From NCBI RefSeq assembly GCF_016464425.1, contig NZ_JADDKQ010000002.1:1-64000 (forward strand): a stretch of DNA of 64,000 nucleotides, written 5' to 3'. The DNA is from Actinotalea solisilvae. GTDB taxonomy: Bacteria > Actinomycetota > Actinomycetes > Actinomycetales > Cellulomonadaceae. This document shows, piece after piece, positions 1 through 64,000 of this stretch. Every line of letters starts with the position of its first letter. Position 1 is the stretch's first letter. Under the pieces are notes generated by a model. The model saw nothing but the letters and a program-made list of their open reading frames with translations. It was not told the origin of the DNA and searched no databases. The position numbers and the translations under genes are program-made.

Positions 1-76
1 GGTCCGGCGCGCGGTCGCCCGGACGCGGCGCCGCGCCGTCCGGTGCGGCACCGGTGGGGGCGGTCACCTGCCGCGG
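1..76. repeat. 76-base exact duplicate of 21031-21106 (probable assembly artefact)
   Basis: These 76 bases are identical to 21031-21106, where they form the start region of the peroxiredoxin gene and the overlapping end of the DUF3052 gene. Identity stops at base 77, where this copy turns into a run of G. The copy starts at the first base of the window, so it may extend further left. It contains no complete gene. A chance or biological duplicate is possible, but the adjoining homopolymer makes a mis-joined contig end more likely. Confidence 0.85.
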
Positions 77-238
77 GGGGGGGGGGCGGGGCGGGGGGGC
101 CCCCCCCCGCGGGGGGGGGGGCGCGGGGGGGGGGGGGGGGGGGCCGCGGGGGGGGGGGGGGTGGGGGGCCCCCCCGGGGGGCCCCCCCCCCCCCCCCCCC
201 CGGGGGGGGGGGGGGCCCGGGGGGGCGGCGGCCGCCCC
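77..238. other. G/C homopolymer tract, probable sequencing or assembly error
   Basis: About 160 bases consist almost only of long runs of G with blocks of C and very few A or T. No natural actinobacterial coding sequence looks like this, and it sits exactly where the N-terminal half of a polymerase-domain gene should be. Frames through it encode only Gly, Pro, Arg and Ala. I treat it as corrupted sequence and call no gene inside it. Confidence 0.8.
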
Positions 239-727
239 CCCGACCGCCTGGTCATCGACCTCGACCCCGGGCCGCCCGCGGGCCTGGACGAGTGCGCGCG
301 CGTCGCGCACCTCGTCCGCGAGCGTCTCGCCGACGACGGCCTCACCACGACCTTCCCCGTGACGAGCGGGAGCAAGGGCATGCAGCTCTACGCGCCGCTG
401 CCGAAGCCGCGCGCCGCGACCGCCGTGCGCGAGTACGCGCGCACGGTCGCGTACGAGCTCGCGGAGGCGCACGCCGACCTCGTCGTCGCGAACATGAAGC
501 GCGCGCTGCGCCCCGGCAAGGTGCTCCTCGACTGGAGCCAGAACCACCCCGCGAAGACGACGGTGACGCCCTACGCGATGCGCGCCAAGCACGAGCCACG
601 CGTCGCGGCGCCGCGCACCTGGGACGAGGTCGGCCCGGGCATGGTCCAGCTGGGGCCCGACGACGTCGTGCGCCGCCTCGAGCAGGACGGCGACCTGCTG
701 GAGCGCGCCGGGTCGCCCGCGCGCTGA
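239..727 (+). CDS. LigD-type DNA polymerase (PrimPol) domain protein, 5' truncated
   Basis: The reading frame from about 239 to the TGA at 725-727 encodes the C-terminal half of the polymerase domain found in actinobacterial LigD and stand-alone relatives, which fill gaps during non-homologous end joining. Visible motifs are VIDLDPG near the start, FPVTSGSKGMQLYAPL, LDWSQN and TPYAMRAKH, all characteristic of the family. The N-terminal part, including the first catalytic aspartates, is missing because the frame runs back into a G/C homopolymer tract. The protein ends just after the polymerase domain, so it is either a stand-alone polymerase or the polymerase end of a larger LigD; the window cannot decide. 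Truncation is probably artefactual rather than a pseudogene. Confidence 0.85.
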   Translation, partial: PDRLVIDLDPGPPAGLDECARVAHLVRERLADDGLTTTFPVTSGSKGMQLYAPLPKPRAATAVREYARTVAYELAEAHADLVVANMKRALRPGKVLLDWSQNHPAKTTVTPYAMRAKHEPRVAAPRTWDEVGPGMVQLGPDDVVRRLEQDGDLLERAGSPAR

Positions 728-793
728 CCGGCACGCGTCCGGGCGGACCTCCGACCCTCCCCCCGGGACCGCGCCGTGTGTTTGGCTGGCGGG

Positions 794-1198
794 GTGAACG
801 ACCCCGCTGCGATCGACCGGCTCCTGCGTACGCCCGCCCGGTGGGCGGTCGTCGGCCTGTCGACCAACCGGGCCCGCGCGGCCTACGGCGTGGCCGCCTA
901 CCTCCAGCGCCTCGGCCACGAGATCGTCCCCGTCCACCCGCGTGCGGAGACCGTGCACGGCGCCCGCGGCTACGCGCGCCTCGCGGACGTGCCGGGCGAG
1001 ATCGACGTCGTCGACGTGTTCGTCAACTCCGCCCGCGCGGGCGCTGTCGTCGACGAGGCCATCGCGATCGGCGCACGCGCCGTGTGGCTCCAGCTGGCCG
1101 TCACCGCGCCCGCCGCCGAGGAGCGCGCCCGCGCCGCGGGCCTCGAGCTCGTCGTCGACACGTGCCCCAAGATCGAGGGCGCCGCCCGCCACCTGTGA
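794..1198 (+). CDS. CoA-binding domain protein (YccU-like)
   Basis: A short single-domain protein of about 134 residues with a Rossmann-type CoA-binding fold. It shows WAVVGLSTN near the N terminus, then IVPVHPRA, IDVVDVFVNS, AVWLQLAV and the terminal LVVDTCPKIE typical of the YccU family. The role is poorly defined; family members bind CoA or related nucleotides. I prefer the GTG at 794; an in-frame GTG at 776 would add MCLAGG. It is convergent with glnE, with only about 36 bases between them. Confidence 0.85.
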   Translation: MNDPAAIDRLLRTPARWAVVGLSTNRARAAYGVAAYLQRLGHEIVPVHPRAETVHGARGYARLADVPGEIDVVDVFVNSARAGAVVDEAIAIGARAVWLQLAVTAPAAEERARAAGLELVVDTCPKIEGAARHL

Positions 1199-1234
1199 CC
1201 GGGACACCGCGTCCTCGGCGGGCCCGGCGGCGCC

Positions 1235-4200
1235 TCAGCCGTAGAAGACGCGCTCGACGACCGCGCGGGCGCGGCGGCCCGTGCGCAGGTAGGTCTCCTC
1301 GAGCTCGCCGCCCGAGCCCGGGCCGTAGCCGAGGAGCCGCGCGAGCGCGGCGAGCGCGCGGCGGTCGTGCGGCAGGACGTCGGCGCCCGCTCCGCCGGCC
1401 CGCCCGCTCCACAGCACGAGCGCGTCGCGCAGCCGGGACGACAGCAGCCACCCCTCGCGGAGGGCGGCCGCGTCGGCGGCGTCGAGCAGGCCTGCCTCCT
1501 GGGCGGCGTCGAGCGCCGGGAGCGTCCGGGGCGTGCGCAGGCCCGCGACGTCGCCACCGTGCTGGAGCTGGAGCAGCTGGACCGTCCACTCGACGTCGGA
1601 CAGCCCGCCGCGGCCGAGCTTGAGGTGCCGCGCGGGTTCGACGCCGCGCGGCAGGCGCTCGGCCTCCATGCGCGCCTTGAGCCGGCGCACCTCGCGCAGC
1701 GTCGCCGCGTCCGCGCCGCCCGCCGGGTAGCGCAGCGGGTCGACGAGCGCGACGAAGCGCCCGCCCAGGTCCGGGTCGCCCGCGACCGGGCGCGCGCGCA
1801 GGAGCGCCTGGCTCTCCCACGGGGACGACCAGCGCTGGTAGTACTCGGCGTACGACGCGAGCGAGCGCACGAGCGGCCCGTTGCGACCCTCGGGCCGCAG
1901 GTCGGCGTCGACCTCGAGCGCCGGCTCTGGGCCGACCTCGCCGAGCAGCTGGCGCACGCGCTGGGCCACCGTCATGGCCTGCGCCTGGGCGCGCGCCTCG
2001 TCCGCCCCGGGCAGCGGGTCGTGCACGAAGAGCACGTCGGCGTCGGAGCCGTAGCCGAGCTCCTCGCCCCCGAGGCGGCCCATCGCGACGACGACCGTGC
2101 GGGTCAGCGCGCCGTCCGCGCCGTGCCGCGCCTCGTACTCCGCGATCCGCAGCGCGCCCGCCAGGACGACGTCGGCCGCGGCGGTGAGCGCCTCGCCCGT
2201 GGTGACGGTGCTCGAGCCGAGCACCTCCGCGACCGCGGTCCGCGCCATCTCGCGCCGCCGCAGCGCGCGCAGCAGCGTCGCCGCGCCGACGGCGTCGTCC
2301 TGACGCGTGAGCACGGCGTCCGCCTCGGCGGCGAGCCGCTCGTGCCCGCGCGGCGCCAGCTCGGCGTCGTCGTCGAGCCACGCGACCGACTCGGGCGAGC
2401 GCGCGAGGGCGTCCGCGACGTACCGGCTCGTCGACAGCAGGCGCGCGAGCCGCTGCGCCGCGGCGCCCGAGTCCCGCAGCAGCTTGAGGTACCAGTGCGT
2501 CGTGCCCAGCTCGTCCGAGAGGCGCCGGAACGCGAGCAGGCCGCCGTCGGGGTCGCTGCCCTCGGCGAACCAGCCGAGCAGCACGGGCAGCAGCTGGCGT
2601 TGGATCGCGGCGCGCCGGCTGACGCCCTCGGTGAGCGCGGTGATGTGCCGGAGGGCGCCCGCGGGGTCGCGGTAGCCGATCGCCGCGAGCCGCGCGCGGG
2701 CGGCCTCGGGCGCCAGGCTGACGTCCTCGCGCGACAGGCTCGCGGTCGCGGGCAGCAGCGGGCGGTAGAAGAGCTCCTCGTGCAGCTGCCGGACGTCGCG
2801 CCGCACGGTGCGCCACCGCTCGGTGACCTCCGCGGCGCCGCCCGCGCGCATGCCGACGGACCGGGCGAGCCGCCGCAGGTCCGCCTCCGCGGTCGGCATG
2901 AGGTGGGTGCGCCGCAGGCGGTGCAGCTGGATCCGGTGCTCGAGCACGCGCAGGAGGCGGTAGCAGACCGCGAGCCGGGCGGCGTGGTCCCGGCCCACGT
3001 AGCCGCCCGCCGCGAGGGACGCGAGCGCGGTGAGCGTGCTCGCGCTGCGGATCATGTCGTCGGAGCGCCCGTGCACGAGCTGGAGCAGCTGGACCGTGAA
3101 CTCGACGTCGCGCAGCCCGCCGACGCCGAGCTTGAGCTGGCGGTCGGCCTCGGCGGGCGGCACGTGCTGCTCGACCCGGCGGCGCATCGCCTGGGAGTCC
3201 TCGACGAAGTTCTCGCGCTCGACGGCGGACCAGACCATGGGCCCGATCGCGTCGGTGTACCGGCGGCCCACCTCACGGTCCCCCGCGACGACGCGCGCCT
3301 TGAGCAGCGCCTGGAACTCCCACGTCTTGGCCCAGCGCTCGTAGTAGCTCACGTGGCTCGCGACCGTGCGCACGAGCGGACCGTTCTTGCCCTCGGGCCG
3401 CAGGGCCGCGTCGACGGGCCACAGCGACGGCTCCCCGGACGGCGCGCTGCACGCCCGCGCGAGCGCGGTCGCCAGGCGGGCGCCCGCGCGCATCGCCTCC
3501 TCCTCGCCCACCCCGTCGGCGGGCTCGGCGACGTGGATGACGTCGACGTCGCTCACGTAGTTGAGCTCGCGCCCGCCGCACTTGCCCATGCCGATCACGG
3601 CGAGCCGCACGGCCGCCGCCTCGGCGGGGTGCTCGGCGCGCGCGAGCGCGAGGGCCGCCTCGAGGGCCGCCGCCGCGAGGTCGGCGAGCGCGGCGCCGAC
3701 CGCGGGCAGGAGCGAGAGCGGCTCGGCGGTGACGAGGTCCGTCGCCCCGATGAGCAGCAGGCGCCGGCGGTAGGCGCGGCGCATCGCGTCGACGCCCGCG
3801 GGTCCGGTGACCGTGGCGACCGGGCCCCCGGACCCGTCGGGCACGTCCGGCACGTCGGGCGCACCGACCGCGGCCAGCAGCTCCGCGCGCACCCGGCCGA
3901 CGTCGGTGCCGATGGGAGAGGGCTCGGCCAGCGCCGCGAGGTCGTCGGGGTGGCGCACGAGGTGGTCCGCGAGCGCCGCCGACGCGCCCAGGACGGCGAG
4001 CAGGCGGTCGCGCTGCGTCGACGGCTCGGCGAGCACGTCCCGCAGGCCGCACCGCGACTCCTCGCCCGCAGCGCGGCACGCCGCCGACAGCCGCGTCAGC
4101 GCGAGCAGCGCGTCGTCGGGCGAGGCGACGCCCGCGAGCGCCTCGAGCAGCGGCGCCGCCTCGTCGAGCGTGCCCACGACGGCGACGAGGTCCGCGTCGT

Positions 4201-4303
4201 CCAGCAGGGTCGCGGCGCGCTCGGTGTCGGTGAACCCGAGGCGCGTGAGCCGGGCCCGCAGCGTGCGGCGGCGTCCACCGGCGTCGGGGGGCGGCGCGCT
4301 CAC
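1235..4303 (-). CDS. glnE: Bifunctional glutamine synthetase adenylyltransferase/deadenylase
   Basis: A 1022-residue GlnE, full length for actinobacteria. It attaches and removes AMP on glutamine synthetase I, so setting nitrogen assimilation. Two nucleotidyltransferase halves are visible. The N-terminal half carries GMGKCGGRELNYVSDVDV (about residues 237-255) and the C-terminal half AMGRLGGEELGYGSDADV (about 755-772), each with the paired aspartates that bind metal and nucleotide. A KLGVGGLRDVEFTVQLLQL motif and a KLGRGGLSDVEWTVQLLQL counterpart follow them. It lies 40 bases downstream of a glnA2-type gene in the same direction, the usual actinobacterial arrangement. Its target is probably a GlnA1 elsewhere, because the neighbouring synthetase lacks an adenylylation site. 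Confidence 0.96.
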   Translation of the reverse strand: MSAPPPDAGGRRRTLRARLTRLGFTDTERAATLLDDADLVAVVGTLDEAAPLLEALAGVASPDDALLALTRLSAACRAAGEESRCGLRDVLAEPSTQRDRLLAVLGASAALADHLVRHPDDLAALAEPSPIGTDVGRVRAELLAAVGAPDVPDVPDGSGGPVATVTGPAGVDAMRRAYRRRLLLIGATDLVTAEPLSLLPAVGAALADLAAAALEAALALARAEHPAEAAAVRLAVIGMGKCGGRELNYVSDVDVIHVAEPADGVGEEEAMRAGARLATALARACSAPSGEPSLWPVDAALRPEGKNGPLVRTVASHVSYYERWAKTWEFQALLKARVVAGDREVGRRYTDAIGPMVWSAVERENFVEDSQAMRRRVEQHVPPAEADRQLKLGVGGLRDVEFTVQLLQLVHGRSDDMIRSASTLTALASLAAGGYVGRDHAARLAVCYRLLRVLEHRIQLHRLRRTHLMPTAEADLRRLARSVGMRAGGAAEVTERWRTVRRDVRQLHEELFYRPLLPATASLSREDVSLAPEAARARLAAIGYRDPAGALRHITALTEGVSRRAAIQRQLLPVLLGWFAEGSDPDGGLLAFRRLSDELGTTHWYLKLLRDSGAAAQRLARLLSTSRYVADALARSPESVAWLDDDAELAPRGHERLAAEADAVLTRQDDAVGAATLLRALRRREMARTAVAEVLGSSTVTTGEALTAAADVVLAGALRIAEYEARHGADGALTRTVVVAMGRLGGEELGYGSDADVLFVHDPLPGADEARAQAQAMTVAQRVRQLLGEVGPEPALEVDADLRPEGRNGPLVRSLASYAEYYQRWSSPWESQALLRARPVAGDPDLGGRFVALVDPLRYPAGGADAATLREVRRLKARMEAERLPRGVEPARHLKLGRGGLSDVEWTVQLLQLQHGGDVAGLRTPRTLPALDAAQEAGLLDAADAAALREGWLLSSRLRDALVLWSGRAGGAGADVLPHDRRALAALARLLGYGPGSGGELEETYLRTGRRARAVVERVFYG

Positions 4304-4343
4304 CGCACCGCCCCGCGCCCCGCGCGGACCCCCGGACGCGGCG

Positions 4344-5681
4344 TCACAGGACCGACAGGAACCGCTTCAGCTCGAACGGCGTGACCTGCTGGCGGTACGC
4401 GTTCCACTCCTCGCGCTTGTTGCGCAGCACGAAGTCGAACACGTGCTCGCCCAGCGTCTCGGCGACGAGCTCGGACCTCTCCATGACGGCGACCGCCTGC
4501 TCGAGCGAGGACGGCAGCGGCTGGATGCCCAGCGCGCGGCGCTCGGAGTCGGTGAGCTCCCACACGTCGTCCTCGGCGGCGTCGGGCAGCTCGTAGCCCT
4601 CCTCGATGCCCTTGAGGCCCGCCGCGAGCAGCAGCGCGTACGCGAGGTACGGGTTGGTCGCGGAGTCGACGCCGCGGTACTCGACGCGGCTCGAGTTCCC
4701 CTTGCCGGGCTTGTAGAGCGGCACGCGCACGAGCGCCGAGCGGTTGTTGTGCCCCCAGCAGATGTACGACGGCGCCTCGGCGCCGCCCCAGATCCGCTTG
4801 TAGGAGTTGACGTACTGGTTGGTGACCGCCGTGATCTCGGCCGCGTGGTGCAGGAGGCCCGCGATGAACTTGCGCGCGGTCCCCGAGAGCTCCATGGCCG
4901 CGCCCGGCTCGTGGAACGCGTTGCGGTCGCCCTCGAAGAGCGACAGGTGCGTGTGCATCCCCGAGCCCGGCTGCTCGGCGATCGGCTTGGGCATGAACGA
5001 CGCGAAGATGCCCTGCTCGAGCGCGACCTCCTTGACGACCGTGCGGAAGGTCATGATGTTGTCGGCCGTCGTGAGCGCGTCGGCGTAGCGCAGGTCGATC
5101 TCGTTCTGGCCGGGCCCCGCCTCGTGATGGGAGAACTCGACCGAGATGCCCATCGACTCGAGCATCGTGATCGCCGCGCGGCGGAAGTCGTGGCCGGTGC
5201 CCCGGGCGACGTGGTCGAAGTACCCCGCCTGGTCCACGGGGACGAGCGGCTTGGTCGGGTCCGCCGGGTTCTCGAACAGGTAGAACTCGACCTCGGGGTG
5301 CGTGTAGAAGGTGAACCCCGTGTCGCTCGCGCGGTTGAGCGCGCGCTTGAGGACGTGACGGGAGTCGGCGAGGGACGGCTGGCCGTCGGGCGTCATGATG
5401 TCGCAGAACATGCGCGCGGTGCCGTGCGTGTCGCCGCGCCACGGCAGCACCTGGAACGTCGACGGGTCCGGCTTGGCGAGCATGTCCGCCTCGTAGACGC
5501 GCGTGAGACCCTCGATCGCGCTGCCGTCGAAGCCGATGCCCTCGGCGAAGGCCGCCTCGAGCTCGGCCGGGGCGACGGCGACCGACTTGAGGATGCCGAG
5601 CACGTCGGTGAACCAGAGGCGGATGAAGCGGATGTCCCGCTCCTCGACCGTGCGGAGCACGAACTCCTGCTGCCTGTCCAT
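4344..5681 (-). CDS. glnA2: Glutamine synthetase family protein, GlnA2 type
   Basis: A 445-residue glutamine synthetase-fold enzyme, closely matching mycobacterial GlnA2 in length and motifs (MDRQQEFVLRTVEERDIRF start, GFDGSAIEG, MHTHLSLFEG, SALVRVPLYKP). Some Streptomyces GlnA2 proteins are gamma-glutamylpolyamine ligases rather than true glutamine synthetases, so the substrate is uncertain. The C terminus (KREEWNAYRQQVTPFELKRF) has no NLYDLP-type adenylylation tyrosine, so GlnE should not regulate it by AMP. The ATG at 5681 gives the conserved N terminus. The hexamer CAGGAT (minus strand, 5688-5693) ends six bases before it, suggesting a leaderless transcript. It is divergent from nadE. Confidence 0.93.
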   Translation of the reverse strand: MDRQQEFVLRTVEERDIRFIRLWFTDVLGILKSVAVAPAELEAAFAEGIGFDGSAIEGLTRVYEADMLAKPDPSTFQVLPWRGDTHGTARMFCDIMTPDGQPSLADSRHVLKRALNRASDTGFTFYTHPEVEFYLFENPADPTKPLVPVDQAGYFDHVARGTGHDFRRAAITMLESMGISVEFSHHEAGPGQNEIDLRYADALTTADNIMTFRTVVKEVALEQGIFASFMPKPIAEQPGSGMHTHLSLFEGDRNAFHEPGAAMELSGTARKFIAGLLHHAAEITAVTNQYVNSYKRIWGGAEAPSYICWGHNNRSALVRVPLYKPGKGNSSRVEYRGVDSATNPYLAYALLLAAGLKGIEEGYELPDAAEDDVWELTDSERRALGIQPLPSSLEQAVAVMERSELVAETLGEHVFDFVLRNKREEWNAYRQQVTPFELKRFLSVL

Positions 5682-5773
5682 GAGCACATCCTGCCGTACG
5701 CGGCCCCCGGGCCCGGCGCGGCGTCCGCGGCTCGGCACGCCGTGCCGATCACGTCCTGGCTAGGGTGGCGACC
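5682..5773. promoter_or_regulatory. Divergent glnA2/nadE promoter region
   Basis: This 92-base spacer holds a possible minus-strand -10 hexamer CAGGAT (5688-5693), six bases before the glnA2 ATG, and a plus-strand TAGGGT (5761-5766), seven bases before the nadE ATG. Neither gene has a clear ribosome-binding site inside the short leader, fitting leaderless mRNAs. I see no convincing -35 boxes. Confidence 0.5.
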
Positions 5774-7418
5774 ATGGGTCTGACCATCGCACTCGCCCAG
5801 GTCGACACGTGCGTCGGCGACGTCGAGGGCAACGCCCGCACGGTCCTCGAGTGGACCGCCGACGCCGCCCAGCAGGGTGCCGCGCTCGTGGCGTTCCCCG
5901 AGATGACGATCACCGGGTACCCGATCGAGGACCTCGCCCTGCGCGACTCGTTCGCGCGGGCCGCGGACCGCGCCGTGGAGGGCCTCGCGACCCGCCTCGT
6001 CGAGGCCGGCCTGGGCGAGGTCGTCGTCGTGCTCGGGACGCTCGGGCGCTCGGCCACGGGCCGCGCGACCAACCGCGCGCTCGTCCTGCACCGCGGCGAG
6101 GTCGTCGCGCACTACGACAAGCACCACCTGCCCAACTACGGCGTCTTCGACGAGTACCGGATCTTCGAGGCGGGCGACGAGCACTGCGTCGTCGAGGTCG
6201 ACGGACGCCGGGTCGGCATCGTGGTCTGCGAGGACATCTGGCAGGACGGCGGCCCGGTCTCGCTCATGGACGACGAGGTCGTCGAGCTGCTGCTCGTGCT
6301 CAACGGCTCGCCGTACGAGGAGGGCAAGGGGCACGTCCGCGCCGAGCTGGCGGCCCGCCGGGCCCGCGAGGTCGGGGCGCCGGTCGCCTACGTCAACATG
6401 GTCGGCGGTCAGGACGACCTCGTCTTCGACGGCGGCTCGTTCGTCCTCGCCGCCGACGGGACGCCGCTCGCGGGCGCGCCGCAGTTCGTCGAGCACCTGC
6501 TCGTGTGGGAGCTGCCCGACGCGGGCACCACGCCCGAGCCGGGCCTGCTCGCGGCGCCGATGGACCCCGACGCCGAGGTGTACTCCGCGGTCGTCACCGG
6601 TCTGCGCGGGTACGTCACGAAGAACGGCTTCTCCTCGGTCGTGCTCGGGCTCTCGGGCGGCATCGACTCCGCGCTGTGCGCCGCCATGGCGGCCGACGCC
6701 GTCGGCGGGGCGAACGTGGTCGGCATCTCGATGCCCTCCGGCCACTCGTCGCAGCACTCGCGCGACGACGCCGCCGACCTCGCGAAGCGGATCGGCGCCG
6801 ACTACCGCGTCCAGCCGATCGGCCCCATGGTCGACGCGTTCCACGCGGAGCTGGCGCTGCCGGGGATCGCGGGCGAGAACCTCCAGGCGCGCGTGCGCGG
6901 CGTGATCCTCATGGGCGTCTCGAACGTCGAGGGGCACCTCGTGCTCGCGACGGGCAACAAGTCCGAGCTCGCGGTCGGCTACTCGACGATCTACGGCGAC
7001 GCCGTCGGCGGGTACGCGCCGCTCAAGGACGTGGACAAGTCCCGGGTGTGGGCGCTCGCGCGGTGGCGCAACCAGGCGGCGCTGGACGCCGGCGACCTGC
7101 CGCCCATCCCCGAGAGCTCGATCACCAAGCCGCCGTCGGCCGAGCTGAGCCCGGGCCAGATGGACACGGACTCGCTCCCGCCGTACCACCTGCTCGACGA
7201 GGTGCTCGACGCCTACGTCGAGCACGCGGAGGGCCGCGAGGAGCTGCTCGCGCGCGGCTTCGACGCCGCCGTGGTCGACAAGGTGCTCGCGCTCGTGGAC
7301 CGGGCCGAGTGGAAGCGGCGCCAGTACCCGCCGGGTCCTAAGGTGTCGGCGCTGGCCTTCGGGCGCGACCGGCGCCTGCCGGTCACGTCGCGCTGGCGCG
7401 AGCCGAAGGGGACGGTCG

Positions 7419-7426
<8 letters not shown>
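5774..7426 (+). CDS. nadE: Glutamine-dependent NAD+ synthetase
   Basis: A 550-residue two-domain enzyme that converts nicotinic acid adenine dinucleotide to NAD+, using ammonia released from glutamine. The N-terminal nitrilase-like glutaminase has the Glu-Lys-Cys triad at about E43 ([10 protein letters not shown]), K116 ([10 protein letters not shown]) and C152 (VCEDIW). The C-terminal synthetase has the PP-loop SGGIDS at about 294-299 and the [10 protein letters not shown] segment. The length matches the short form, about 550 residues, rather than the roughly 680-residue mycobacterial form. I use the ATG at 5774; a GTG nine bases upstream overlaps the likely -10 region. Its last eight bases overlap panB, so the two are probably cotranscribed and translationally coupled. 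Confidence 0.95.
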
Positions 7427-8239
<813 letters not shown>

Positions 8240-8243
<4 letters not shown>

Positions 8244-9241
8244 GCGACGCGCGCCGCGCCGCGCCGGCGCGGCGCCGGGCCGCCGTCGGTGCCGCGTGCG
8301 CGCTCGCCGCGGCCGCGGTGGTCGCGCTCGTCGCGCCCGACCGGCTCGGGCTGCACGGCACGCTGCCGTTCGCGCAGCTCGTCGCCCTGCGCGGGCTCGT
8401 CGGCGGGGCGCTCGCGACGGGCGCCGTCGTGCTCGTCGCCCTCCCCTGGCGGCGGGCGCTCGCGCCCGTCGCCGGCGTGCTCGCGATCGGCGCGGTCGCG
8501 CAGCTGGCCGTGCTCGCGGACCGCGGCCTGGACGGGACCGGTGCGGTCCTCGGCGACCGGCCCGACGACGCCGTGGCGGTGCTGGTGCTCAACACGCAGG
8601 ACCACCTGGGCGCGGAGGCGATCGCCGCGGTGCTGGTCGAGCACCGGCCCGACGTCGTCGTGCTGCCCGAGACGCTCGGCGCCACCGCGCGCGGCGCCGC
8701 CGAGCTCGCGGCCGCCCACGGCCTGGACCTGCAGGTGCTGGCCGACGACCGCGGCGGCGCCGCGGCCACGGGCGCGACCGCGCTGCTCACCGACCGCCGG
8801 CTCGGCACGTACCGCGTGGTCGAGGACCACCCCGGCGCGCTCGCGTCGTTCACGGCGACGAGCGACGGCCTCGGGCCGCCCGTGTCGGCCGTCCACCCCT
8901 ACCCGCCCCTGCCCGCGGGCATGGCGGGCTGGCGGGACGAGACGGCCGCGGCCGTCGCGCTCTGCGCGGAGCACCCCGGCGGGGTCGTCGCGGGCGACCT
9001 CAACGCGACGCTCGACCACCCCGCCTTCGACGGCGCGCACGCGTGCGTCGACGCCGCCCTGGAGGCGGGCGTCGCGGGCGTCGGCACCTGGCCGGTCGGC
9101 GTCCCGCGCGTCCTCGGCGCCGCGATCGACCACGTGCTCGTCGACGGCGACGCCTGGCGCGTGCTCGGCGTCAGCGTCCTCGAGCCCCCCGCGGGGACGG
9201 ACCACCGCGGGCTCCTCGCCGTCCTGGTGCCCGCGGGCTGA
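8240..9241 (+). CDS. Membrane-anchored endonuclease/exonuclease/phosphatase-family protein
   Basis: A 333-residue protein with about three N-terminal hydrophobic segments (roughly residues 15-32, 42-68 and 76-92) followed by an EEP-fold domain. Family signatures are [47 protein letters not shown] and [12 protein letters not shown], which correspond to the metal-binding Asn/Glu and the catalytic GDLN and DHR motifs. Substrate is unknown; the class includes nucleases and phosphodiesterases. The GTG overlaps the panB stop by four bases. Its 3' end overlaps the convergent pentapeptide gene by 71 bases. Confidence 0.85.
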
Positions 9242-10085
9242 CCTCGGGCTCGGCCGGGGCGAGCCAGTGAGCGGGCGCGTCGAGCGCCGAGGGCAGCCGC
9301 GTGCGCGCGTCGCCCCGGGCCGCGGCGAGCTGCATCGGCGTGCAGAAGAAGACCCCGGTGAGGTCGGCGCCCCCCAGGTCCGCGCCGCGCAGGTCCGCAC
9401 CGAGCAGGTCCGCGCCGCGCAGGTCCGCGCCCCGCAGGTCGGCGCCGACGAGCAGCGCCCCGCGCAGGCACGCGCGCCGCAGGTCCGCGCCCCGGCGGTC
9501 GACGCCGACGAGCTGCGCACCGGCCAGCTCGGGCGCGACCGCGCCGCGCACCGCGGTGCTCACCCGTCGCAGGAGTGCCGCGGTCGCGGCCTGGAGCGCC
9601 GCGCCGTCCGCGCCCGCGAGCACCTCGGCGTCGCCGAGCGTGAGCGCCTCGACGTCGTCGTGCAGGGCGGCGACCTCGGCGAGGACACCGGGCGGCGCCG
9701 GGAGCGTGAGCGCCTCGGTGAGGTACCAGAGCAGCTCGTGCAGGGCGCGCACCGCGGTGAAGGCGCCGAACATCGCGGACGCCGTGGCGGCGTCGTCGCG
9801 CCACGACCGGCCCGCGAACGTCACCTGGGTGACCTTCTGCCCGGCGCCCAGGCAGTCGTAGACGGTGCAGCCCGTGAAGCCCGCGGTCCGCAGGCGCGCG
9901 TGGATCGTGCAGCGGTGGTCGGGCGCCAGGTTCTGGCAGGGCTCGCCCGCCTCCTTGTCGAGGGCGAAGTCCGCCGAGCGCGAGAACGCGAGCGCGACGC
10001 AGCACAGGCCCACGCACCGCGCGCAGTCGGCGCGCAGCTCGCCCCGCAGCCGCCCGGCGGCGTCGGCCGCCTCAGCCGCCCTCAC
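9171..10085 (-). CDS. Cysteine-cluster and pentapeptide-repeat protein
   Basis: A 304-residue protein with two recognisable parts. Residues 20-80 hold eight cysteines (C21, C24, C28, C29, C50, C59, C73, C78) in a pattern like the YkgJ metal-chelating domain, including CARCVGLCC and CTVYDC. Residues about 185-245 form a right-handed pentapeptide solenoid of A(D/L)LRG-type repeats ([20 protein letters not shown]). Similar proteins occur across actinobacteria; none has a firm function that I know. The tail is Arg/Gly/Pro-rich. The GTG start overlaps the upstream small gene by 14 bases, so they are coupled. The 3' end overlaps the convergent EEP gene. Confidence 0.85.
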
Positions 10086-10278
10086 GCCACCGCCGGTCCT
10101 CGTCGTCCCAGCTCTCCGAGCGCTCGCGCGCGGTGCTCAGCGCCTGCTCGGCGGCCTCCCGCGTCGGGTACGGACCCATGCGGTCCGTCCACGGGCTCAC
10201 GCGACCCTGCTCGACCTCGCCCGTCCCCGGGTTGAACCAGAAGTCGCCGCCCGGAGCGGCGTCGTCCGCGGTGCCCAT
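10072..10278 (-). CDS. Small SPOR-like hypothetical protein
   Basis: A 68-residue acidic protein ([41 protein letters not shown]). The [13 protein letters not shown] segment resembles the second half of SPOR-type peptidoglycan-binding repeats, and such small proteins are often labelled SPOR-domain proteins in Micrococcales. It has no signal peptide, which argues against wall binding. It is divergent from map and overlaps the next gene by 14 bases. Confidence 0.7.
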
Positions 10279-10342
10279 GGTCCCTCCGTCCCCGGCGCCG
10301 GCGGGGCCGGCACCTCACGACGCGACGATCGCGCCTCATCCG

Positions 10343-10348
10343 TAGACT
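10343..10348 (+). promoter_or_regulatory. -10 hexamer of map (leaderless)
   Basis: TAGACT lies seven bases before the ATG of map. With a start point at or next to the ATG this gives a leaderless mRNA. No Shine-Dalgarno sequence fits in the gap. Confidence 0.5.
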
Positions 10349-10355
10349 GCCAGCC

Positions 10356-11246
10356 ATGTCGATCGCCCACGCGCCGGAGGGGACCCTCGTCCCCGGCACC
10401 GTCAGCCCGGTGCGGTCCGTGCCCGCCCACATCGAGCGGCCCGAGTACGTGGGCAAGGACCGCGAGCTGCCCTTCGCGGGCTCCGAGGTCAAGGACGCGG
10501 AGACGATCGAGCGCATCCGCATCGCGTCCCGCATCGCGGCCCAGGCCCTCGTCGAGGTCGGCCGGCACGTCGCCCCCGGCGTGACCACCGACGAGCTCGA
10601 CCGCGTCGGCCACGAGTTCCTGTGCGACCACGGCGCCTACCCGTCGACGCTGCGGTACCAGCCGCACCCGCGTCAGGTGCCCTTCCTCAAGTCGCTGTGC
10701 ACCTCGGTCAACGAGGTGATCTGCCACGGGGTGCCGGACTCGACCGTCCTGCAGGACGGGGACATCGTCAACGTCGACATCACGGCCTACAAGGACGGCG
10801 TGCACGGCGACACCGACGCGACCTTCCTCGTGGGCGACGTCGACGAGGAGTCGCGCCTGCTCGTCGAGCGCACGCACGAGGCGATGATGCGCGGGATCAA
10901 GGCCGTCATGCCGGGCCGCGAGATCAACGTCGTCGGCCGGGTCATCGAGAAGTACGCGCAGCGCTTCGGCTACGGCGTCGTGCGGGACTTCACGGGGCAC
11001 GGTGTCGGCGAGGCGTTCCACTCGGGGCTCATCGTCCCCCACTACGACGCGGCGCCCCGGCACGCGACCCTCATCGAGCCCGGCATGGTGTTCACGGTCG
11101 AGCCGATGCTCAACCTCGGCACCCCCGAGTGGGAGATGTGGGACGACGGCTGGACGGTCGTCACGCGCGACCGGCGGCGCAGCGCGCAGTTCGAGCACAC
11201 CCTCGTCGTGACCGAGACCGGAGCGGAGATCCTGACGCTGCCATGA
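10356..11246 (+). CDS. map: Methionine aminopeptidase, type I
   Basis: A 296-residue enzyme that removes the initiator methionine from new proteins. The pita-bread fold ligands are visible: Asp in NVDITAY, Asp in HGDTDATF, His in [10 protein letters not shown], Glu in FTVEPML and Glu in QFEHTLVV, together binding two metal ions. The roughly 40-residue N-terminal extension ([20 protein letters not shown]) is typical of the long actinobacterial MetAP. The stop codon overlaps the ppgK ATG (ATGA), indicating coupling. Confidence 0.96.
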
Positions 11247-12037
11247 GCACCTCACCGACCACGGGGACGGCCCCGCCCGCACCTCGGCTCGCCTTCGGCA
11301 TCGACATCGGCGGGAGCGGCATCAAGGGCGCGCCCGTCGACCTGGTGGCCGGGGAGTTCGCCGCGGAGCGCGTGCGCATCCCCACGCCCCAGCCGTCCAC
11401 GCCCGAGGCCGTCGCGCGTACCGTCGGCGAGCTGCTCGACGCGTTCGCGCTCCCCGCGGGCATGCCCGTCGGCGTGACGTTCCCCGCGGTCATCCAGCAC
11501 GGCGTGGCCCGCTCCGCCGCGAACGTCGACGAGTCGTGGATCGGCACCGACGTCACCGCGGTCATCCGCGAGGCGACCGGCCGCGAGGCGCTCGCCGTGA
11601 ACGACGCGGACGCGGCCGGCTACGCCGAGACGGTGTACGGCGCGGCGCGGGACGCCCGCGGCGTCGTCCTCGTCGTGACGCTGGGCACGGGCATCGGCTC
11701 GTGCCTCGTCGTCGACGGCACCCTCGTGCCGAACACCGAGCTCGGCCACCTCGAGATCGACGGCCACGACGCGGAGAGCCGCGCCGCGGACAGCGCGCGC
11801 GAGCGCGACGACCTCGACTGGGAGCAGTGGGCCGAGCGGCTCCAGCGCTACTTCCGCGTGGTCGAGGACCTCTTCTGGCCGGACCTCATCGTCGTCGGCG
11901 GGGGCGTGAGCAAGAAGCACGCGCACTTCCTCCCGCTGCTCGACCTGCGCACCCCGATCGTCCCGGCGACGCTGCGCAACGCGGCCGGGATCGTCGGCGC
12001 GGCCGCCCTCGCGGCGCGCGGCACCGTCCTCGACTGA
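11243..12037 (+). CDS. ppgK: Polyphosphate glucokinase
   Basis: A 264-residue ROK-family kinase that phosphorylates glucose with polyphosphate, and in many members also ATP. It shows the N-terminal phosphate motif [12 protein letters not shown], the catalytic region [11 protein letters not shown], the second phosphate loop [10 protein letters not shown], and [15 protein letters not shown]. The C-terminal [20 protein letters not shown] is characteristic of actinobacterial PpgK. It overlaps the map stop by four bases; the following gene starts 13 bases later. Confidence 0.94.
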
Positions 12038-12050
12038 CCCCCGGCGCCCC

Positions 12051-13190
12051 GTGGACCCGCTCGGCTGGGCGCTGGTCGTCGCGGGGGGCGTCGCGCTCGT
12101 CGTGCTGGTCGACCGGCTCGTCGCGCGCCTGCCCGTGCGCACGGAGGTCCGCCGGCGCGACGAGGACCGCCCCCGGTCGTCGGGCGCCGGGCCCTTCGGC
12201 GAGCTCGTCGAGATCCTCCAGCCCACGGCGCGCCACCTGCACGAGGAGCAGGAGCGGCAGCGTCACGACCTCGTCCTGCCGGGCGACGCCGACCCGCCGT
12301 GGGCCGTCGACCTCGACGCGGGGACGGCGGTGCTGGCGAGCGCACCCGTCGCCGGACGCTCGCTCACCGGGCGCGCGCTCGAGGAGGTCGCCGACGGCGT
12401 CCTCGTCGCGACCGCGCAACCCTGGTCCACGACGACGACGGTCGTCGTCGGCCCCGGCGGGCGGTGCCTCGTCGTCGACCCCGCGCTGACCCCCGCCGAC
12501 CTCGAGGCCCTCGCCGCGACCCTCGCGGCGCGCGGCGCGGTCGTCGAGGCGGGTGCCGCCACGCACCCGCACTGGGACCACGTGCTGTGGTCGGCCGCGC
12601 TGGGCGACGTCCCGCGGTGGGCCGCACCCGCCGCCGTCGACCGCGCCGCGCGCGCCCACGCCGCCCTCGTGGCGGAGGCGGACGGGACGGCGCCGGGCCA
12701 CGACCCCGCCCTGCTCGGACGCCTGCGCCCCCTCGCCGGCGACGTCGTCCCGTGGTCCGGGCGCCGTGTCGTCGTCGTGCCGCACGCGGCGCACTGCCCG
12801 GGCAGCGTCGCCCTCGTGGTGCGCGACGCGGGCGTGCTGCTCGCGGGCGACCTGCTGTCCGACCAGGAGATCCCGCTGTTGGACCCCGACGCCACCGACC
12901 CCGTGGCCGACCACCTGGCAGCGCTCGACGCGCTCGAGGGCGCCGCCGAGCGCTGGTCGGTGCGGGTGCTGGTGCCCGGCCACGGCACGGTGACCGACGC
13001 GGACGGCCTCGCGCGCCGGCTCGCGGTCGACCGCGCCTACCTCACGGCCGTGCGCGACGCCGCGCGGGACGGCCGCACCGTCGAGGACCCCCGCCTGGCC
13101 GACGCCGAGCAGCGCGAGCACCACGAGGACCAGCTGCGGGCGCTGCGCGCCGCGGACCGGCACGGCGACGGGGCGCGGGACCGGCCGTGA
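12051..13190 (+). CDS. DUF6191-like / metallo-beta-lactamase fold fusion
   Basis: A 379-residue protein starting at GTG. Residues 5-22 form one membrane segment. A short conserved block (GPFGELVEILQPTARHLHEEQERQRHDL, then PPWAVDLDAG) resembles the small DUF6191 family. A metallo-beta-lactamase domain follows, with HPHWDH at 172-177 (H172, H174, D176, H177), a later His in HAAHCPGS, LLAGDLLSD and VPGHGT, so all metal ligands appear present. The active site is expected on the cytoplasmic side if the N terminus is out, but topology is unclear. The substrate is unknown. It directly follows ppgK and is probably in its operon. Confidence 0.82.
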   Translation: MDPLGWALVVAGGVALVVLVDRLVARLPVRTEVRRRDEDRPRSSGAGPFGELVEILQPTARHLHEEQERQRHDLVLPGDADPPWAVDLDAGTAVLASAPVAGRSLTGRALEEVADGVLVATAQPWSTTTTVVVGPGGRCLVVDPALTPADLEALAATLAARGAVVEAGAATHPHWDHVLWSAALGDVPRWAAPAAVDRAARAHAALVAEADGTAPGHDPALLGRLRPLAGDVVPWSGRRVVVVPHAAHCPGSVALVVRDAGVLLAGDLLSDQEIPLLDPDATDPVADHLAALDALEGAAERWSVRVLVPGHGTVTDADGLARRLAVDRAYLTAVRDAARDGRTVEDPRLADAEQREHHEDQLRALRAADRHGDGARDRP

Positions 13191-13212
13191 AGACCGGACG
13201 CCGCCCCGCCCC

Positions 13213-13575
13213 TCAGGCGGTCGGGACGACGTCGCCGCCGCTGACCGCCGGCGAGCCGTCGAACAGGTCGTCCAGCCCCAGGAGGTGCAGCACGTCGGTG
13301 ACGAGCGGCGGCGCGTTGCGCAGCGAGACGGGCAGGCCCTCCTCACGGCCGAGGCGGAGGAACTGGATGAGGAAGGCGATGCCCGTCGAGTCGATGAAGG
13401 TCACCTCCGCCGCGTCGAGCACGACCGGGAGGTCCCGCGTGAGGGCGCGGCTCAGGGCGCTGCTCGCCTGCTCCCGCAGCGCCTCGTCGATCTCGCCCCA
13501 CAGGTGCGCCACCGTGGTGTCGTCCGTCTCGGCCACCGTGATCCCACCGACTGCACGCTCGCTCGTCCCACCCAT
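13213..13575 (-). CDS. STAS-domain anti-sigma factor antagonist
   Basis: A 120-residue single STAS domain. The phospho-acceptor site FIDSTGIAFL contains Ser63, as in SpoIIAA/RsbV-type antagonists, which free a sigma factor by binding an anti-sigma kinase when unphosphorylated. No kinase or sigma gene is adjacent. A TAGATT hexamer on the minus strand (13668-13673) could be its -10, giving a leader of about 90 bases. It is convergent with the MBL-fold gene. Confidence 0.85.
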   Translation of the reverse strand: MGGTSERAVGGITVAETDDTTVAHLWGEIDEALREQASSALSRALTRDLPVVLDAAEVTFIDSTGIAFLIQFLRLGREEGLPVSLRNAPPLVTDVLHLLGLDDLFDGSPAVSGGDVVPTA

Positions 13576-13803
13576 GCGTCACCGGCCTCCTGCTGCGTCC
13601 CGGCGGCGGGCCGGCGTCGTCTGGTCGCCTCTCCGCTTCGTCGCGGGACGGGGGGAAGGCTCGACCCAATCTACCGGGGGTCCCGCGCCGTCGCGCGACG
13701 AGGGAGCGCTCCCGGCACCCTCCGCGCGCCGGCCCCGGCGCACAGCTCCCCATGCCCCACGCCCCAGGATGCGCGGCGCGCGTCACGGTGCCACCGTGAG
13801 GAG

Positions 13804-13986
13804 ATGAGCACCGCAGGCGGCACCGCACCGCAGTCCCACGACGCCCACGACGTCCCGGACAGCTTCGACCCCGAGCAGCCGGACCTCCCGACCCTCGCCG
13901 TCGACCCGGACCCCTCGACCTCGCACGACGGCCAGGACACGGGCTACGAGCCGCTCCCGGAAGCCGACACCGAGGAGGAGCGATGA
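13804..13986 (+). CDS. Small acidic hypothetical protein
   Basis: A 60-residue, strongly acidic and Pro/Asp-rich protein (SFDPEQPDLPTLAVDPDP). It starts at an ATG preceded by GTGAGGAG, a good ribosome-binding site. It ends in ATGA shared with the next gene, so the two are translated together. It is probably disordered. I do not recognise a family. Confidence 0.55.
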   Translation: MSTAGGTAPQSHDAHDVPDSFDPEQPDLPTLAVDPDPSTSHDGQDTGYEPLPEADTEEER

Positions 13987-14189
13987 AGGTCGACAAGGGC
14001 ACGATCCTCGACCTGCTGCGGGTACGCGGCGAGGACATCCACGCCACGGCCGCCGAGCGCGAGCTGCCGGACCCGGTCGACACCGACCGGGACCGCGCGC
14101 TGCTCGAGCGCTTCGGCCTCGACGAGCAGGCCATCCGGGGCGGGCTCGACGACGCGTCGGGCGGGCTCGGCGACCGTCCGGTCCTCTAG
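13983..14189 (+). CDS. Small conserved hypothetical protein
   Basis: A 68-residue protein (MKVDKGTILDLLRVRGEDIHATAAERELPDPVDTDRDRALLERFGLD). The layout, a short helix, an ERELPDPVDTD motif and a second helix, resembles a small actinobacterial family of unknown function. GAGGAGCG before the ATG is the ribosome-binding site, and the ATG overlaps the upstream stop. Confidence 0.65.
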   Translation: MKVDKGTILDLLRVRGEDIHATAAERELPDPVDTDRDRALLERFGLDEQAIRGGLDDASGGLGDRPVL

Positions 14190-14235
14190 GGGCGGGGCGC
14201 CGCGGGCCTGACCGTGGCCGGCTCGCCGGACCCGG

Positions 14236-14463
14236 TCAGGCCTCGGCGGCCCGCACGTGGCGGCGGCGCAGCGCCTCGCCGAGTTGGCGCGACTGCGTCC
14301 GGACGAGGCGCTCGTAGCCGCGGTGGAGCTGCTCGACGCGCGCCTCGGCGGCTCCGCCGTCGCGCGCGGCCGCCCACGCGTCGCGGGCTGCGCGGACGTC
14401 GGCGTCGGTGACGTCGATCGTGAGGTCGTCCGGCGCGTCGGGTCGCGGCGTGTGGGGGGTCAC
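14236..14463 (-). CDS. Small helical hypothetical protein
   Basis: A 75-residue protein starting at GTG, with a predicted long helix (DADVRAARDAWAAARDGG, then RVEQLHRGYERLVRTQSRQLGEALRRR). CAGACT on the minus strand (14470-14475) ends six bases before the start, the same arrangement seen at other genes here. No recognised family. Confidence 0.55.
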   Translation of the reverse strand: MTPHTPRPDAPDDLTIDVTDADVRAARDAWAAARDGGAAEARVEQLHRGYERLVRTQSRQLGEALRRRHVRAAEA

Positions 14464-14575
14464 GGATCGAGTCTGCGGGACGCCGGCGCGTCCGGCACGC
14501 CGAGCGCCCGAACGAGTGACGACGGAGCAGTGCCGGCGACGCCCGGGCGCGCTGGGCCGGGCGCCCGCGCCGGGG

Positions 14576-15028
14576 TCAGCCTCGCGCGGGCCGCGGCAGA
14601 CGCGCGACGTCGCCGAAGAAGTGACCGATCCGCCGGACCGCGGCGGTGAACGCGTCCCAGTCGACCGGCTTGGTGACGTAGGCGTTGGCGTGCGCCGCGT
14701 ACGCGCGCAGGATGTCCTCCTCCGCGGCCGACGTCGTGAGCACGACGACGGGGATCGAGCGCAGCTCGTCGTCGGCCTTGACCACCTCGAGCACCTCGCG
14801 CCCGCCGATCTTGGGCAGGTTGAGGTCGAGCAGCACGACGTCGGGTCGGCGCGCGTCGGCGTGCTCGCCCTCGCGCCGCAGGAACGCGAGCGCCTCCGCT
14901 CCGTCGCTCACGACGTCGAGGTGACCGCCGACGGCGTGGTCCTCGAAGACCTCGCGGACCATGAGCACGTCGCCGGGGTCGTCCTCGACGAGCAGGACGT
15001 CCAGGGCGGCGAGGTCGGTGGTGGTCAT
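14576..15028 (-). CDS. Response regulator, single receiver domain (Rcp1-like)
   Basis: A 150-residue stand-alone receiver. It has the acidic pocket VLLVEDDPGD (D16/D17), phospho-acceptor D68 in VVLLDLNLPKIGG, the Thr in VVLTTSAAE and Lys in AYVTKPVDW. The PGDVLMVREVFED and LNLPKIGGREVLE wording is typical of the Rcp1 group that partners phytochrome-like or hybrid kinases. No output domain is attached and no kinase is adjacent, so the output is probably through a protein partner. A GTGAT/ATCAC inverted repeat lies just before the start at 15032-15042. Confidence 0.9.
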   Translation of the reverse strand: MTTTDLAALDVLLVEDDPGDVLMVREVFEDHAVGGHLDVVSDGAEALAFLRREGEHADARRPDVVLLDLNLPKIGGREVLEVVKADDELRSIPVVVLTTSAAEEDILRAYAAHANAYVTKPVDWDAFTAAVRRIGHFFGDVARLPRPARG

Positions 15029-15096
15029 CGCGTGATCATCACACGCCCACGGCGCCGCCGCGCTGCGACGGTCCCCGGCGCGCCGGGCGGCGAGGG

Positions 15097-15484
15097 TGGA
15101 TGAGTCGGCCGGTACGCCGGGTTCTGTCCCCGCACCCGGTTGCCCCGGTGCGGGTGGCGGCCATCCCTCTACGACGTGCGTCGCCGCACGCCTCCAGCGG
15201 CCTACCCGGGAGCTCGGGCGAGCAGCCCTCGGACGCTCCCTGTCTGGCCTTGCTCCAGGTGGGGTTTACCTAGCCGCACCGGTCACCCGGTGCGCTGGTG
15301 GTCTCTTACACCACCGTTTCACCCTTACCCCGTCCGGCCGGAGCCGGTTCGAGGCGGTCTGTTCTCTGTGGCACTGTCCCGCGGGTCACCCCGGGTGGGC
15401 GTTACCCACCACCTCGCTCTGCGGAGCCCGGACGTTCCTCGGCACCGGTCACCCGGTGACGCGACCGCCTGGCCGACTCATCCA
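15097..15484 (-). ncRNA. rnpB: RNase P RNA, bacterial type A
   Basis: On the minus strand this stretch has the RNase P core: GAGGAAcGTCCGGGCTCC near the 5' end, GGGTAAGGGTGAAACGG in the middle, and AGAGGGATGGCCGCC followed by GACAGAACCCGGCGTA near the 3' end. The terminal sequences GGATGAGTCGGCC and its complement pair as helix P1 and fix both ends. It processes the 5' ends of tRNA precursors with the RnpA protein. TAGCCT (minus strand, 15491-15496) ends about seven bases before the inferred 5' end. Confidence 0.96.
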
Positions 15485-15490
15485 CCGCCC

Positions 15491-15517
15491 AGGCTACCCG
15501 CCCGCGGCGACTAGGCT
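15491..15517. promoter_or_regulatory. Divergent -10 hexamers of rnpB and yaaA
   Basis: TAGCCT on the minus strand (15491-15496) lies about seven bases before the RNase P RNA. TAGGCT on the plus strand (15512-15517) lies six bases before the yaaA GTG. The two core promoters are 15 bases apart, so they must overlap and probably compete for polymerase. Confidence 0.5.
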
Positions 15518-15523
15518 GCCCCG

Positions 15524-16309
15524 GTGCTCGTGCTCCTCCCGCCGTCCGAGGGCAAGACGGCCCCCGAGCACGGCGACCCCCTCGACCTCGCGGCCCTGAG
15601 CGGCGGCCGGCGGCTCACCGCCCACCGCCACCGCGTGCTCACCGCGCTGACCCGCGCGAGTCGCCGCCGGGACGCGCTCGAGGTGCTCGGCGTCGGCGCG
15701 TCCCTCGCGCCCGAGGTCGCGCGGAACACGCGCCTGCGCACCGAGCCGACGGCGGCCGCGAGGCACGTCTACACGGGCGTGCTCTTCGGCGCGGCGCGCC
15801 TCGACGACCTGCCCGACGACGCGTCTCGCGAGCGTGCCGAGCGCAGCGTCCGGGTGGTCTCGGGGCTGTGGGGCGTCCTCGCGCCGTCGGACCCGATCCC
15901 GGCGTACCGGCTCTCCATGGGCACCGACCTGCCGGGCGTCGGGCCGCTCGCACGCTCGTGGCGCGAGCCGCTCGCGCGCGAGCTCGACCCCGCCGCGCGG
16001 GAGCGCGTGGTCGTCGACTGCCGGTCCGCGGCGTACGCGGCCGCCTGGACGCCGGCCGGCGGCCCGGGGCACGTCGCGGTGACCGTCCTGCGGGAGGAGG
16101 CCGGGCGCCGGACCGTCGTGTCCCACTGGGCCAAGCACACCCGCGGCGTCCTCACCCGGCACCTCGTCACGCGTGCGGGGGGCGAGCCGACGTCGCCCGC
16201 CGCGCTGCTCGACGCAGCCGGCGAGCTCGTCGGCTCGGCGCTGCTCGACGCCGAGCTCGCGCCCGGTCGCCGCGCGGGCACCCACGAGCTCCGCCTCGTC
16301 GTCGGCTGA
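15524..16309 (+). CDS. yaaA: Peroxide stress protein YaaA (DUF328)
   Basis: A 261-residue YaaA-family protein beginning MLVLLPPSEGKT, the family signature. In E. coli YaaA limits free iron and DNA damage during hydrogen peroxide stress, and the fold carries a DNA-binding element. Further conserved pieces are YTGVLFGAARLDDL, GLWGVLAPSDPIPAYRLSMG and VSHWAKHTRGVLTRHL. The GTG at 15524 is set by the N-terminal signature. The transcript is probably leaderless. Confidence 0.92.
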   Translation: MLVLLPPSEGKTAPEHGDPLDLAALSGGRRLTAHRHRVLTALTRASRRRDALEVLGVGASLAPEVARNTRLRTEPTAAARHVYTGVLFGAARLDDLPDDASRERAERSVRVVSGLWGVLAPSDPIPAYRLSMGTDLPGVGPLARSWREPLARELDPAARERVVVDCRSAAYAAAWTPAGGPGHVAVTVLREEAGRRTVVSHWAKHTRGVLTRHLVTRAGGEPTSPAALLDAAGELVGSALLDAELAPGRRAGTHELRLVVG

Positions 16310-16315
16310 CCCCCT

Positions 16316-16362
16316 CCGCCGAGGTCGCTGGTTCCAGCGGTCCGGACCAGCGACCTCGGCGG
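16316..16362. terminator. Bidirectional hairpin terminator
   Basis: Perfect 17-base inverted repeat (arms 16316-16332 and 16346-16362, loop of 13) placed exactly between the convergent yaaA and RNase H/phosphatase genes. The arm reads CCGCCGAGGTCGCTGGT. No U tract follows, which is common for terminators in GC-rich actinobacteria. Confidence 0.75.
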
Positions 16363-16367
16363 GGCGG

Positions 16368-17546
16368 TCAGAGGTCGGTCGGCATGCCGACGACGGCGAC
16401 CTCGCGCTGGTCGTCGGCCCACAGGCGCACGATGGTCAGCGACGCCGGCCCCACGCGGACCGAGGACCACACCGACGACGGCGCGCCGAGCGTCACGCCG
16501 ATCGCCGCCCGGATCGCGACGGAGTGCGACACGACGACGACGGTGCGGTCCACGCCCTCGTCGCGCAGCCGCTCCAGCGCGCCGGACACGCGCACGCCGA
16601 CGTCCTCGATCGACTCGCCGCCCGGTGCGGGGAACTCCGCGTCGACGTGCCAGCGGCGCAGGTCGCCCGGCCACCGCTCCTCGATCTCGGCGGCCGTGAG
16701 GCCCTCCCAGGCGCCGAAGTCGCACTCGGCCCAGGCGGCGTCGACCTCGACCTCGAGCCCGAGCCGGCGGCTCACGGCGCCCGCGGTCTCCTGCGTGCGC
16801 ACCATGGGCGACGCGTGCAGCGCGGAGGGGTGGGGCAGGTCCGGCCACAGCGTCCGGCCGGTGCGGAAGATCGTGTCGGCCGCCTTGGCCGCCTGGATGC
16901 GGCCCGTCGACGTGAGCGACGGGCCCGGCACCGCTCCTCCGGAGTACGCCTTGGAGGCGGTCATGGGCGTCTCGCCGTGCCGCACGAGGACCACCGTGAG
17001 CGGCTCGGCGCCGTCGAACCGCATCGCGGCACCGGACGGCCGCGGTGCGCGCGCCCGCGACGACGGCTCCGGGCCGGGCGGGGCCTCGTCGGGCGCGACG
17101 ACGTCGTCCTCGCCCCCGGGGTGGTCGCGCCGGACCCCCTCGCGCGCGTCCATCGCCTCGTTGGCGAGCGCGTCCGCGGCTGCGTTCTGCGCGCGCGGCA
17201 CCCAGGTGTAGGTCACCCGTTCGGCGGGGAGCACGGCGTGCGCCTGCTCCGCGAGCCGCTTCATGTCCGCGTGCTTGACCTGCCAGCGACCCGACATCTG
17301 CTCGACGACGAGGCGCGAGTCCAGCCGCGCCTCGACGAGCGCGTCGGGGTCGATCTCGCGCGCCGCCTCGAGGCCGGCCACGAGCCCCGAGTACTCGGCG
17401 ACGTTGTTCGACGCGAAGCCCAGGTAGCCGGCGCGCTCCGCGAGCAGCGCACCCGTCGCCGCGTCGCGCACGACGGCGCCCCACCCGGCCGGTCCGGGGT
17501 TGCCGCGCGAGCCGCCGTCGGCCTCGACGACGAGCCGGCGCGTCAC
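16368..17546 (-). CDS. Bifunctional RNase HI / histidine (acid) phosphatase
   Basis: A 392-residue fusion typical of actinobacteria. Residues 1-135 are an RNase H domain (VVEADGGSRGNPGPAGWG, NNVAEYSGL, ARLDSRLVVEQM, AAADALANEA), which cuts RNA in RNA-DNA hybrids. After a Pro/Ser/Arg linker, residues about 190-392 form a histidine phosphatase with LVRHGET, the SPMVRTQETA motif and VVVSHSVAIRA. Mycobacterial relatives have both RNase H and alpha-ribazole phosphatase-like (CobC) activity. GTG at 17546 is chosen because it overlaps the previous stop (GTGA) and gives MTRRLVVEADGG. It forms an operon with the zinc-ribbon and Nif3 genes. Confidence 0.93.
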   Translation of the reverse strand: MTRRLVVEADGGSRGNPGPAGWGAVVRDAATGALLAERAGYLGFASNNVAEYSGLVAGLEAAREIDPDALVEARLDSRLVVEQMSGRWQVKHADMKRLAEQAHAVLPAERVTYTWVPRAQNAAADALANEAMDAREGVRRDHPGGEDDVVAPDEAPPGPEPSSRARAPRPSGAAMRFDGAEPLTVVLVRHGETPMTASKAYSGGAVPGPSLTSTGRIQAAKAADTIFRTGRTLWPDLPHPSALHASPMVRTQETAGAVSRRLGLEVEVDAAWAECDFGAWEGLTAAEIEERWPGDLRRWHVDAEFPAPGGESIEDVGVRVSGALERLRDEGVDRTVVVVSHSVAIRAAIGVTLGAPSSVWSSVRVGPASLTIVRLWADDQREVAVVGMPTDL

Positions 17547-18289
17547 GACGCGCGGGCCTCGGCCCCGCGCACGAGGATCCGCCCGCACTCCTCGCACCGC
17601 ACGACCTGCTCCGGCGCGGAGGCCTGGATCTTCGCGACGTCGCTCGGGTTGAGGTCGAGGCGGCAGCCCTCGCACCGGCGGCCGCGCAGCGGCGCCGCGC
17701 CCAGCCCGCCGAGCTGACCGCGCAGCCGGTCGTAGAGCGCCACGAGGCCGGCGTCGAGGCCGTCGGCGCGCTGCTCGCGCTCGGCCGTCACCTGCGCGAC
17801 CTCGGCGTCGATCTCGGCGAGCGCGCGCTCGAGGACCCCGGCGGACTCCTGCTGCTGCGCGAGCACCTCGTCCCGGGCCGCGGTGACGTCGGCCAGCGCC
17901 GACTCGTGCGCCTCGAGCCGCTCCATGGCCTCGAGCTCGACCTCCTCGAGGTCCGCCTGGCGGCGCGCGAGCGCCTCCACCTCGTGGCTCAGCGCCTGCG
18001 CGTCCTTGGCGCTGACGGCCGCGGACGCGAGGCGCGCCTGGTCGCGCGCGGCACGGCTGCGCACCTGCTCGACGTCGGCCTCGGCCTTGGCGACCTCGCG
18101 GCGCAGGTCGCTCACCGCCGTGCGCGAGGTCACGAGCGCGGCCTCGAGGTCGGCGAGGCGCGCCGCGAGCTCGGTCGCGCGCTCGTGGGCCGGGTGGGTG
18201 CGCCGCGCGTGCGCGAGCTGGGCGAGCCGCGTGTCCAGCGCCTGGACGTCGAGGAGCCTGAGCTGGTCGGCCACGGGTGCTGTCGTCAC
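17543..18289 (-). CDS. C4 zinc-ribbon coiled-coil protein
   Basis: A 248-residue protein. Residues about 10-180 form a long coiled coil (ARLADLEAALVTSRTAVSDLRREVAKAEADVEQVRSR). The C terminus is a zinc ribbon with CEGC and CEEC pairs about 25 residues apart. The family is widespread in actinobacteria next to Nif3-like and RNase H genes, as here; related structures exist, but the role is unsettled. GTG at 18289 follows GGAGGACCC, a strong ribosome-binding site. Its stop overlaps the next gene. Confidence 0.88.
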   Translation of the reverse strand: MTTAPVADQLRLLDVQALDTRLAQLAHARRTHPAHERATELAARLADLEAALVTSRTAVSDLRREVAKAEADVEQVRSRAARDQARLASAAVSAKDAQALSHEVEALARRQADLEEVELEAMERLEAHESALADVTAARDEVLAQQQESAGVLERALAEIDAEVAQVTAEREQRADGLDAGLVALYDRLRGQLGGLGAAPLRGRRCEGCRLDLNPSDVAKIQASAPEQVVRCEECGRILVRGAEARAS

Positions 18290-18306
18290 GGGTCCTCCGG
18301 GAGGTG

Positions 18307-19551
18307 TCAGGGCAGGGGGGCCGAGGCGATCCGGGCCGTCCAGGGGTCGGTGCGCCGGGTGCTGACCTGGGTCTCCACCGTAGCGCCCCGCTCCTGCGCG
18401 TCCTGCCGCAGCACGCGCGCCGCGGACTCGAGCCACGGCCACTCGCTCGCCCAGTGCGCGACGTCGACGAGGAACGGGCGCCCGTCGTCCGCGGGCCGTC
18501 CGGCGCGCACGGCCTCGAAGGCCGCACGCTCGCGCGCCTCCGACGCGGGGTGGTGGCGCAGGTCGGCCGTGACGTACGCGTCGGCCCCGCTGCGGCGCAC
18601 CGCGTCGAACAGCGAGTCGCCCGACCCCCCGACGACGGCGACCCGCGCGACCAGGCCGCCGAGGTCCCCCGCGACGCGGACGCCCTGCTCGGTCGGCGGC
18701 AGGCGCCGCGCGGCCCGCTCGGCGAACGCCCGCAGCGTGAGGGGCTCGGCGAGCCGGCCCACGCGCCCGGTGCCGGCCTCGGCCGGCAGCGACGCGAGCT
18801 CGAGCACGTCGGACGCGGGCTCCTCGTAGGGGTGCGCACGGCGCATCGCCGCGACGACGGCGGCACGGCGCCCGCGCGGGGCGACCATCTCGAGGCGGTC
18901 CTCCTCGACGCGCTCGACCCTGCCCCGCTCCCCGACCGCCGGCGACGCGGCGTCGCCCGGCAGGAAGGTGCCGGTGCCCGTGCTCGTCCAGGCGCAGCGG
19001 CTGTAGTCGCCGAGCGCGCCCGCCCCGGCGTCGCTCATCGCGTCCAGCACGCGCTCGGTCGCGTCGACCGGGACGAAGACGACGTGCTTGTCGAGCGCGT
19101 CGGACTCCCCCGCGCCCAGCGGGACGAGCGGCTCGAGGTCCACGAGGCCGAGCGCCGTCGCGAGCGCCTCGGCGACGCCGTCGGCCGCGGCGTCCGCGTT
19201 GGTGTGCGCGACGTGCAGCGCGCAGCCCGCGCGCACCAGGCGGTGGACGAGCGCGCCCTTGAAGGTCGTCGCCGCCACCGAGTGCACGGGCCGCAGCAGG
19301 AGCGGGTGGTGCGTGAGGAGCAGGTCGGCCCCGGTCTCGACCGCCTCCTCGACGACCTCGGCGGTGGGGTCGACGGCGAGCAGCACGCGCCGGACCGGCT
19401 GGTCGGGGTCGCCGCACACCGTGCCGACGGCGTCCCAGCCCTCGGCCGTGCCGGGCGGGTACCGCCGCTCGAGCAGGCCGACGACGTCGGCGAGGGTGAG
19501 GACCACGGGATCGGGGTCGTGACCGGTGCGGGACGTGACGGCGCTGCTCAC
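18307..19551 (-). CDS. Nif3-like dinuclear metal centre protein
   Basis: A Nif3/YbgI-family protein of about 414 residues, with a toroid-forming metal-binding domain split by an inserted PII-like domain. Metal-site motifs are LLLTHHPLLLRPVHSV and HVAHTNADAAADGV in the first half, and VAVVGGSGDSLFDAV with DVAHWASEW in the second. AHPYEEPASDVLEL marks the inserted domain. Function is uncertain; some members are called GTP cyclohydrolase I type 2. I choose GTG at 19551, because a TAGCGT hexamer (19559-19564) ends seven bases before it and would overlap the upstream GTG at 19560. Confidence 0.92.
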   Translation of the reverse strand: MSSAVTSRTGHDPDPVVLTLADVVGLLERRYPPGTAEGWDAVGTVCGDPDQPVRRVLLAVDPTAEVVEEAVETGADLLLTHHPLLLRPVHSVAATTFKGALVHRLVRAGCALHVAHTNADAAADGVAEALATALGLVDLEPLVPLGAGESDALDKHVVFVPVDATERVLDAMSDAGAGALGDYSRCAWTSTGTGTFLPGDAASPAVGERGRVERVEEDRLEMVAPRGRRAAVVAAMRRAHPYEEPASDVLELASLPAEAGTGRVGRLAEPLTLRAFAERAARRLPPTEQGVRVAGDLGGLVARVAVVGGSGDSLFDAVRRSGADAYVTADLRHHPASEARERAAFEAVRAGRPADDGRPFLVDVAHWASEWPWLESAARVLRQDAQERGATVETQVSTRRTDPWTARIASAPLP

Positions 19552-19561
19552 CCCGCGCACG

Positions 19562-20416
19562 CTACCGGGACCGCAGCACCTCGACGGGGTCGCCGACGCG
19601 CACCGTGCCGCCCGACACCGGGACGAGGCGCACGCCGAACCAGACCTTGCCGTCCCGGCGGCGGTGCGCCGCGAGCGTCCGCATCGGCTCGTGCCCGCGT
19701 GCCCCGGTCACCGGGTCGAGCCCGACGACGGCGCACCGGTCGCAGTGCTCGGCGAACCGCATCTCGACGTCGCCGACGCGCACCCGGAGCCAGCCGTCCT
19801 CGGCGAACGGCTCGACGTCCCCGCTGACGACGACGTTCGGACGGAACCGGGCCATCGCGAGCGGCTCCGGCCGCGAGCCGGCGGCCGAGCCGCACTGCGC
19901 GTACCGCTCGGCCCACGTCTGGGCGACCCACCGGTCGAGGCGCTCGAGGGACGCGGTGCTCGTGAGGAGGACCGGCCCGGCGTCGGCCAGCGTCAGCACG
20001 TCGCCCTCACGCCCGCCGTGCTCCGCCGTGACGGGACGGCGCCGAGGGTCGTCGAGCCAGACGAGGCGCGCGGGCCGGCCCAGCGCCTCGCTCAGCCACG
20101 CGTGCGCGGCGTCGTCGGCCGCCACCGCCCAGCCCACGCGCGAGAGCGTGACGTCGGTGCGCGGGCCCTCGGTCGGCGGCGCGACCACGAGCGGCTCCGC
20201 GCCCGCGCGCGACAGCTCGAGGCCGCCGTCGGGCCGCGGCGTCGCCGTGAGCGTGAGCAACGACGGCGTCGCGACGGCCGTGAGGCGCGCGCCGGTGGGG
20301 TCGACGACCATCCAGCGACGGTCGTGCGCCAGGCCCCACGGCTCGACCGCGGACCGCTCGAGCGGCGCGCCGCCGAGCGACTTCACCGGGTACACCGCGA
20401 GGTGGTCGACGCGCAC
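19562..20416 (-). CDS. MOSC-domain protein
   Basis: A 284-residue protein with an N-terminal beta barrel (VDHLAVYPVKSLGGAPL, WGLAHDRRWMVVD) and a C-terminal MOSC domain (ARFRPNVVVSG, HCDRCAVVGLDPVTG, VWFGVRLVPVSGGTVRVGDPVEV). Family members such as YcbX and mARC handle sulfur or molybdenum cofactor; mARC-type proteins reduce N-hydroxylated compounds. The cysteines in CDRC are the probable cofactor ligand region. GTG at 20416 is preceded by TAGCGT (20423-20428) six bases away. Confidence 0.9.
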   Translation of the reverse strand: MRVDHLAVYPVKSLGGAPLERSAVEPWGLAHDRRWMVVDPTGARLTAVATPSLLTLTATPRPDGGLELSRAGAEPLVVAPPTEGPRTDVTLSRVGWAVAADDAAHAWLSEALGRPARLVWLDDPRRRPVTAEHGGREGDVLTLADAGPVLLTSTASLERLDRWVAQTWAERYAQCGSAAGSRPEPLAMARFRPNVVVSGDVEPFAEDGWLRVRVGDVEMRFAEHCDRCAVVGLDPVTGARGHEPMRTLAAHRRRDGKVWFGVRLVPVSGGTVRVGDPVEVLRSR

Positions 20417-20464
20417 CGGGCGACGCTAGCAGCGCGCCGTGCGCCGCCGGCAGTGGCCTGCGCG

Positions 20465-20538
20465 TGGGCCCGGCCGGTCTCGAACCGACGACCTCCGCGG
20501 TGTAAGCGCGGCGCTCTGACCAACTGAGCTACAGGCCC
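20465..20538 (-). tRNA. tRNA-Val (anticodon TAC)
   Basis: Cloverleaf on the minus strand: acceptor GGGCCTG/CGGGCCC, D arm with AGCTCAGTTGGTCAGAGC, anticodon stem CCGCG/CGCGG around CTTACAC, and T arm GTCGG-TTCGAGA-CCGGC. The anticodon TAC reads GUA and other valine codons. CCA is not encoded. Confidence 0.95.
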
Positions 20539-20608
20539 CAGGCGCCGTGCGACGGCGCCGGCACAGCCTAGCGGCGCGCCGCGGGCGGGCCCACGGTCCG
20601 CCGCCCCC

Positions 20609-21097
20609 TCAGAGGGCGGCGATCGCGGCGCGGTAGGCGCCGAGGTCGCGCGCCTGCCCGCGCGGGTTCACGACCGACCAGCGCACGACGCCGTCGGCGT
20701 CCACGAGGAAGCTGCCCCGGCCCGCGATGCCCTGGCGGTCGTCGAACACGCCGTAGGCGCGCGACGCCTCGCCGTGCGGCCAGAAGTCCGACAGGAGGTC
20801 GAAGCCGAAGCCCTCCTGCTCGCCCCAGGCGCGCAGGGTGTACGTCGGGTCGCACGAGACGCCGAGCAGTCGCACGCCCGCGGACTCGAAGTCCTCGAGG
20901 TTGTCCCGCAGCTCGCACAGCTCGCCCCGGCACAGGCCCGAGAAGGCGAACGGGAAGAACACCAGGGCGACGGGCATGCCGCGCATCCCGGCGAGCGACA
21001 CGGGCGTGCCGTGCGCGTCGGGCAGCTCCAGGTCCGGCGCGCGGTCGCCCGGACGCGGCGCCGCGCCGTCCGGTGCGGCACCGGTGGGGGCGGTCAC
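20609..21097 (-). CDS. AhpE-like peroxiredoxin
   Basis: A 162-residue thiol peroxidase of the AhpE/BCP group, reducing hydrogen peroxide and organic peroxides. The active site FPFAFSGLC puts the peroxidatic cysteine at C56. LLSDFWPHGEASRAYGVFDD and GRGSFLVDADGVVRW match mycobacterial AhpE. Unlike that protein, which has one cysteine, this one also has C61 (GELCEL) and C82 (VSCDP), so an intramolecular disulfide is conceivable. GTG at 21097 overlaps the stop of the DUF3052 gene, so the two are coupled. The start region is the part repeated at the left end of the window. Confidence 0.93.
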   Translation of the reverse strand: MTAPTGAAPDGAAPRPGDRAPDLELPDAHGTPVSLAGMRGMPVALVFFPFAFSGLCRGELCELRDNLEDFESAGVRLLGVSCDPTYTLRAWGEQEGFGFDLLSDFWPHGEASRAYGVFDDRQGIAGRGSFLVDADGVVRWSVVNPRGQARDLGAYRAAIAAL

Positions 21098-21106
21098 CTG
21101 CCGCGG
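21031..21106. repeat. Parent copy of the 76-base duplicate at 1-76
   Basis: This copy is embedded in two intact overlapping genes, the peroxiredoxin start and the DUF3052 end, so it is the genuine one. The other copy at 1-76 has no such context. Confidence 0.85.
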
Positions 21107-21525
21107 CTCCGCGTCCCGAGACGCGTCGCCGACCAGTCGGGCGCGATCGCGAGCGTGCTGGTGGCGTGCAGGCCGGCGGTGGTCGCGGCCTCCTCGATCT
21201 CGCCGTGGTCGACGTGACCGCTGCGGCCGGGCTTGCGCGTGAGCACCCAGATGAGCCCGCCCTCGTCGAGCGCGGCGCGCACGTCGACCAGCGCGTCCGT
21301 GAGGTCGCCGTCCTCCTCGCGCCACCACAGCACGACGCCGTCCGTGACGTCGTCGTAGTCCTCGTCCACCAGCTCGCTGCCGATGACGGCCTCGATCCCG
21401 GACCGGAGGTCGTCGTCGACGTCGTCGCCGTAGCCGAACTCCTGGATCACCTGCCCGGAGGAGAAGCCGAGCCTGTCGGCCCCCGCGCCCCCTCGGCTGC
21501 CCACGGGTTCCGCGGTCGCTCCCAC
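21094..21525 (-). CDS. DUF3052 family protein
   Basis: A 143-residue acidic protein of the actinobacterial DUF3052 family (LGFSSGQVIQEFGYGDDVDDDLR, VVLWWREEDGDLTDALVD, GGLIWVLTRKPGRSGHV). Function unknown; members commonly sit beside peroxiredoxin and aceE genes, as here. Starts at GTG and is divergent from aceE, with 344 bases between the starts. It overlaps the peroxiredoxin start by four bases. Confidence 0.9.
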   Translation of the reverse strand: MGATAEPVGSRGGAGADRLGFSSGQVIQEFGYGDDVDDDLRSGIEAVIGSELVDEDYDDVTDGVVLWWREEDGDLTDALVDVRAALDEGGLIWVLTRKPGRSGHVDHGEIEEAATTAGLHATSTLAIAPDWSATRLGTRSRGR

Positions 21526-21869
21526 TGGTGTGCCGTTCCCTTCGTCCGTCCTGACCTGCTCGCGCCGCGCAGGCCGCGGCTTGTGCGGTAGCCCACAGCA
21601 TCCACCCCAGCCGTGGCAAGCGCCACACGCGCGCCGGCGCCCCGCAGCAGGTGACGGGGCGTGCGGCCGCGCCGTGCCTCCGACGCGCTGTCACCGACGT
21701 CACGTCCCGACCGCCGGTCCCGGTGTGACTTTCGTGCCCCGGAGGTCCGAGAATGGTCGGACGACCGGGTGCGTCGCCGACCAGGCGCCCTCCCCGGGCC
21801 GACCCGAGCACCGAGTCACAGCCGCCCGACCGGGCCCTGCGACGGTGCAGACGAGAGGTGAGGTTGCAG
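21526..21869. promoter_or_regulatory. Divergent DUF3052/aceE intergenic region
   Basis: A 344-base spacer with no supported gene. It must hold the promoters of both flanking operons, and it is somewhat less GC-rich near 21720-21770 (TGACTTTCGTG, GAGAATGGTCGG). I cannot assign -10 or -35 boxes confidently. Confidence 0.4.
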
Positions 21870-24611
21870 GTGGCTGCACGCGACACGACGGGCCCGCTCA
21901 TCAACGGGCTCCTCAGCCAGGTCCCGGACATCGACCCGGACGAGACCGGCGAGTGGGTCGAGTCCTTCGACGGGCTCGTCGACGAGCGAGGTGGGCCGCG
22001 CGCCCGGTACGTGCTCCTCAACCTGCTCAAGCGGGCGCGGGAGCGCAACGTCGCCGTCCCGACGACGATCACGACGCCGTACGTCAACACCATCGGCGTG
22101 CACGAGGAGCCCTACTTCCCGGGCGACGAGGTCGTCGAGCGCCGCTACCGCTCCTACCTGCGCTGGAACGCGGCCGTCATGGTGACGCGCGCGCAGCGGC
22201 CCGAGATCAGCGTCGGCGGGCACATCTCGTCCTACGCGTCCGTCGCGACGCTCTACGAGGTCGGCCTCAACCACTTCTTCCGCGGCAAGGACCACCCGGG
22301 CGGCGGCGACCAGGTCTACTTCCAGGGCCACGCCGCGCCCGGCGTCTACGCCCGCGCGTTCCTCGAGGGCCGGCTCTCGGCCGAGCAGCTCGACGGCTTC
22401 CGCCAGGAGGTCTCGGCGCCCCAGGGTGGGCTGTCGTCCTACCCGCACCCGCGCCTCATGCCCGACATGTGGGAGTTCCCGACGGTCTCGATGGGCCTCG
22501 GCCCGGCGTCGGCCATCTACCAGGCGTGGGTCAACAAGTACACGCACAACCGCGGCATCAAGGACACGAGCCAGCAGAACGTCTGGGCGTTCCTCGGCGA
22601 CGGCGAGATGGACGAGCCGGAGAGCCGCGGCATGCTGCAGCTCGCGGCGCAGCAGAACCTCGACAACCTCACGTTCGTCGTCAACTGCAACCTCCAGCGC
22701 CTCGACGGCCCGGTCCGCGGCAACGGCAAGATCATCCAGGAGCTCGAGGCGTTCTTCCGCGGCGCCGGCTGGAACGTCATCAAGGTGATCTGGGGCCGCG
22801 AGTGGGACGCCCTGCTCAACGCGGACAAGGACCGCGCGCTGGTCAACCTCATGAACACCACGCCCGACGGCGACTTCCAGACGTACCGCGCCGAGAACGG
22901 CGCCTTCATCCGCGAGCACTTCTTCGGGCGCGACCCGCGCACCAAGCAGCTCGTCGAGAAGATGACGGACGACGAGATCTGGGCCCTCAAGCGCGGCGGT
23001 CACGACTACCGCAAGATCTACGCCGCGTACGCGGCCGCGACGGCGCACACGGGCCAGCCGACGGTCGTCCTCGCGCACACGATCAAGGGCTACGGCCTGG
23101 GCACCAACTTCGCGGGGCGCAACTCGACGCACCAGATGAAGAAGCTCAAGATCGACGACCTCAAGACGCTGCGCGACTCGCTGCGCATCCCCATCACGGA
23201 CGCGCAGATCGACGAGAACCCGTACGCGCCGCCGTACTACCACCCGGGTGCGGACTCCCCGGAGATCCAGTACCTCCAGGAGCGCCGTCGCGCGCTCGGC
23301 GGCTACGTGCCCGAGCGGCGCTCGCGCCACACGCCCGTGACGCTCCCGCCGGCGACGACGTACGACGTGCTCGCCAAGGGCTCGGGTCACCAGCAGGTGG
23401 CCACGACCATGGCGTTCGTCCGGCTCCTCAAGGACCTCATCAAGGACAAGGAGTTCGGCCACCGCATCGTGCCGATCATCCCGGACGAGGCCCGCACGTT
23501 CGGCCTGGACTCGATCTTCCCGAGCGCGAAGATCTTCAACACGCTCGGGCAGAACTACCTCGCCGTCGACCGCGAGCTGATGCTCTCGTACAAGGAGTCC
23601 GAGAGCGGGCAGATCCTGCACACGGGCATCAACGAGGCGGGCTCGGCCGCGGCGTTCCAGTCGGTCGGCACGTCCTACGCCACGCAGGGCGAGGTGCTGG
23701 TCCCGTTCTACATCTTCTACTCGATGTTCGGGTTCCAGCGGACGGGCGACCAGTTCTGGGCCGCGGGCGACCAGATGACCCGCGGGTTCATCATCGGCGC
23801 CACGGCCGGGCGGACCACGCTCACGGGCGAGGGCCTCCAGCACGCGGACGGGCACTCGCCGATCCTCGCGGCCACCAACCCCGCCGTCGTGCACTACGAC
23901 CCGGCGTACGGGTACGAGATCCGGCACATCGTGCGGGACGGCCTGCAGCGGATGTACGGCGACGACGGCCGCGACCCGAACGTCATGTACTACCTCACCG
24001 TGTACAACGAGCCGATGCTCCAGCCGGCGGAGCCCGAGGGCGTCGACGTCGAGGGCATCCTGCGAGGCATCCACCGCGTGTCGGTCGCCGAGGGCGAGGG
24101 CCCGCGGGCCCAGATCCTCGCGTCGGGCGTGGGCGTGCCGTGGGCGCTCGAGGCGCAGGAGATCCTCGCGAACGACTGGGGCGTGCGGGCTGACGTGTGG
24201 TCCGTGACGAGCTGGAACGAGCTGCGCCGCGACGGCCTCGCCGCGGAGCAGCACAACTTCCTGCACCCGACCGAGGAGCCCCGCACGCCGTACCTGACGC
24301 AGAAGCTGCAGGGCGCGCAGGGTCCGTTCGTCGCGACGAGCGACTACGACCACCTCGTGCCGGACCAGATCCGCCAGTTCGTCCCCGGCGAGTACGCGAC
24401 GCTCGGCGCCGACGGGTTCGGCTTCTCCGACACGCGCCAGGCCGCGCGTCGCCACTTCAAGATCGACGGTCCGTCGACGGCGCTCAAGGTGCTCCAGCTC
24501 CTGGCCCGCCGTGGCGAGGTCCCGGCCGACGCGCCCGCGCAGGCGGTCGAGCGCTACCAGATCCACGACGTCCGGGCGGGCACGTCCGGCGTCGCCGGCG
24601 GCGACTCGTAA
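21870..24611 (+). CDS. aceE: Pyruvate dehydrogenase E1 component, homodimeric type
   Basis: A 913-residue thiamine diphosphate enzyme that decarboxylates pyruvate and passes the acetyl group to the lipoyl E2 of the pyruvate dehydrogenase complex. Size and sequence fit the alpha2-type E1 of actinobacteria and proteobacteria. Visible are [17 protein letters not shown], the ThDP-magnesium motif beginning [10 protein letters not shown] with the [11 protein letters not shown] segment, HTIKGYGLG and, in the second half, [15 protein letters not shown]2 and E3 genes are not in the window; a separate aceE is usual in this group. GTG at 21870 with GAGAGGTGAGG upstream gives the expected N terminus. Confidence 0.95.
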
Positions 24612-24633
24612 GGCCTGCCCGCCGACCGTGGAG

Positions 24634-24660
24634 GGTCCGTACCGCCTGGCGGTGCGGACC
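24634..24660 (+). terminator. Hairpin terminator of aceE
   Basis: GGTCCGTACCG and CGGTGCGGACC pair with one mismatch around a CCTGG loop, 23 bases after the aceE stop, followed by TT. It also precedes the next gene and so should separate the two transcripts. Confidence 0.6.
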
Positions 24661-24729
24661 TTCCGCGTTCCCGGCCCGTCGCACCGCCGTCCCGCCGCAC
24701 CACCGTCCCGCCGCGCCACCGGAGGTCCC

Positions 24730-25110
24730 GTGCACCGCAGCCGCGTCTCGACCCTGCTGATCGACGTCCCGCACGCCGAGCGCGCCGCGGCCGACGCCTT
24801 CTGGGGCGCGGCCCTGGGCGTCGAGCCCGCGGCCGTCCCCGGCGAGGAGCAGTTCACCTCGCTCCCCCACGCGGTCCCGGGCCTCGTCACCGCGGTGCAG
24901 GGCGTCGACGACGCACCCCGCTACCACCTCGACATCGAGACGGACGACGTCGCCGCCGAGACCGCGCGCCTCCTCGCGCTCGGCGCGGTGGAGGTGCAGG
25001 AGTGGCAGGGGTGCCGCACGCTCCGCGTCCCGGGCGGCCAGCTCGTCTGCGTCATCCCCGTCCACAGCGACCCGTCGGAGTTCGCGGCCGCCGCCCACCC
25101 CTGGCCCTGA
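24730..25110 (+). CDS. VOC (glyoxalase-like) family protein
   Basis: A 126-residue single glyoxalase/bleomycin-resistance fold protein (STLLIDVPHAERAAADAFWGAALGV, YHLDIETDDVAAETARLLALGA, PGGQLVCVIP). Family members bind a metal through His/Glu residues; the HLDIE histidine and glutamate are candidates. Substrate unknown. GTG follows GGAGGTCCC, a strong ribosome-binding site. Confidence 0.85.
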   Translation: MHRSRVSTLLIDVPHAERAAADAFWGAALGVEPAAVPGEEQFTSLPHAVPGLVTAVQGVDDAPRYHLDIETDDVAAETARLLALGAVEVQEWQGCRTLRVPGGQLVCVIPVHSDPSEFAAAAHPWP

Positions 25111-25187
25111 CCTCGGCCAACCCCCGACCCCCAAGCCGCAGAGGGTGGGGTGCGTGGCCGTGCCGGTGGGTGCCGGTGCGGTAGCCG

Positions 25188-25880
25188 TCAGGTGCCGGGG
25201 GTGGCCTGGTTCGCCTGGGCGATGATCCGGTCGAGGTCCGGGCGCAGGCGCGCGACGGCGCCCTTGTCGGGGTGCAGCTCGAGCGCGGCGAGGTGCTGGT
25301 TCGCGTCGAGCGGACGGTCGGCCTCGATCGCGGCGAGCACCAGGTGCCGCGCCACCTCGGGCGTGTGCTCCTTGACCCGCCAGTGCCCCACCCCGAGGTT
25401 GAGCGCCTCGACGGGCTGGCCCGCCTCGCGCAGGACCGCGAGCGACTCCACGAGCGCCACGCCGGACGGGTCGCGCTCGGCGGCCGTGCTGAGGCGTCGG
25501 ATCGCGCCCTCGTGGTCCTCGTGCAGCGAGAGCCGGGCGAGCTCGACGAGGGGGTACCAGGCCCGCGGGTGGCCGGCCAGCTCCTCGGCGAGCGCCCACA
25601 CCGCGAGGTCGGCCGCCTTCTGGCGCTCGACGTCGTCCTGCGGCGCGGTGAGCGGGTCGCCGTCGGCGCCCACCTCGGCGGCACGACGGCGGACGATCTC
25701 GGCGAGCGCCTGGAACGCGCGGGAGTCGTTGGGGTCCTCGGCGAGCATCGCCCGCACGGCGTCCTCGTGGATCGTGTCCCGGCGCGTGGTCGTCGTCGAC
25801 GCGGTCGGACGTCGGACGCCGACCCGCGATGCCGACACCTGTCGACCCATGAGGCGGCGGAGTCGTGGGAGGAAGGCCAT
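25188..25880 (-). CDS. Tetratricopeptide-like helical repeat protein
   Basis: A 230-residue protein made of paired helices. After an Arg/Thr-rich N terminus, segments such as AVRAMLAEDPNDSRAFQALAEIV, WYPLVELARLSLHEDHEGAIRRLSTAAERDPSGV and HLVLAAIEADRPLDANQHLAALELHPD resemble TPR units, which bind proteins. No signal or membrane segment, so cytoplasmic. I choose the ATG at 25880: TATGGT on the minus strand (25887-25892) ends six bases before it. Confidence 0.82.
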   Translation of the reverse strand: MAFLPRLRRLMGRQVSASRVGVRRPTASTTTTRRDTIHEDAVRAMLAEDPNDSRAFQALAEIVRRRAAEVGADGDPLTAPQDDVERQKAADLAVWALAEELAGHPRAWYPLVELARLSLHEDHEGAIRRLSTAAERDPSGVALVESLAVLREAGQPVEALNLGVGHWRVKEHTPEVARHLVLAAIEADRPLDANQHLAALELHPDKGAVARLRPDLDRIIAQANQATPGT

Positions 25881-26083
25881 GAAAAGACCATAGCCGCACC
25901 GGCCCGCCACGGCCCGGGAGACGCCGTCACCGTGCGCGACGACGGCTCGCCCCGCCCGGCGGCGGCCGCCGCGGTGGACGACCGGCTTGTCGCCTCCCTA
26001 CAACGGGGCCGGCAGACGCCGGCGCCGCCGCGGTGCGGTCCGCCGTACCCGCCGGCGGCCCGGCGAGCCCTATGCTCGGCGCC

Positions 26084-27280
26084 ATGGTCCCCCCGGTGCA
26101 GCGCGACCAGGCGCACACCCTGCGCCGTCTGCACGACGGCACGGGCCTGCTCACCGCGGCCGCGATGCGCAAGCTCGACGAGAACCTCGCCTGGTACCGC
26201 GCGCTGCCCGCGGAGGACCGCTCCTGGGTCGGGCTGGTCGCGCAGGCCGGCATCTCGAGCTTCATCACGTGGTTCTCGGACCCGAGCACGCCGCCCCACG
26301 GCGCGAGCGAGATCTTCGCGGCGGCGCCGCCCGAGCTCACGCGCTCCATCTCGCTGCAGCACACGCTCCAGCTCGTGCGCCTCGTGGTCGAGGTCGTCGA
26401 GGAGCACAGCGACCGGCTCGCCGCCCCCGGCGCCGAACGGGACCTGCGCGAGGCGGTGCTGCGCTACTCGCGGGAGGTCGCGTTCTCGGCGGCCGAGGTC
26501 TACGCGCGCGCCGCCGAGGTCCGCGGCGCGTGGGACGCGCGCCTCGAGGCCCTGGTCGTCGACGCGATCGTGCGCGGCGACGCCGACGACGCGCTGCGGT
26601 CGCGCGTCGCCGCCCTCGGCTGGTCGGGGCACGGCAGCACCCTGGTCCTCGTGGGCACCACGGTCGACCCGCTGGACGACGTGCGGGCCGCCGAGCTCCG
26701 TCGCGCGACCCGCCGCTCGGCCGACGACGCGCTGGTGGGCATCCAGGGCGACCGGCTCGTCGTCGTGCTGGGCGGGGAGGGCGACCTGCGGGCCGCGGCC
26801 ACCTCGCTCCTGCCGCGCTTCGGCCCCGGCCCCGTCGTCATCGGCCCCGCCGTGCCCAGCCTCGACGAGGCGGGCCGGTCCGCCTCGGCCGCGCTCGCGG
26901 GACTCGCGGCCGCGGCGGCGTGGCCGACGGCGCCCCGCCCCGTGCTCGCCGACGACCTGCTGCCCGAGCGCGTCCTCGTGGGCGACGTCGTCGCCCGGCG
27001 CACGCTCGTCGAGCAGGCGTACCGGCCCCTCGTGGCGGCCGGCGGCTCCCTCCTGGAGACCCTCGCGGCCCACGTCGAGAACGGCCGTTCGCTCGAGGCG
27101 GCGGCCCGCGTGCTCTACGTCCACCCCAACACCGTGCGGTACCGCCTGCGCAAGGTCGCGGAGGTCACCGGCTGGGACCCGCTCGACGCGCGGGAGGCGT
27201 ACGTGCTGCAGACGGCGCTCGCCCTCGGCCGGCTCGCGCCGCCGCCGGGCGCGACGGAGCTGGCCGCCCGCACTTTGTAG
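26084..27280 (+). CDS. fasR: PucR-type regulator of fatty acid synthesis, FasR-like
   Basis: A 398-residue regulator. The N-terminal two thirds are a helical and mixed domain with GGDEF-like relics (DDALVGIQGDRLVVVLGGEGD). The C terminus is a PucR-type helix-turn-helix (LLETLAAHVENGRSLEAAARVLYVHPNTVRYRLRKVAEVTG). In Streptomyces a gene of this type in this place, fasR, activates the downstream fab operon; the same role is inferred here from synteny. ATG at 26084 is preferred: TATGCT (26071-26076) ends seven bases before it. Confidence 0.9.
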   Translation: MVPPVQRDQAHTLRRLHDGTGLLTAAAMRKLDENLAWYRALPAEDRSWVGLVAQAGISSFITWFSDPSTPPHGASEIFAAAPPELTRSISLQHTLQLVRLVVEVVEEHSDRLAAPGAERDLREAVLRYSREVAFSAAEVYARAAEVRGAWDARLEALVVDAIVRGDADDALRSRVAALGWSGHGSTLVLVGTTVDPLDDVRAAELRRATRRSADDALVGIQGDRLVVVLGGEGDLRAAATSLLPRFGPGPVVIGPAVPSLDEAGRSASAALAGLAAAAAWPTAPRPVLADDLLPERVLVGDVVARRTLVEQAYRPLVAAGGSLLETLAAHVENGRSLEAAARVLYVHPNTVRYRLRKVAEVTGWDPLDAREAYVLQTALALGRLAPPPGATELAARTL

Positions 27281-27358
27281 GGTCCGCACAAGAGCCCGTC
27301 CCGAGGTTGGTGGGCGTCGTGCCCAGGACGGGCCCGCGGTGACCGGCACAGTGGTCGG
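27281..27358 (+). promoter_or_regulatory. fasR-fabD spacer with nested inverted repeat
   Basis: The 78-base spacer has a hairpin with outer arms GCCCGTCC (27294-27301) and GGACGGGC (27326-27333) and inner arms TGGGC (27311-27315) and GCCCA (27321-27325). It could end fasR transcripts, attenuate the fab operon or be a FasR site. The sequence alone does not choose between these. Confidence 0.45.
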
Positions 27359-28345
27359 GTGCTAGCCATCGTGTGCCCCGGGCAGGGCTCCCAGACCCCG
27401 GGCTTCCTCAGCCCCTGGCTCGAGCTCCCCGGGACGGCGGAGCGGCTCGACGCCCTCGCCGACGCGGCGGGCACCGACCTCCGCACCCACGGCACGACGT
27501 CGGACGCCGAGACCATCCGGGACACGTCCGTCGCGCAGCCGCTCATCGTGGCCGCCTCCCTGCTCGCGTACCGCGCGCTCGAGGACGCGCTCCCCGCGCT
27601 CCGTCCCGACGTCACGGCGGGGCACTCCGTGGGCGAGCTCGCCGCCGCCGCGGTCGCGGGCGTGCTGGACGACGCCGGCGCCGCGGGCCTCGTCGCCGTC
27701 CGGGCCCGCGCCATGGCCGACGCGGCCGCGCTCGAGCCCACGGGGATGAGCGCGGTGGTCGGCGGCGACGCCGACGAGGTGCTCGCCGCGATCGAGCGTG
27801 CGGGCCTGCACCCGGCGAACGTCAACGGCGGCGGGCAGGTCGTCGCCGCGGGCTCGCTCGAGGGCCTCGCGCGCCTCGCGGCGGAGCCGCCCGCCCGGGC
27901 GCGCGTCATCCCGCTCCAGGTCGCCGGGGCCTTCCACACGCCCTACATGCAGCCTGCGGTCGACGTCTTCGGCCCGGTCGCGGCCGGCTGGTCCGCCCAG
28001 GACCCGACCCTCCCGTTCCTGTCCGACGCGGACGGCGCGCCCTACGCCGGCGGGGCGCACGGGCACGGCTCCGCCGCGGACGTCCTCGCGCGCCTCGCGC
28101 AGCAGGTGGTCGCCCCCGTGCGCTGGGACCTGTGCCAGCAGACCCTCCTGGCCCTGGGCGTCACGGGCCTCGTCGAGCTGGCGCCGGCCGGTGTCCTCAC
28201 CGGGCTCGCGCGGCGTAGCCTGCCGGGGGTGGAGACGGTCGCCGTGAAGACGCCGGCCGACCTCGAGGCCGCGCGCGACCTCGTCCTCCGCCACGCCGCG
28301 GCATCGTCCGGCGCAGCACCGACCACCGAGGAGACCGAGGCGTGA
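27359..28345 (+). CDS. fabD: Malonyl-CoA:ACP acyltransferase
   Basis: A 328-residue transacylase that loads malonyl groups onto acyl carrier protein for type II fatty acid synthesis. It has the oxyanion motif CPGQGSQTPGF, the nucleophile S90 in TAGHSVGELAAA, and the catalytic His in GAFHTPYM near 191. Length is normal. The GTG start is the first of the operon; its stop overlaps the fabH start (GTGA). Confidence 0.95.
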   Translation: MLAIVCPGQGSQTPGFLSPWLELPGTAERLDALADAAGTDLRTHGTTSDAETIRDTSVAQPLIVAASLLAYRALEDALPALRPDVTAGHSVGELAAAAVAGVLDDAGAAGLVAVRARAMADAAALEPTGMSAVVGGDADEVLAAIERAGLHPANVNGGGQVVAAGSLEGLARLAAEPPARARVIPLQVAGAFHTPYMQPAVDVFGPVAAGWSAQDPTLPFLSDADGAPYAGGAHGHGSAADVLARLAQQVVAPVRWDLCQQTLLALGVTGLVELAPAGVLTGLARRSLPGVETVAVKTPADLEAARDLVLRHAAASSGAAPTTEETEA

Positions 28346-29346
28346 GCCGACCCACCCTGACCCAGGCCGTCGGGCCCGCGCACTCCCGGATCCTCGGCCT
28401 CGGCGCGGTCCGCGGCGAGAACGTCGTCACCAACGACGACGTCGCCGGCCCCATCGACTCCTCGGACGAGTGGATCCGCCAGCGCACGGGCATCGTGACC
28501 CGCCGTCGTGCGCGGCAGGACCAGGACGTCCTCGACCTGGCCGAGGGCGCGGCCCGGGCGGCCGTCGAGGACGCGGGGCTCACCGGCTCGGACATCGACG
28601 CCGTCCTGCTGTCGACCGTGACCTACTTCCACCAGACCCCCGCGGGCGCGGCGATCGTCGCCGACCGCATCGGCGCGACCCCCGCCGCCGCGTACGACAT
28701 CTCCGCGGCGTGCGCCGGCTACTGCTACGGCATCGCGCAGGCCGACGCGCTCGTCCGGTCGGGCAACGCACGCCACGTGCTCGTCATCGGCGCCGAGAAG
28801 ATGAGCGACTTCATCGACCCGGCCGACCGGTCCATCTCCTTCCTCCTGGGTGACGGCGCGGGCGCCGTCGTCGTCGGGCCGTCGGACACCCCGGGCATCG
28901 GCCCGACCGTGTGGGGCTCCGACGGCGGCCAGGCGCAGCTCATCCGCCAGACGCAGTCCTGGAAGGACGCGCACGAGCAGCAGGGCCCGTGGCCGACGCT
29001 GCGCCAGGAGGGTGCGAGCGTCTTCAAGTGGGCCGTGTGGCAGATGGCGCCGGTCGCCGAGAAGGCCATGGCCGCCGCAGGCGTGGGCCCGCAGGACATC
29101 GAGGCGTTCGTCCCGCACCAGGCGAACATGCGGATCATCGACCAGATGATCAAGCAGCTCAAGCTGCCCGAGCACGTGGTCGTCGGCCGCGACATCGCGG
29201 ACACCGGCAACACGTCGGCCGCCTCGATCCCGCTCGCGACCGAGCGCCTCCTGCGCGAGGGTCAGGTGGGCAGCGGCGCGCTCGCGCTGCAGATCGGCTT
29301 CGGCGCGGGCCTCGTCTACGCCGCCCAGGTGGTCGTGCTCCCCTGA
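28342..29346 (+). CDS. fabH: Beta-ketoacyl-ACP synthase III
   Basis: A 334-residue condensing enzyme that joins acyl-CoA starters to malonyl-ACP and so sets straight- or branched-chain fatty acid type. The catalytic triad is C124 (ISAACAGYCYG), H259 (FVPHQANMRI) and N290 (DTGNTSAAS). The GTG overlaps the fabD stop by four bases. A 97-base gap, long for this operon, separates it from acpP. Confidence 0.96.
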   Translation: MSRPTLTQAVGPAHSRILGLGAVRGENVVTNDDVAGPIDSSDEWIRQRTGIVTRRRARQDQDVLDLAEGAARAAVEDAGLTGSDIDAVLLSTVTYFHQTPAGAAIVADRIGATPAAAYDISAACAGYCYGIAQADALVRSGNARHVLVIGAEKMSDFIDPADRSISFLLGDGAGAVVVGPSDTPGIGPTVWGSDGGQAQLIRQTQSWKDAHEQQGPWPTLRQEGASVFKWAVWQMAPVAEKAMAAAGVGPQDIEAFVPHQANMRIIDQMIKQLKLPEHVVVGRDIADTGNTSAASIPLATERLLREGQVGSGALALQIGFGAGLVYAAQVVVLP

Positions 29347-29443
29347 GCGCCCGCCCGCACGACCGGAGCGCCGTCGGCGTCCCGGACCACAGTCGTCAGG
29401 CGCCCGACCGGGAGCCGACCGCCACCACACAAGGAGACACACG

Positions 29444-29692
29444 ATGGCGTACAGCGAGCAGGAGATCCTCACCGGCCTGGCCGAGATCGTCAGCGAGGAG
29501 ACCGGCCTGCCGACCGACTCCGTCTCGTCCGAGAAGTCCTTCACCGACGACCTGGACATCGACTCGCTGTCCATGATGACGATCGTGACCCTCGCGGAGG
29601 AGCGCTTCTCCGTGCGCATCCCCGACGACGAGGTCAAGAACCTCACCACGGTCGGCGACGCGGTCGCCTACATCAACGGCGCGCAGGGCTGA
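29444..29692 (+). CDS. acpP: Acyl carrier protein
   Basis: An 82-residue acidic carrier protein that holds growing fatty acyl chains on a phosphopantetheine arm. The attachment serine is S41 in DDLDIDSLSMMTIV. An AAGGAGACAC ribosome-binding site stands just before the ATG. It lies between fabH and fabF, as in Streptomyces. The separate strong site and long flanking gaps fit its need for high expression. Confidence 0.96.
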   Translation: MAYSEQEILTGLAEIVSEETGLPTDSVSSEKSFTDDLDIDSLSMMTIVTLAEERFSVRIPDDEVKNLTTVGDAVAYINGAQG

Positions 29693-29728
29693 CGCCCGCC
29701 CCACCCCGCACGCACCGACCGCCCGGCG

Positions 29729-29762
29729 CGGCCGGGCCGCTCCCCCGTGAGCAGCCCGGCCG
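29729..29762 (+). terminator. Intercistronic hairpin between acpP and fabF
   Basis: CGGCCGGGC (29729-29737) and GCCCGGCCG (29754-29762) pair perfectly around a 16-base loop, 36 bases after acpP. It may stabilise acpP mRNA or partly terminate transcription so that fabF is made in smaller amounts. Confidence 0.4.
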
Positions 29763-29814
29763 GCCGCGCGGCCCGTCAGCACCCCGCTCGTACCCCGCTC
29801 GTCCAGGAGGAACC

Positions 29815-31059
29815 GTGAGCACCACACCCGACGTCGTCATCACCGGTCTCGGCGCGACGACGCCCCTCGGTGGCGACGTGCCCAGCACCTGGCGGGCGGC
29901 CCTCGCGGGCGAGTCCGGCGCGCGCACGCTCGACAACGACTGGGCGGAGACCTACGGCATCGCCGTGTCCTTCGCCGCGCAGCTGAAGGTCCGTCCCGAG
30001 GAGGTCCTCGCGCGTCCGGAGATGAAGCGCATGGACCCGTCCGCGCAGTACGCGATCATCGCGTCGCGCGAGGCGTGGGCCCACGCCGGCTCACCCGAGA
30101 TCGCGCCGGAGCGCCTCGGCGTCGTCGTGTCCTCGGGCATCGGCGGCATCTGGACGACGCTCGACGCGTGGGACACCCTGCGCGAGAAGGGCGCGCGCCG
30201 CGTCCTGCCGATGACGGTCCCCATGCTCATGCCCAACTCCCCCGCCGCCTACGTCGAGCTCGAGCTGGGCGCCCGCGCGGGTGCGCACGCGCTCGTCTCG
30301 GCGTGCGCGTCCGGCGCGGAGGCCATCGGCTACGCCGCGGACATGATCCGCACGGGCCGGGCCGACGTCGTCGTCGCGGGCGGCACCGAGGCGGCGATCC
30401 ACCCCATGCCGCTCGCCGCCTTCGCGGCGTCGCGCACGCTCTCGACGCGCAACGACGACCCGGCCGCGGCGTCGCGGCCGTACGACACCCAGCGCGACGG
30501 CTTCGTCCTCGGCGAGGGCGCCGGCATCGTCGTGCTCGAGTCGGCCGAGCACGCCGCGGCGCGTGGCGCGACCGTCTACGCGCGCATCGCCGGCGTGGGC
30601 CTGAGCGCCGACGGCTACCACATCACCTCGCCCGACCCGGACGGGATCGGCCAGGTCACGGCGATGAACGCGGCCCTGGCGCAGGCGGGCGTCGCGGCGA
30701 GCGACGTCGTGCACGTCAACGCGCACGCGACGTCGACCGTCGTCGGCGACCTCATCGAGGCGCGCAGCGTCCGGACCGTGCTGGGTGACGCGGCCGACCG
30801 CGTCGCGCTGTCGGCGACCAAGTCGATGACGGGCCACCTGCTCGGCGGGGCGGGCGCGCTCGAGACGATCTTCACGGTGCTCGCGCTGCACGACCGCCAG
30901 GCGCCCCCGACGATCAACGTCGACCAGCCGGACCCGGACCTCGTCCTCGACCTCGTACGCGGCACGCCGCGCGCGCTGCCCGACGGCCAGATCGCCGCGA
31001 TCAACAACTCCTTCGGCTTCGGCGGCCACAACGTCGCCCTGGTGGTCACCTCCGCCTGA
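29815..31059 (+). CDS. fabF: Beta-ketoacyl-ACP synthase II
   Basis: A 414-residue elongating condensing enzyme of type II fatty acid synthesis. The triad is C164 (VSACASGAEA), H304 (VNAHATSTVVGD) and H341 (KSMTGHLLGGAGA), with the terminal NNSFGFGGHN loop. CAGGAGGAACC before the GTG is a very strong ribosome-binding site. It is the last gene of the operon. Confidence 0.96.
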   Translation: MSTTPDVVITGLGATTPLGGDVPSTWRAALAGESGARTLDNDWAETYGIAVSFAAQLKVRPEEVLARPEMKRMDPSAQYAIIASREAWAHAGSPEIAPERLGVVVSSGIGGIWTTLDAWDTLREKGARRVLPMTVPMLMPNSPAAYVELELGARAGAHALVSACASGAEAIGYAADMIRTGRADVVVAGGTEAAIHPMPLAAFAASRTLSTRNDDPAAASRPYDTQRDGFVLGEGAGIVVLESAEHAAARGATVYARIAGVGLSADGYHITSPDPDGIGQVTAMNAALAQAGVAASDVVHVNAHATSTVVGDLIEARSVRTVLGDAADRVALSATKSMTGHLLGGAGALETIFTVLALHDRQAPPTINVDQPDPDLVLDLVRGTPRALPDGQIAAINNSFGFGGHNVALVVTSA

Positions 31060-31348
31060 GCCGTCCGCCGGGCGGGTCGCGCCGGCTCGTGCCGTCCGGA
31101 TGCTCGCACCCGAACGTCTCTCGCAGGTCGACCCGTACACAACGCGCCCAGACGTCCGGATGCTCGTCTCCACAGGGCTCGAGCGGCTCGGAGCGGGCCG
31201 AGTCGCACATCCCAGCGGTGGAGCGTGGTGTGGTGCGCCGGCCTGGCGGGCCTGGCGGGAGGCGCGTCAGCGCCGGATGGACGGCCGGTGCACCGCACCG
31301 CGCTCCACCGCGACCCCGATCGCGCGGGCCTGAGACCGGCCCCGACGC
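31060..31348. other. Convergent intergenic region with direct and inverted repeats
   Basis: The 289 bases between fabF and the DUF3145 gene hold no gene I can support. They contain a 14-base direct repeat (CGTCCGGATGCTCG at 31093-31106 and 31153-31166) and the long inverted repeat at 31215-31311. Confidence 0.6.
31215..31311. terminator. 97-base inverted repeat, likely bidirectional terminator or MITE-like element
   Basis: Arms 31215-31243 and 31283-31311 are 29 bases each and pair along their full length, 26 Watson-Crick pairs and three G-U wobbles. The 39-base loop contains a further small hairpin GGCGC-GTCA-GCGCC (31261-31274). Its place between the 3' ends of two convergent genes fits a bidirectional terminator. 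The arms are much longer than termination needs, so a miniature inverted-repeat element is the alternative; I see no target-site duplication. Confidence 0.65.
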
Positions 31349-31849
31349 TCAGCCGACGCGGTGGAGCCAGCGGACCGGGGCGCCCGCGCCGGCGTAGCGG
31401 AAGGGCTCGAGCTCGTCGTCCCAGGCCTGGCCGAGGGCGAGGTCGAGCTCGCGGCGCATGCGGTCGGCGTCGCCGGCGTGCTCGAGAGCGGCGCGGATGC
31501 GGTCCTCGGGGACCATCGTGTTGCCGTGCACGTCCGTGGCGGCGTGGAAGATGCCCAGCTCGGGCGTGTGGCTCCAGCGGGCGCCGTCGGCGCCGTGGCT
31601 CGCCTCCTCGGTCACCTCGTACCGCAGGTGCGCCCACCCGCGCAGGGCGGACGTGAGGCGCGCGCCGGTGCCCTGGGCGCCTTGCCACGAGACCTCGGCC
31701 CGGAACATGCCGGGCGCGGCCGGCTGCTCGGTCCAGTCCATGACGAGTCGGCTGCCCAGCACACCGCCGGCAGCCCACTCGATGTGGGGGCACAGGGCAC
31801 GGGGTGCCGAGTGCACGAAAAGTACACCGCGGGTGATGGCACCAGCCAT
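31349..31849 (-). CDS. DUF3145 family protein
   Basis: A 166-residue protein of the actinobacterial DUF3145 family (GVLFVHSAPRALCPHIEWAAGGVLG, WAHLRYEVTEEASHGADG, LDLALGQAWDDELEPFRYAGAG). The gene commonly lies just past fabF, suggesting a link with fatty acid synthesis, but the function is unknown. AGGAGGTGTGAC before the ATG is a strong ribosome-binding site. Confidence 0.92.
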   Translation of the reverse strand: MAGAITRGVLFVHSAPRALCPHIEWAAGGVLGSRLVMDWTEQPAAPGMFRAEVSWQGAQGTGARLTSALRGWAHLRYEVTEEASHGADGARWSHTPELGIFHAATDVHGNTMVPEDRIRAALEHAGDADRMRRELDLALGQAWDDELEPFRYAGAGAPVRWLHRVG

Positions 31850-32009
31850 GTCACACCTCCTGACGGGTCGAGGGTCGTCTTCCCCAACGACCTCATCCCG
31901 TGCCGGGAGGCTGCATGGTCACGCGGCGTGCTGGGCCCAGCATGCCTGATCCTCGGGCCGCAGCGCCAGCAGGAGCACCGGCGGCGGCCCGGGCGCGGGC
32001 CGCCCCAGC

Positions 32010-32501
32010 TCAGGCGAGCTGCTCCCGCATGGCCCGCATGGCCTTCTTGCGCACGCTGCGCTCGAGCCGGTCGAGGTAGAGCATGCCGTCGAGGTGGTCG
32101 ACCTCGTGCTGGAGGCAGCGTGCCATGAGCTCGGTGCCCTCGACCACGACCTCCTTGCCGTCGAGGTCCTCCCCGACCACTCGCGCGTACCAGGCGCGGT
32201 GGGTGGGGTACCAGAGGCCGGGCACCGAGAGGCAGCCCTCGTCGCCGTCCTGGTACTCGTCCTCGGACAGCTCGACGATGCGCGGGTTGAGCACGTAGCC
32301 GAGGTCGTCGTCGATGTTCCAGGAGAAGGCTCGCAGGCTCACGCCGATCTGGTTGGCGGCGAGCCCCGCGCGGCCCTCGTGGTCCACGGTCTCGAGCAGG
32401 TCCTCGACGAGCGAGCGGACGCGGGAGTCGATCTCCGTGATCGGCTCGCAGGGGGTGCGCAGCACCGGGTCCGGCACCACACGGATCTCTCTCATCGCCA
32501 T
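32010..32501 (-). CDS. def: Peptide deformylase
   Basis: A 163-residue metalloenzyme that removes the formyl group from initiator methionine. The three signatures are GLAANQIG (46-53), EGCLSVPG with metal-ligand C90, and QHEVDHLDG with H132, E133 and H136. The C-terminal [16 protein letters not shown] is a basic helix typical of the actinobacterial form. ATG at 32501 is preceded by CAGGAT (minus strand, 32508-32513) six bases away, the same hexamer and spacing as at glnA2. Confidence 0.95.
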
Positions 32502-32598
32502 GGCTCGATCCTGCCATGACCGCCGACGCGCGAGCGCTGACGACGCCGCCGCGCGCAGGGCGCGGTCGGCGCCGTCAGCGTCCGACGTCGGCCGGGGC

Positions 32599-32700
32599 TC
32601 AGCGCGGCGTAGCCACCCGGGCCGCGCGCTCCTGGCGGCGGTTCCGGTACCACTTGACGCCGGCGATGATCATCGGAAGGTACTTGAGGAGTCGTCCCAT
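32599..32700 (-). CDS. Very small basic protein with one hydrophobic stretch
   Basis: A 33-residue frame reading [20 protein letters not shown], then [14 protein letters not shown] short hydrophobic patch (LPMIIAGV) is followed by a strongly basic tail, as in tiny membrane-associated proteins of other actinobacteria. It is too short for confident family assignment. Support is the clean ATG-to-TGA frame with composition unlike its shadow frames and its place in an otherwise empty 330-base gap between def and the YtxH-like gene. Confidence 0.5.
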
Positions 32701-32872
32701 ACCGCCACTGTCCGTCCTCGGGCCGCACCGCGCCACCGGCGGCGGCCGTAGCCCCTGCGGGCCGCGCGTCCCGCGCCTAGGCTCGGAAGCAGCGAGGCGC
32801 CCCCGCGGCGCACCCGACGAAAGGACCGATCATGCGGATGAAGGCAGCTTTCCTCCTCGGCGGAGCCGTGGG

Positions 32873-34990
<2,118 letters not shown>

Positions 34991-35046
34991 GGTGCTCGTC
35001 TCCTCGGTCTGGGTGCGTGGGTGCGTCCGGCGCGCGACGGCGACGT

Positions 35047-36450
35047 TCAGTGCCGACCCGTGAACTGGGCGGTCTCCGTCGAGCCGGCCATGGCCGTCGT
35101 CGTGCTGCGGGGGTCGACCGTCGTCGCGACGCGGTCGAAGTACCCGGTGCCGACCTCGCGCTGGTGGCGGGTCGCGGTGTAGCCGTCGGCCTCGGACGCG
35201 ATCTCGGCGTCCTGGAGCTCGACGTACGCGCTCATGCCGCGCCGGGCGTAGCCGCGCGCGAGCGTGAACATCGAGTGGTTGAGCGCGTGGAAGCCGGCCA
35301 GGGTGATGAACTGGAACGCGTACCCGTACGACGCGAGCTCGCGCTGGAACCGCGCGATCGTCGGGTCGTCGAGGTGGCCGCGCCAGTGGAACGACGGCGA
35401 GCAGTTGTACGCGAGCAGCTTGCCGGGGAACCGCTCGTGGATCGCCTCGGCGAACTCGCGGGCGAGGCCGAGGTCGGGCTCGGACGTCTCGACCCAGAGC
35501 AGGTCGGCGTAGGGCGCGTACGCCGAGCAGCGGGCGACGACGGCGTCGAGCCCCGGCCGGACGCGGTGGTAGCCCTCGGACGTGCGCTCGCCCGTGAGGA
35601 ACGGCGCGTCGGCCGGGTCGACGTCGGACGTGAGCAGGTCCGCACCGAGCGCGTCCGTCCGCGCGACGACGAGGGTCGGCACGCCGGCGACGTCGGCCGC
35701 GAGCCGGGCCGCGCTGAGCGTGCGCACGTGCTGCGCCGTGGGCACGAGCACCTTGCCGCCCAGGTGGCCGCACTTCTTCTCGGCCGCGAGCTGGTCCTCC
35801 CAGTGCACGCCGGCCGCGCCGGCGGCGATCATCGCCGTCATGAGCTCGTAGGCGTTGAGCGCCCCGCCGAACCCGGCCTCGGCGTCCGCGACGACCGGGG
35901 CCATCCACTCGCGCGACGTCGTCCCCGTCTCGGCGTGCTCCACCTGCCCCGCGCGCAGGAGCGCGTTGTTGATCCGCCGCACGACGGCGGGCACCGAGTT
36001 GGCCGGGTACAGGCTCTGGTCGGGATACGTCTGGCCCGCGAGGTTCGCGTCGGCCGCGACCTGCCACCCCGACAGGTAGATCGCCTCGAGCCCGGCGCGC
36101 ACCTGCTGGACCGCCTGGTTGCCCGTGAGCGCGCCGAGCGCCGGCACCCACTCGCGGGTGTGCAGGAGGTCCCACAGCCGCGCGGCGCCGCGGCGGGCGA
36201 GCGTGTGCTCCTCGACGACCGGGCCGCGCAGCGCGACGACGTCCGCCGCGGTGAAGTCGCGGCGGATGCCGTGCCAGCGCGGGTCGGACGCCCAGCCCGC
36301 GGCGATCTCCTCGGCCGTCTCGTGCGGGTCCCCGGGCAGTCGGCGCGCGTCGGACGACGTGGCGGGCGTCGGGCCGGGCGTGCCGGTCGGGCGGGGCGCG
36401 CCGGTCGCGCCGGTCGCGCCGGCCGGACGGTGCGTGGTCGTGGTGCTCAC
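35047..36450 (-). CDS. aceA: Isocitrate lyase
   Basis: A 467-residue enzyme that splits isocitrate into glyoxylate and succinate, the first step of the glyoxylate shunt for growth on acetate or fatty acids. The catalytic signature KKCGHLGGK is at 225-233, with C227 the active-site thiol; [11 protein letters not shown] binds magnesium and [11 protein letters not shown] follows. The first 40 residues are a low-complexity Ala/Gly/Pro/Thr tail. GTG at 36450 is chosen for its GAGAGGAGCACC ribosome-binding site. It is divergent from a RamB-like regulator across a spacer with a strong palindrome. Confidence 0.95.
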
Positions 36451-36533
36451 GGTGGTGCTCCTCTCGCCGGCTCGCGGGTCGGGCCGTGCGTCCACCGTGG
36501 GCCCCGGGCCGGCCCGGACCGCCGTGCGTCGCG

Positions 36534-36557
36534 CGTGAAGAACCGGCGTTCTTCACG
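36534..36557. promoter_or_regulatory. Palindromic operator between aceA and the RamB-like gene
   Basis: Ten-base perfect arms CGTGAAGAAC (36534-36543) and GTTCTTCACG (36548-36557) flank CGGC, in the 153-base spacer between divergent aceA and the regulator. It is AT-richer than anything around it. A dimeric regulator binding here could control both genes; the adjacent RamB-like protein is the obvious candidate. Confidence 0.7.
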
Positions 36558-36603
36558 GCCACGGAACCTGGTGCCGCCACGCGGCCGCTGCGAGCGTGGA
36601 CGC

Positions 36604-38073
36604 ATGACGACGACGCACACGGGAGCACCCGCCCCGGCCGACACGGCCCCGGGCGCCGACGCGCTCACGATCGGCCGCCGGATCCGCCACGTCCGGACGG
36701 CGCGCGGCATGACGCTCGAGGACCTGGGCGCCGCCGTGGGGCGCGCCCCGTCGCAGATCTCCATGCTCGAGAACGGCCACCGCGAGGCGAAGGTCTCGCT
36801 GCTCCAGCAGGTCGCGGCCGCGCTCGCGGTGCCGGTCGCCGCGCTGATCGTCGACGAGCCGCCGTCGGCGCGCGCGGCGCTCGAGATCGCCCTGGTCCGC
36901 GCCCAGCGCGGGCCGCTGTTCTCGTCGCTCGACATCCCCGCGGTCGCCGTCGGGCGCTCCCTGCCCACCGACGCGCTCCAGGCGCTCCTCCGCCTGGGCG
37001 AGGAGCTGCAGCGCCTGCTCACCGAGCGCGCCGCGACCCCGGAGGAGGCGCGCCGCGCCAACGCCGAGCTGCGCTCGACGATGCGCGCGCAGGACAACTA
37101 CTTCCCCGAGCTCGAGGCGCACGCGCGCAGGCTGCTGGCCGCCGTCGGGCACCCGGGCGGGCCCCTGTCGCAGCGGGGCTCGGCCGAGATCGCCGCCCAC
37201 CTGGGCTTCACGCTCCACCACGTCGCCGACCTGCCGCACTCGACCCGCTCGGTCACCGACCTCGAGCACCGCCGCGTCTACCTGCCGCACCACGCGTCCA
37301 CGGACCCCCGGTCGCCGCTCCTGCAGGCGCTGGCGTCCTACGTGCTCGAGCACCGCGAGCCGCGCGACTACGGCGACTTCCTGCGCCAGCGGGTCGAGGC
37401 CAACTACCTGGCCGCCGCGCTCCTGCTGCCCGAGGACGGGGCGGTCGCGATGCTCAGCGAGGCGAAGGCGGCCCGGCGGCTGTCCGTCGAGGACCTGCGC
37501 GACGCGTTCGCCGTGACCTACGAGACCGCGGCGCACCGGTTCACCAACCTCGCGACGCGGCACCTCGACATCCCGGTGCACTTCATGAAGGTCCACGAGA
37601 GCGGGACGCTGCACAAGGCGTACGAGAACGACGGCGTCGCGTTCCCCAGCGACCCGCTCGGCGCGATCGAGGGTCAGCCGGTCTGCCGCCGCTGGACCGC
37701 GCGCACGGTGTTCGCGATCCCGGACCGGATCAGCCCGTACTCGCAGTACACGGACACGCCGTCGGGCACCTTCTGGTGCACGTCGCGGGTCCAGTCCGGG
37801 CCCGACGGCGAGTTCTCGGTCAGCGTGGGCGTGCCGTTCGCCCAGGTGCGCTGGTTCCAGGGGCGCGAGACCCGCGAGCGCGCGACGTCCCGCTGCCCCG
37901 ACCCCACGTGCTGCCGGCGGCCGCCGGACCACCTCGCCGAGCGCTGGGCCGGCCGGGCCTGGCCCGCGGCGCGGCCGCACGCGAGCACGCTCGCGGCGCT
38001 CCCGGCGGGCGTGTTCCCGGGCGTCGACCAGACGGAGGTGCTGACGTTCCTCGAGCGGCACGCGCCCGCCTGA
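36604..38073 (+). CDS. ramB: RamB-like acetate metabolism regulator (XRE HTH, ScfR family)
   Basis: A 489-residue regulator. Residues 22-80 are a Cro/CI-type helix-turn-helix (IGRRIRHVRTARGMTLEDLGAAVGRAPSQISMLENG). The long remainder matches the short-chain fatty acyl regulator family: a degenerate metallopeptidase-like region (LQALASYVLEHREPRDYGDFLRQRVEANYLAAALLLP) and a C-terminal part with the cysteine cluster CPDPTCC. RamB of Corynebacterium and Mycobacterium represses aceA and aceB and responds to acyl-CoA state. Divergence from aceA supports the same role here. Confidence 0.9.
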   Translation: MTTTHTGAPAPADTAPGADALTIGRRIRHVRTARGMTLEDLGAAVGRAPSQISMLENGHREAKVSLLQQVAAALAVPVAALIVDEPPSARAALEIALVRAQRGPLFSSLDIPAVAVGRSLPTDALQALLRLGEELQRLLTERAATPEEARRANAELRSTMRAQDNYFPELEAHARRLLAAVGHPGGPLSQRGSAEIAAHLGFTLHHVADLPHSTRSVTDLEHRRVYLPHHASTDPRSPLLQALASYVLEHREPRDYGDFLRQRVEANYLAAALLLPEDGAVAMLSEAKAARRLSVEDLRDAFAVTYETAAHRFTNLATRHLDIPVHFMKVHESGTLHKAYENDGVAFPSDPLGAIEGQPVCRRWTARTVFAIPDRISPYSQYTDTPSGTFWCTSRVQSGPDGEFSVSVGVPFAQVRWFQGRETRERATSRCPDPTCCRRPPDHLAERWAGRAWPAARPHASTLAALPAGVFPGVDQTEVLTFLERHAPA

Positions 38074-38095
38074 CGCGCACGGCAGACTGGGCGTC

Positions 38096-38287
38096 GTGCA
38101 GCCCGTCCTCATCGCCCTCGGGGGCGTCCTCACGCTCGCCGGCGCCGTCCTCCTCGTCCGGGCGTTCCGGCTCGGCCAGGTGGACGACAGCGCAGGCGAG
38201 CGACGCACCTTCCGCCTCGCCGTCGGCGCGCTGGCCGCCGGGTCGGCGCTCTTCCTCGTGACCGTCATGGTCACCGAGAGCCGCTGA
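38096..38287 (+). CDS. Small two-helix membrane protein
   Basis: A 63-residue protein with two membrane segments (VLIALGGVLTLAGAVLLV and FRLAVGALAAGSALFLVTV) joined by a charged loop. Function unknown. CAGACT (38083-38088) ends seven bases before the GTG, so it probably has its own leaderless promoter. The next gene starts seven bases after its stop. Confidence 0.65.
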   Translation: MQPVLIALGGVLTLAGAVLLVRAFRLGQVDDSAGERRTFRLAVGALAAGSALFLVTVMVTESR

Positions 38288-38294
38288 GGCACCC

Positions 38295-38795
38295 GTGGCC
38301 CTCGACGACGCGACGCAGTCGGCGGTCCGCGCGCTGTGGGAGGTCGCGACGCGCCACGGCCGCGAGCCGGTGCCGGTCCCCGAGGCCGACCCGTGGGAGG
38401 ACGACGACCCGCTCGACGGGCGCCGCGCGTGGGTCCCGGTCGAGATCCCGGGCGTCCCGTCGGTGGTCGTCCGGCTGCACCGCGACGGCGAGGACCTGGT
38501 CGTCGTCGAGGACGTCGTCGAGCTCGACGTGCCGCGGCGGCACACGGCCGCGGTGGTCCAGGAGCTCCTCTCGGGACGCGCCCGACGTCGCCTGCGGGCG
38601 CGCGGCTTCCTCGGCCACCTGCTGGGGATCGCCCTGCACAACCCGCTGCCCGCCGACCTCGTCGTCACGGTCGACGGCCCGGAGCCGACGTCGTACGAGG
38701 CGCCCGTCGTCCTCGCCCCCGGCACGGGCGCGTGGCTCGCGACGCTGGCGACGGCGGCCACCGAGCCGTCGTCGGGCGACCGCCCCGCCGGCTGA
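38295..38795 (+). CDS. Hypothetical protein
   Basis: A 166-residue protein, acidic at the N terminus (VPEADPWEDDDPLDG) and with a beta-rich middle (WVPVEIPGVPSVVVRLHRDGEDLVVVEDVVELDVP). A basic helix follows (LLSGRARRRLRARGFLGHLLG). No recognised domain or signal. It seems to be in an operon with the small membrane protein upstream. Confidence 0.65.
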   Translation: MALDDATQSAVRALWEVATRHGREPVPVPEADPWEDDDPLDGRRAWVPVEIPGVPSVVVRLHRDGEDLVVVEDVVELDVPRRHTAAVVQELLSGRARRRLRARGFLGHLLGIALHNPLPADLVVTVDGPEPTSYEAPVVLAPGTGAWLATLATAATEPSSGDRPAG

Positions 38796-38928
38796 CCCCA
38801 CCTGGCCCGGAGGGGGCTGGGACCTTGCCCAGCCGTCGCCGGATGGTCATGCTCGGAGCAGCGGGCGTCCGCTCGGCGCCCCGTCGCCCGACCCGGGTGA
38901 CGTCCGCCCGCGCGCGGGGGGAGGTGCC

Positions 38929-40731
38929 ATGGCGCGCGTCGCCAACGGCCGGATCGACACGGCCCTGCTGACGCCGGTACCGAGCCTGCCGGGAGCCTTC
39001 CTCACGTCCGGCGCGGCGACGGCCTGGGAGGCCGTGCGCGCGGAGGTGCGGCGGCGCTTCGGCTGGACTCCGGCCATCAACGGCCGCCTCAACGCCTACC
39101 GGCCGTTCGCCGAGCAGGAGCGCCTGTTCCGCCAGCGGTACACCCCGGCGTTCCGGACGGGCATCGACCCCCGGAAGTGGGACGGCAACGGCGTGCTGCA
39201 GACGTGGTGGCGCCTGCCGGTCTTCTCCGCCGCGGCGGTGCCGGGGACCTCCAACCACGGGCTGGGGATCACGGTCGACGTCGTCGGGCTGAAGTACCGG
39301 ACGGCCGCGTTCGACCAGTTCGAGGCGTGCGCGCACGACCTCGGCTGGACCAACGCCGAGGGCCGGTCGATCAACGAGGCGTGGCACTGGACGCACGGCG
39401 CGGGCGCGACATTCGTCGTGGCGGCAGCAGCGGAGGAGGACGACGACATGGTCGACCAGGAGCAGATCAACCGCATGGAGCGCATGCTGCGCGACCTCGT
39501 CGGGGCGCACGGGGCCAACAACGGCGCAGCCGTGCCGCAGGAGCAGACGGACCGGCACCGGCTCAAGAGCGTGCTCGACCAGGTCAACGGGCTGCCCGAC
39601 GCGCTCAGCGGGATCCGGGAGGACACCCGGGACGTGCGCCTGGCCCTGTCCAACGCGCTGCCCACGCTCCTGGGCGCGACGGAGCGCGGTATCCCCGACC
39701 CGCAGGAGGTGGCCGAGGCGGTCGCGGACGCCATCCCCGACGACATCGCCGGGACCGTGCTCGCCCTGCTCGCCGCGCGCCTCGACCCGGGGGTCGACCG
39801 GTCGACGTCGCGCGCGGCGCCCCGGGGGCGCGGGTCGGCGACGGAGCGCTCGCCCGCGCCGGCCGAGCGCTCCCTGGCGCCCGCGTCCGGGGACGACCGC
39901 CCGACGCACCTCGGCTACGACCCGGGGTTCCTCGCGGAGCCCGTGCCCCTGCCGACGCCGGCGGACGGCCGCGGTGGCGCGGCGCCCGCCACGGTGGCGC
40001 TCGACTACGTCCACTTCACGGTCCTGCTCCGTCCCGACCGGCGCCTCGCGGCGGCGACCGCCGTCAACGTCGACGGCGCCCGGCTCCTGGACCTCGCGCG
40101 CGGGGGCGAGCGCTGGCGCAACGACCGCCGGGTTCCGTCGGGCTCGCAGGCCGGCGCCCCGGTCTACCAGGACAACGACCTCGACCGCGGTCACCTCGTC
40201 CGGCGCATGGACCCGGTCTGGGGCGACGACGCGACCGCCGCCGCCGCCAACGAGGACACCTTCCACTACACCAACGCGGCGCCCCAGGTCGCGGTCTTCA
40301 ACCAGTCGAAGGACCTCTGGCTCGGGCTCGAGGACTACGTGCTCGAGCACGCGGACCGCACGGACACGCGGCTCAGCGTGCTCAGCGGTCCGGTGCTCGC
40401 CGACGACGACCCCGAGTACCGCGGCGTCCTGCTCCCGCGCCGGTTCTGGAAGGTCGCCGTCTGGGCCCGCGAGGACGGGCTCGGCGCGACCGGCTACCTC
40501 CTCGACCAGTCCGAGCTGCTCGCCGCGCTGCTCGAGCGCGAACGCCGGGGCGCTCCGCGCGCGCTCGAGGAGCTCGGCGCGTATCGGACGTTCCAGGTGT
40601 CGATCACCTCGATCGCCGAGACGACCGGCCTCGACCTCGGCCCGCTGCCCGCCGCCGACCGGCTCCCGGCCGAGCGGGGCGCGCAGGCCGCACCCGTCGA
40701 GCTGAGGTCGTTCGACCAGGTGGTCCTCTAG
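38929..40731 (+). CDS. M15-type peptidase / DNA-RNA non-specific nuclease fusion
   Basis: A 600-residue protein joining two hydrolases. Residues about 45-156 are an M15 D-Ala-D-Ala-type peptidase: NAYRPFAEQ, SNHGLGITVDV (H110, D117 metal ligands) and EAWHWTHG (E150, H153). Residues about 175-290 look like the helical C-terminal part of actinophage endolysins (INRMERMLRDLVG, LPDALSGIREDTRDVRLALSN). After a Pro/Ala/Arg linker, residues about 355-590 are an endonuclease of the NUC family with DLDRGHLVRR (H422 general base) and HYTNAAPQVAVFNQ (metal-ligand Asn). No signal peptide. GGGGGAGGTGCC before the ATG is a ribosome-binding site. The 3' end overlaps nrdG by four bases. Confidence 0.88.
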   Translation: MARVANGRIDTALLTPVPSLPGAFLTSGAATAWEAVRAEVRRRFGWTPAINGRLNAYRPFAEQERLFRQRYTPAFRTGIDPRKWDGNGVLQTWWRLPVFSAAAVPGTSNHGLGITVDVVGLKYRTAAFDQFEACAHDLGWTNAEGRSINEAWHWTHGAGATFVVAAAAEEDDDMVDQEQINRMERMLRDLVGAHGANNGAAVPQEQTDRHRLKSVLDQVNGLPDALSGIREDTRDVRLALSNALPTLLGATERGIPDPQEVAEAVADAIPDDIAGTVLALLAARLDPGVDRSTSRAAPRGRGSATERSPAPAERSLAPASGDDRPTHLGYDPGFLAEPVPLPTPADGRGGAAPATVALDYVHFTVLLRPDRRLAAATAVNVDGARLLDLARGGERWRNDRRVPSGSQAGAPVYQDNDLDRGHLVRRMDPVWGDDATAAAANEDTFHYTNAAPQVAVFNQSKDLWLGLEDYVLEHADRTDTRLSVLSGPVLADDDPEYRGVLLPRRFWKVAVWAREDGLGATGYLLDQSELLAALLERERRGAPRALEELGAYRTFQVSITSIAETTGLDLGPLPAADRLPAERGAQAAPVELRSFDQVVL

Positions 40732-41456
40732 GCCCGCGCGGTCGCCGCGCGTGCGAGCGCCTCGGCGTACTCCGGGCGCACGCCCTCGGTCCGGACCTCC
40801 TGGAGCACGTGGTCGCGCACGCCCAGTCCCGCGAGGAGCGCGGAGAGCCGGGCGACCTCGAGCTCGTCCAGCACCGTCGGGTCGACGGTCGTGCGCACCT
40901 GGAGGGCGACGCCGGCGTCGAGCGCGAGCCGGAGCGAGGCGAACGCCGGGCGAGCGCTGCCGGGGACGCCGGTGACGTCGTCATACCGGCCGGAGGGCGC
41001 CTTGAGGTCGAGGCCGACCCAGTCCACCCAGGGCAGGAGCGCCGCGAGGCGCCGCGGGTAGGCGCCCGCGGTGTGCAGGCCGACGCCGAAGCCCGCGGCC
41101 CGCACCTGCCGGACGGCGTCGAGCAGGCCCGCCTGGCGCGTCGGCTCGCCACCCGAGAAGACGACGCCGTCGAGCAGGCCCGCGCGACGCGCGAGCAGCG
41201 CCGTCACGTCCGACCAGGGCAGCCGGCCTGGCTCGCGCGGGTCGAGCAGCGCGGGGTTGTGGCAGTAGCCGCAGCGCCAGGGGCAGCCCTGGAGGAAGAC
41301 CGTCGCGACGAGCCGGTCGGGCCAGTCGCACGTCGACAGCGGCACGAGGCCGGCGATCGCCAGCGACGCGGCCGTGGCCTGCGCGCGCCCGGCCGGCGCG
41401 GCGCGCTCGGCCGGCCGGGTGGGGCCGGCCACGGCCACCCCCGCGTCAGGGCGCAC
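40728..41456 (-). CDS. nrdG: Anaerobic ribonucleotide reductase activating protein
   Basis: A 242-residue radical SAM enzyme that makes the glycyl radical on NrdD. The [4Fe-4S] motif is CPWRCGYC (CxxxCxxC) and VVFSGGEPTRQ binds SAM. Its start overlaps the nrdD end by 11 bases, so the pair is coupled. The first 35 residues are an Ala/Pro/Arg-rich extension that may be over-called; an internal start near ASLAIAGLVPLSTCDWP is possible. Confidence 0.92.
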   Translation of the reverse strand: MRPDAGVAVAGPTRPAERAAPAGRAQATAASLAIAGLVPLSTCDWPDRLVATVFLQGCPWRCGYCHNPALLDPREPGRLPWSDVTALLARRAGLLDGVVFSGGEPTRQAGLLDAVRQVRAAGFGVGLHTAGAYPRRLAALLPWVDWVGLDLKAPSGRYDDVTGVPGSARPAFASLRLALDAGVALQVRTTVDPTVLDELEVARLSALLAGLGVRDHVLQEVRTEGVRPEYAEALARAATARA

Positions 41457-43596
41457 CGACGGCCGCCACGATCCGGCCGGCGTCGTCGGCGCGCGCCTCG
41501 AGGAAGGGGACGCGCTCCGCGTGCTCGCCCTTCTTGCCGACGTTGAACGAGCTCACCGGCCGGTGGTAGCCCATGACGCGGGTCCACACCTCGCACGTCA
41601 CGGGCGGCGCCGCCGGGTCCGCCGCGGCGCACCGCGGGCACGTGGCGTGCTCGCCCGCGAGGTAGCCGTGGCCGGGGCAGATCGAGAACGTCGGCGTCAC
41701 GGTCACGTACGGCAGCCGGTGGTTCTCGAGCGCGCGGCGGACGAGCGCGCGGCACGCCGCCGCGCTCGACACGCGCTCCGACATGTAGAGGTGCAGCACG
41801 GTGCCGCCGGTGTACCTCGTCTGCAGCTCGTCCTGGCGCGCGAGCGCCTCGAACGGGTCGTCCGTGAAGCCCACGGGCAGCTGCGTCGAGTTCGTGTAGT
41901 ACGGGTTCTCGTCGGTCCCGGCCTGGAGGATCCCGGGGTAGCGGCGGCGGTCCTCCTTGGCGAACCGGTACGTCGTGCCTTCGGCGGGCGTCGCCTCGAG
42001 GTTGTACAGGTGGCCCGTCGTCTCCTGGAACTCGACCATCCGCGCGCGCACGCGGTCGAGCAGGCGCAGCGCGATCGCGTGCCCCTCGGGCGTCGTGATG
42101 TCGTGCGCGTCGCCCGTGAGGTTGCGGATCATCTCGTTGACGCCGTTGACCCCGATGGTCGAGAAGTGGTTGTGCAGGCCGCGGCCGAGGTAGCGCTTCG
42201 TCCACGGGTAGAGGCCCTCGTCGATGAGGCGGCCGACGACCTTGCGCTTGATCTCCAGGGCGTCGCGCGCGAGCACGAGCAGCCGGTCGAGCTCGGCGTG
42301 CAAGCCCGCCTCGTCGCCCCGGTGCGTGTGGCCCAGGCGCGCGCAGTTGACGGTCACGACGCCGACGGAGCCGGTCTGCTCGGCCGAGCCGAACAGCCCG
42401 TTGCCCCGCTTGAGCAGCTCGCGCAGGTCGAGCTGGAGGCGGCAGCACATCGACCGGATCTGGTGCGGCTCGAGGTCGGAGCTGATGAAGTTCTGGAAGT
42501 ACGGCAGGCCGTACTTCGCCGTCATCTCGAACAGGGCCTCGGCGTTCGGGGACTCCCACGGGAAGTCGCGCGTGATGTTGTACGTCGGGATCGGGAACGT
42601 GAACACCCGGCCGGACGCGTCGCCGCGCGTCATGACCTCGATGTAGGCCCGGTTGATGAGGTCCATCTCGGCCTGCAGCTCGCCGTAGGTGAAGTCCTGC
42701 TCGACGCCGCCCACGACGGGGACCTGGTCCCGCAGGTCCGGGGGGCAGGTCCAGTCGAAGGTGAGGTTGGTGAACGGGGTCTGCGTGCCCCACCGGGACG
42801 GCACGTTGAGGTTGTGCACGAGCTCCTGGACACCCTGGCGCACCTCGTCGTAGGTGAGCCCGTCGAGGCGGACGAACGGCGCCATGTAGGTGTCGAACGA
42901 GCTGAACGCCTGGGCGCCGGCCCACTCGTTCTGCATGGTCCCGAGGAAGTTGACCACCTGGCCGACGGCGGACGAGAAGTGCCTCGGCGGACCGGACTCG
43001 ACCGCGCCGGGGACCCCGCCGAGCCCCTCGGCGAGCAGGGTGCGCAGGGACCAGCCCGCGCAGTACCCCGCGAGCATGTCGAGGTCGTGCAGGTGGATCG
43101 CCCCGTCGCGGTGCGCGTGGCCGATCTCCGGCGGGTACACGTGCGAGAGCCAATAGTTGGCGGTCACCTTGCCGGCGGTGTTGAGCACGAGCCCGCCGAG
43201 CGACCAGCCCTGGTTGGCGTTCGCGTTGACCCGCCAGTCCGACCGGTCGAGGTACTCGTCGACGGAGGAGACGACGTCGACCACGGTCCGCGCGTCGTCC
43301 CGCAGCCGGGCGTGCTGGGCCCGGTAGGCGATGTACGCCCGCGCCGTCCCCGTGTGCCCGGCCGCGAGCAGCGCCTCCTCGACGAGGTCCTGGACGTGCT
43401 CGACGTGCGGGTACGGCACGTCCTCGGCGGCGAGACGCGCGAGCACGCGGTCGGCCACCGGCGCCGCGTAGGCCTCCGCGTGCTCGACGTCGGTGGCTCC
43501 CGTGGCGAGCGCGGCCCGGGCGATCGCGGACGCGATCAGCCCGGGCTCGAACGGCACCGCCGACCCGCTGCGCTTGATGACCCCGACGACGCCCAT
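41446..43596 (-). CDS. nrdD: Anaerobic (class III) ribonucleoside-triphosphate reductase
   Basis: A 716-residue glycyl-radical enzyme that makes deoxynucleotides without oxygen. The N-terminal ATP cone (VIKRSGSAVPFEPGLIASAI) gives allosteric control. The C-terminal zinc site is CPGHGYLAGEHATCPRC and the radical glycine is G676 in TRVMGYHRP. Active-site cysteines lie in MCCRLQLDLRELL and VNCARLGHTH. I choose the ATG at 43596 with a G-rich ribosome-binding site; a GTG at 43626 would add ten residues. It implies that the organism can grow or survive anaerobically. Confidence 0.94.
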   Translation of the reverse strand: MGVVGVIKRSGSAVPFEPGLIASAIARAALATGATDVEHAEAYAAPVADRVLARLAAEDVPYPHVEHVQDLVEEALLAAGHTGTARAYIAYRAQHARLRDDARTVVDVVSSVDEYLDRSDWRVNANANQGWSLGGLVLNTAGKVTANYWLSHVYPPEIGHAHRDGAIHLHDLDMLAGYCAGWSLRTLLAEGLGGVPGAVESGPPRHFSSAVGQVVNFLGTMQNEWAGAQAFSSFDTYMAPFVRLDGLTYDEVRQGVQELVHNLNVPSRWGTQTPFTNLTFDWTCPPDLRDQVPVVGGVEQDFTYGELQAEMDLINRAYIEVMTRGDASGRVFTFPIPTYNITRDFPWESPNAEALFEMTAKYGLPYFQNFISSDLEPHQIRSMCCRLQLDLRELLKRGNGLFGSAEQTGSVGVVTVNCARLGHTHRGDEAGLHAELDRLLVLARDALEIKRKVVGRLIDEGLYPWTKRYLGRGLHNHFSTIGVNGVNEMIRNLTGDAHDITTPEGHAIALRLLDRVRARMVEFQETTGHLYNLEATPAEGTTYRFAKEDRRRYPGILQAGTDENPYYTNSTQLPVGFTDDPFEALARQDELQTRYTGGTVLHLYMSERVSSAAACRALVRRALENHRLPYVTVTPTFSICPGHGYLAGEHATCPRCAAADPAAPPVTCEVWTRVMGYHRPVSSFNVGKKGEHAERVPFLEARADDAGRIVAAVGAP

Positions 43597-43838
43597 GACG
43601 ACCCCCCGCTCCGCGAGCGGGACCACATGTTGTGCCCGTCCGCCAACTCAGCCACTAGATACGGGGAGAACGATGGCGGTCGACTCCGATCATGGCGAGG
43701 ACCTTCGTCCCGACCACGGCCGCAGCGGGCTCGCGCGCGCCCACCGCGACCGGCGTGTCGCTCCCGGCCCAGCCCCGCCGGACGACGCCGTCGGCGGTAG
43801 CGTGCGCGCGCCCCGACCGTCTCCGAGAGCGAGCGAGC
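43597..43838. promoter_or_regulatory. nrdD / YcxB-like divergent intergenic region
   Basis: This 242-base spacer must contain the nrdD promoter. On the minus strand TATCTAGTGG (rc of 43651-43660) resembles half of an NrdR box, and CACA-ACA-TGTG (rc of about 43623-43633) is a short inverted repeat. Neither is a full NrdR consensus. TAGCGT near 43799-43804 is a possible -10 for the plus-strand gene. Confidence 0.35.
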
Positions 43839-44990
43839 ATGACGGCAGACGACCGCGCCACGGTCGAGCTCGCGTGGACCCCCGAGCAGGCGGACTACGT
43901 CGACGCCTACCGGGCCCGCGACCGCGCCGACCGCAGGCTGAGGGCCTTCACCCTCCTCGGCGGCGCCGTGGTGGTCGCGTGCGTGGCGGCCGCGCTCTCC
44001 GGCACCCCCGACCTCCTGCCGCTCGCGGCGGGCGTGGGCGTCGGGGTGCTGGCCGCGCCCCTCGCCACGCGACACGCGGTGCGCCGCCTGTGGCGGGCCG
44101 GGCTCGCGGGGCGGGGACCGACCCGGGCGCGCGTGGAGCCGGGTGTCGGCATCACCTCGGTGAGCCGCGGTGCGACGACGCAGACGGAGTGGACGCACCT
44201 GACGCGGCTGCTCGAGACGCGACGGTCGTTCGTCCTCACGGTCGGCGGGCAGCGCGTGGGCTACGTCACCGTGCTCCCCAAGCGCGGCCTTCAGGACCCC
44301 GCCGACGTCGACCGCCTCCGCGCGCTGCTCGCGCACGAGACGCGGGCCGCGCGCGACGGCGCCGCGCGGGCCGGCGCCCTCGCCGCCCTCGGGGCGACCG
44401 ACGCGCCGTGGGACGCGCCCGCCGCCCCGGGCCCGGCGTCCCCCTCCGACGCGGTCACGCTGCGCTGGCTCCCCGCGGTCGAGGACTACGTCGAGGCGTT
44501 CGAGGCGCGCTCACGTGCGCGCCGCACCCGTCGCCTCGCCGTGCTGCTCGGCGCCCTGGCTCTCGTCGCCCTCGGGGCGGTGCTCACGCGCGAGCCGGTC
44601 ACCGTGGTCCTCCTGCTCCTCGTGGCCGCGATGGCCGTGCTCGAGCGTCCGATGCTGCGCCGCGCCGTCCGTCGCTCGTGGGGCAAGGAGCCCGCCCTGC
44701 GCGAGGAGAGGATCGCCCGGCTGGCGCCCGACGACGGCCTCGTCGTCGACGCGGGCGCCTCGAGCGGCCGCTACGGGTGGGACCGTGTCGCGCGGGTCGT
44801 CGAGACCGAGCGCTCGTTCGTGCTGCTGAGCGACCGCGCGTGGTCGGGGACGTTCTGGCTGCTCGCCAAGCGGGGTGCGGCCTCCCCCGGCGACGTCGAC
44901 CGGGTGCGGGCGCTCCTCGCCCGGCACGTCGGCTCGGCACCGCCGCGGGTGGGCCAGGTGGGGCTTGAACCCACGACCGACGGATTATGA
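43839..44990 (+). CDS. Tandem YcxB-like membrane protein
   Basis: A 383-residue protein built from two similar units. Each has WxPxxxDYVxAxxAR, a double membrane helix, an RRxW motif, a short beta region and LLETRRSFVLTV...LPKRGLQDPADVDRLRALL (first) or VVETERSFVLLS...LAKRGAASPGDVDRVRALL (second). This matches a duplicated YcxB-like domain; function unknown. ATG at 43839 is used; a frame opening at 43692 would add an Arg/Pro-rich stretch without homology. The last 41 bases lie inside the oppositely oriented tRNA gene, so the C-terminal residues GLEPTTDGL are encoded by tRNA sequence. Confidence 0.78.
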   Translation: MTADDRATVELAWTPEQADYVDAYRARDRADRRLRAFTLLGGAVVVACVAAALSGTPDLLPLAAGVGVGVLAAPLATRHAVRRLWRAGLAGRGPTRARVEPGVGITSVSRGATTQTEWTHLTRLLETRRSFVLTVGGQRVGYVTVLPKRGLQDPADVDRLRALLAHETRAARDGAARAGALAALGATDAPWDAPAAPGPASPSDAVTLRWLPAVEDYVEAFEARSRARRTRRLAVLLGALALVALGAVLTREPVTVVLLLLVAAMAVLERPMLRRAVRRSWGKEPALREERIARLAPDDGLVVDAGASSGRYGWDRVARVVETERSFVLLSDRAWSGTFWLLAKRGAASPGDVDRVRALLARHVGSAPPRVGQVGLEPTTDGL

Positions 44991-45023
44991 GTCCGCTGCT
45001 CTGACCGGCTGAGCTACTGGCCC
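44950..45023 (-). tRNA. tRNA with CAT anticodon (Ile2 or Met)
   Basis: Minus-strand cloverleaf: acceptor GGGCCAG/CTGGCCC, AGCTCAGCCGGTCAGAGC D arm, anticodon stem GCGGA/TCCGT around CTCATAA, T arm GTGGG-TTCAAGC-CCCAC. The anticodon CAT belongs to elongator Met, or to Ile2 if the C is modified to lysidine by TilS. The body does not let me choose with certainty; it is not an initiator tRNA by its paired acceptor end. The 3' half overlaps the end of the plus-strand YcxB-like gene. Confidence 0.9.
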
Positions 45024-45055
45024 GCGGCGCAAGGCTACGGGACTAGGGTCGCCGG

Positions 45056-45934
45056 GTGCCGCACGTCCTGGTCGCCGGTCCCGCCTCGTGGAACACCCTC
45101 GTCGACGTCGACGCGCTCCCCGAGCCCCACCCCCACACCGTCATGGCGCGCGGCCACCGCGACGGCCTCGGCGGCACGTCCGCGGGCAAGGCGCTCACGC
45201 TCGCCCGCCTGGGCGTCCCGGTCACGCTGCGGACGGCGCTCGGCGACGACGACGGCGCGGACCGCATCGCGGCCGCGCTCGCCCACCCCGGTCTCACGCT
45301 CACCGCCGCGCGCACGCCCGGCCCGAGCGAGCGCCACCTCAACCTCATGACGCCCGACGGCGGCCGCCTGTCGATCTACCTCGACCTGCCGCCCGACCCC
45401 GGCCCGCCGCCGCCCGCCGTGCTCGAGCTCGCCGCGAGCGCCGACGTCGTCGTGGCCGACCTCGCGGGCCACGTGCGGGACGCGCTGCCGGCCCTCCGTG
45501 CGGTGGCGAGCGAGGTGTGGTGCGACGTCCACGACCACGACGGCGTCGCCGACTTCCACCGGCCGTTCGTCGACGCGGCGGACGTGCTCGTGGTCTCGGC
45601 CGACCGCCTGCCCGACCCTCGCGCGTACCTCGCGGAGCGGGTCGCGGCCGGTGCGCGGTGGGCGGTGTGCACCGCGGGTGCGCGCGGTGCCGTCGCCCTC
45701 GGCCGCGACGAGGGGTGGGTCGAGGTGCCGGCCGTGGCCGACGTCACGGTGGTCGACACCAACGGCGCGGGCGACGCGTTCGTCGCCGGGATGCTGCGCG
45801 GACGTCTCGACGGGCTGCCGCTGGCTACGTGCCTGCGCCTCGGCGCGGCAGCGGGCGCCCTGGCCGTCGCGTCACCGGACCTGGTGGCCGACGTCGACCT
45901 CGACCAGGTCCGTCGCCTGGCCGGGATCGTCTGA
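45056..45934 (+). CDS. PfkB-family carbohydrate/nucleoside kinase
   Basis: A 292-residue ribokinase-fold kinase. It has the N-terminal GGTSAGKALTLARLG motif in place of the usual GGxxxN, and the C-terminal signature VVDTNGAGDAFVAGML with the catalytic aspartate. Substrate could be a sugar or nucleoside and cannot be read from the sequence. TAGGGT (45044-45049) ends six bases before the GTG. It starts 33 bases from the tRNA 5' end, divergently. Confidence 0.87.
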   Translation: MPHVLVAGPASWNTLVDVDALPEPHPHTVMARGHRDGLGGTSAGKALTLARLGVPVTLRTALGDDDGADRIAAALAHPGLTLTAARTPGPSERHLNLMTPDGGRLSIYLDLPPDPGPPPPAVLELAASADVVVADLAGHVRDALPALRAVASEVWCDVHDHDGVADFHRPFVDAADVLVVSADRLPDPRAYLAERVAAGARWAVCTAGARGAVALGRDEGWVEVPAVADVTVVDTNGAGDAFVAGMLRGRLDGLPLATCLRLGAAAGALAVASPDLVADVDLDQVRRLAGIV

Positions 45935-45976
45935 CGCGGCGACGCCGGACGGGCCGGTGCCGGTTACGTTGAGGGC

Positions 45977-46480
45977 ATGGCCCTCCTGCGACGCGCCCCC
46001 CGCCTGCCCGACGACGTCCGCGGCTCCCTCGAGCTGCGGCGCGGCGAGAAGGTGCTCGCGACGGCACCGCTCACCGACGGCTGGGCGGTCGCGACGACGC
46101 TGCACCTGCACGTCGCGGGCGCCGGCGCGCTGCGGCGCGCATGGAGCGACGTCGACGGTGCGCGCCTCGACCCCGAGACCGCCGAGCTGACCGTGACGTG
46201 GGTGGACGGCTCCCCCGCCTCCGTGCTGCACCTCGACGCCGAGCACGCGCGCGTGCTCGCCCGCGCGGTGCACGAGCGCGTCCAGTCCTCGGTCGTGCAC
46301 ACGGCTCGCGTCACGGTCCCCGGCGGCGCCGTCGTGCGCGTGGCCCTGCGCCGGGACGCCGACGGCGGCCTCCTCACCCAGGTGCTCGGCGACGGGCGCG
46401 TGGACCTCAGCGACCCGCGGACGGCCGCCGCCGTCGACGAGGCGGAGGCGAAGGTGCGCGAGGCCGCCGGGCTCGCCTGA
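45977..46480 (+). CDS. Conserved hypothetical protein next to tRNA-Asn
   Basis: A 167-residue all-beta-looking protein (GSLELRRGEKVLATAPLTDGWAVATTLHLHVAGAG, RVALRRDADGGLLTQVLGDGRVDLSDP). It resembles hypothetical proteins that sit just before tRNA-Asn in many actinobacteria; no function known. TACGTT (45965-45970) ends six bases before the ATG. Confidence 0.75.
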   Translation: MALLRRAPRLPDDVRGSLELRRGEKVLATAPLTDGWAVATTLHLHVAGAGALRRAWSDVDGARLDPETAELTVTWVDGSPASVLHLDAEHARVLARAVHERVQSSVVHTARVTVPGGAVVRVALRRDADGGLLTQVLGDGRVDLSDPRTAAAVDEAEAKVREAAGLA

Positions 46481-46595
46481 GCCTCGCGCAGGCCTCCGCG
46501 GCCGGTCCGCGGGTGATCCTTCCGGACACTCCGGGCACCCCCGGCCACCGGTGCCGGTGCACCGCCGAGCATCGGGTAGCATTGCGAACCGCCGA

Positions 46596-46668
<73 letters not shown>

Positions 46669-46862
46669 CACAGCATCTCCGCAGGTCAGGCCCCAGCTCG
46701 ACGGGGCCTTCTGCATGTCCGCCGCCCGCCTCGTCGCCCGCGGCCGATCCGTCAGCCTCGACGACGGGTCAGACGGTCTCCGGGGTGCCCGCGACGCCGC
46801 CCGATCAGATCAGCCGCGACGAACGGTCAGACCTCCTACAACGCCCGAAAGAGGAGAGTCAC

Positions 46863-47705
46863 GTGACCGAGCAGACCGCCAGGACGTCCGAGCAGTCCGT
46901 CACGACGGGGTACGCGCCGGTGAACGGCATGCGGATGTACTACGAGGTGCACGGGGCAGGTGGCACCCCTCTGCTCCTGCTGCACGGCGGACTCTTCGAC
47001 ATCGATCAGCAGTTCGGCGCGCTGCTCCCCCACCTGTCGCACGGCCGGCAGGTGGTCGCCACGGACTTCCAGGGGCACGGCCGCACCGACGACGTCGACC
47101 GCCCGCTGACCGCCGCCGGGCTGGCGTCGGACGTCATCGGCCTGCTCGACCACCTCGGGCTGGCGCAGGTGGACGTCTTCGGCTTCAGCATCGGCGGAGC
47201 GGTCGGGTTGCACCTGGCCATCCGCCACCCCGAGCGCGTGCGGCGGCTCGTGGTCTCGTCCGTCTCGTTCCACCCCGACGGTGACCGCGGCGAGAACACC
47301 GAGGCGGTCGCCGAGATGACCGTCGACATGATCGCCGGCACGCCCATGGAGGCCGCCTACCGCTCGAAGTCACCGCACCCGGACAGGCTGCAGGACCTGC
47401 TGACCAAGCTGAGCCACTTCGACGAGGGCTTCGGCGGCTGGTCGGACGACGACGTCCGCGGGATCTCGGCGCCCACGCTCATCACGGTCGGCGACTGCGA
47501 CATGGTGCGCCTCGAGCACGCGGTGCGGTTCCTCCAGCTGCGCGGTGGGGACGTCAACGGTGACTTCGAGGGAGTCCCGTCCTCCCAGCTCGCGGTCTTC
47601 CCCGGGACGACGCACTTCTTCGGCCTGAGCCGCACCGCCATGGTCGTCGACGCGGTGACGACGTTCCTCGACACCGAGCCGGCACCCGCCACGGTCCCGG
47701 GCTGA
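46863..47705 (+). CDS. Alpha/beta-fold hydrolase
   Basis: A 280-residue hydrolase. The nucleophile S109 lies in VDVFGFSIGGAVGL (G-x-S-x-G), the oxyanion loop in LLLLHGGLFDI, a candidate acid in VGDCDMVRLEH and the catalytic His in PGTTHFFGL near 256. It resembles 3-oxoadipate enol-lactonase and related esterases, but the substrate is unknown. GTG follows AAAGAGGAGAGTCAC, a strong ribosome-binding site. GC is lower than in neighbours. Confidence 0.88.
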   Translation: MTEQTARTSEQSVTTGYAPVNGMRMYYEVHGAGGTPLLLLHGGLFDIDQQFGALLPHLSHGRQVVATDFQGHGRTDDVDRPLTAAGLASDVIGLLDHLGLAQVDVFGFSIGGAVGLHLAIRHPERVRRLVVSSVSFHPDGDRGENTEAVAEMTVDMIAGTPMEAAYRSKSPHPDRLQDLLTKLSHFDEGFGGWSDDDVRGISAPTLITVGDCDMVRLEHAVRFLQLRGGDVNGDFEGVPSSQLAVFPGTTHFFGLSRTAMVVDAVTTFLDTEPAPATVPG

Positions 47706-47901
47706 GTCAGGCACCAGCCGACTCGGGCGTCCACCGGCGAGGCACCGCCCACAGCCGGGCGACCACGAACGCTGCTGGCGGGACACACGCGACTCGCGTC
47801 GGCACGGTCACGCGTCGCCACCCCAGTCCGGTCATGCCGACGACCGGTCGGTCGTCCGGAAGTAGCCCCGCCGCACACCCGCGTCCGCCACCATTGGGCT
47901 C
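47706..47901. other. Intergenic region with diverged repeat copy
   Basis: No gene supported. At 47829-47846 it holds CGGTCATGCCGACGACCG, a two-mismatch version of the 18-base hairpin repeated three times downstream. Confidence 0.5.
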
Positions 47902-48735
47902 ATGGCAGTGACCGAAGGTCAGTACTCGATCGACCCGGGCGCGGTGGCAGAGCTGGTTGAGGCGTTCTGGGGGCCGAACGGCTGGCGAGTCGGCGCGGGT
48001 GGCCTCACCGCGCTCCCGCGGAAGGCACTCGACGCGGGCCTCCTCTTTGCCGGACCTCGCCGGCTCGACCACGACGGGTGGATAGCAGCCGCCCATGCCT
48101 TGCGGGATCGGGTGCGCCTCGAGGACGTATCGAACGCCTTTGTGGCGAGCCTCGGTGCGGGCCGGCGTGACCTACGGTCCGCGATCTCCTCGTGGTTCCT
48201 TCTCGCGCAGCTGCCCGAGCATGCGCCTGACCCGTGGGACGGCGGCTGCACTTGCGGCATCTGCGGTCTGCCACTGACAGACGAGGAGATCGACCTGAAC
48301 GTCATGAGCTTCGAGCGGTTCCAGTGGGGGGGCGTCCGACACGACGAGGTCCAGTATGCGACTTTCGACCTCGAGATGTTCCTGCGTGCGCCGCGCGCTG
48401 ACCTCGACTCGCGCGCCGTCGAACTGGGGCGGTCACTGATACAGCGCCTCCGCAGCGCGCCAGCAAATGCCACCGTGACGTCCCTGTCACGCTCTGCGGG
48501 CCTACCCGAGAGCAATGCCGCACGTAGGGAGTCGCTCCTAGCCGTGCTTGGCGTCTGCGGAGTTCTCGCAGCACCCGACCACCCCGGATTCGCGACGACC
48601 TTCGTGCCCTTCCGTGACCGCCAGGACCGTCCGACGGGCCGGAGCGACGTCCCCTACCCGGCGTGTTGGTGGCGAGGTGAGTTCGGTATCGACGAGACAG
48701 TGGCCGCGCGACTCCTGCCCCTCATAGCGGGCTGA
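47902..48735 (+). CDS. Orphan hypothetical protein A (accessory)
   Basis: A 277-residue protein with no family that I recognise. It carries a possible metal knuckle GGCTCGICGLPLTDEEIDLN at about 113-132 and a helical C-terminal part with a winged-helix-like feel (ANATVTSLSRSAGLPESNAARRESLLAVLGVCGVL). Codon use is less GC-biased than in core genes; samples count about 67-68% GC. It stands between a diverged copy of the 18-base repeat and an exact copy 30 bases after its stop. Confidence 0.7.
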   Translation: MAVTEGQYSIDPGAVAELVEAFWGPNGWRVGAGGLTALPRKALDAGLLFAGPRRLDHDGWIAAAHALRDRVRLEDVSNAFVASLGAGRRDLRSAISSWFLLAQLPEHAPDPWDGGCTCGICGLPLTDEEIDLNVMSFERFQWGGVRHDEVQYATFDLEMFLRAPRADLDSRAVELGRSLIQRLRSAPANATVTSLSRSAGLPESNAARRESLLAVLGVCGVLAAPDHPGFATTFVPFRDRQDRPTGRSDVPYPACWWRGEFGIDETVAARLLPLIAG

Positions 48736-48765
48736 ACCCAGCAGCGTCCTCGATCGAGCCCTGCA

Positions 48766-48783
48766 CGGTCATGCCGCTGACCG
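48766..48783. repeat. 18-base hairpin repeat, exact copy 1
   Basis: CGGTCATGCCGCTGACCG: arms CGGTCA and TGACCG, six-base loop. It lies 30 bases after gene A and three bases beyond the stop of gene B on the other strand. Identical copies are at 49621 and 50148. Confidence 0.85.
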
Positions 48784-48786
48784 GTC

Positions 48787-49569
48787 TCACGCGCGCACCC
48801 ACACGCCTGGGGGCCGGATCGGCTCCGGGTAGTACTCGACGTGCCAGGTCTCACCCAAGCTCGTCTGCACGCGCTGCGCTAGGTCCCGGCCCCTGTCGAC
48901 GAAACGTTCGGCGTCGGGGATCGACGCAAAGCCGCGTGCGCTCTGCACCTCATGCCAGTGAGCGCTCCATCGGTCTAGGTCGGCGGTCAGTTCCGCCGGC
49001 AGGTGCAGCACTCCCACGTCGATTGGGACGTAGCCGCCGGTGGTTGATCGGGACAGCGGGCGGTCTGGCGCTGCTTGCACGCGCAGCCATTGCCGTGGCT
49101 TCGCTCGGGCCAGGAGCGCTGCAGCCTCACGGACGATCTCCGTCCCGTAGTACTGCGCGTGCTCTGGGTGGTCCTCGAGCTCAGAGGCGAGGGCGACGAA
49201 GACGCGCAAGTCCCCCTCGGGCTCGGCCCGAGACTCAGCCTCGCGCCACAGCCATGCGGCGCCGCGGCCGGGCTCGATGGTGCCGTCGACGATCTGACGG
49301 GCTGTGAGTCGCACAAGGTGCCACAACGCGGTCTGCTCGTCAGGATTCTCCAGGCCTTGCTCGAGCACGACTTCCTCGAACAGGTCACGCACGTCCTGGC
49401 TATTGCGCCGGTCGGCACCCGCCAGCTCGGCCAGAGCCGAGCCGCCGAGACCGGCCACCAAGCCATCGACGGCCAACCCGACCAGGTCTGGCTCTGGGCG
49501 GATCCCCGCTCGCGAACGCCACAAGGCGATCCTCAGCTGATCAAGCACCGCTGCCCGTGTGATCGTCAC
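48787..49569 (-). CDS. Orphan hypothetical protein B (accessory)
   Basis: A 260-residue, mainly helical protein (AAVLDQLRIALWRSRAGIRPEPDLVGLAVDGLVAGLG, then a Trp-rich C terminus WHVEYYPEPIRPPGVWVRA). No recognised domain, signal peptide or membrane segment. A 60-base sample (49321-49380) has 60% GC, well below the core genes. Its stop is three bases from repeat copy 1 and its start 51 bases from copy 2. Confidence 0.7.
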   Translation of the reverse strand: MTITRAAVLDQLRIALWRSRAGIRPEPDLVGLAVDGLVAGLGGSALAELAGADRRNSQDVRDLFEEVVLEQGLENPDEQTALWHLVRLTARQIVDGTIEPGRGAAWLWREAESRAEPEGDLRVFVALASELEDHPEHAQYYGTEIVREAAALLARAKPRQWLRVQAAPDRPLSRSTTGGYVPIDVGVLHLPAELTADLDRWSAHWHEVQSARGFASIPDAERFVDRGRDLAQRVQTSLGETWHVEYYPEPIRPPGVWVRA

Positions 49570-49620
49570 CGCACCATTGTCGGCGCAGCCAGCGCCCGAC
49601 GACCGCGCCCACAGACTGTC

Positions 49621-49638
49621 CGGTCATGCCGCTGACCG
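49621..49638. repeat. 18-base hairpin repeat, exact copy 2
   Basis: Identical to the copies at 48766 and 50148, same orientation. It lies five bases beyond the stop of gene C (minus strand) and 51 bases before the start of gene B. Confidence 0.85.
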
Positions 49639-49643
49639 CGCTG

Positions 49644-50039
49644 TCATCCCGAAGGCTCGCTCGCGGGCGGGACCTGTCCTTCTTGGGAGCGCCGCAGCCA
49701 GAACGGCTTCGTAGGGAACCGGCGATCCACCGGCCCATTGCCCGGGTACGAGCCGTTCTCGTAGGCGTCCAGACGCTGTATTGGACGGCGAAGACCCGCT
49801 CTGTGGAGCTGATCGCGGAGGTTCCAGTGATCCGGCTTCTCAGCCGGATCGAACCACGGCGTGCCTGCTACCACCCATTCGATCAAGTACCCGAGCGCCG
49901 TCCGCGTCGGGTGGTCGTCCAAACCCGACTCTGCGCCGCAGCACGAGCAGATGATGTACATCGGCTGCCCGCCGTCCCAGCCGCCGCCGATGTCAAAGCC
50001 ACAGACCCGGCATGCGTCATCGAAGGGCGGAACGGACAC
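49644..50039 (-). CDS. Zinc-ribbon hypothetical protein C (accessory)
   Basis: A 131-residue protein with two cysteine pairs, CRVCG near residue 9 and CSCCG near residue 31, forming a zinc ribbon. LGYLIEWVVAGTPWFDPAEKPDHWNLRDQLHRAG follows. This pattern resembles a broad bacterial family of small CPxCG...CPCCG proteins of unknown function. GTG at 50039 is chosen because GGGAGG stands eight bases upstream; an open frame to 50132 lacks such a site. Its stop is five bases from repeat copy 2. Confidence 0.75.
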   Translation of the reverse strand: MSVPPFDDACRVCGFDIGGGWDGGQPMYIICSCCGAESGLDDHPTRTALGYLIEWVVAGTPWFDPAEKPDHWNLRDQLHRAGLRRPIQRLDAYENGSYPGNGPVDRRFPTKPFWLRRSQEGQVPPASEPSG

Positions 50040-50147
50040 CGCTGGCCTCCCTTCAGCACGGGCTGCGCCGAAGGTGGACTGGACGACCACGGCGGACCGA
50101 CACGACGCTACTCCCCATCCATCTGTGCTCACTCGCCCGCGACCGCA

Positions 50148-50165
50148 CGGTCATGCCGCTGACCG
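50148..50165. repeat. 18-base hairpin repeat, exact copy 3
   Basis: Third exact copy. It lies 108 bases before the start of gene C and 61 bases beyond the stop of the GH43-like gene. Copies 1 and 3 also share the three bases GCA on the left side. Confidence 0.85.
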
Positions 50166-50226
50166 ACTCCGACGAGCTCATCGACGGCACGCTGTGCAGG
50201 ATCGGCAGCGGGGACGTGCCCCTTGG

Positions 50227-51240
50227 TCAGGGGACGGGAGCCTCGCGCTCGGGCGTGGTGCGGGTCGGTGGGCCGAACGCCGCGGCGAGCCGGTGCCACT
50301 CGTCGCCTCGCAGCGGCAGGACGCCCCCGTGCTTGGTGTCCGGCGGCATGTGGAACCGGTCACGCGGCAGCAGCTCCCACCGCCCCGTCGCGAGGTCCGT
50401 CGTGCGGAAGCCCTGGTAGCCCTGGGGGCGCCGGTCGTACTGGTCGAGGAACAGGTACCAGGCGTCCTCACCGTGGGCCCGGAACAGCACGGGGCCCTCG
50501 AGCCGCTCGTACGCGTCCGCGCCGATCCGTGTCGCGACGGTGCGGAACGCGTCGGACAGCAGGGACGGCCCCACCTCGTGGAACACCTTGGCCGAGTCGG
50601 CGGCCAGCGACTCCTGCTTCGAGACCCGGTGCACGACGCCGTCCTCGACGAGGATCGTGGTGTCGATGACGTCCTCGCCCCGGTCCACGAGCACATGGGG
50701 CTCCCCGATGCGGCGGAAATCGGTCGTCCACGCCGCCAGGACGCGGCTGTAGGCGTCGCCCGCGTGCTCGACGTCGTCCTCGGCGTACAGCTTCGACGAC
50801 CAGTACAGGAGGAACTCCCCGCGCTCGGCGTCGTAGAGCGCCTCGGGCGCCCAGGCCATGCCCGCCGTCGGCGGCGCGACCTCGAGCAGCCACGGCTCGG
50901 ACCACGTGACGAGGTCCGTCGACTGCCACACGAGGATGCTGCGGCTGCCCCTCCGCGTCCACGCGTCCCAGCCGGCGTCGTCCCCGCCGTAGATGCGCAG
51001 GTCCGTCGCAACGAGGAAGAACTCGCCGTCACCCCGCACGACGAACGGGTCCCGCACGCCGGTCGTCCCGAGGCCCGACCGCAGCACGGGCTGCCCGCCG
51101 TTCAGCCGGACGAACGCGCATGGGTCGTCCCCGTCGCTGAGGGAGTAGTACACCTGCTCGCCGTACCCGTCCGGGTCCTCGACGAAGTGCACGAGGAGGT
51201 AGCCGAACGGCTCGTCCCCGACCCCCGGCCGGCCGGTCAT
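50227..51240 (-). CDS. GH43-like glycoside hydrolase (arabinosidase/xylosidase)
   Basis: A 337-residue five-bladed beta-propeller enzyme. D64 in GVRDPFVVRG is the expected general base, E133 in AWAPEALYD a conserved propeller residue and the Asp in VIDTTILVEDG the likely pKa modulator. No signal peptide, so it acts in the cytoplasm on imported oligosaccharides, probably releasing arabinose or xylose. The ATG overlaps the stop of the GH51 gene (ATGA). Last gene of the arabinan operon. Confidence 0.85.
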   Translation of the reverse strand: MTGRPGVGDEPFGYLLVHFVEDPDGYGEQVYYSLSDGDDPCAFVRLNGGQPVLRSGLGTTGVRDPFVVRGDGEFFLVATDLRIYGGDDAGWDAWTRRGSRSILVWQSTDLVTWSEPWLLEVAPPTAGMAWAPEALYDAERGEFLLYWSSKLYAEDDVEHAGDAYSRVLAAWTTDFRRIGEPHVLVDRGEDVIDTTILVEDGVVHRVSKQESLAADSAKVFHEVGPSLLSDAFRTVATRIGADAYERLEGPVLFRAHGEDAWYLFLDQYDRRPQGYQGFRTTDLATGRWELLPRDRFHMPPDTKHGGVLPLRGDEWHRLAAAFGPPTRTTPEREAPVP

Positions 51241-52751
51241 GCGCGGGCGACCTGCAAGAGCACCATCGTCCAGGACGCCGGCGGCAGCGTGAGGCGCAGC
51301 GCGGCGCCCTCGACGGACGCCCCGGTGTGAGCGCGCGGCGCCACCCGGTCGGGGTCCTCCTGGGTGTTCGCCGCAGCGAGGTCCTCGCCCCCGAGGAGCG
51401 TCGCCTCGACGAGGCTGACGTCGCCGAACGTGCGCAGGTCCGTCGAGACCTCGACGGGCGCGTCGGGGTCGCGGTTGACCACGAAGACGGCGAGCCGCCC
51501 GTCCTCGGCGTCGTAGGTGGCGACGGAGTCGAGCGTCGGGACGTCGCCGTACCGCGCGGTCGCGAGCGTCGGGCCGTCGACCCGGAGGTCGAGCACGGTC
51601 CCCCGCGCGTGGCGGGCCATGAGCGCGAACGGGTGGAAGATCGACTGCCGCCACGCGGGTCCGCCCGGCTCGGCCCGGATCGGGCTGATCGTGTTGACGA
51701 GCTGCGCCTGGCACGCAGCGGTCACGCGGTCGGCGTGGCGCAGCAGCGTGATGAGCAGCGAGCCGACGACGACGGCGTCGAGCGCCGTGTAGGCGTCCTC
51801 GCTGAGGCGGGGCGCCGTGGTCCAGTCGTCCGGCATCCCGCTCGCCTGCAGGTCCTTGAGGTACCAGACGTTCCACTCGTCGAACGAGATGTTGATCCGC
51901 TTGGACGAGGACAGCCGCGCGCCGACGTGGTCCGCCGTCGCGACCACCTCGCGGATGAACCGGTCCATGTCGACCGACGAGGCGAGGAAGCTCGCGCGGT
52001 CGTCGCCCTCGAGCTCGTAGTACGCGTGGGCCGAGACGAGGTCGACGACGTCGTAGGTGTGCTCGAGGACGGTCGCCTCCCACGCGCCGAACGTCGGCAT
52101 CTGGCGCCCCGAGCTGCCGCACGCGACGAGCTCGAGGCCGGCGTCGAACTGGCGCATGGCGCGCGCCGTCTCCGCGGCGAGGCGCCCGTACTCCTCGGCG
52201 GTCTTGTGGCCGAGCTGCCACGGCCCGTCCATCTCGTTGCCCAGGCACCACATCCGGATGCCGTGCGGCTCCTTGGCCCCGTGCTCGATGCGGGCGTCCG
52301 ACAGCGCGGTGCCCTGGGGGTGGTTGGCGTACTCGAGCAGGTCGATGGCCTCCTGCATGCCGCGGGTGCCGAGGTTCATCGCCATGATCGGCTCGATGTC
52401 GGCCTTCGCCGCCCACGCCATGAACTCGTTGAGCCCGAACTCGTTCGTCTCGATCGTGCGCCACGCGGGGTCGAGCCGGGTCGGCCGGTCCTCGACCGGG
52501 CCCACGCCGTCCTCCCAGCGGTACCCGGAGACGAAGTTGCCGCCCGGGTAGCGGACCGCGGTCACGCCGAGCTCGCGGACCAGGTCGAGGACGTCCCCGC
52601 GGAAGCCGTCGTCGTCGGACGTCGGGTGCCCGGGCTCGTAGATCCCGCCGTACACGCACCGGCCCATGTGCTCGACGAACGAGCCGAAGACCCGGCGGTT
52701 CACGGGCGCCACGGTGAACGCGGGGTCGATCGACAGCCTGCCGTTGTGCAT
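51237..52751 (-). CDS. Alpha-L-arabinofuranosidase, GH51
   Basis: A 504-residue GH51 enzyme that releases arabinose from arabinan or arabinoxylan fragments with retention of configuration. The acid/base is E173 (WCLGNEMDGPW) and the nucleophile E292 (ISFDEWNVWY). Further signatures are GSFVEHMGRCVYGGIYEPGH and RYPGGNFVSGYRWEDGVG. No signal peptide, so cytoplasmic. It lies after the binding-protein gene behind a strong hairpin and is coupled to the GH43 gene. Confidence 0.95.
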   Translation of the reverse strand: MHNGRLSIDPAFTVAPVNRRVFGSFVEHMGRCVYGGIYEPGHPTSDDDGFRGDVLDLVRELGVTAVRYPGGNFVSGYRWEDGVGPVEDRPTRLDPAWRTIETNEFGLNEFMAWAAKADIEPIMAMNLGTRGMQEAIDLLEYANHPQGTALSDARIEHGAKEPHGIRMWCLGNEMDGPWQLGHKTAEEYGRLAAETARAMRQFDAGLELVACGSSGRQMPTFGAWEATVLEHTYDVVDLVSAHAYYELEGDDRASFLASSVDMDRFIREVVATADHVGARLSSSKRINISFDEWNVWYLKDLQASGMPDDWTTAPRLSEDAYTALDAVVVGSLLITLLRHADRVTAACQAQLVNTISPIRAEPGGPAWRQSIFHPFALMARHARGTVLDLRVDGPTLATARYGDVPTLDSVATYDAEDGRLAVFVVNRDPDAPVEVSTDLRTFGDVSLVEATLLGGEDLAAANTQEDPDRVAPRAHTGASVEGAALRLTLPPASWTMVLLQVARA

Positions 52752-52803
52752 GCGTGCTCCTGTGCTTCGGGCGGACCTGGTTCCGCCACGGGTGGGGACG
52801 ACG

Positions 52804-52835
52804 GCCCGGGCGCCGGCGCGTGCCGGCGCCCGGGC
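52804..52835 (-). terminator. Intercistronic hairpin between binding protein and GH51 genes
   Basis: Perfect 14-base arms (GCCCGGGCGCCGGC and its complement) around the four-base loop GCGT, nine bases after the binding-protein stop. It should stop part of the transcripts or protect the upstream mRNA, giving more transporter than enzyme. Confidence 0.7.
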
Positions 52836-52843
52836 GGGTCGGG

Positions 52844-54184
52844 CTACTCGCCGATCTGGTTCTCGAGGTCGGCCTGCGCCTGGTCGAGCGCGTCCTGCGG
52901 GGCGACGCCGTTCTCGAAGATCTCCGTGAAGGTGACCGTCGTGAACATGTTGTCGACCGCGGGCAGGTGCGGGCTGGTGAACGACTCGAAGTGGCCGATG
53001 TCGCCCTTGACCTCGTTGAGGACGTCGAACAGGTTCGTCTGGAAGTACTGCACGAACTTGTTGTCCGGGTTGTGCGTGACCTCCTCGTCCTCCCAGACCG
53101 CCATGTTCACGGGGTCGAAGCCGAGGACCTCCCAGACGGCGACGTTCGCCTCGGGCGACAGCTTCGCGAACGCGAGCCACTCGGCCGCGAAGTCCTTGAC
53201 CGGGGACGCCTCCGTCACCGCCGTGCCGGTGCCGCCGCCGCCGATCGTGGCGACCTCGCCACCCTCGATCACGGGCGCCGGGGCGATCGCGATGTCGCCC
53301 GACAGGTCGGGCATGTAGTCGACGAACCGCGACGTGTACCAGGCGGGGTAGACGATCGCCGCGTAGTCGCCGTTGTTGATCGCCCCGAAGGCCTCCTCCG
53401 AGTCGGGGCTGCCGCCGGGGATCGTGGAGATGGCCCCGGCCTCGAGCATCCCCTGCTCGAGCTCGAGCGCCTCGACGACCTCCGGGCTGTTGACCGTGAG
53501 GTTGCCCTCGTCGTCGAAGTAGCCCCCGCCCATCTGGGCGACGATGAGCGGCTCGACCATGTCGACGCCCGTGCTCGCGACGCCGAACGCCTTGCCCGTG
53601 GCCTGGTTGTAGGCCGTGCCCGCGGCCTGGAAGTCCTCCCAGGTCTCGATGGTCGTGTAGTCGATCCCCGCCGCCTGCAGGAGCGGCACGTTGTAGAACG
53701 CGACGAAGGCGCCCACGTGCGTGGGGAGCCCGTAGATGCCGTCGGCCCGGCTGTAGAGGTCGAGGCGCGCCTGGACGATGTCGTCCTGGTACGGCGCCGC
53801 GACCTCGCTGAGGTCCATGAGCGGCGTCCGGCCGTCCTCCGTGACGAAGTTGGAGAACTTGCTGACCTCGATGTCGACGACGTCGGGCAGGCCCGAGCCC
53901 GAGTTCGCCGCGAGCTGGAGCTTGTTGTGCATGTCGTCGTACGGGTAGACGGTGACCTCGAGGTCGACCGGACGGTCGGGGTTCGCCTCGTTCCACGCCT
54001 CCGCCATCTGCTCGTAGTAGGCGGCGTGCAGCTCGGCGAACACCCACATGTCGAGGCTCACGGGACCGCCGTCCTCGGCGGCCTCGTCGCCTCCGCCGCC
54101 ACCGCCACCGCCGCACGCGGACAGCGCGAGGACGCTCGCGACGCCCGCCGCGGCGAGCGGGATGAACTTCCGGGATCCAGCCAT
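52844..54184 (-). CDS. ABC transporter sugar-binding lipoprotein
   Basis: A 446-residue family 1 extracellular binding protein. The signal ends in the lipobox LSAC with lipidated C24, followed by a Gly-rich linker. SLDMWVFAELHAAYYEQMAEAWNEANPD, PDVVDIEVSKFSNFV and YAAIVYPAWYTSRFVDYMPDL are typical of oligosaccharide-binding proteins. It delivers sugars to the two permeases encoded upstream. No ATPase gene is in the locus, so a shared MsiK-type ATPase is likely. ATG at 54184 follows CGGAG. Confidence 0.93.
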   Translation of the reverse strand: MAGSRKFIPLAAAGVASVLALSACGGGGGGGGDEAAEDGGPVSLDMWVFAELHAAYYEQMAEAWNEANPDRPVDLEVTVYPYDDMHNKLQLAANSGSGLPDVVDIEVSKFSNFVTEDGRTPLMDLSEVAAPYQDDIVQARLDLYSRADGIYGLPTHVGAFVAFYNVPLLQAAGIDYTTIETWEDFQAAGTAYNQATGKAFGVASTGVDMVEPLIVAQMGGGYFDDEGNLTVNSPEVVEALELEQGMLEAGAISTIPGGSPDSEEAFGAINNGDYAAIVYPAWYTSRFVDYMPDLSGDIAIAPAPVIEGGEVATIGGGGTGTAVTEASPVKDFAAEWLAFAKLSPEANVAVWEVLGFDPVNMAVWEDEEVTHNPDNKFVQYFQTNLFDVLNEVKGDIGHFESFTSPHLPAVDNMFTTVTFTEIFENGVAPQDALDQAQADLENQIGE

Positions 54185-54213
54185 GATGACTCCGAATCTG
54201 TTGGGGTGATCGG

Positions 54214-55149
54214 TCAGCCCTTGAGCGCCCCGGCTGTCATCCCGGCGACGAAGAAGCGCTGGAACAGCAGGAACAGGACCAGGACGGGGAGCAGCGAGAA
54301 GAAGGACCCGATGATGAGCAGCTCGTAGTTGTTCCCGTAGGGGGTGAGCAGCGTGTTCAGGCCGATGGGGAGCGTGAACTTCTCCGCCGAGCGGAGCACG
54401 AGCAGGGGCCACAGGAAGTTGTTCCAGATGACCATCCCGTTGAGGATCGCCATCGCGGCGAGCGCCGGCCTCGCGATGGGCAGCACGATCTTGAAGAAGA
54501 TGCCGAACTCGGTGACGCCGTCGACGCGGCCGGCCTCGAGCAGCTCCTTGGGGATCCCGAGGAAGTACTGCCGGAAGAAGAAGATGGTCACCGAGGCCGC
54601 GAGGAACGGCAGGACGACGACCGAGTAGGAGTCGGCGAGGCCGACGTCGTTCACCATGACGAACAGCGGCAGCATCATGATCTCGAAGGGCACGGTCATG
54701 AGGAGCAGCACCGCGACGAACCACGCGTTCTTGCCCTTGAAGTCGTACATCGCGAACCCGTAGGCGACGAACGAGCTCACGAGCAGCGTCCCCGCGACCT
54801 GGACGAGGGTCAGCACGACGGAGTTGAGGAACCACCGGAAGTACAGCCCCGAGTCGGTGAAGAGCATCCGGTAGTTGTCGAGCGACAGCGACGCGGGGTC
54901 CACGTCGAGGTTGAGGCCGTTGCGGATGATCTCGTTGCCGTCCTGGAACGTCCCCACGAAGATCGCGACGAGCGGGACGAGCACGAGCACGGTCAGCAGG
55001 ACGAGGAACGCGGTCTGGACGGCGGCGTACAGGCCGCGGGGCAGCTCGTGCCTGGTCCGGGCCGGCCGTCGCGCGGGCGGCGTCCGGTCCGCGGTCGTCG
55101 CCGTCGCCGCAGCCACCGCGGCCGTCGGGAGCGGGGCGGGCGCGCTCAT
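54214..55149 (-). CDS. ABC sugar transporter permease, MalG type
   Basis: A 311-residue inner-membrane protein with about six transmembrane helices and the EAA loop PKELLEAGRVDGVTEFGIFFKIVLPIARPALA that contacts the ATPase. The N-terminal 35 residues are an Ala/Thr/Arg-rich cytoplasmic tail. ATG overlaps the stop of the upstream permease by four bases. Confidence 0.93.
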   Translation of the reverse strand: MSAPAPLPTAAVAAATATTADRTPPARRPARTRHELPRGLYAAVQTAFLVLLTVLVLVPLVAIFVGTFQDGNEIIRNGLNLDVDPASLSLDNYRMLFTDSGLYFRWFLNSVVLTLVQVAGTLLVSSFVAYGFAMYDFKGKNAWFVAVLLLMTVPFEIMMLPLFVMVNDVGLADSYSVVVLPFLAASVTIFFFRQYFLGIPKELLEAGRVDGVTEFGIFFKIVLPIARPALAAMAILNGMVIWNNFLWPLLVLRSAEKFTLPIGLNTLLTPYGNNYELLIIGSFFSLLPVLVLFLLFQRFFVAGMTAGALKG

Positions 55150-56093
55150 CGCACGTCCTCCTTCTTGAACGTGCCGGTCAGGGTGAGGTACGTGAGGTTG
55201 ATCGCCATGATCACGACGAGCAGGACGATGCCGACGGCCGAGGCGAAGCCGAGGTCGTTCTCCTCGATCCCCCGGCGGTAGAGGTAGCCGACGACCGTGA
55301 GGCCCTGGTTGTTGGGCGAGCTGTTGCCGGCGTAGAGCATGAAGCTCTCGAGGAACATCGCCAGGCCGCCGTAGACGCTGATCGTCGTGACGTAGACGAT
55401 CGTCGGCTTGAGGTTGGGCAGCGTGATCTGGAAGAACTGCTGCACCTTGCTGGCGCCGTCGATCGAGGCCGCCTCGTAGTACTCGTCGGGGATCGACTGC
55501 ATGCCTGCGAGGAAGTAGAGGATGTTGACGCCCGTGTACCGCCACATGGCGAGCGCGAGGAGCGCGACGAGGCCGCCCGTGTCCGTGCGCAGCCACCGGA
55601 CCGGGTCCAGGCCCACGAGGCCGATGGTCTGGTTGATGAGGCCCGTGCTCGTCTCCGAGAACATGAGCCGGAAGATGATGCCGGCGACGACGATCGACGT
55701 GAGGGCGGGGACGAACATCGACGCCTTGAAGAACCCCTTGACGCGCTCGCTGCCGATCTTCGAGTTGATGAGCGCGGCGAGGACGAGCGGGATCGGGATG
55801 AGGAGCGCGAGCGTCAGCAGCATGTACCGCGCGCTGTTGCGCATCGCGTGCCAGAAGACCCGGTCGTTCCACAGCCGCTCGTAGTTGTCCATGCCCACGA
55901 AGGCCGCCTCGCCGAAGAGCACCTCCTGGGTGCTCATGACGAAGGTCCGCACGAGCGGCACGGTCCAGAACGCGAGCAGCGTGATGACGAAGGGCGCGAT
56001 GAAGAAGTAGGGCGCGAGGCGCTGGGAGTAGAGCAGGTTCTTCGCGCGGGAGCGGCCGCCCCGGGGCGTGCCGTGCAGCTGGGCCGTTGCCAC
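55146..56093 (-). CDS. ABC sugar transporter permease, MalF type
   Basis: A 315-residue permease with about six membrane helices (YFFIAPFVITLLAFWTVPLVRTF first) and the EAA motif PDEYYEAASIDGASKVQQFFQITLPNLKP. GTG at 56093 has GGGAGAACGAA as ribosome-binding site. It is the first gene of the operon, so the permeases precede the binding protein, the reverse of the common order. Confidence 0.93.
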   Translation of the reverse strand: MATAQLHGTPRGGRSRAKNLLYSQRLAPYFFIAPFVITLLAFWTVPLVRTFVMSTQEVLFGEAAFVGMDNYERLWNDRVFWHAMRNSARYMLLTLALLIPIPLVLAALINSKIGSERVKGFFKASMFVPALTSIVVAGIIFRLMFSETSTGLINQTIGLVGLDPVRWLRTDTGGLVALLALAMWRYTGVNILYFLAGMQSIPDEYYEAASIDGASKVQQFFQITLPNLKPTIVYVTTISVYGGLAMFLESFMLYAGNSSPNNQGLTVVGYLYRRGIEENDLGFASAVGIVLLVVIMAINLTYLTLTGTFKKEDVR

Positions 56094-56511
56094 TTCGTTC
56101 TCCCGCTCTCGAGACGTCGTCGGTGATCGAGCAGATGCCCACCGATCTCCGTGCCGGCCGGCGCGCCAGGGCCGGGCCGCAGTCGGGAGGCGCCCCTCGG
56201 CGCCGCCCGCCACCTCGCCCTCGAGACGGCCGACCCGGTCACGCGATCGTGGTCGTGGGCACGACGCCGCGACCCGCGGTTGTGACGTTACATAGCCACT
56301 GCCGTGCGGTTTACGACGTCGTAAGCCTGGTGTCGCCATCGTTGCCCGGGCCCCGCGGGGATGTCAAGCAGGCGCGATGTCGCTATAGGCTGGGCCGCGT
56401 CCCGCCGGCGCCGTCGCGCCGAGGGTCGCTCCTCGCCACGGCGGGCGCGGCAGCCGGGGCGTCCGGCGCTCCCCGAGCGCCGGTCGGCGACGAGAGCACG
56501 GAGCGGCGGAC
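56094..56511. promoter_or_regulatory. Divergent control region of the arabinan locus
   Basis: A 418-base spacer between the transporter operon and the LacI genes. It contains the operator palindrome at 56311-56324, and TATGTA on the minus strand (rc of about 56288-56293) is a possible -10 for the transporter operon. On the plus strand TATAGG (56384-56389) with TGTCAA 16 bases upstream is a weak candidate promoter for the regulators. Confidence 0.5.
56311..56324. promoter_or_regulatory. LacI-type operator palindrome
   Basis: TTACGACGTCGTAA is a perfect 14-base palindrome with a central CG, the form of LacI/GalR-family operators. With one mismatch per side it extends to GG/CC. It lies about 17 bases upstream of the possible minus-strand -10 TATGTA, so a bound repressor would block the transporter promoter. 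Confidence 0.7.
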
Positions 56512-57555
56512 GTGAGTGTGACCATGCGCGACGTCGCGCTCCTCGCGCGGGTCTCGAACAAGACCGTGTCGAACGTCGTCAACGACTTCCCGCACGTCCA
56601 CCCGGAGACGCGCGCGCGGGTCCTGCGGGCGATCGAGGAGCTCGGCTACCGCCCCAACCTCTCGGCGCGCGGCCTGCGCTCCGGCCGCACCGGCGTCATC
56701 GGCCTCGCCGTGCCCGACCTGCGCCAGACCTACTTCGCCGAGCTCGCGGACGCGGTGATCGCCGTCGCCGAGCGCCGCGGCCTGGGCGTCATCGTGGGCC
56801 AGTCGAGCAACGACCGGGCGCACGAGGTCGCGGTCCTCGAGAACGGGCTGCGGCAGACGGACGGGCTGCTCTTCAGCCCCGAGCGGCTGGGCACCGAGGA
56901 CCGCGGCCTGCTCGACCACGTCCGCTACCCCCTCGTCCTGCTGGGCGAGCGCATCTTCGGCGGACCGACGGACCACGTCACGATGCACAACGTCGACGGC
57001 GCCCGTGCGGCGGTGGACCACCTGCTCGACCGCGGGCGCCGGCGCATCGCGGTGCTGGGCGCGCACCCGGACGGCCGGTCGGGCGAGCTCCGGCCCTCGG
57101 ACCTGCGCATCCGCGGCTACCGCGAGGCGCTCGCGGCCGCCGGGGTCGCGCACGACCCGCGGCTCGAGCGCCCGGTCGCACCCTGGCACCCCGAGAACGG
57201 CGCCGAGGCCACCCGCACCCTGCTCGCCGAGGGGCTCGAGGTCGACGCCGTCTTCGCGCTCAACGACGCGCTCGGGATCGGCGCGCTCCGCGCCCTCGGC
57301 GAGTCCGGTCGGCTCGTGCCCGACGACGTGGCCGTCATCGGCTTCGACAACATCAGCACGGGCCGGTTCACCCTGCCGTCGCTGTCCACCGTGGACCCCG
57401 GCCGGGACGAGATCGCCGAGCGCGCCGTCGCCATGCTCGTCGAGCGCATCACGTGGGGCGCGCGCGACGCGCCCCCGCCCCGCCTGCACGAGGCGGCCTT
57501 CCACGTCGTGGCCCGCGAGTCCACGGGTGCGCCGCGGAGCACGTCGACGTGGTGA
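56512..57555 (+). CDS. LacI-family transcriptional regulator 1
   Basis: A 347-residue regulator. The N-terminal helix-turn-helix is MRDVALLARVSNKTVSNVVN with the hinge YRPNLSARGLRSGRTGVIGL; the rest is a periplasmic-binding-like ligand domain (LLGERIFGGPTDHVTMHNVDGARAAVDHL, DDVAVIGFDNISTGRFTLPSLSTV). It probably represses the divergent arabino-oligosaccharide operon. GTG at 56512. Its stop overlaps the next regulator gene (GTGA). Confidence 0.92.
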   Translation: MSVTMRDVALLARVSNKTVSNVVNDFPHVHPETRARVLRAIEELGYRPNLSARGLRSGRTGVIGLAVPDLRQTYFAELADAVIAVAERRGLGVIVGQSSNDRAHEVAVLENGLRQTDGLLFSPERLGTEDRGLLDHVRYPLVLLGERIFGGPTDHVTMHNVDGARAAVDHLLDRGRRRIAVLGAHPDGRSGELRPSDLRIRGYREALAAAGVAHDPRLERPVAPWHPENGAEATRTLLAEGLEVDAVFALNDALGIGALRALGESGRLVPDDVAVIGFDNISTGRFTLPSLSTVDPGRDEIAERAVAMLVERITWGARDAPPPRLHEAAFHVVARESTGAPRSTSTW

Positions 57556-58628
57556 GGCTGAGCGACGTCGCCCGCGAGGCGGGGGTCTCCACGATGACGG
57601 TGTCCAACGTCGTCAACGGTCGCCCGGGCGTCCGGGACGAGACGCGCCAGCGGGTCCTGCAGGCCGTCGAGCGCCTCGGCTACCGGCCGAACGCCGCGGC
57701 CCGGCGGCTCCGCGGCGGGAGGTCCGGGGCGCTGGGCCTGCTCGTCCCGGGTCTCGACTCCGCGTACTACGCCCACCTCGCCGGGCGGCTGAGCCACCTC
57801 GCCGAGGAGCACGGGTACCACGTCGTGACCGAGCGCACGGGCGCGACCCGCGAGGGCGAGCTGGCGGCGCTCGCGCCCGACCGCCTGGCCGCCTACGACG
57901 GCGTGGTCCTCAGCCCCGTCGCGCTCGACGTCGACGACCTGCGTGCGGCGCGCCTCGCGCGCCCGTGCGTGCTGCTCGGCGAGCGACCGCTCCCGGGCGA
58001 GTTCCCGCACGTGATGATGGACAACATCGGGGGCGCCATGCTCGCCGTCCGCCACCTGCTCGACGCGGGCGCGCGCCGCATCGCGCTGATCGGCGGGCGC
58101 CGCGAGGTCGCGTTCACCGACATGGCGTCCCTGCGCAGCGTGGGCTACCGCCGGGCGCACACCGACGCCGGCGTCCCCGTCGACGAGGACCTCATCGTCG
58201 GGGCGCGGTCCTTCAGCATGCGCGGCGGCTACGAGGCCGTGATGCAGCTGCACGAGGACGGGATCGACTTCGACGCCGCGTTCGTGCTCACGGACGACGC
58301 CGCGATGGGCGCGCTGCGCGCGCTCGCGGACCTCGGGCGCTCCGTGCCCGACGACGTGCAGGTCGTCGGGTTCGACAACGACGCGGAGGCCGAGTTCATG
58401 ATCCCCCGGCTGACCACGGTCGAGCCGGGCAACGACGCCATGGCGCGCGCGATCATCCGCCTGCTGCTCGCACAGCTGCGCGACGGCAGCCGGGGCAGCG
58501 GCTCGCGGAACGAGGTCAGCGAGGCGCGCCTCGTGGTGCGCGACTCGACGCGCGGCGCCCGAGAGCAGGACGGCGGGGACGCCGGGGGCGCGACGTCCCA
58601 CCTCGCCGTCGGGCAGTCGCTGCGCTAG
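57552..58628 (+). CDS. LacI-family transcriptional regulator 2
   Basis: A 358-residue regulator beginning at the GTG that overlaps the stop of the first. Helix-turn-helix LSDVAREAGVSTMTVSNVVN, hinge YRPNAAARRLRGGRSGALGLL, ligand domain with LLGERPLPGEFPHVMMDNIGG and DDVQVVGFDNDAEAEFMIPRLTTV. The two recognition helices differ (SNKTVSNVV and STMTVSNVV) but share TVSNVV, so their operators may be related. The last 45 residues are an unusual hydrophilic tail (DSTRGAREQDGGDAGG). The ATG-less overlap shows translational coupling. Confidence 0.9.
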   Translation: MRLSDVAREAGVSTMTVSNVVNGRPGVRDETRQRVLQAVERLGYRPNAAARRLRGGRSGALGLLVPGLDSAYYAHLAGRLSHLAEEHGYHVVTERTGATREGELAALAPDRLAAYDGVVLSPVALDVDDLRAARLARPCVLLGERPLPGEFPHVMMDNIGGAMLAVRHLLDAGARRIALIGGRREVAFTDMASLRSVGYRRAHTDAGVPVDEDLIVGARSFSMRGGYEAVMQLHEDGIDFDAAFVLTDDAAMGALRALADLGRSVPDDVQVVGFDNDAEAEFMIPRLTTVEPGNDAMARAIIRLLLAQLRDGSRGSGSRNEVSEARLVVRDSTRGAREQDGGDAGGATSHLAVGQSLR

Positions 58629-58665
58629 GAAGAAGGTCAGCCGTCCGAGCGACCGAGGAGCGCGC

Positions 58666-60390
58666 GTGACCACCATCGCCCAGACCATCGTCGCGGTCCT
58701 GCGGGCCAACGGCGTCCGGCGCATGTACGGCATCGCGGGCGACTCCCTCAACGGGCTCACGGACGCCGTGCGGCGCGACGGGTCGATCGAGTGGGTCGCG
58801 ACCCGGCACGAGGAGGCCGCGGCGCTCGCCGCCGCCGCCGACGCCGAGGTGACCGGCGAGCTCGCGGTGTGCGTGGGCAGCGGCGGTCCCGGCAACCTCC
58901 ACCTCGTCAACGGCCTGTACGACGCCCAGCGCAGCCGCGTCCCGGTCCTCGCCATCGCGGCGCACATCCCGAGCAGCGAGATCGGCAGCGGCTACTTCCA
59001 GGAGACCCACCCGCAGGAGCTCTTCCGCGAGTGCAGCGTGTACGCCGAGCTGGTCTCGGGCCCGGCGCAGATGCCGCGCGTCCTCGAGATCGCGATGCGG
59101 TCCGCGATCGAGCAGCGCGGGGTCGCCGTCCTCGTGCTGCCCGGCGACGTCGCCCTCGACACGGCCGCCGACGAGCGCGCGGTCGTCCTCACCCCCACCC
59201 GCCCGCGCGTGGTGCCCGCCGACGACGAGCTGCGCCGGGCCGCCGACATCCTCGACGCGGGCCGGCGGACGACCATCCTGGCGGGCGCGGGCGTGGGTGA
59301 GGCGCACGACGACGTCGTCGCGCTCGCGGAGCGCCTGGCCGCACCGATCGTCCACACGCTGCGCGGCAAGGACCGCATCGAGCACGACAACCCGTACGAC
59401 GTCGGCATGACGGGCCTGCTGGGGTTCGCGTCCGGGTACCGGGCCATGGACAGCGCCGACACGCTGCTCATGCTGGGCACCGACTTCCCGTACCAGCAGT
59501 TCTACCCCGAGCACGCGAGGGTGATCCAGGTCGACCTGCGCGGCGAGCAGCTCGGCCGCCGCACGCCGCTCGACCTGGGCGTCGTCGGCGACGTGGGCGA
59601 GACGGCGCGGGCCCTGCTCCCCCTGCTCGACGGCGACCGCGACCGCGGCCACCTCGACGACGCCGTCGAGCACTACCGCAGGACGCGCGCCAAGCTCGAC
59701 GACCTCGCGACCGAGTCCCGCGGTCGCCGGCCCATCCACCCCCAGTACGTGGCGCGCCTCGTCGACGAGCTGGCCGCCGACGACGCGGTGCTCATCCCCG
59801 ACGTCGGCTCCCCCGTCATCTACGCCGCGCGCTACCTCCACGCGGGCGGCGGGCGCCGCCTCATCGGCTCGTTCACCCACGGCACGATGGCGAACGCGCT
59901 CTCCCACGCCATCGGGGCGCAGAAGGCCTTCCCGGAGCGGCAGGTGGTCGCGCTCAGCGGGGACGGCGGGCTGGCGATGCTCCTCGGCGAGCTCCTGACC
60001 CTCAGGCAGCACGACCTGCCGGTCAAGGTCGTCGTCTTCAACAACGCGTCGCTCAACTTCATCGAGCTCGAGATGAAGGCCGCGGGCTTCGTGAACTACG
60101 GGACCGAGCTGCGCAACCCGGACTTCGCCGCGGTCGCGCGGGCGATGGGCCTCACGGGCATCCGCGTCGAGCGCTCCAAGGACCTGCGGGCCCGGCTCGC
60201 CGAGGCGTTCGCGCACCCCGGACCCGTGCTCGTCGACGTCGTCACCGAGCGGGACGAGCTGAGCATCCCGCCGAAGGTCACCGCGGAGCAGGTCAAGGGC
60301 TTCACGCTCTACGCGATCCGCACCGTGATGTCCGGCCGCGGCGACGAGCTGCTCGACCTCGCCCAGGCGAACTGGCGCCAGCTCTTCTGA
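58666..60390 (+). CDS. poxB: Pyruvate dehydrogenase (quinone) / pyruvate oxidase
   Basis: A 574-residue thiamine diphosphate- and FAD-dependent enzyme that turns pyruvate into acetate and CO2 and passes electrons to quinone. ThDP glutamate in VATRHEEAAALAA near 50, ThDP-magnesium motif SGDGGLAMLLGELLTL with FNNASLNFIELEM, and the substrate loop GSGGPGNLHLVNGLYDA. Length and wording match E. coli PoxB. The C terminus (AIRTVMSGRGDELLDLAQANWRQLF) is the lipid-activated membrane tail. GAGGAGCGCGC before the GTG is the ribosome-binding site. It follows the LacI genes by 37 bases and may be cotranscribed. Confidence 0.93.
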   Translation: MTTIAQTIVAVLRANGVRRMYGIAGDSLNGLTDAVRRDGSIEWVATRHEEAAALAAAADAEVTGELAVCVGSGGPGNLHLVNGLYDAQRSRVPVLAIAAHIPSSEIGSGYFQETHPQELFRECSVYAELVSGPAQMPRVLEIAMRSAIEQRGVAVLVLPGDVALDTAADERAVVLTPTRPRVVPADDELRRAADILDAGRRTTILAGAGVGEAHDDVVALAERLAAPIVHTLRGKDRIEHDNPYDVGMTGLLGFASGYRAMDSADTLLMLGTDFPYQQFYPEHARVIQVDLRGEQLGRRTPLDLGVVGDVGETARALLPLLDGDRDRGHLDDAVEHYRRTRAKLDDLATESRGRRPIHPQYVARLVDELAADDAVLIPDVGSPVIYAARYLHAGGGRRLIGSFTHGTMANALSHAIGAQKAFPERQVVALSGDGGLAMLLGELLTLRQHDLPVKVVVFNNASLNFIELEMKAAGFVNYGTELRNPDFAAVARAMGLTGIRVERSKDLRARLAEAFAHPGPVLVDVVTERDELSIPPKVTAEQVKGFTLYAIRTVMSGRGDELLDLAQANWRQLF

Positions 60391-60496
60391 GGCCGGACGC
60401 CGCACGCGCGGGACCACGGGGTGACCTTCGGCCCTCCCCGGGCCGGGCGCCGGCGTCGCACCCTGGGTGCGGGACCCTGCACCGGAGGAGGCCCTC

Positions 60497-60940
60497 GTGA
60501 CCGCCGTCGCCACCCCGCGGACCGCCCGTCCGCGCCCGCGTCAGCCGAAGGCCGCCCGCGTGCTCGGCCATCTCGTCGGGGCCGCGGTCGACGGGGTGCT
60601 GCTCTGGGTCGTGCTGGTGCAGCCGGGGTGGGAGGACCTGCCCTTCCTCACGTCCGAGGCCGCCGACGTCGTCGGGCTCGTCACCGCCTCGATCACGGCT
60701 GCGCTCGTCGTCCAGCTCGTGCTGGTGGTCGTCGACCCGCCCTGGCTCGTGGCCCTCGGCGACCTCGTCGTGACGTCGATCGGCCTCGTCGCGACGGTCG
60801 CGCTGCTCCGGGTCCTCCCGGTCGTCGCCGAGTGGGTCACGGCCGCCCGCGTCGTGCTCTGGGTGGGCCTCGTCGGCGGGGCGATCGGCGTGGTGGCCGC
60901 GCTCGGGCGGCTGGTGACGTCGGCCCGACGCCGCGCCTGA
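60497..60940 (+). CDS. Small membrane protein
   Basis: A 147-residue protein with about four membrane helices (LVGAAVDGVLLWVVLVQ, VVGLVTASITAALVVQLVLVVV, LVALGDLVVTSIGLVATVALL, VVLWVGLVGGAIGVVAALG) and basic ends. Function unknown. GTG at 60497 is chosen for GGAGGAGG just upstream. Confidence 0.75.
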   Translation: MTAVATPRTARPRPRQPKAARVLGHLVGAAVDGVLLWVVLVQPGWEDLPFLTSEAADVVGLVTASITAALVVQLVLVVVDPPWLVALGDLVVTSIGLVATVALLRVLPVVAEWVTAARVVLWVGLVGGAIGVVAALGRLVTSARRRA

Positions 60941-61043
60941 GCGGGGGCGGCCGGGGAGCCGCCACGGGGACGACACGCCCAGGACATCGGGACGTCACGC
61001 CGCGCCCCTAGCCTCGGGACGACGACGAGGAGGCGCGCGGACG

Positions 61044-61247
61044 ATGTGCGAGTACCTGTGCGTGAACGGACCGCTCGCGGGAGCGGCCGTGCGGTTCGCG
61101 AGCGGCCACGCCGCGGGCGACCTGGTGCGGCTCGAGGTGGTGGACGTCGGCATGCTCGTGGACGACGTCGCCCTCCACGACTACCGCATCGAGCCCGGCG
61201 ACCTCGACGGACGCCGCCTGCTCAGCCATGTGATCCTCGCGGGCTGA
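61044..61247 (+). CDS. Small hypothetical protein
   Basis: A 67-residue protein (MCEYLCVNGPLAGAAVRFASG, DVGMLVDDVALHDYRIEPGDLDG), beta-rich and without recognised domain. ATG has GAGGAGG upstream and TAGCCT (61009-61014) as possible -10, giving a short normal leader. It is convergent with the DHFR-like gene, three bases apart. Confidence 0.65.
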   Translation: MCEYLCVNGPLAGAAVRFASGHAAGDLVRLEVVDVGMLVDDVALHDYRIEPGDLDGRRLLSHVILAG

Positions 61248-61250
61248 CGC

Positions 61251-61859
61251 TCACGCGCCCCGGCGGACCACCGGGAAGCGCAGGTGGGTGACGCGGCGGC
61301 CCTGGACGCACATGGTCGGGTCGCCCAGCACGACGGCGTCCACCCCGAGCGTCCCGAAGTACGGCTTGCCCTCGCCCAGGACGACGGGGACGAGGTCGAT
61401 CGCGACCTCGTCGAGCAGCCCGAGCTCGAGGCACTGGCGGGCGATCGTGCCCGCCGCCACGCCGACGGTCGCGTCCCGTGCGAGCGTCTGCGCCCGGTCG
61501 ACGGCCGCAGCCACACCGTCGGTGACGAACGTGAACGGGGCGTCCGGGTGGGCGCGGACCCAGTCGTCCGGCACGCGGTGCGTCACGACGACCACGGGGA
61601 CGTCGAGCGGGTGCCGGCCCGACCACCCGTCCGTGAGGTCGAAGAGCACCCGTCCGACGACGAGCGCGCCGAGCCCGGAGGTCCACGCGCGCCAGTACTC
61701 CGCGCTCTGCGGCGTGAGGTGGAACGTCAGCGCGGGGTCCGCGGTGCCCACGACGACGTCGCCGTCGTCGTACCACCCGAAGAGGTGCTCGACCTCGTCG
61801 TGCGGCCCGGCGACGAACCCGTCGAGCGACGTCGAGGCGGACGAGACGACCGTGCCCAT
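61251..61859 (-). CDS. Dihydrofolate reductase-like (RibD C-terminal) protein
   Basis: A 202-residue reductase-fold protein of the RibD/DHFR group (SSASTSLDGFVAGPHDEV, GALVVGRVLFDLTDGW, VPVVVVTHRVPDDW, EVAIDLVPVVLGEGKPYF). Many actinobacterial copies are unlinked to folate or riboflavin genes and of unknown role; NADPH binding is expected. ATG at 61859 with AAGGAGCACTC as ribosome-binding site. Confidence 0.88.
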   Translation of the reverse strand: MGTVVSSASTSLDGFVAGPHDEVEHLFGWYDDGDVVVGTADPALTFHLTPQSAEYWRAWTSGLGALVVGRVLFDLTDGWSGRHPLDVPVVVVTHRVPDDWVRAHPDAPFTFVTDGVAAAVDRAQTLARDATVGVAAGTIARQCLELGLLDEVAIDLVPVVLGEGKPYFGTLGVDAVVLGDPTMCVQGRRVTHLRFPVVRRGA

Positions 61860-61952
61860 GAGTGCTCCTTCCGTCAGGAGGGCAGACCCCGCTCCGGCCC
61901 GCACCTCATCGGGGCAGCCGGCCCGCCGTCGCGGTCCCGCGGCGCCGGGACG

Positions 61953-62327
61953 TCACTCCCCGGGCGGCTCGTGGCTCACCAGCGCGACGAGGTTGCCCTC
62001 GGAGTCGCGCACGAACGCCTGCCACTCGTCCGTCCCCGCCGGGCCGAGGGTGTCGTCGTCGTGGTGGAAGATCACGTGCGGCTCGCTCTCGATCGCGACG
62101 CCCTCGGCACGGAGCGCCCCGACGCGCTCGCGCACGCTCGCGACCTGCAGGTAGAGCAGGGCCGACGGCGCGCCGCGGTCGAGCAGCAGCCGGGTGCGGC
62201 CGAGGCGGAAGAACAGCAGGCCGGGCGGGTCGAAGCGGGCCGCCGGCTCGGCCCCGAGCAGCGAGCGGTAGAACGCCGCGGCGCGGTCGAGGTCCTCCGC
62301 GCGCTGGGCGACCTGGACGAGCTCCAT
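61953..62327 (-). CDS. VOC (glyoxalase-like) family protein
   Basis: A 124-residue VOC-fold protein (VQVAQRAEDLDRAAAFYRSLLGAEP, GLLFFRLGRTRLLLDRGA, DEWQAFVRDSEGNLVALVSHEP). The terminal DSEGNLVAL motif is common in lactoylglutathione lyase-like and antibiotic-binding relatives. Substrate unknown. ATG follows AGAGGAGCCGGCG. Confidence 0.88.
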   Translation of the reverse strand: MELVQVAQRAEDLDRAAAFYRSLLGAEPAARFDPPGLLFFRLGRTRLLLDRGAPSALLYLQVASVRERVGALRAEGVAIESEPHVIFHHDDDTLGPAGTDEWQAFVRDSEGNLVALVSHEPPGE

Positions 62328-62398
62328 CGCCGGCTCCTCTCGTCGTGGCACCCCGGGGCGCCACGCGCATCGTCGCGGCCCGGGCCGCGGCACGGCAA

Positions 62399-62445
62399 GG
62401 GCCCTCCCCCGGTGGCGCAGGCCGAGCGCCGCCGGGGAAGGGCCC
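62399..62445 (-). terminator. Hairpin terminator of the protease gene
   Basis: Twenty-base arms (62399-62418 and 62426-62445) with two imperfect pairs and a seven-base loop, 12 bases beyond the protease stop. On the minus strand it is followed by CCTTGCCG, so there is no real U tract. Confidence 0.7.
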
Positions 62446-62457
62446 GGTCCTAGGACG

Positions 62458-63297
62458 TCACCAGTTCTCGCCGGGGACGATCCCGAAGGTCGCCAGCCAC
62501 GCGAGGTCGTCCGCGGTGTCGACCCGGTAGCCACCGCCCGTGCCGGCGCAGCGGGCGTTCATGCCGAACGACGTCACGGCCGCCACCACGTTCGTGCCCT
62601 CGACGAAGATCGGTCCGCCCGAGTCGCCGTTGCAGGTGCCGCCCGTGGCGGCGTTGTTCGTGAAGAGGACCGAGTTGCCGGCCTTCTTCTCCCCGAACGC
62701 CGCGTCCTGGTTGATGATCTTCAGCGTCGCCTGGAGCCGGACGCGCTCGGCGACCGTCTGTGCCGAGGGCTCCGGCATGTTGCGCTGGAGGCCGTAGCCG
62801 ACGGCCGTGAACAGCTGCGGGTTCTGGCCACGCGCCACGAAGAAGTCGTCGAAGTACCCCTCCTCGGGGATCGCGCCGTACTCCTCGAGCAGGACCGGCT
62901 CGTCGAGGACGACGACGCCCAGGTCGTGCAGGTAGAACGCCGCGTCGTCGTACTCCGGGTGCGCGTAGGGGGTGCCCTCGACCGACGTCGCCCCGCCCGT
63001 CGGGTACCCGACCGCGGCCGCGTCGCGCAGGTCCTCCTCGAACCACACGCGTGCGCCGTCGGCCCCGAACGTGCAGTGACCGGCCGTGAGGAAGATCGTC
63101 GGCGACACGAGCGTGCCCGTGCAGCGCCACGCGGGCTCGCCGTCGACGTCCGCGATCATGAGGCCGACGTACGGGTGCTCCCCGGCGTCGGGCTCGCCGT
63201 AGCGGATGGCGGCGGCGGGCGTCGCGGCGGCGAGCGTGAGGGCGACGGCGCAGAGGCCGGCGAGCGCACCGCCGAGAAGGGTCTTCTTCCGGACCAT
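62458..63297 (-). CDS. Secreted trypsin-like serine protease
   Basis: A 279-residue S1-family protease. The signal peptide is residues 1-30 (KKTLLGGALAGLCAVALTLAAATPAAA). The triad is H73 (LTAGHC), D125 (HDLGVVVLD) and S226 (CNGDSGGP). The mature protein would start near IRYGEPDAGEHPYVG, which resembles a zymogen activation site only weakly. It has no wall anchor and should be released. ATG at 63297 is set by AAAGGAG; an upstream frame to 63333 adds twelve residues without signal character. Confidence 0.92.
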   Translation of the reverse strand: MVRKKTLLGGALAGLCAVALTLAAATPAAAIRYGEPDAGEHPYVGLMIADVDGEPAWRCTGTLVSPTIFLTAGHCTFGADGARVWFEEDLRDAAAVGYPTGGATSVEGTPYAHPEYDDAAFYLHDLGVVVLDEPVLLEEYGAIPEEGYFDDFFVARGQNPQLFTAVGYGLQRNMPEPSAQTVAERVRLQATLKIINQDAAFGEKKAGNSVLFTNNAATGGTCNGDSGGPIFVEGTNVVAAVTSFGMNARCAGTGGGYRVDTADDLAWLATFGIVPGENW

Positions 63298-63378
63298 GGA
63301 CAGCTCCTTTGCTGCTGGGTGTGCCCTGGTCATCGCGCGCTGGGCCGAAAGGGTTACGCGCAGCGTGCGCCGCGCGCG

Positions 63379-64000
63379 TCAGTCACGCCGGCGCAGGGCG
63401 CGGCGGCGCCCCTCGACCTCCATGAGCTCGGCGAACGCCTGCTGGTACGCGTCGCCGTCGGTAGCCGGGTCCATGCGCTGCAGGCGGCCCCGCGCGTCGG
63501 CGACCTGACGCGTGAGACCCAGGTCGAGGAGGGCGTCGACGACGCCCCGCACGTACCCGTCGACGCGGTCGGCGCGGTCCTCGGGCAGGGGTGTCACGGC
63601 GAGCTCGGTGACGAGCGAGCCGACGGGGCCGGCGGCCTCCTCGCGCACCGCCTCGACCCAGCTCGACGGGTCGCCCGTGCGCAGCGCGGCGGCGATCCCG
63701 CCCGCCGCGCGCACGGCCTCGTGGACCGCGCGGAACGCGGGCACGCTGAACGTCTCGGTGGGCAGCGCGTCGAAGGCGGCCGCGTCCACCGCCGTCGGGC
63801 GCTGGAGGACGGCCTCGAGCGCGTTGCGCTCGACGCGCGCGACCGGGTCGGTGCGGTCGGGCGCGATGGGCCGCGGGCGCTCGGCCCCGTCGCGGCGCGC
63901 CGGCCGCTCCCCCGGACCGGGCATGACGGGGTCGGGGCGGCCGGGCCGCTGGTCGCCGCGCGCAGGCTCGGACCGGGCCGCGCGCGCCGCCGCCGCGACC
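63379..64000 (-). CDS. dnaG: DNA primase, C-terminal part (truncated by window edge)
   Basis: The last 206 or so residues of DnaG. ARVERNALEAVLQRPTAVDAAAFDALPTETFSVPAFRAVHEAVRAAGG is the helical C-terminal domain that binds the DnaB helicase, and RVDGYVRGVVDALLDLGLTRQVADARGRLQR the final bundle. Upstream codons to base 64000 stay open through an Ala/Arg/Pro linker. The zinc and TOPRIM domains lie outside the window. Confidence 0.88.
   Translation of the reverse strand, partial: VAAAARAARSEPARGDQRPGRPDPVMPGPGERPARRDGAERPRPIAPDRTDPVARVERNALEAVLQRPTAVDAAAFDALPTETFSVPAFRAVHEAVRAAGGIAAALRTGDPSSWVEAVREEAAGPVGSLVTELAVTPLPEDRADRVDGYVRGVVDALLDLGLTRQVADARGRLQRMDPATDGDAYQQAFAELMEVEGRRRALRRRD

Follow-up and report, generated by a model that had tools for sequence, protein, structure and literature searches.

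Integrons are the classic machine for gene capture and stockpiling, and their known forms (sedentary chromosomal integrons, superintegrons, and CALIN) combine a tyrosine integrase, a head site beside it, and polar arrays of accessory genes with a site after each gene, including very large arrays and clusters without an integrase. Acinetobacter dif modules (pdif) are likewise accessory genes bounded by short tyrosine-recombinase sites, with host XerCD as the recombinase, and tyrosine integrases are also encoded by actinophages such as Arthrobacter phage Isolde (gene 36). No clear explanation exists for the rarity of integrons in Actinobacteria (PMC9024848), a review counts Actinobacteriota among the phyla with detected integrons (PMC8618304), and the IntI-specific insertion in the catalytic domain is described as essential (PMC8138268).

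The locus compared here lies in a stretch of 64,000 bases (the window) on a contig of 190,645 bases, from an assembly listed as 8.17% contaminated. The earlier note, made from the letters alone, had reported three exact copies and one two-mismatch copy of an 18-mer in one orientation, and a search against shuffled sequence confirmed these at 48766, 49621, and 50148 (exact) and at 47829 (two mismatches), all on the plus strand; at up to three mismatches, 4 matches were found in the window vs 0.46 expected, and 0 of 100 shuffles reached 4. The copy at the left end (47829–47846, CGGTCATGCCGACGACCG) has A at core position 12 and was assigned as a head-type site by the repeat search and the A-type-first statistic given below, and the other three are C-type cassette sites, namely site 1 (48766–48783, CGGTCATGCCGCTGACCG), site 2 (49621–49638), and site 3 (50148–50165), the right end of the array. 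The open reading frames bear out one plausible gene of unassigned function per interval, gene A (47902–48735, plus strand, 277 aa), gene B (48787–49569, minus strand, 260 aa), and gene C (49644–50132, minus strand, 162 aa, cysteine-containing), none of which matched a family in Pfam or PADLOC. The stops of genes B and C, placed 3–5 bases from a repeat by the note, were measured at 3 bases (48787 vs 48783) and 5 bases (49644 vs 49638), and the interval is GC-poor as described there (68.4% for 47829–50165 vs 74.8% for the whole window, with 3.2% of 2337-base segments taken every 50 bases being lower; 80% at 45181–45240). A promoter scan of 47500–50500, covering the sigma-70 type only, gave no match. 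A tRNA-Asn gene is located at 46596–46669, 1.2 kb upstream of the head site, and in the congener G009 a transposase-like gene, recognised by eye, follows the same tRNA-Asn.

We read genes A, B, and C as mobile gene cassettes in a short polar array, brought together by integron-like recombination at the shared sites, and from sequence comparison assign this reading a probability of roughly 0.8. The proposed units are cassette A (47847–48783, gene A with site 1), cassette B (48784–49638, antiparallel gene B with site 2), and cassette C (49639–50165, antiparallel gene C with site 3), all on the plus strand, with edges set at the right end of each 18-mer, from which the crossover position may differ. 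The recombination site that closes each cassette would have the core CGGTCATGCCGC, and a variant head site, whose core has A as its last base, would open the array. Relatives encode a tyrosine recombinase of about 310–330 aa amid sites of this kind and on the same strand as them, in many cases with a head-type site shortly downstream of the integrase stop. This integrase would recombine the site carried by a circular cassette with one of the array sites, giving insertion in a fixed orientation, and recombination between two array sites would excise a cassette. The site arrays, the strand rule, the head polarity, the integrase linkage, the cassette-sized duplications at cores, and the homologous cassettes across families are read directly from the letters, and we infer from them the excision and integration of cassettes, the action of the integrase family described below (P0001) on these sites, the circular intermediates, and the exact crossover position.

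The source genome (4,296,322 bases, 41 contigs) has three exact copies of the 18-mer, every one of them in the window array, and not hundreds. At up to two mismatches, 9 places were found vs 2 for the pattern read backwards, and two of these (C28:120001 and 120585) flank a single small gene, so they mark a second one-cassette site. This C28 unit (120001–120602; L010:7002–7603) carries a 150-aa gene on the minus strand, and both of its junctions resemble hybrids of CGCTCA/TGAGCG and CGGTCA/TGACCG sites; matching of cassette ends as a general rule was set aside, since among the junctions read it was striking in C28 (a CGCTCA/TGAGCG circle in a CGGTCA/TGACCG site) and did not look general. Among 199 genomes including the source genome, the exact 18-mer was found in one other, G009, in 9 copies on 5 contigs, and at up to two mismatches these contigs have three to six copies each, on one strand. 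No match to A-B-C was found in the fetched stretches of relatives; with the exact 18-mer restricted to one place in the genome and the three genes not kept in position among the relatives compared, the note's reading as a cassette array whose units share a recombination element, without a visible integrase, is supported. Fetched stretches of G007, G009, G002, and G018 match the tRNA-Asn side of the array, and one of Cellulomonas carbonis (G011, of the same genus group as the source genome) matches the GH43 side; since these flanks are not jointly syntenic, no clean empty site for the window array was found among them, and no strain-level gain or loss was seen in the array itself. Proteins A and C had no homologue among the array and relative loci fetched for comparison.

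A site model built from 55 hand-picked copies was run over 221 genomes of the family and, at E 0.01, matched 162 of them, most with one to three matches, which may be chance; G009 (22 matches), C. aerilata (G047, 17), G001 (16), and G090 (9) stood out. In these genomes and some others the sites form same-strand clusters, with one opposite-strand outlier in G001, and same-strand arrays extend from several genomes of Cellulomonas to further families of the order. Array intervals are mostly about 0.3–2 kb (G009), some with several genes, and the genes do not all point the same way. Across about 85,000 species, a pattern scan returned at least 119 stretches, the 80 listed being mostly single matches in unrelated bacteria, and among the matches listed only the Cellulomonas records were informative. 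Pfam was run on the three window proteins and on 177 of the 247 predicted ORFs, a by-eye selection that also took in genes next to arrays; GNAT, DUF, Arr, and TIR proteins are encoded by ORFs within arrays or near them (among the best 25 of 67 and the best 25 of 91 families). In G009, a gene matching rifampin ADP-ribosyltransferase (Arr) is located directly after a site (L027:3339–3749).

Most arrays open with a site that has A at core position 12, and their later sites have C there. The examined loci hold 30 arrays, 23 of them with an A-type site, which comes first in 16 of the 23 vs 8.05 expected (1 of 5000 shuffles as high) and breaks the rule in 7; the loci that suggested the rule also served to test it, hence this is no independent test. 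Two arrays in G001 share the first 38 bases after the head site (L074:391–522; C14, head at about 160039) and an equal 114-bp distance to the next site, and this post-head unit, a candidate extended head site, contains short direct and inverted repeats and no evident gene. A search by tblastx for a common gene upstream of head sites was discarded, composition noise having swamped the signal.

G332, from another family and assembled as a single contig, has 135 occurrences of the core CGGTCATCCCGC within one mismatch in its first 256 kb. The 132 cores at 39–224 kb are all on the minus strand below 88 kb (67 of 67) and all on the plus strand above it (65 of 65), forming two divergent arrays, and this region contains one intact and two broken integrase copies. 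Duplicated segments were compared after dropping those shorter than 250 bp, outside 39–224 kb, or overlapping the integrase copies, and in the 23 remaining pairs cores coincide with 37 of the 92 ends, where 2.3 would be expected and 2000 random placements gave at most 9; in five pairs this holds for all four ends, three of these five being comparisons among one set of three copies. At C1:42221–42337, 206158–206216, and other places, the arrays contain runs of 29-bp units with little beyond the site itself, possibly empty minimal cassettes or a source of new ones.

Cassette-like differences are also seen between relatives. In G018 and G005, 92% homology begins 6 bases before a site, each genome has its own site set, and BLASTN gave no match between the 7–8 kb fetched upstream of that site; a 452-bp block is located in a different place in G018 vs G005. 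Two related cassettes in G009 are in different contexts, with flanks that by eye diverge at the core. The ends of homology spread from about -8 to +21 around the core and fix no single crossover point. Protein B has matches in 9 of 396 genomes of the order, the source genome included, and its homologues in other families of the order lie between same-type sites. At 7 of 10 non-self loci, cores within one mismatch flank the homologue on both sides (six closely, L422 at a larger distance; 5 of 10 by exact cores), and 3 of 10 are not flanked. Exact cores number 22 in 32 kb at these loci vs 2 in a 353-kb control, and cores within one mismatch 39 vs 46, the control consisting of chosen flanks beside arrays but outside them, already seen to be site-poor, so that the density contrast looks somewhat too favourable. 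Like gene B in the window, the closest homologue (51%, L418) is antiparallel to its sites.

A tyrosine recombinase near such repeats, for which the earlier note had advised a search, was found in relatives but is absent from the source genome. In one batch of the Pfam scan there were two Phage_integrase matches among the families listed, of which the one at L303:11028–12167 is a different integrase; the other, P0001, is a 330-aa protein of C. marina (G223) with an open frame that begins at a C-type site. That contig has two further integrase copies, a partial one whose end lies just short of an A-type site and another that likewise begins at a C-type site. P0001 contains the expected catalytic set, R182, K208, H272, R275, H298, and Y307, residues which we take to have catalytic roles. 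At E 1e-25, P0001 matched 10 of 221 genomes of the family, 6 of them at 70% identity or more, and the source genome had no member; at E 1e-40 it matched 22 of 396 sampled genomes of the order, with members of about 70–83% identity in several families, and at E 1e-60 it matched 8 of 396 genomes of the phylum, all 43–55% identical. Several integrase copies are broken, and decayed integrases were seen at L325:467–1408, L300:3208–3969, and L327:10287–10511. The G112 integrase has Cys at the expected position of the catalytic tyrosine, and in G017 one copy is without an internal stretch and another is a C-terminal piece only.

At 22 loci of the P0001 family (339 kb), 67 model sites were found on the strand of the integrase and 0 on the opposite strand, 3 of the 22 loci having no site; the 353-kb control, with the same flattering choice of flanks, has 3 model sites. 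Eleven stretches around more distant integrases (about 32–54% identity, one of them flank only) contain 1 site in 167 kb, and a search for other repeats around these integrases gave nothing convincing. In the 40 nt that follow the integrase stop, 6 of 22 copies have the head octamer TGCCGATG exactly and 10 of 22 have it within one mismatch, vs 0.27% and 3.4%, respectively, of random 40-mers from the same loci; the remaining 12 copies have no octamer within one mismatch near the stop. These are the 22 copies with a readable stop, from 21 loci (one with two copies), and are not the same 22 as in the strand count. In a tree of 29 proteins, built with broken or partial integrases left out by choice and with no IntI included, 13 P0001-family integrases group with support of 100/100, including two whose loci gave no site; the nearest neighbours of this clade are one phage and two bacterial integrases (support 87/73), and proteins labelled XerC/XerD by resemblance stand apart from it. 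Isolde gene 36, at 48% identity to P0001 over 88% of the query, is among the closest matches found outside the family; it differs in belonging to a phage genome, and comparably distant bacterial relatives lie in the site-poor stretches above.

Many array-bearing genomes, like the source genome, have no member of the P0001 family at E 1e-25, and a recombinase beside the source-genome or G009 arrays was sought and rejected, a motif scan of 20 loci at these arrays giving nothing but an ICE-type integrase on contig C80, about 28 kb away from the G009 array there. Since the source genome has no P0001-family integrase, the window array was probably either built by an integrase acting in trans or left behind when the integrase was lost. 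It is improbable that the sites are instead substrates of host XerC/XerD (or of a phage or ICE integrase), in a dif-module-like arrangement with the P0001 integrase as cargo. That explanation would suit the source genome, G009, G001, G011, G005, and G018, which are without a P0001 member at that threshold and have other tyrosine recombinases, some resembling XerC and XerD, and it would suit C. marina, where one full and one partial integrase copy start at a C-type site as cargo might. It is opposed by site direction, which is the same throughout each array (132 of 132 G332 cores and 67 of 67 sites at integrase loci keep the strand of their array or integrase), whereas dif modules use oppositely oriented sites. 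It is further opposed by the one-strand linkage to an integrase with the head octamer often after its stop, by the separation of the P0001 clade, a linked family of its own, from the proteins taken as XerC/D, and by the near-absence of sites around the 11 more distant integrase stretches.

On the integron-integrase model TIGR02249, P0001 scores 58.3 bits vs a cutoff of 265 and three further members 49–60 bits; a classical integron in the genus was also rejected, with 0 of 19 genomes over this cutoff. Aligned with XerD (1a0p), the reference in place of IntI, P0001 has no large insertion, and the R to H distance is 90 residues, features that would tell against the IntI-specific insertion. The earlier note had called the repeat a hairpin, and a 6-bp stem is possible in each of the three exact copies, but its stability is close to that of shuffled sequence (z -0.2 to -1.2) and its arms do not covary in 55 related copies (243 of 500 shuffles reach the score); the conserved feature of the repeat is not a hairpin. 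The conserved G332 site spans about -6 to +22. Of the 135 hits, 132 were kept by position, and with 70 bases upstream and 60 downstream these gave no extended covarying helix or paired structure. Integrons differ from this system in the integrase, which here is not IntI by profile, in the site, which here is an 18–30 bp core without attC-like pairing, in the head-type site, which here follows the 3' end of the integrase, and in having genes in both orientations here.

We regard it as very unlikely that this is a true but divergent integron, with an IntI-derived integrase and strongly shortened attC sites, for although the architecture matches (integrase, adjacent head-type site, polar cassettes, integrase-less clusters) and the GNAT, DUF, Arr, and TIR proteins among the families listed are consistent with it, the integron model falls far short of its cutoff, the XerC/XerD models (118 bits) are also far below theirs, phage integrases match at 48% identity with one among the nearest tree neighbours, and there is no attC fold. 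An equally slight chance is given to the repeats being an intergenic family (a REP-like element or terminator) that serves as hot spots of homologous recombination with no dedicated recombinase, an explanation close to the genome-wide terminator repeat weighed and now set aside from the earlier note, because short, partly palindromic, intergenic repeats next to the stops of B and C would suit it, but the exact copies of the source genome are in a single place, each array keeps one strand, head and cassette types are ordered and linked to one integrase clade, arms do not covary, the only terminator-like pattern (stem and T-run) in 47500–50500 is inside gene A and none is at a site, and Rfam matched only two tRNAs in 44500–52500.

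The system works like an integron but, since the IntI profile and the attC structure are both missing, it is not filed as one. We incline to the view that Actinobacteria have their own, independently evolved integron counterpart, made of a phage-type tyrosine recombinase and short core sites, with platforms up to the superintegron-sized 132-core array pair, cassettes common across families of the order, and integrase-less satellites like that of the window. Such a system is apparently undescribed: no earlier description was found by title or abstract start among the openly licensed PMC papers listed. If true, a different integrase and site would occupy the integron niche in Actinobacteria, a reservoir of mobile genes, so far uncharacterised, would come to light, and there would be a second case for asking what an integron must have, together with a recombinase with very short sites.

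Two further features were seen near the arrays. On a G009 array contig, a large MobF-relaxase-like gene, recognised by eye, accompanies an ICE-type integrase (L023:5416–8757, L261:10822–12186), and this array may ride on a conjugative element. A second repeat type of about 34 bp (L324 upstream of 187, L328 just upstream of 10535, and L068:6700–8760), consisting of CGGATCTGCCGC and a GC-rich spacer, is found in tandem upstream of the G016 integrase; it is joined to the main core in the C. carbonis array, and a related piece precedes the G023 integrase.
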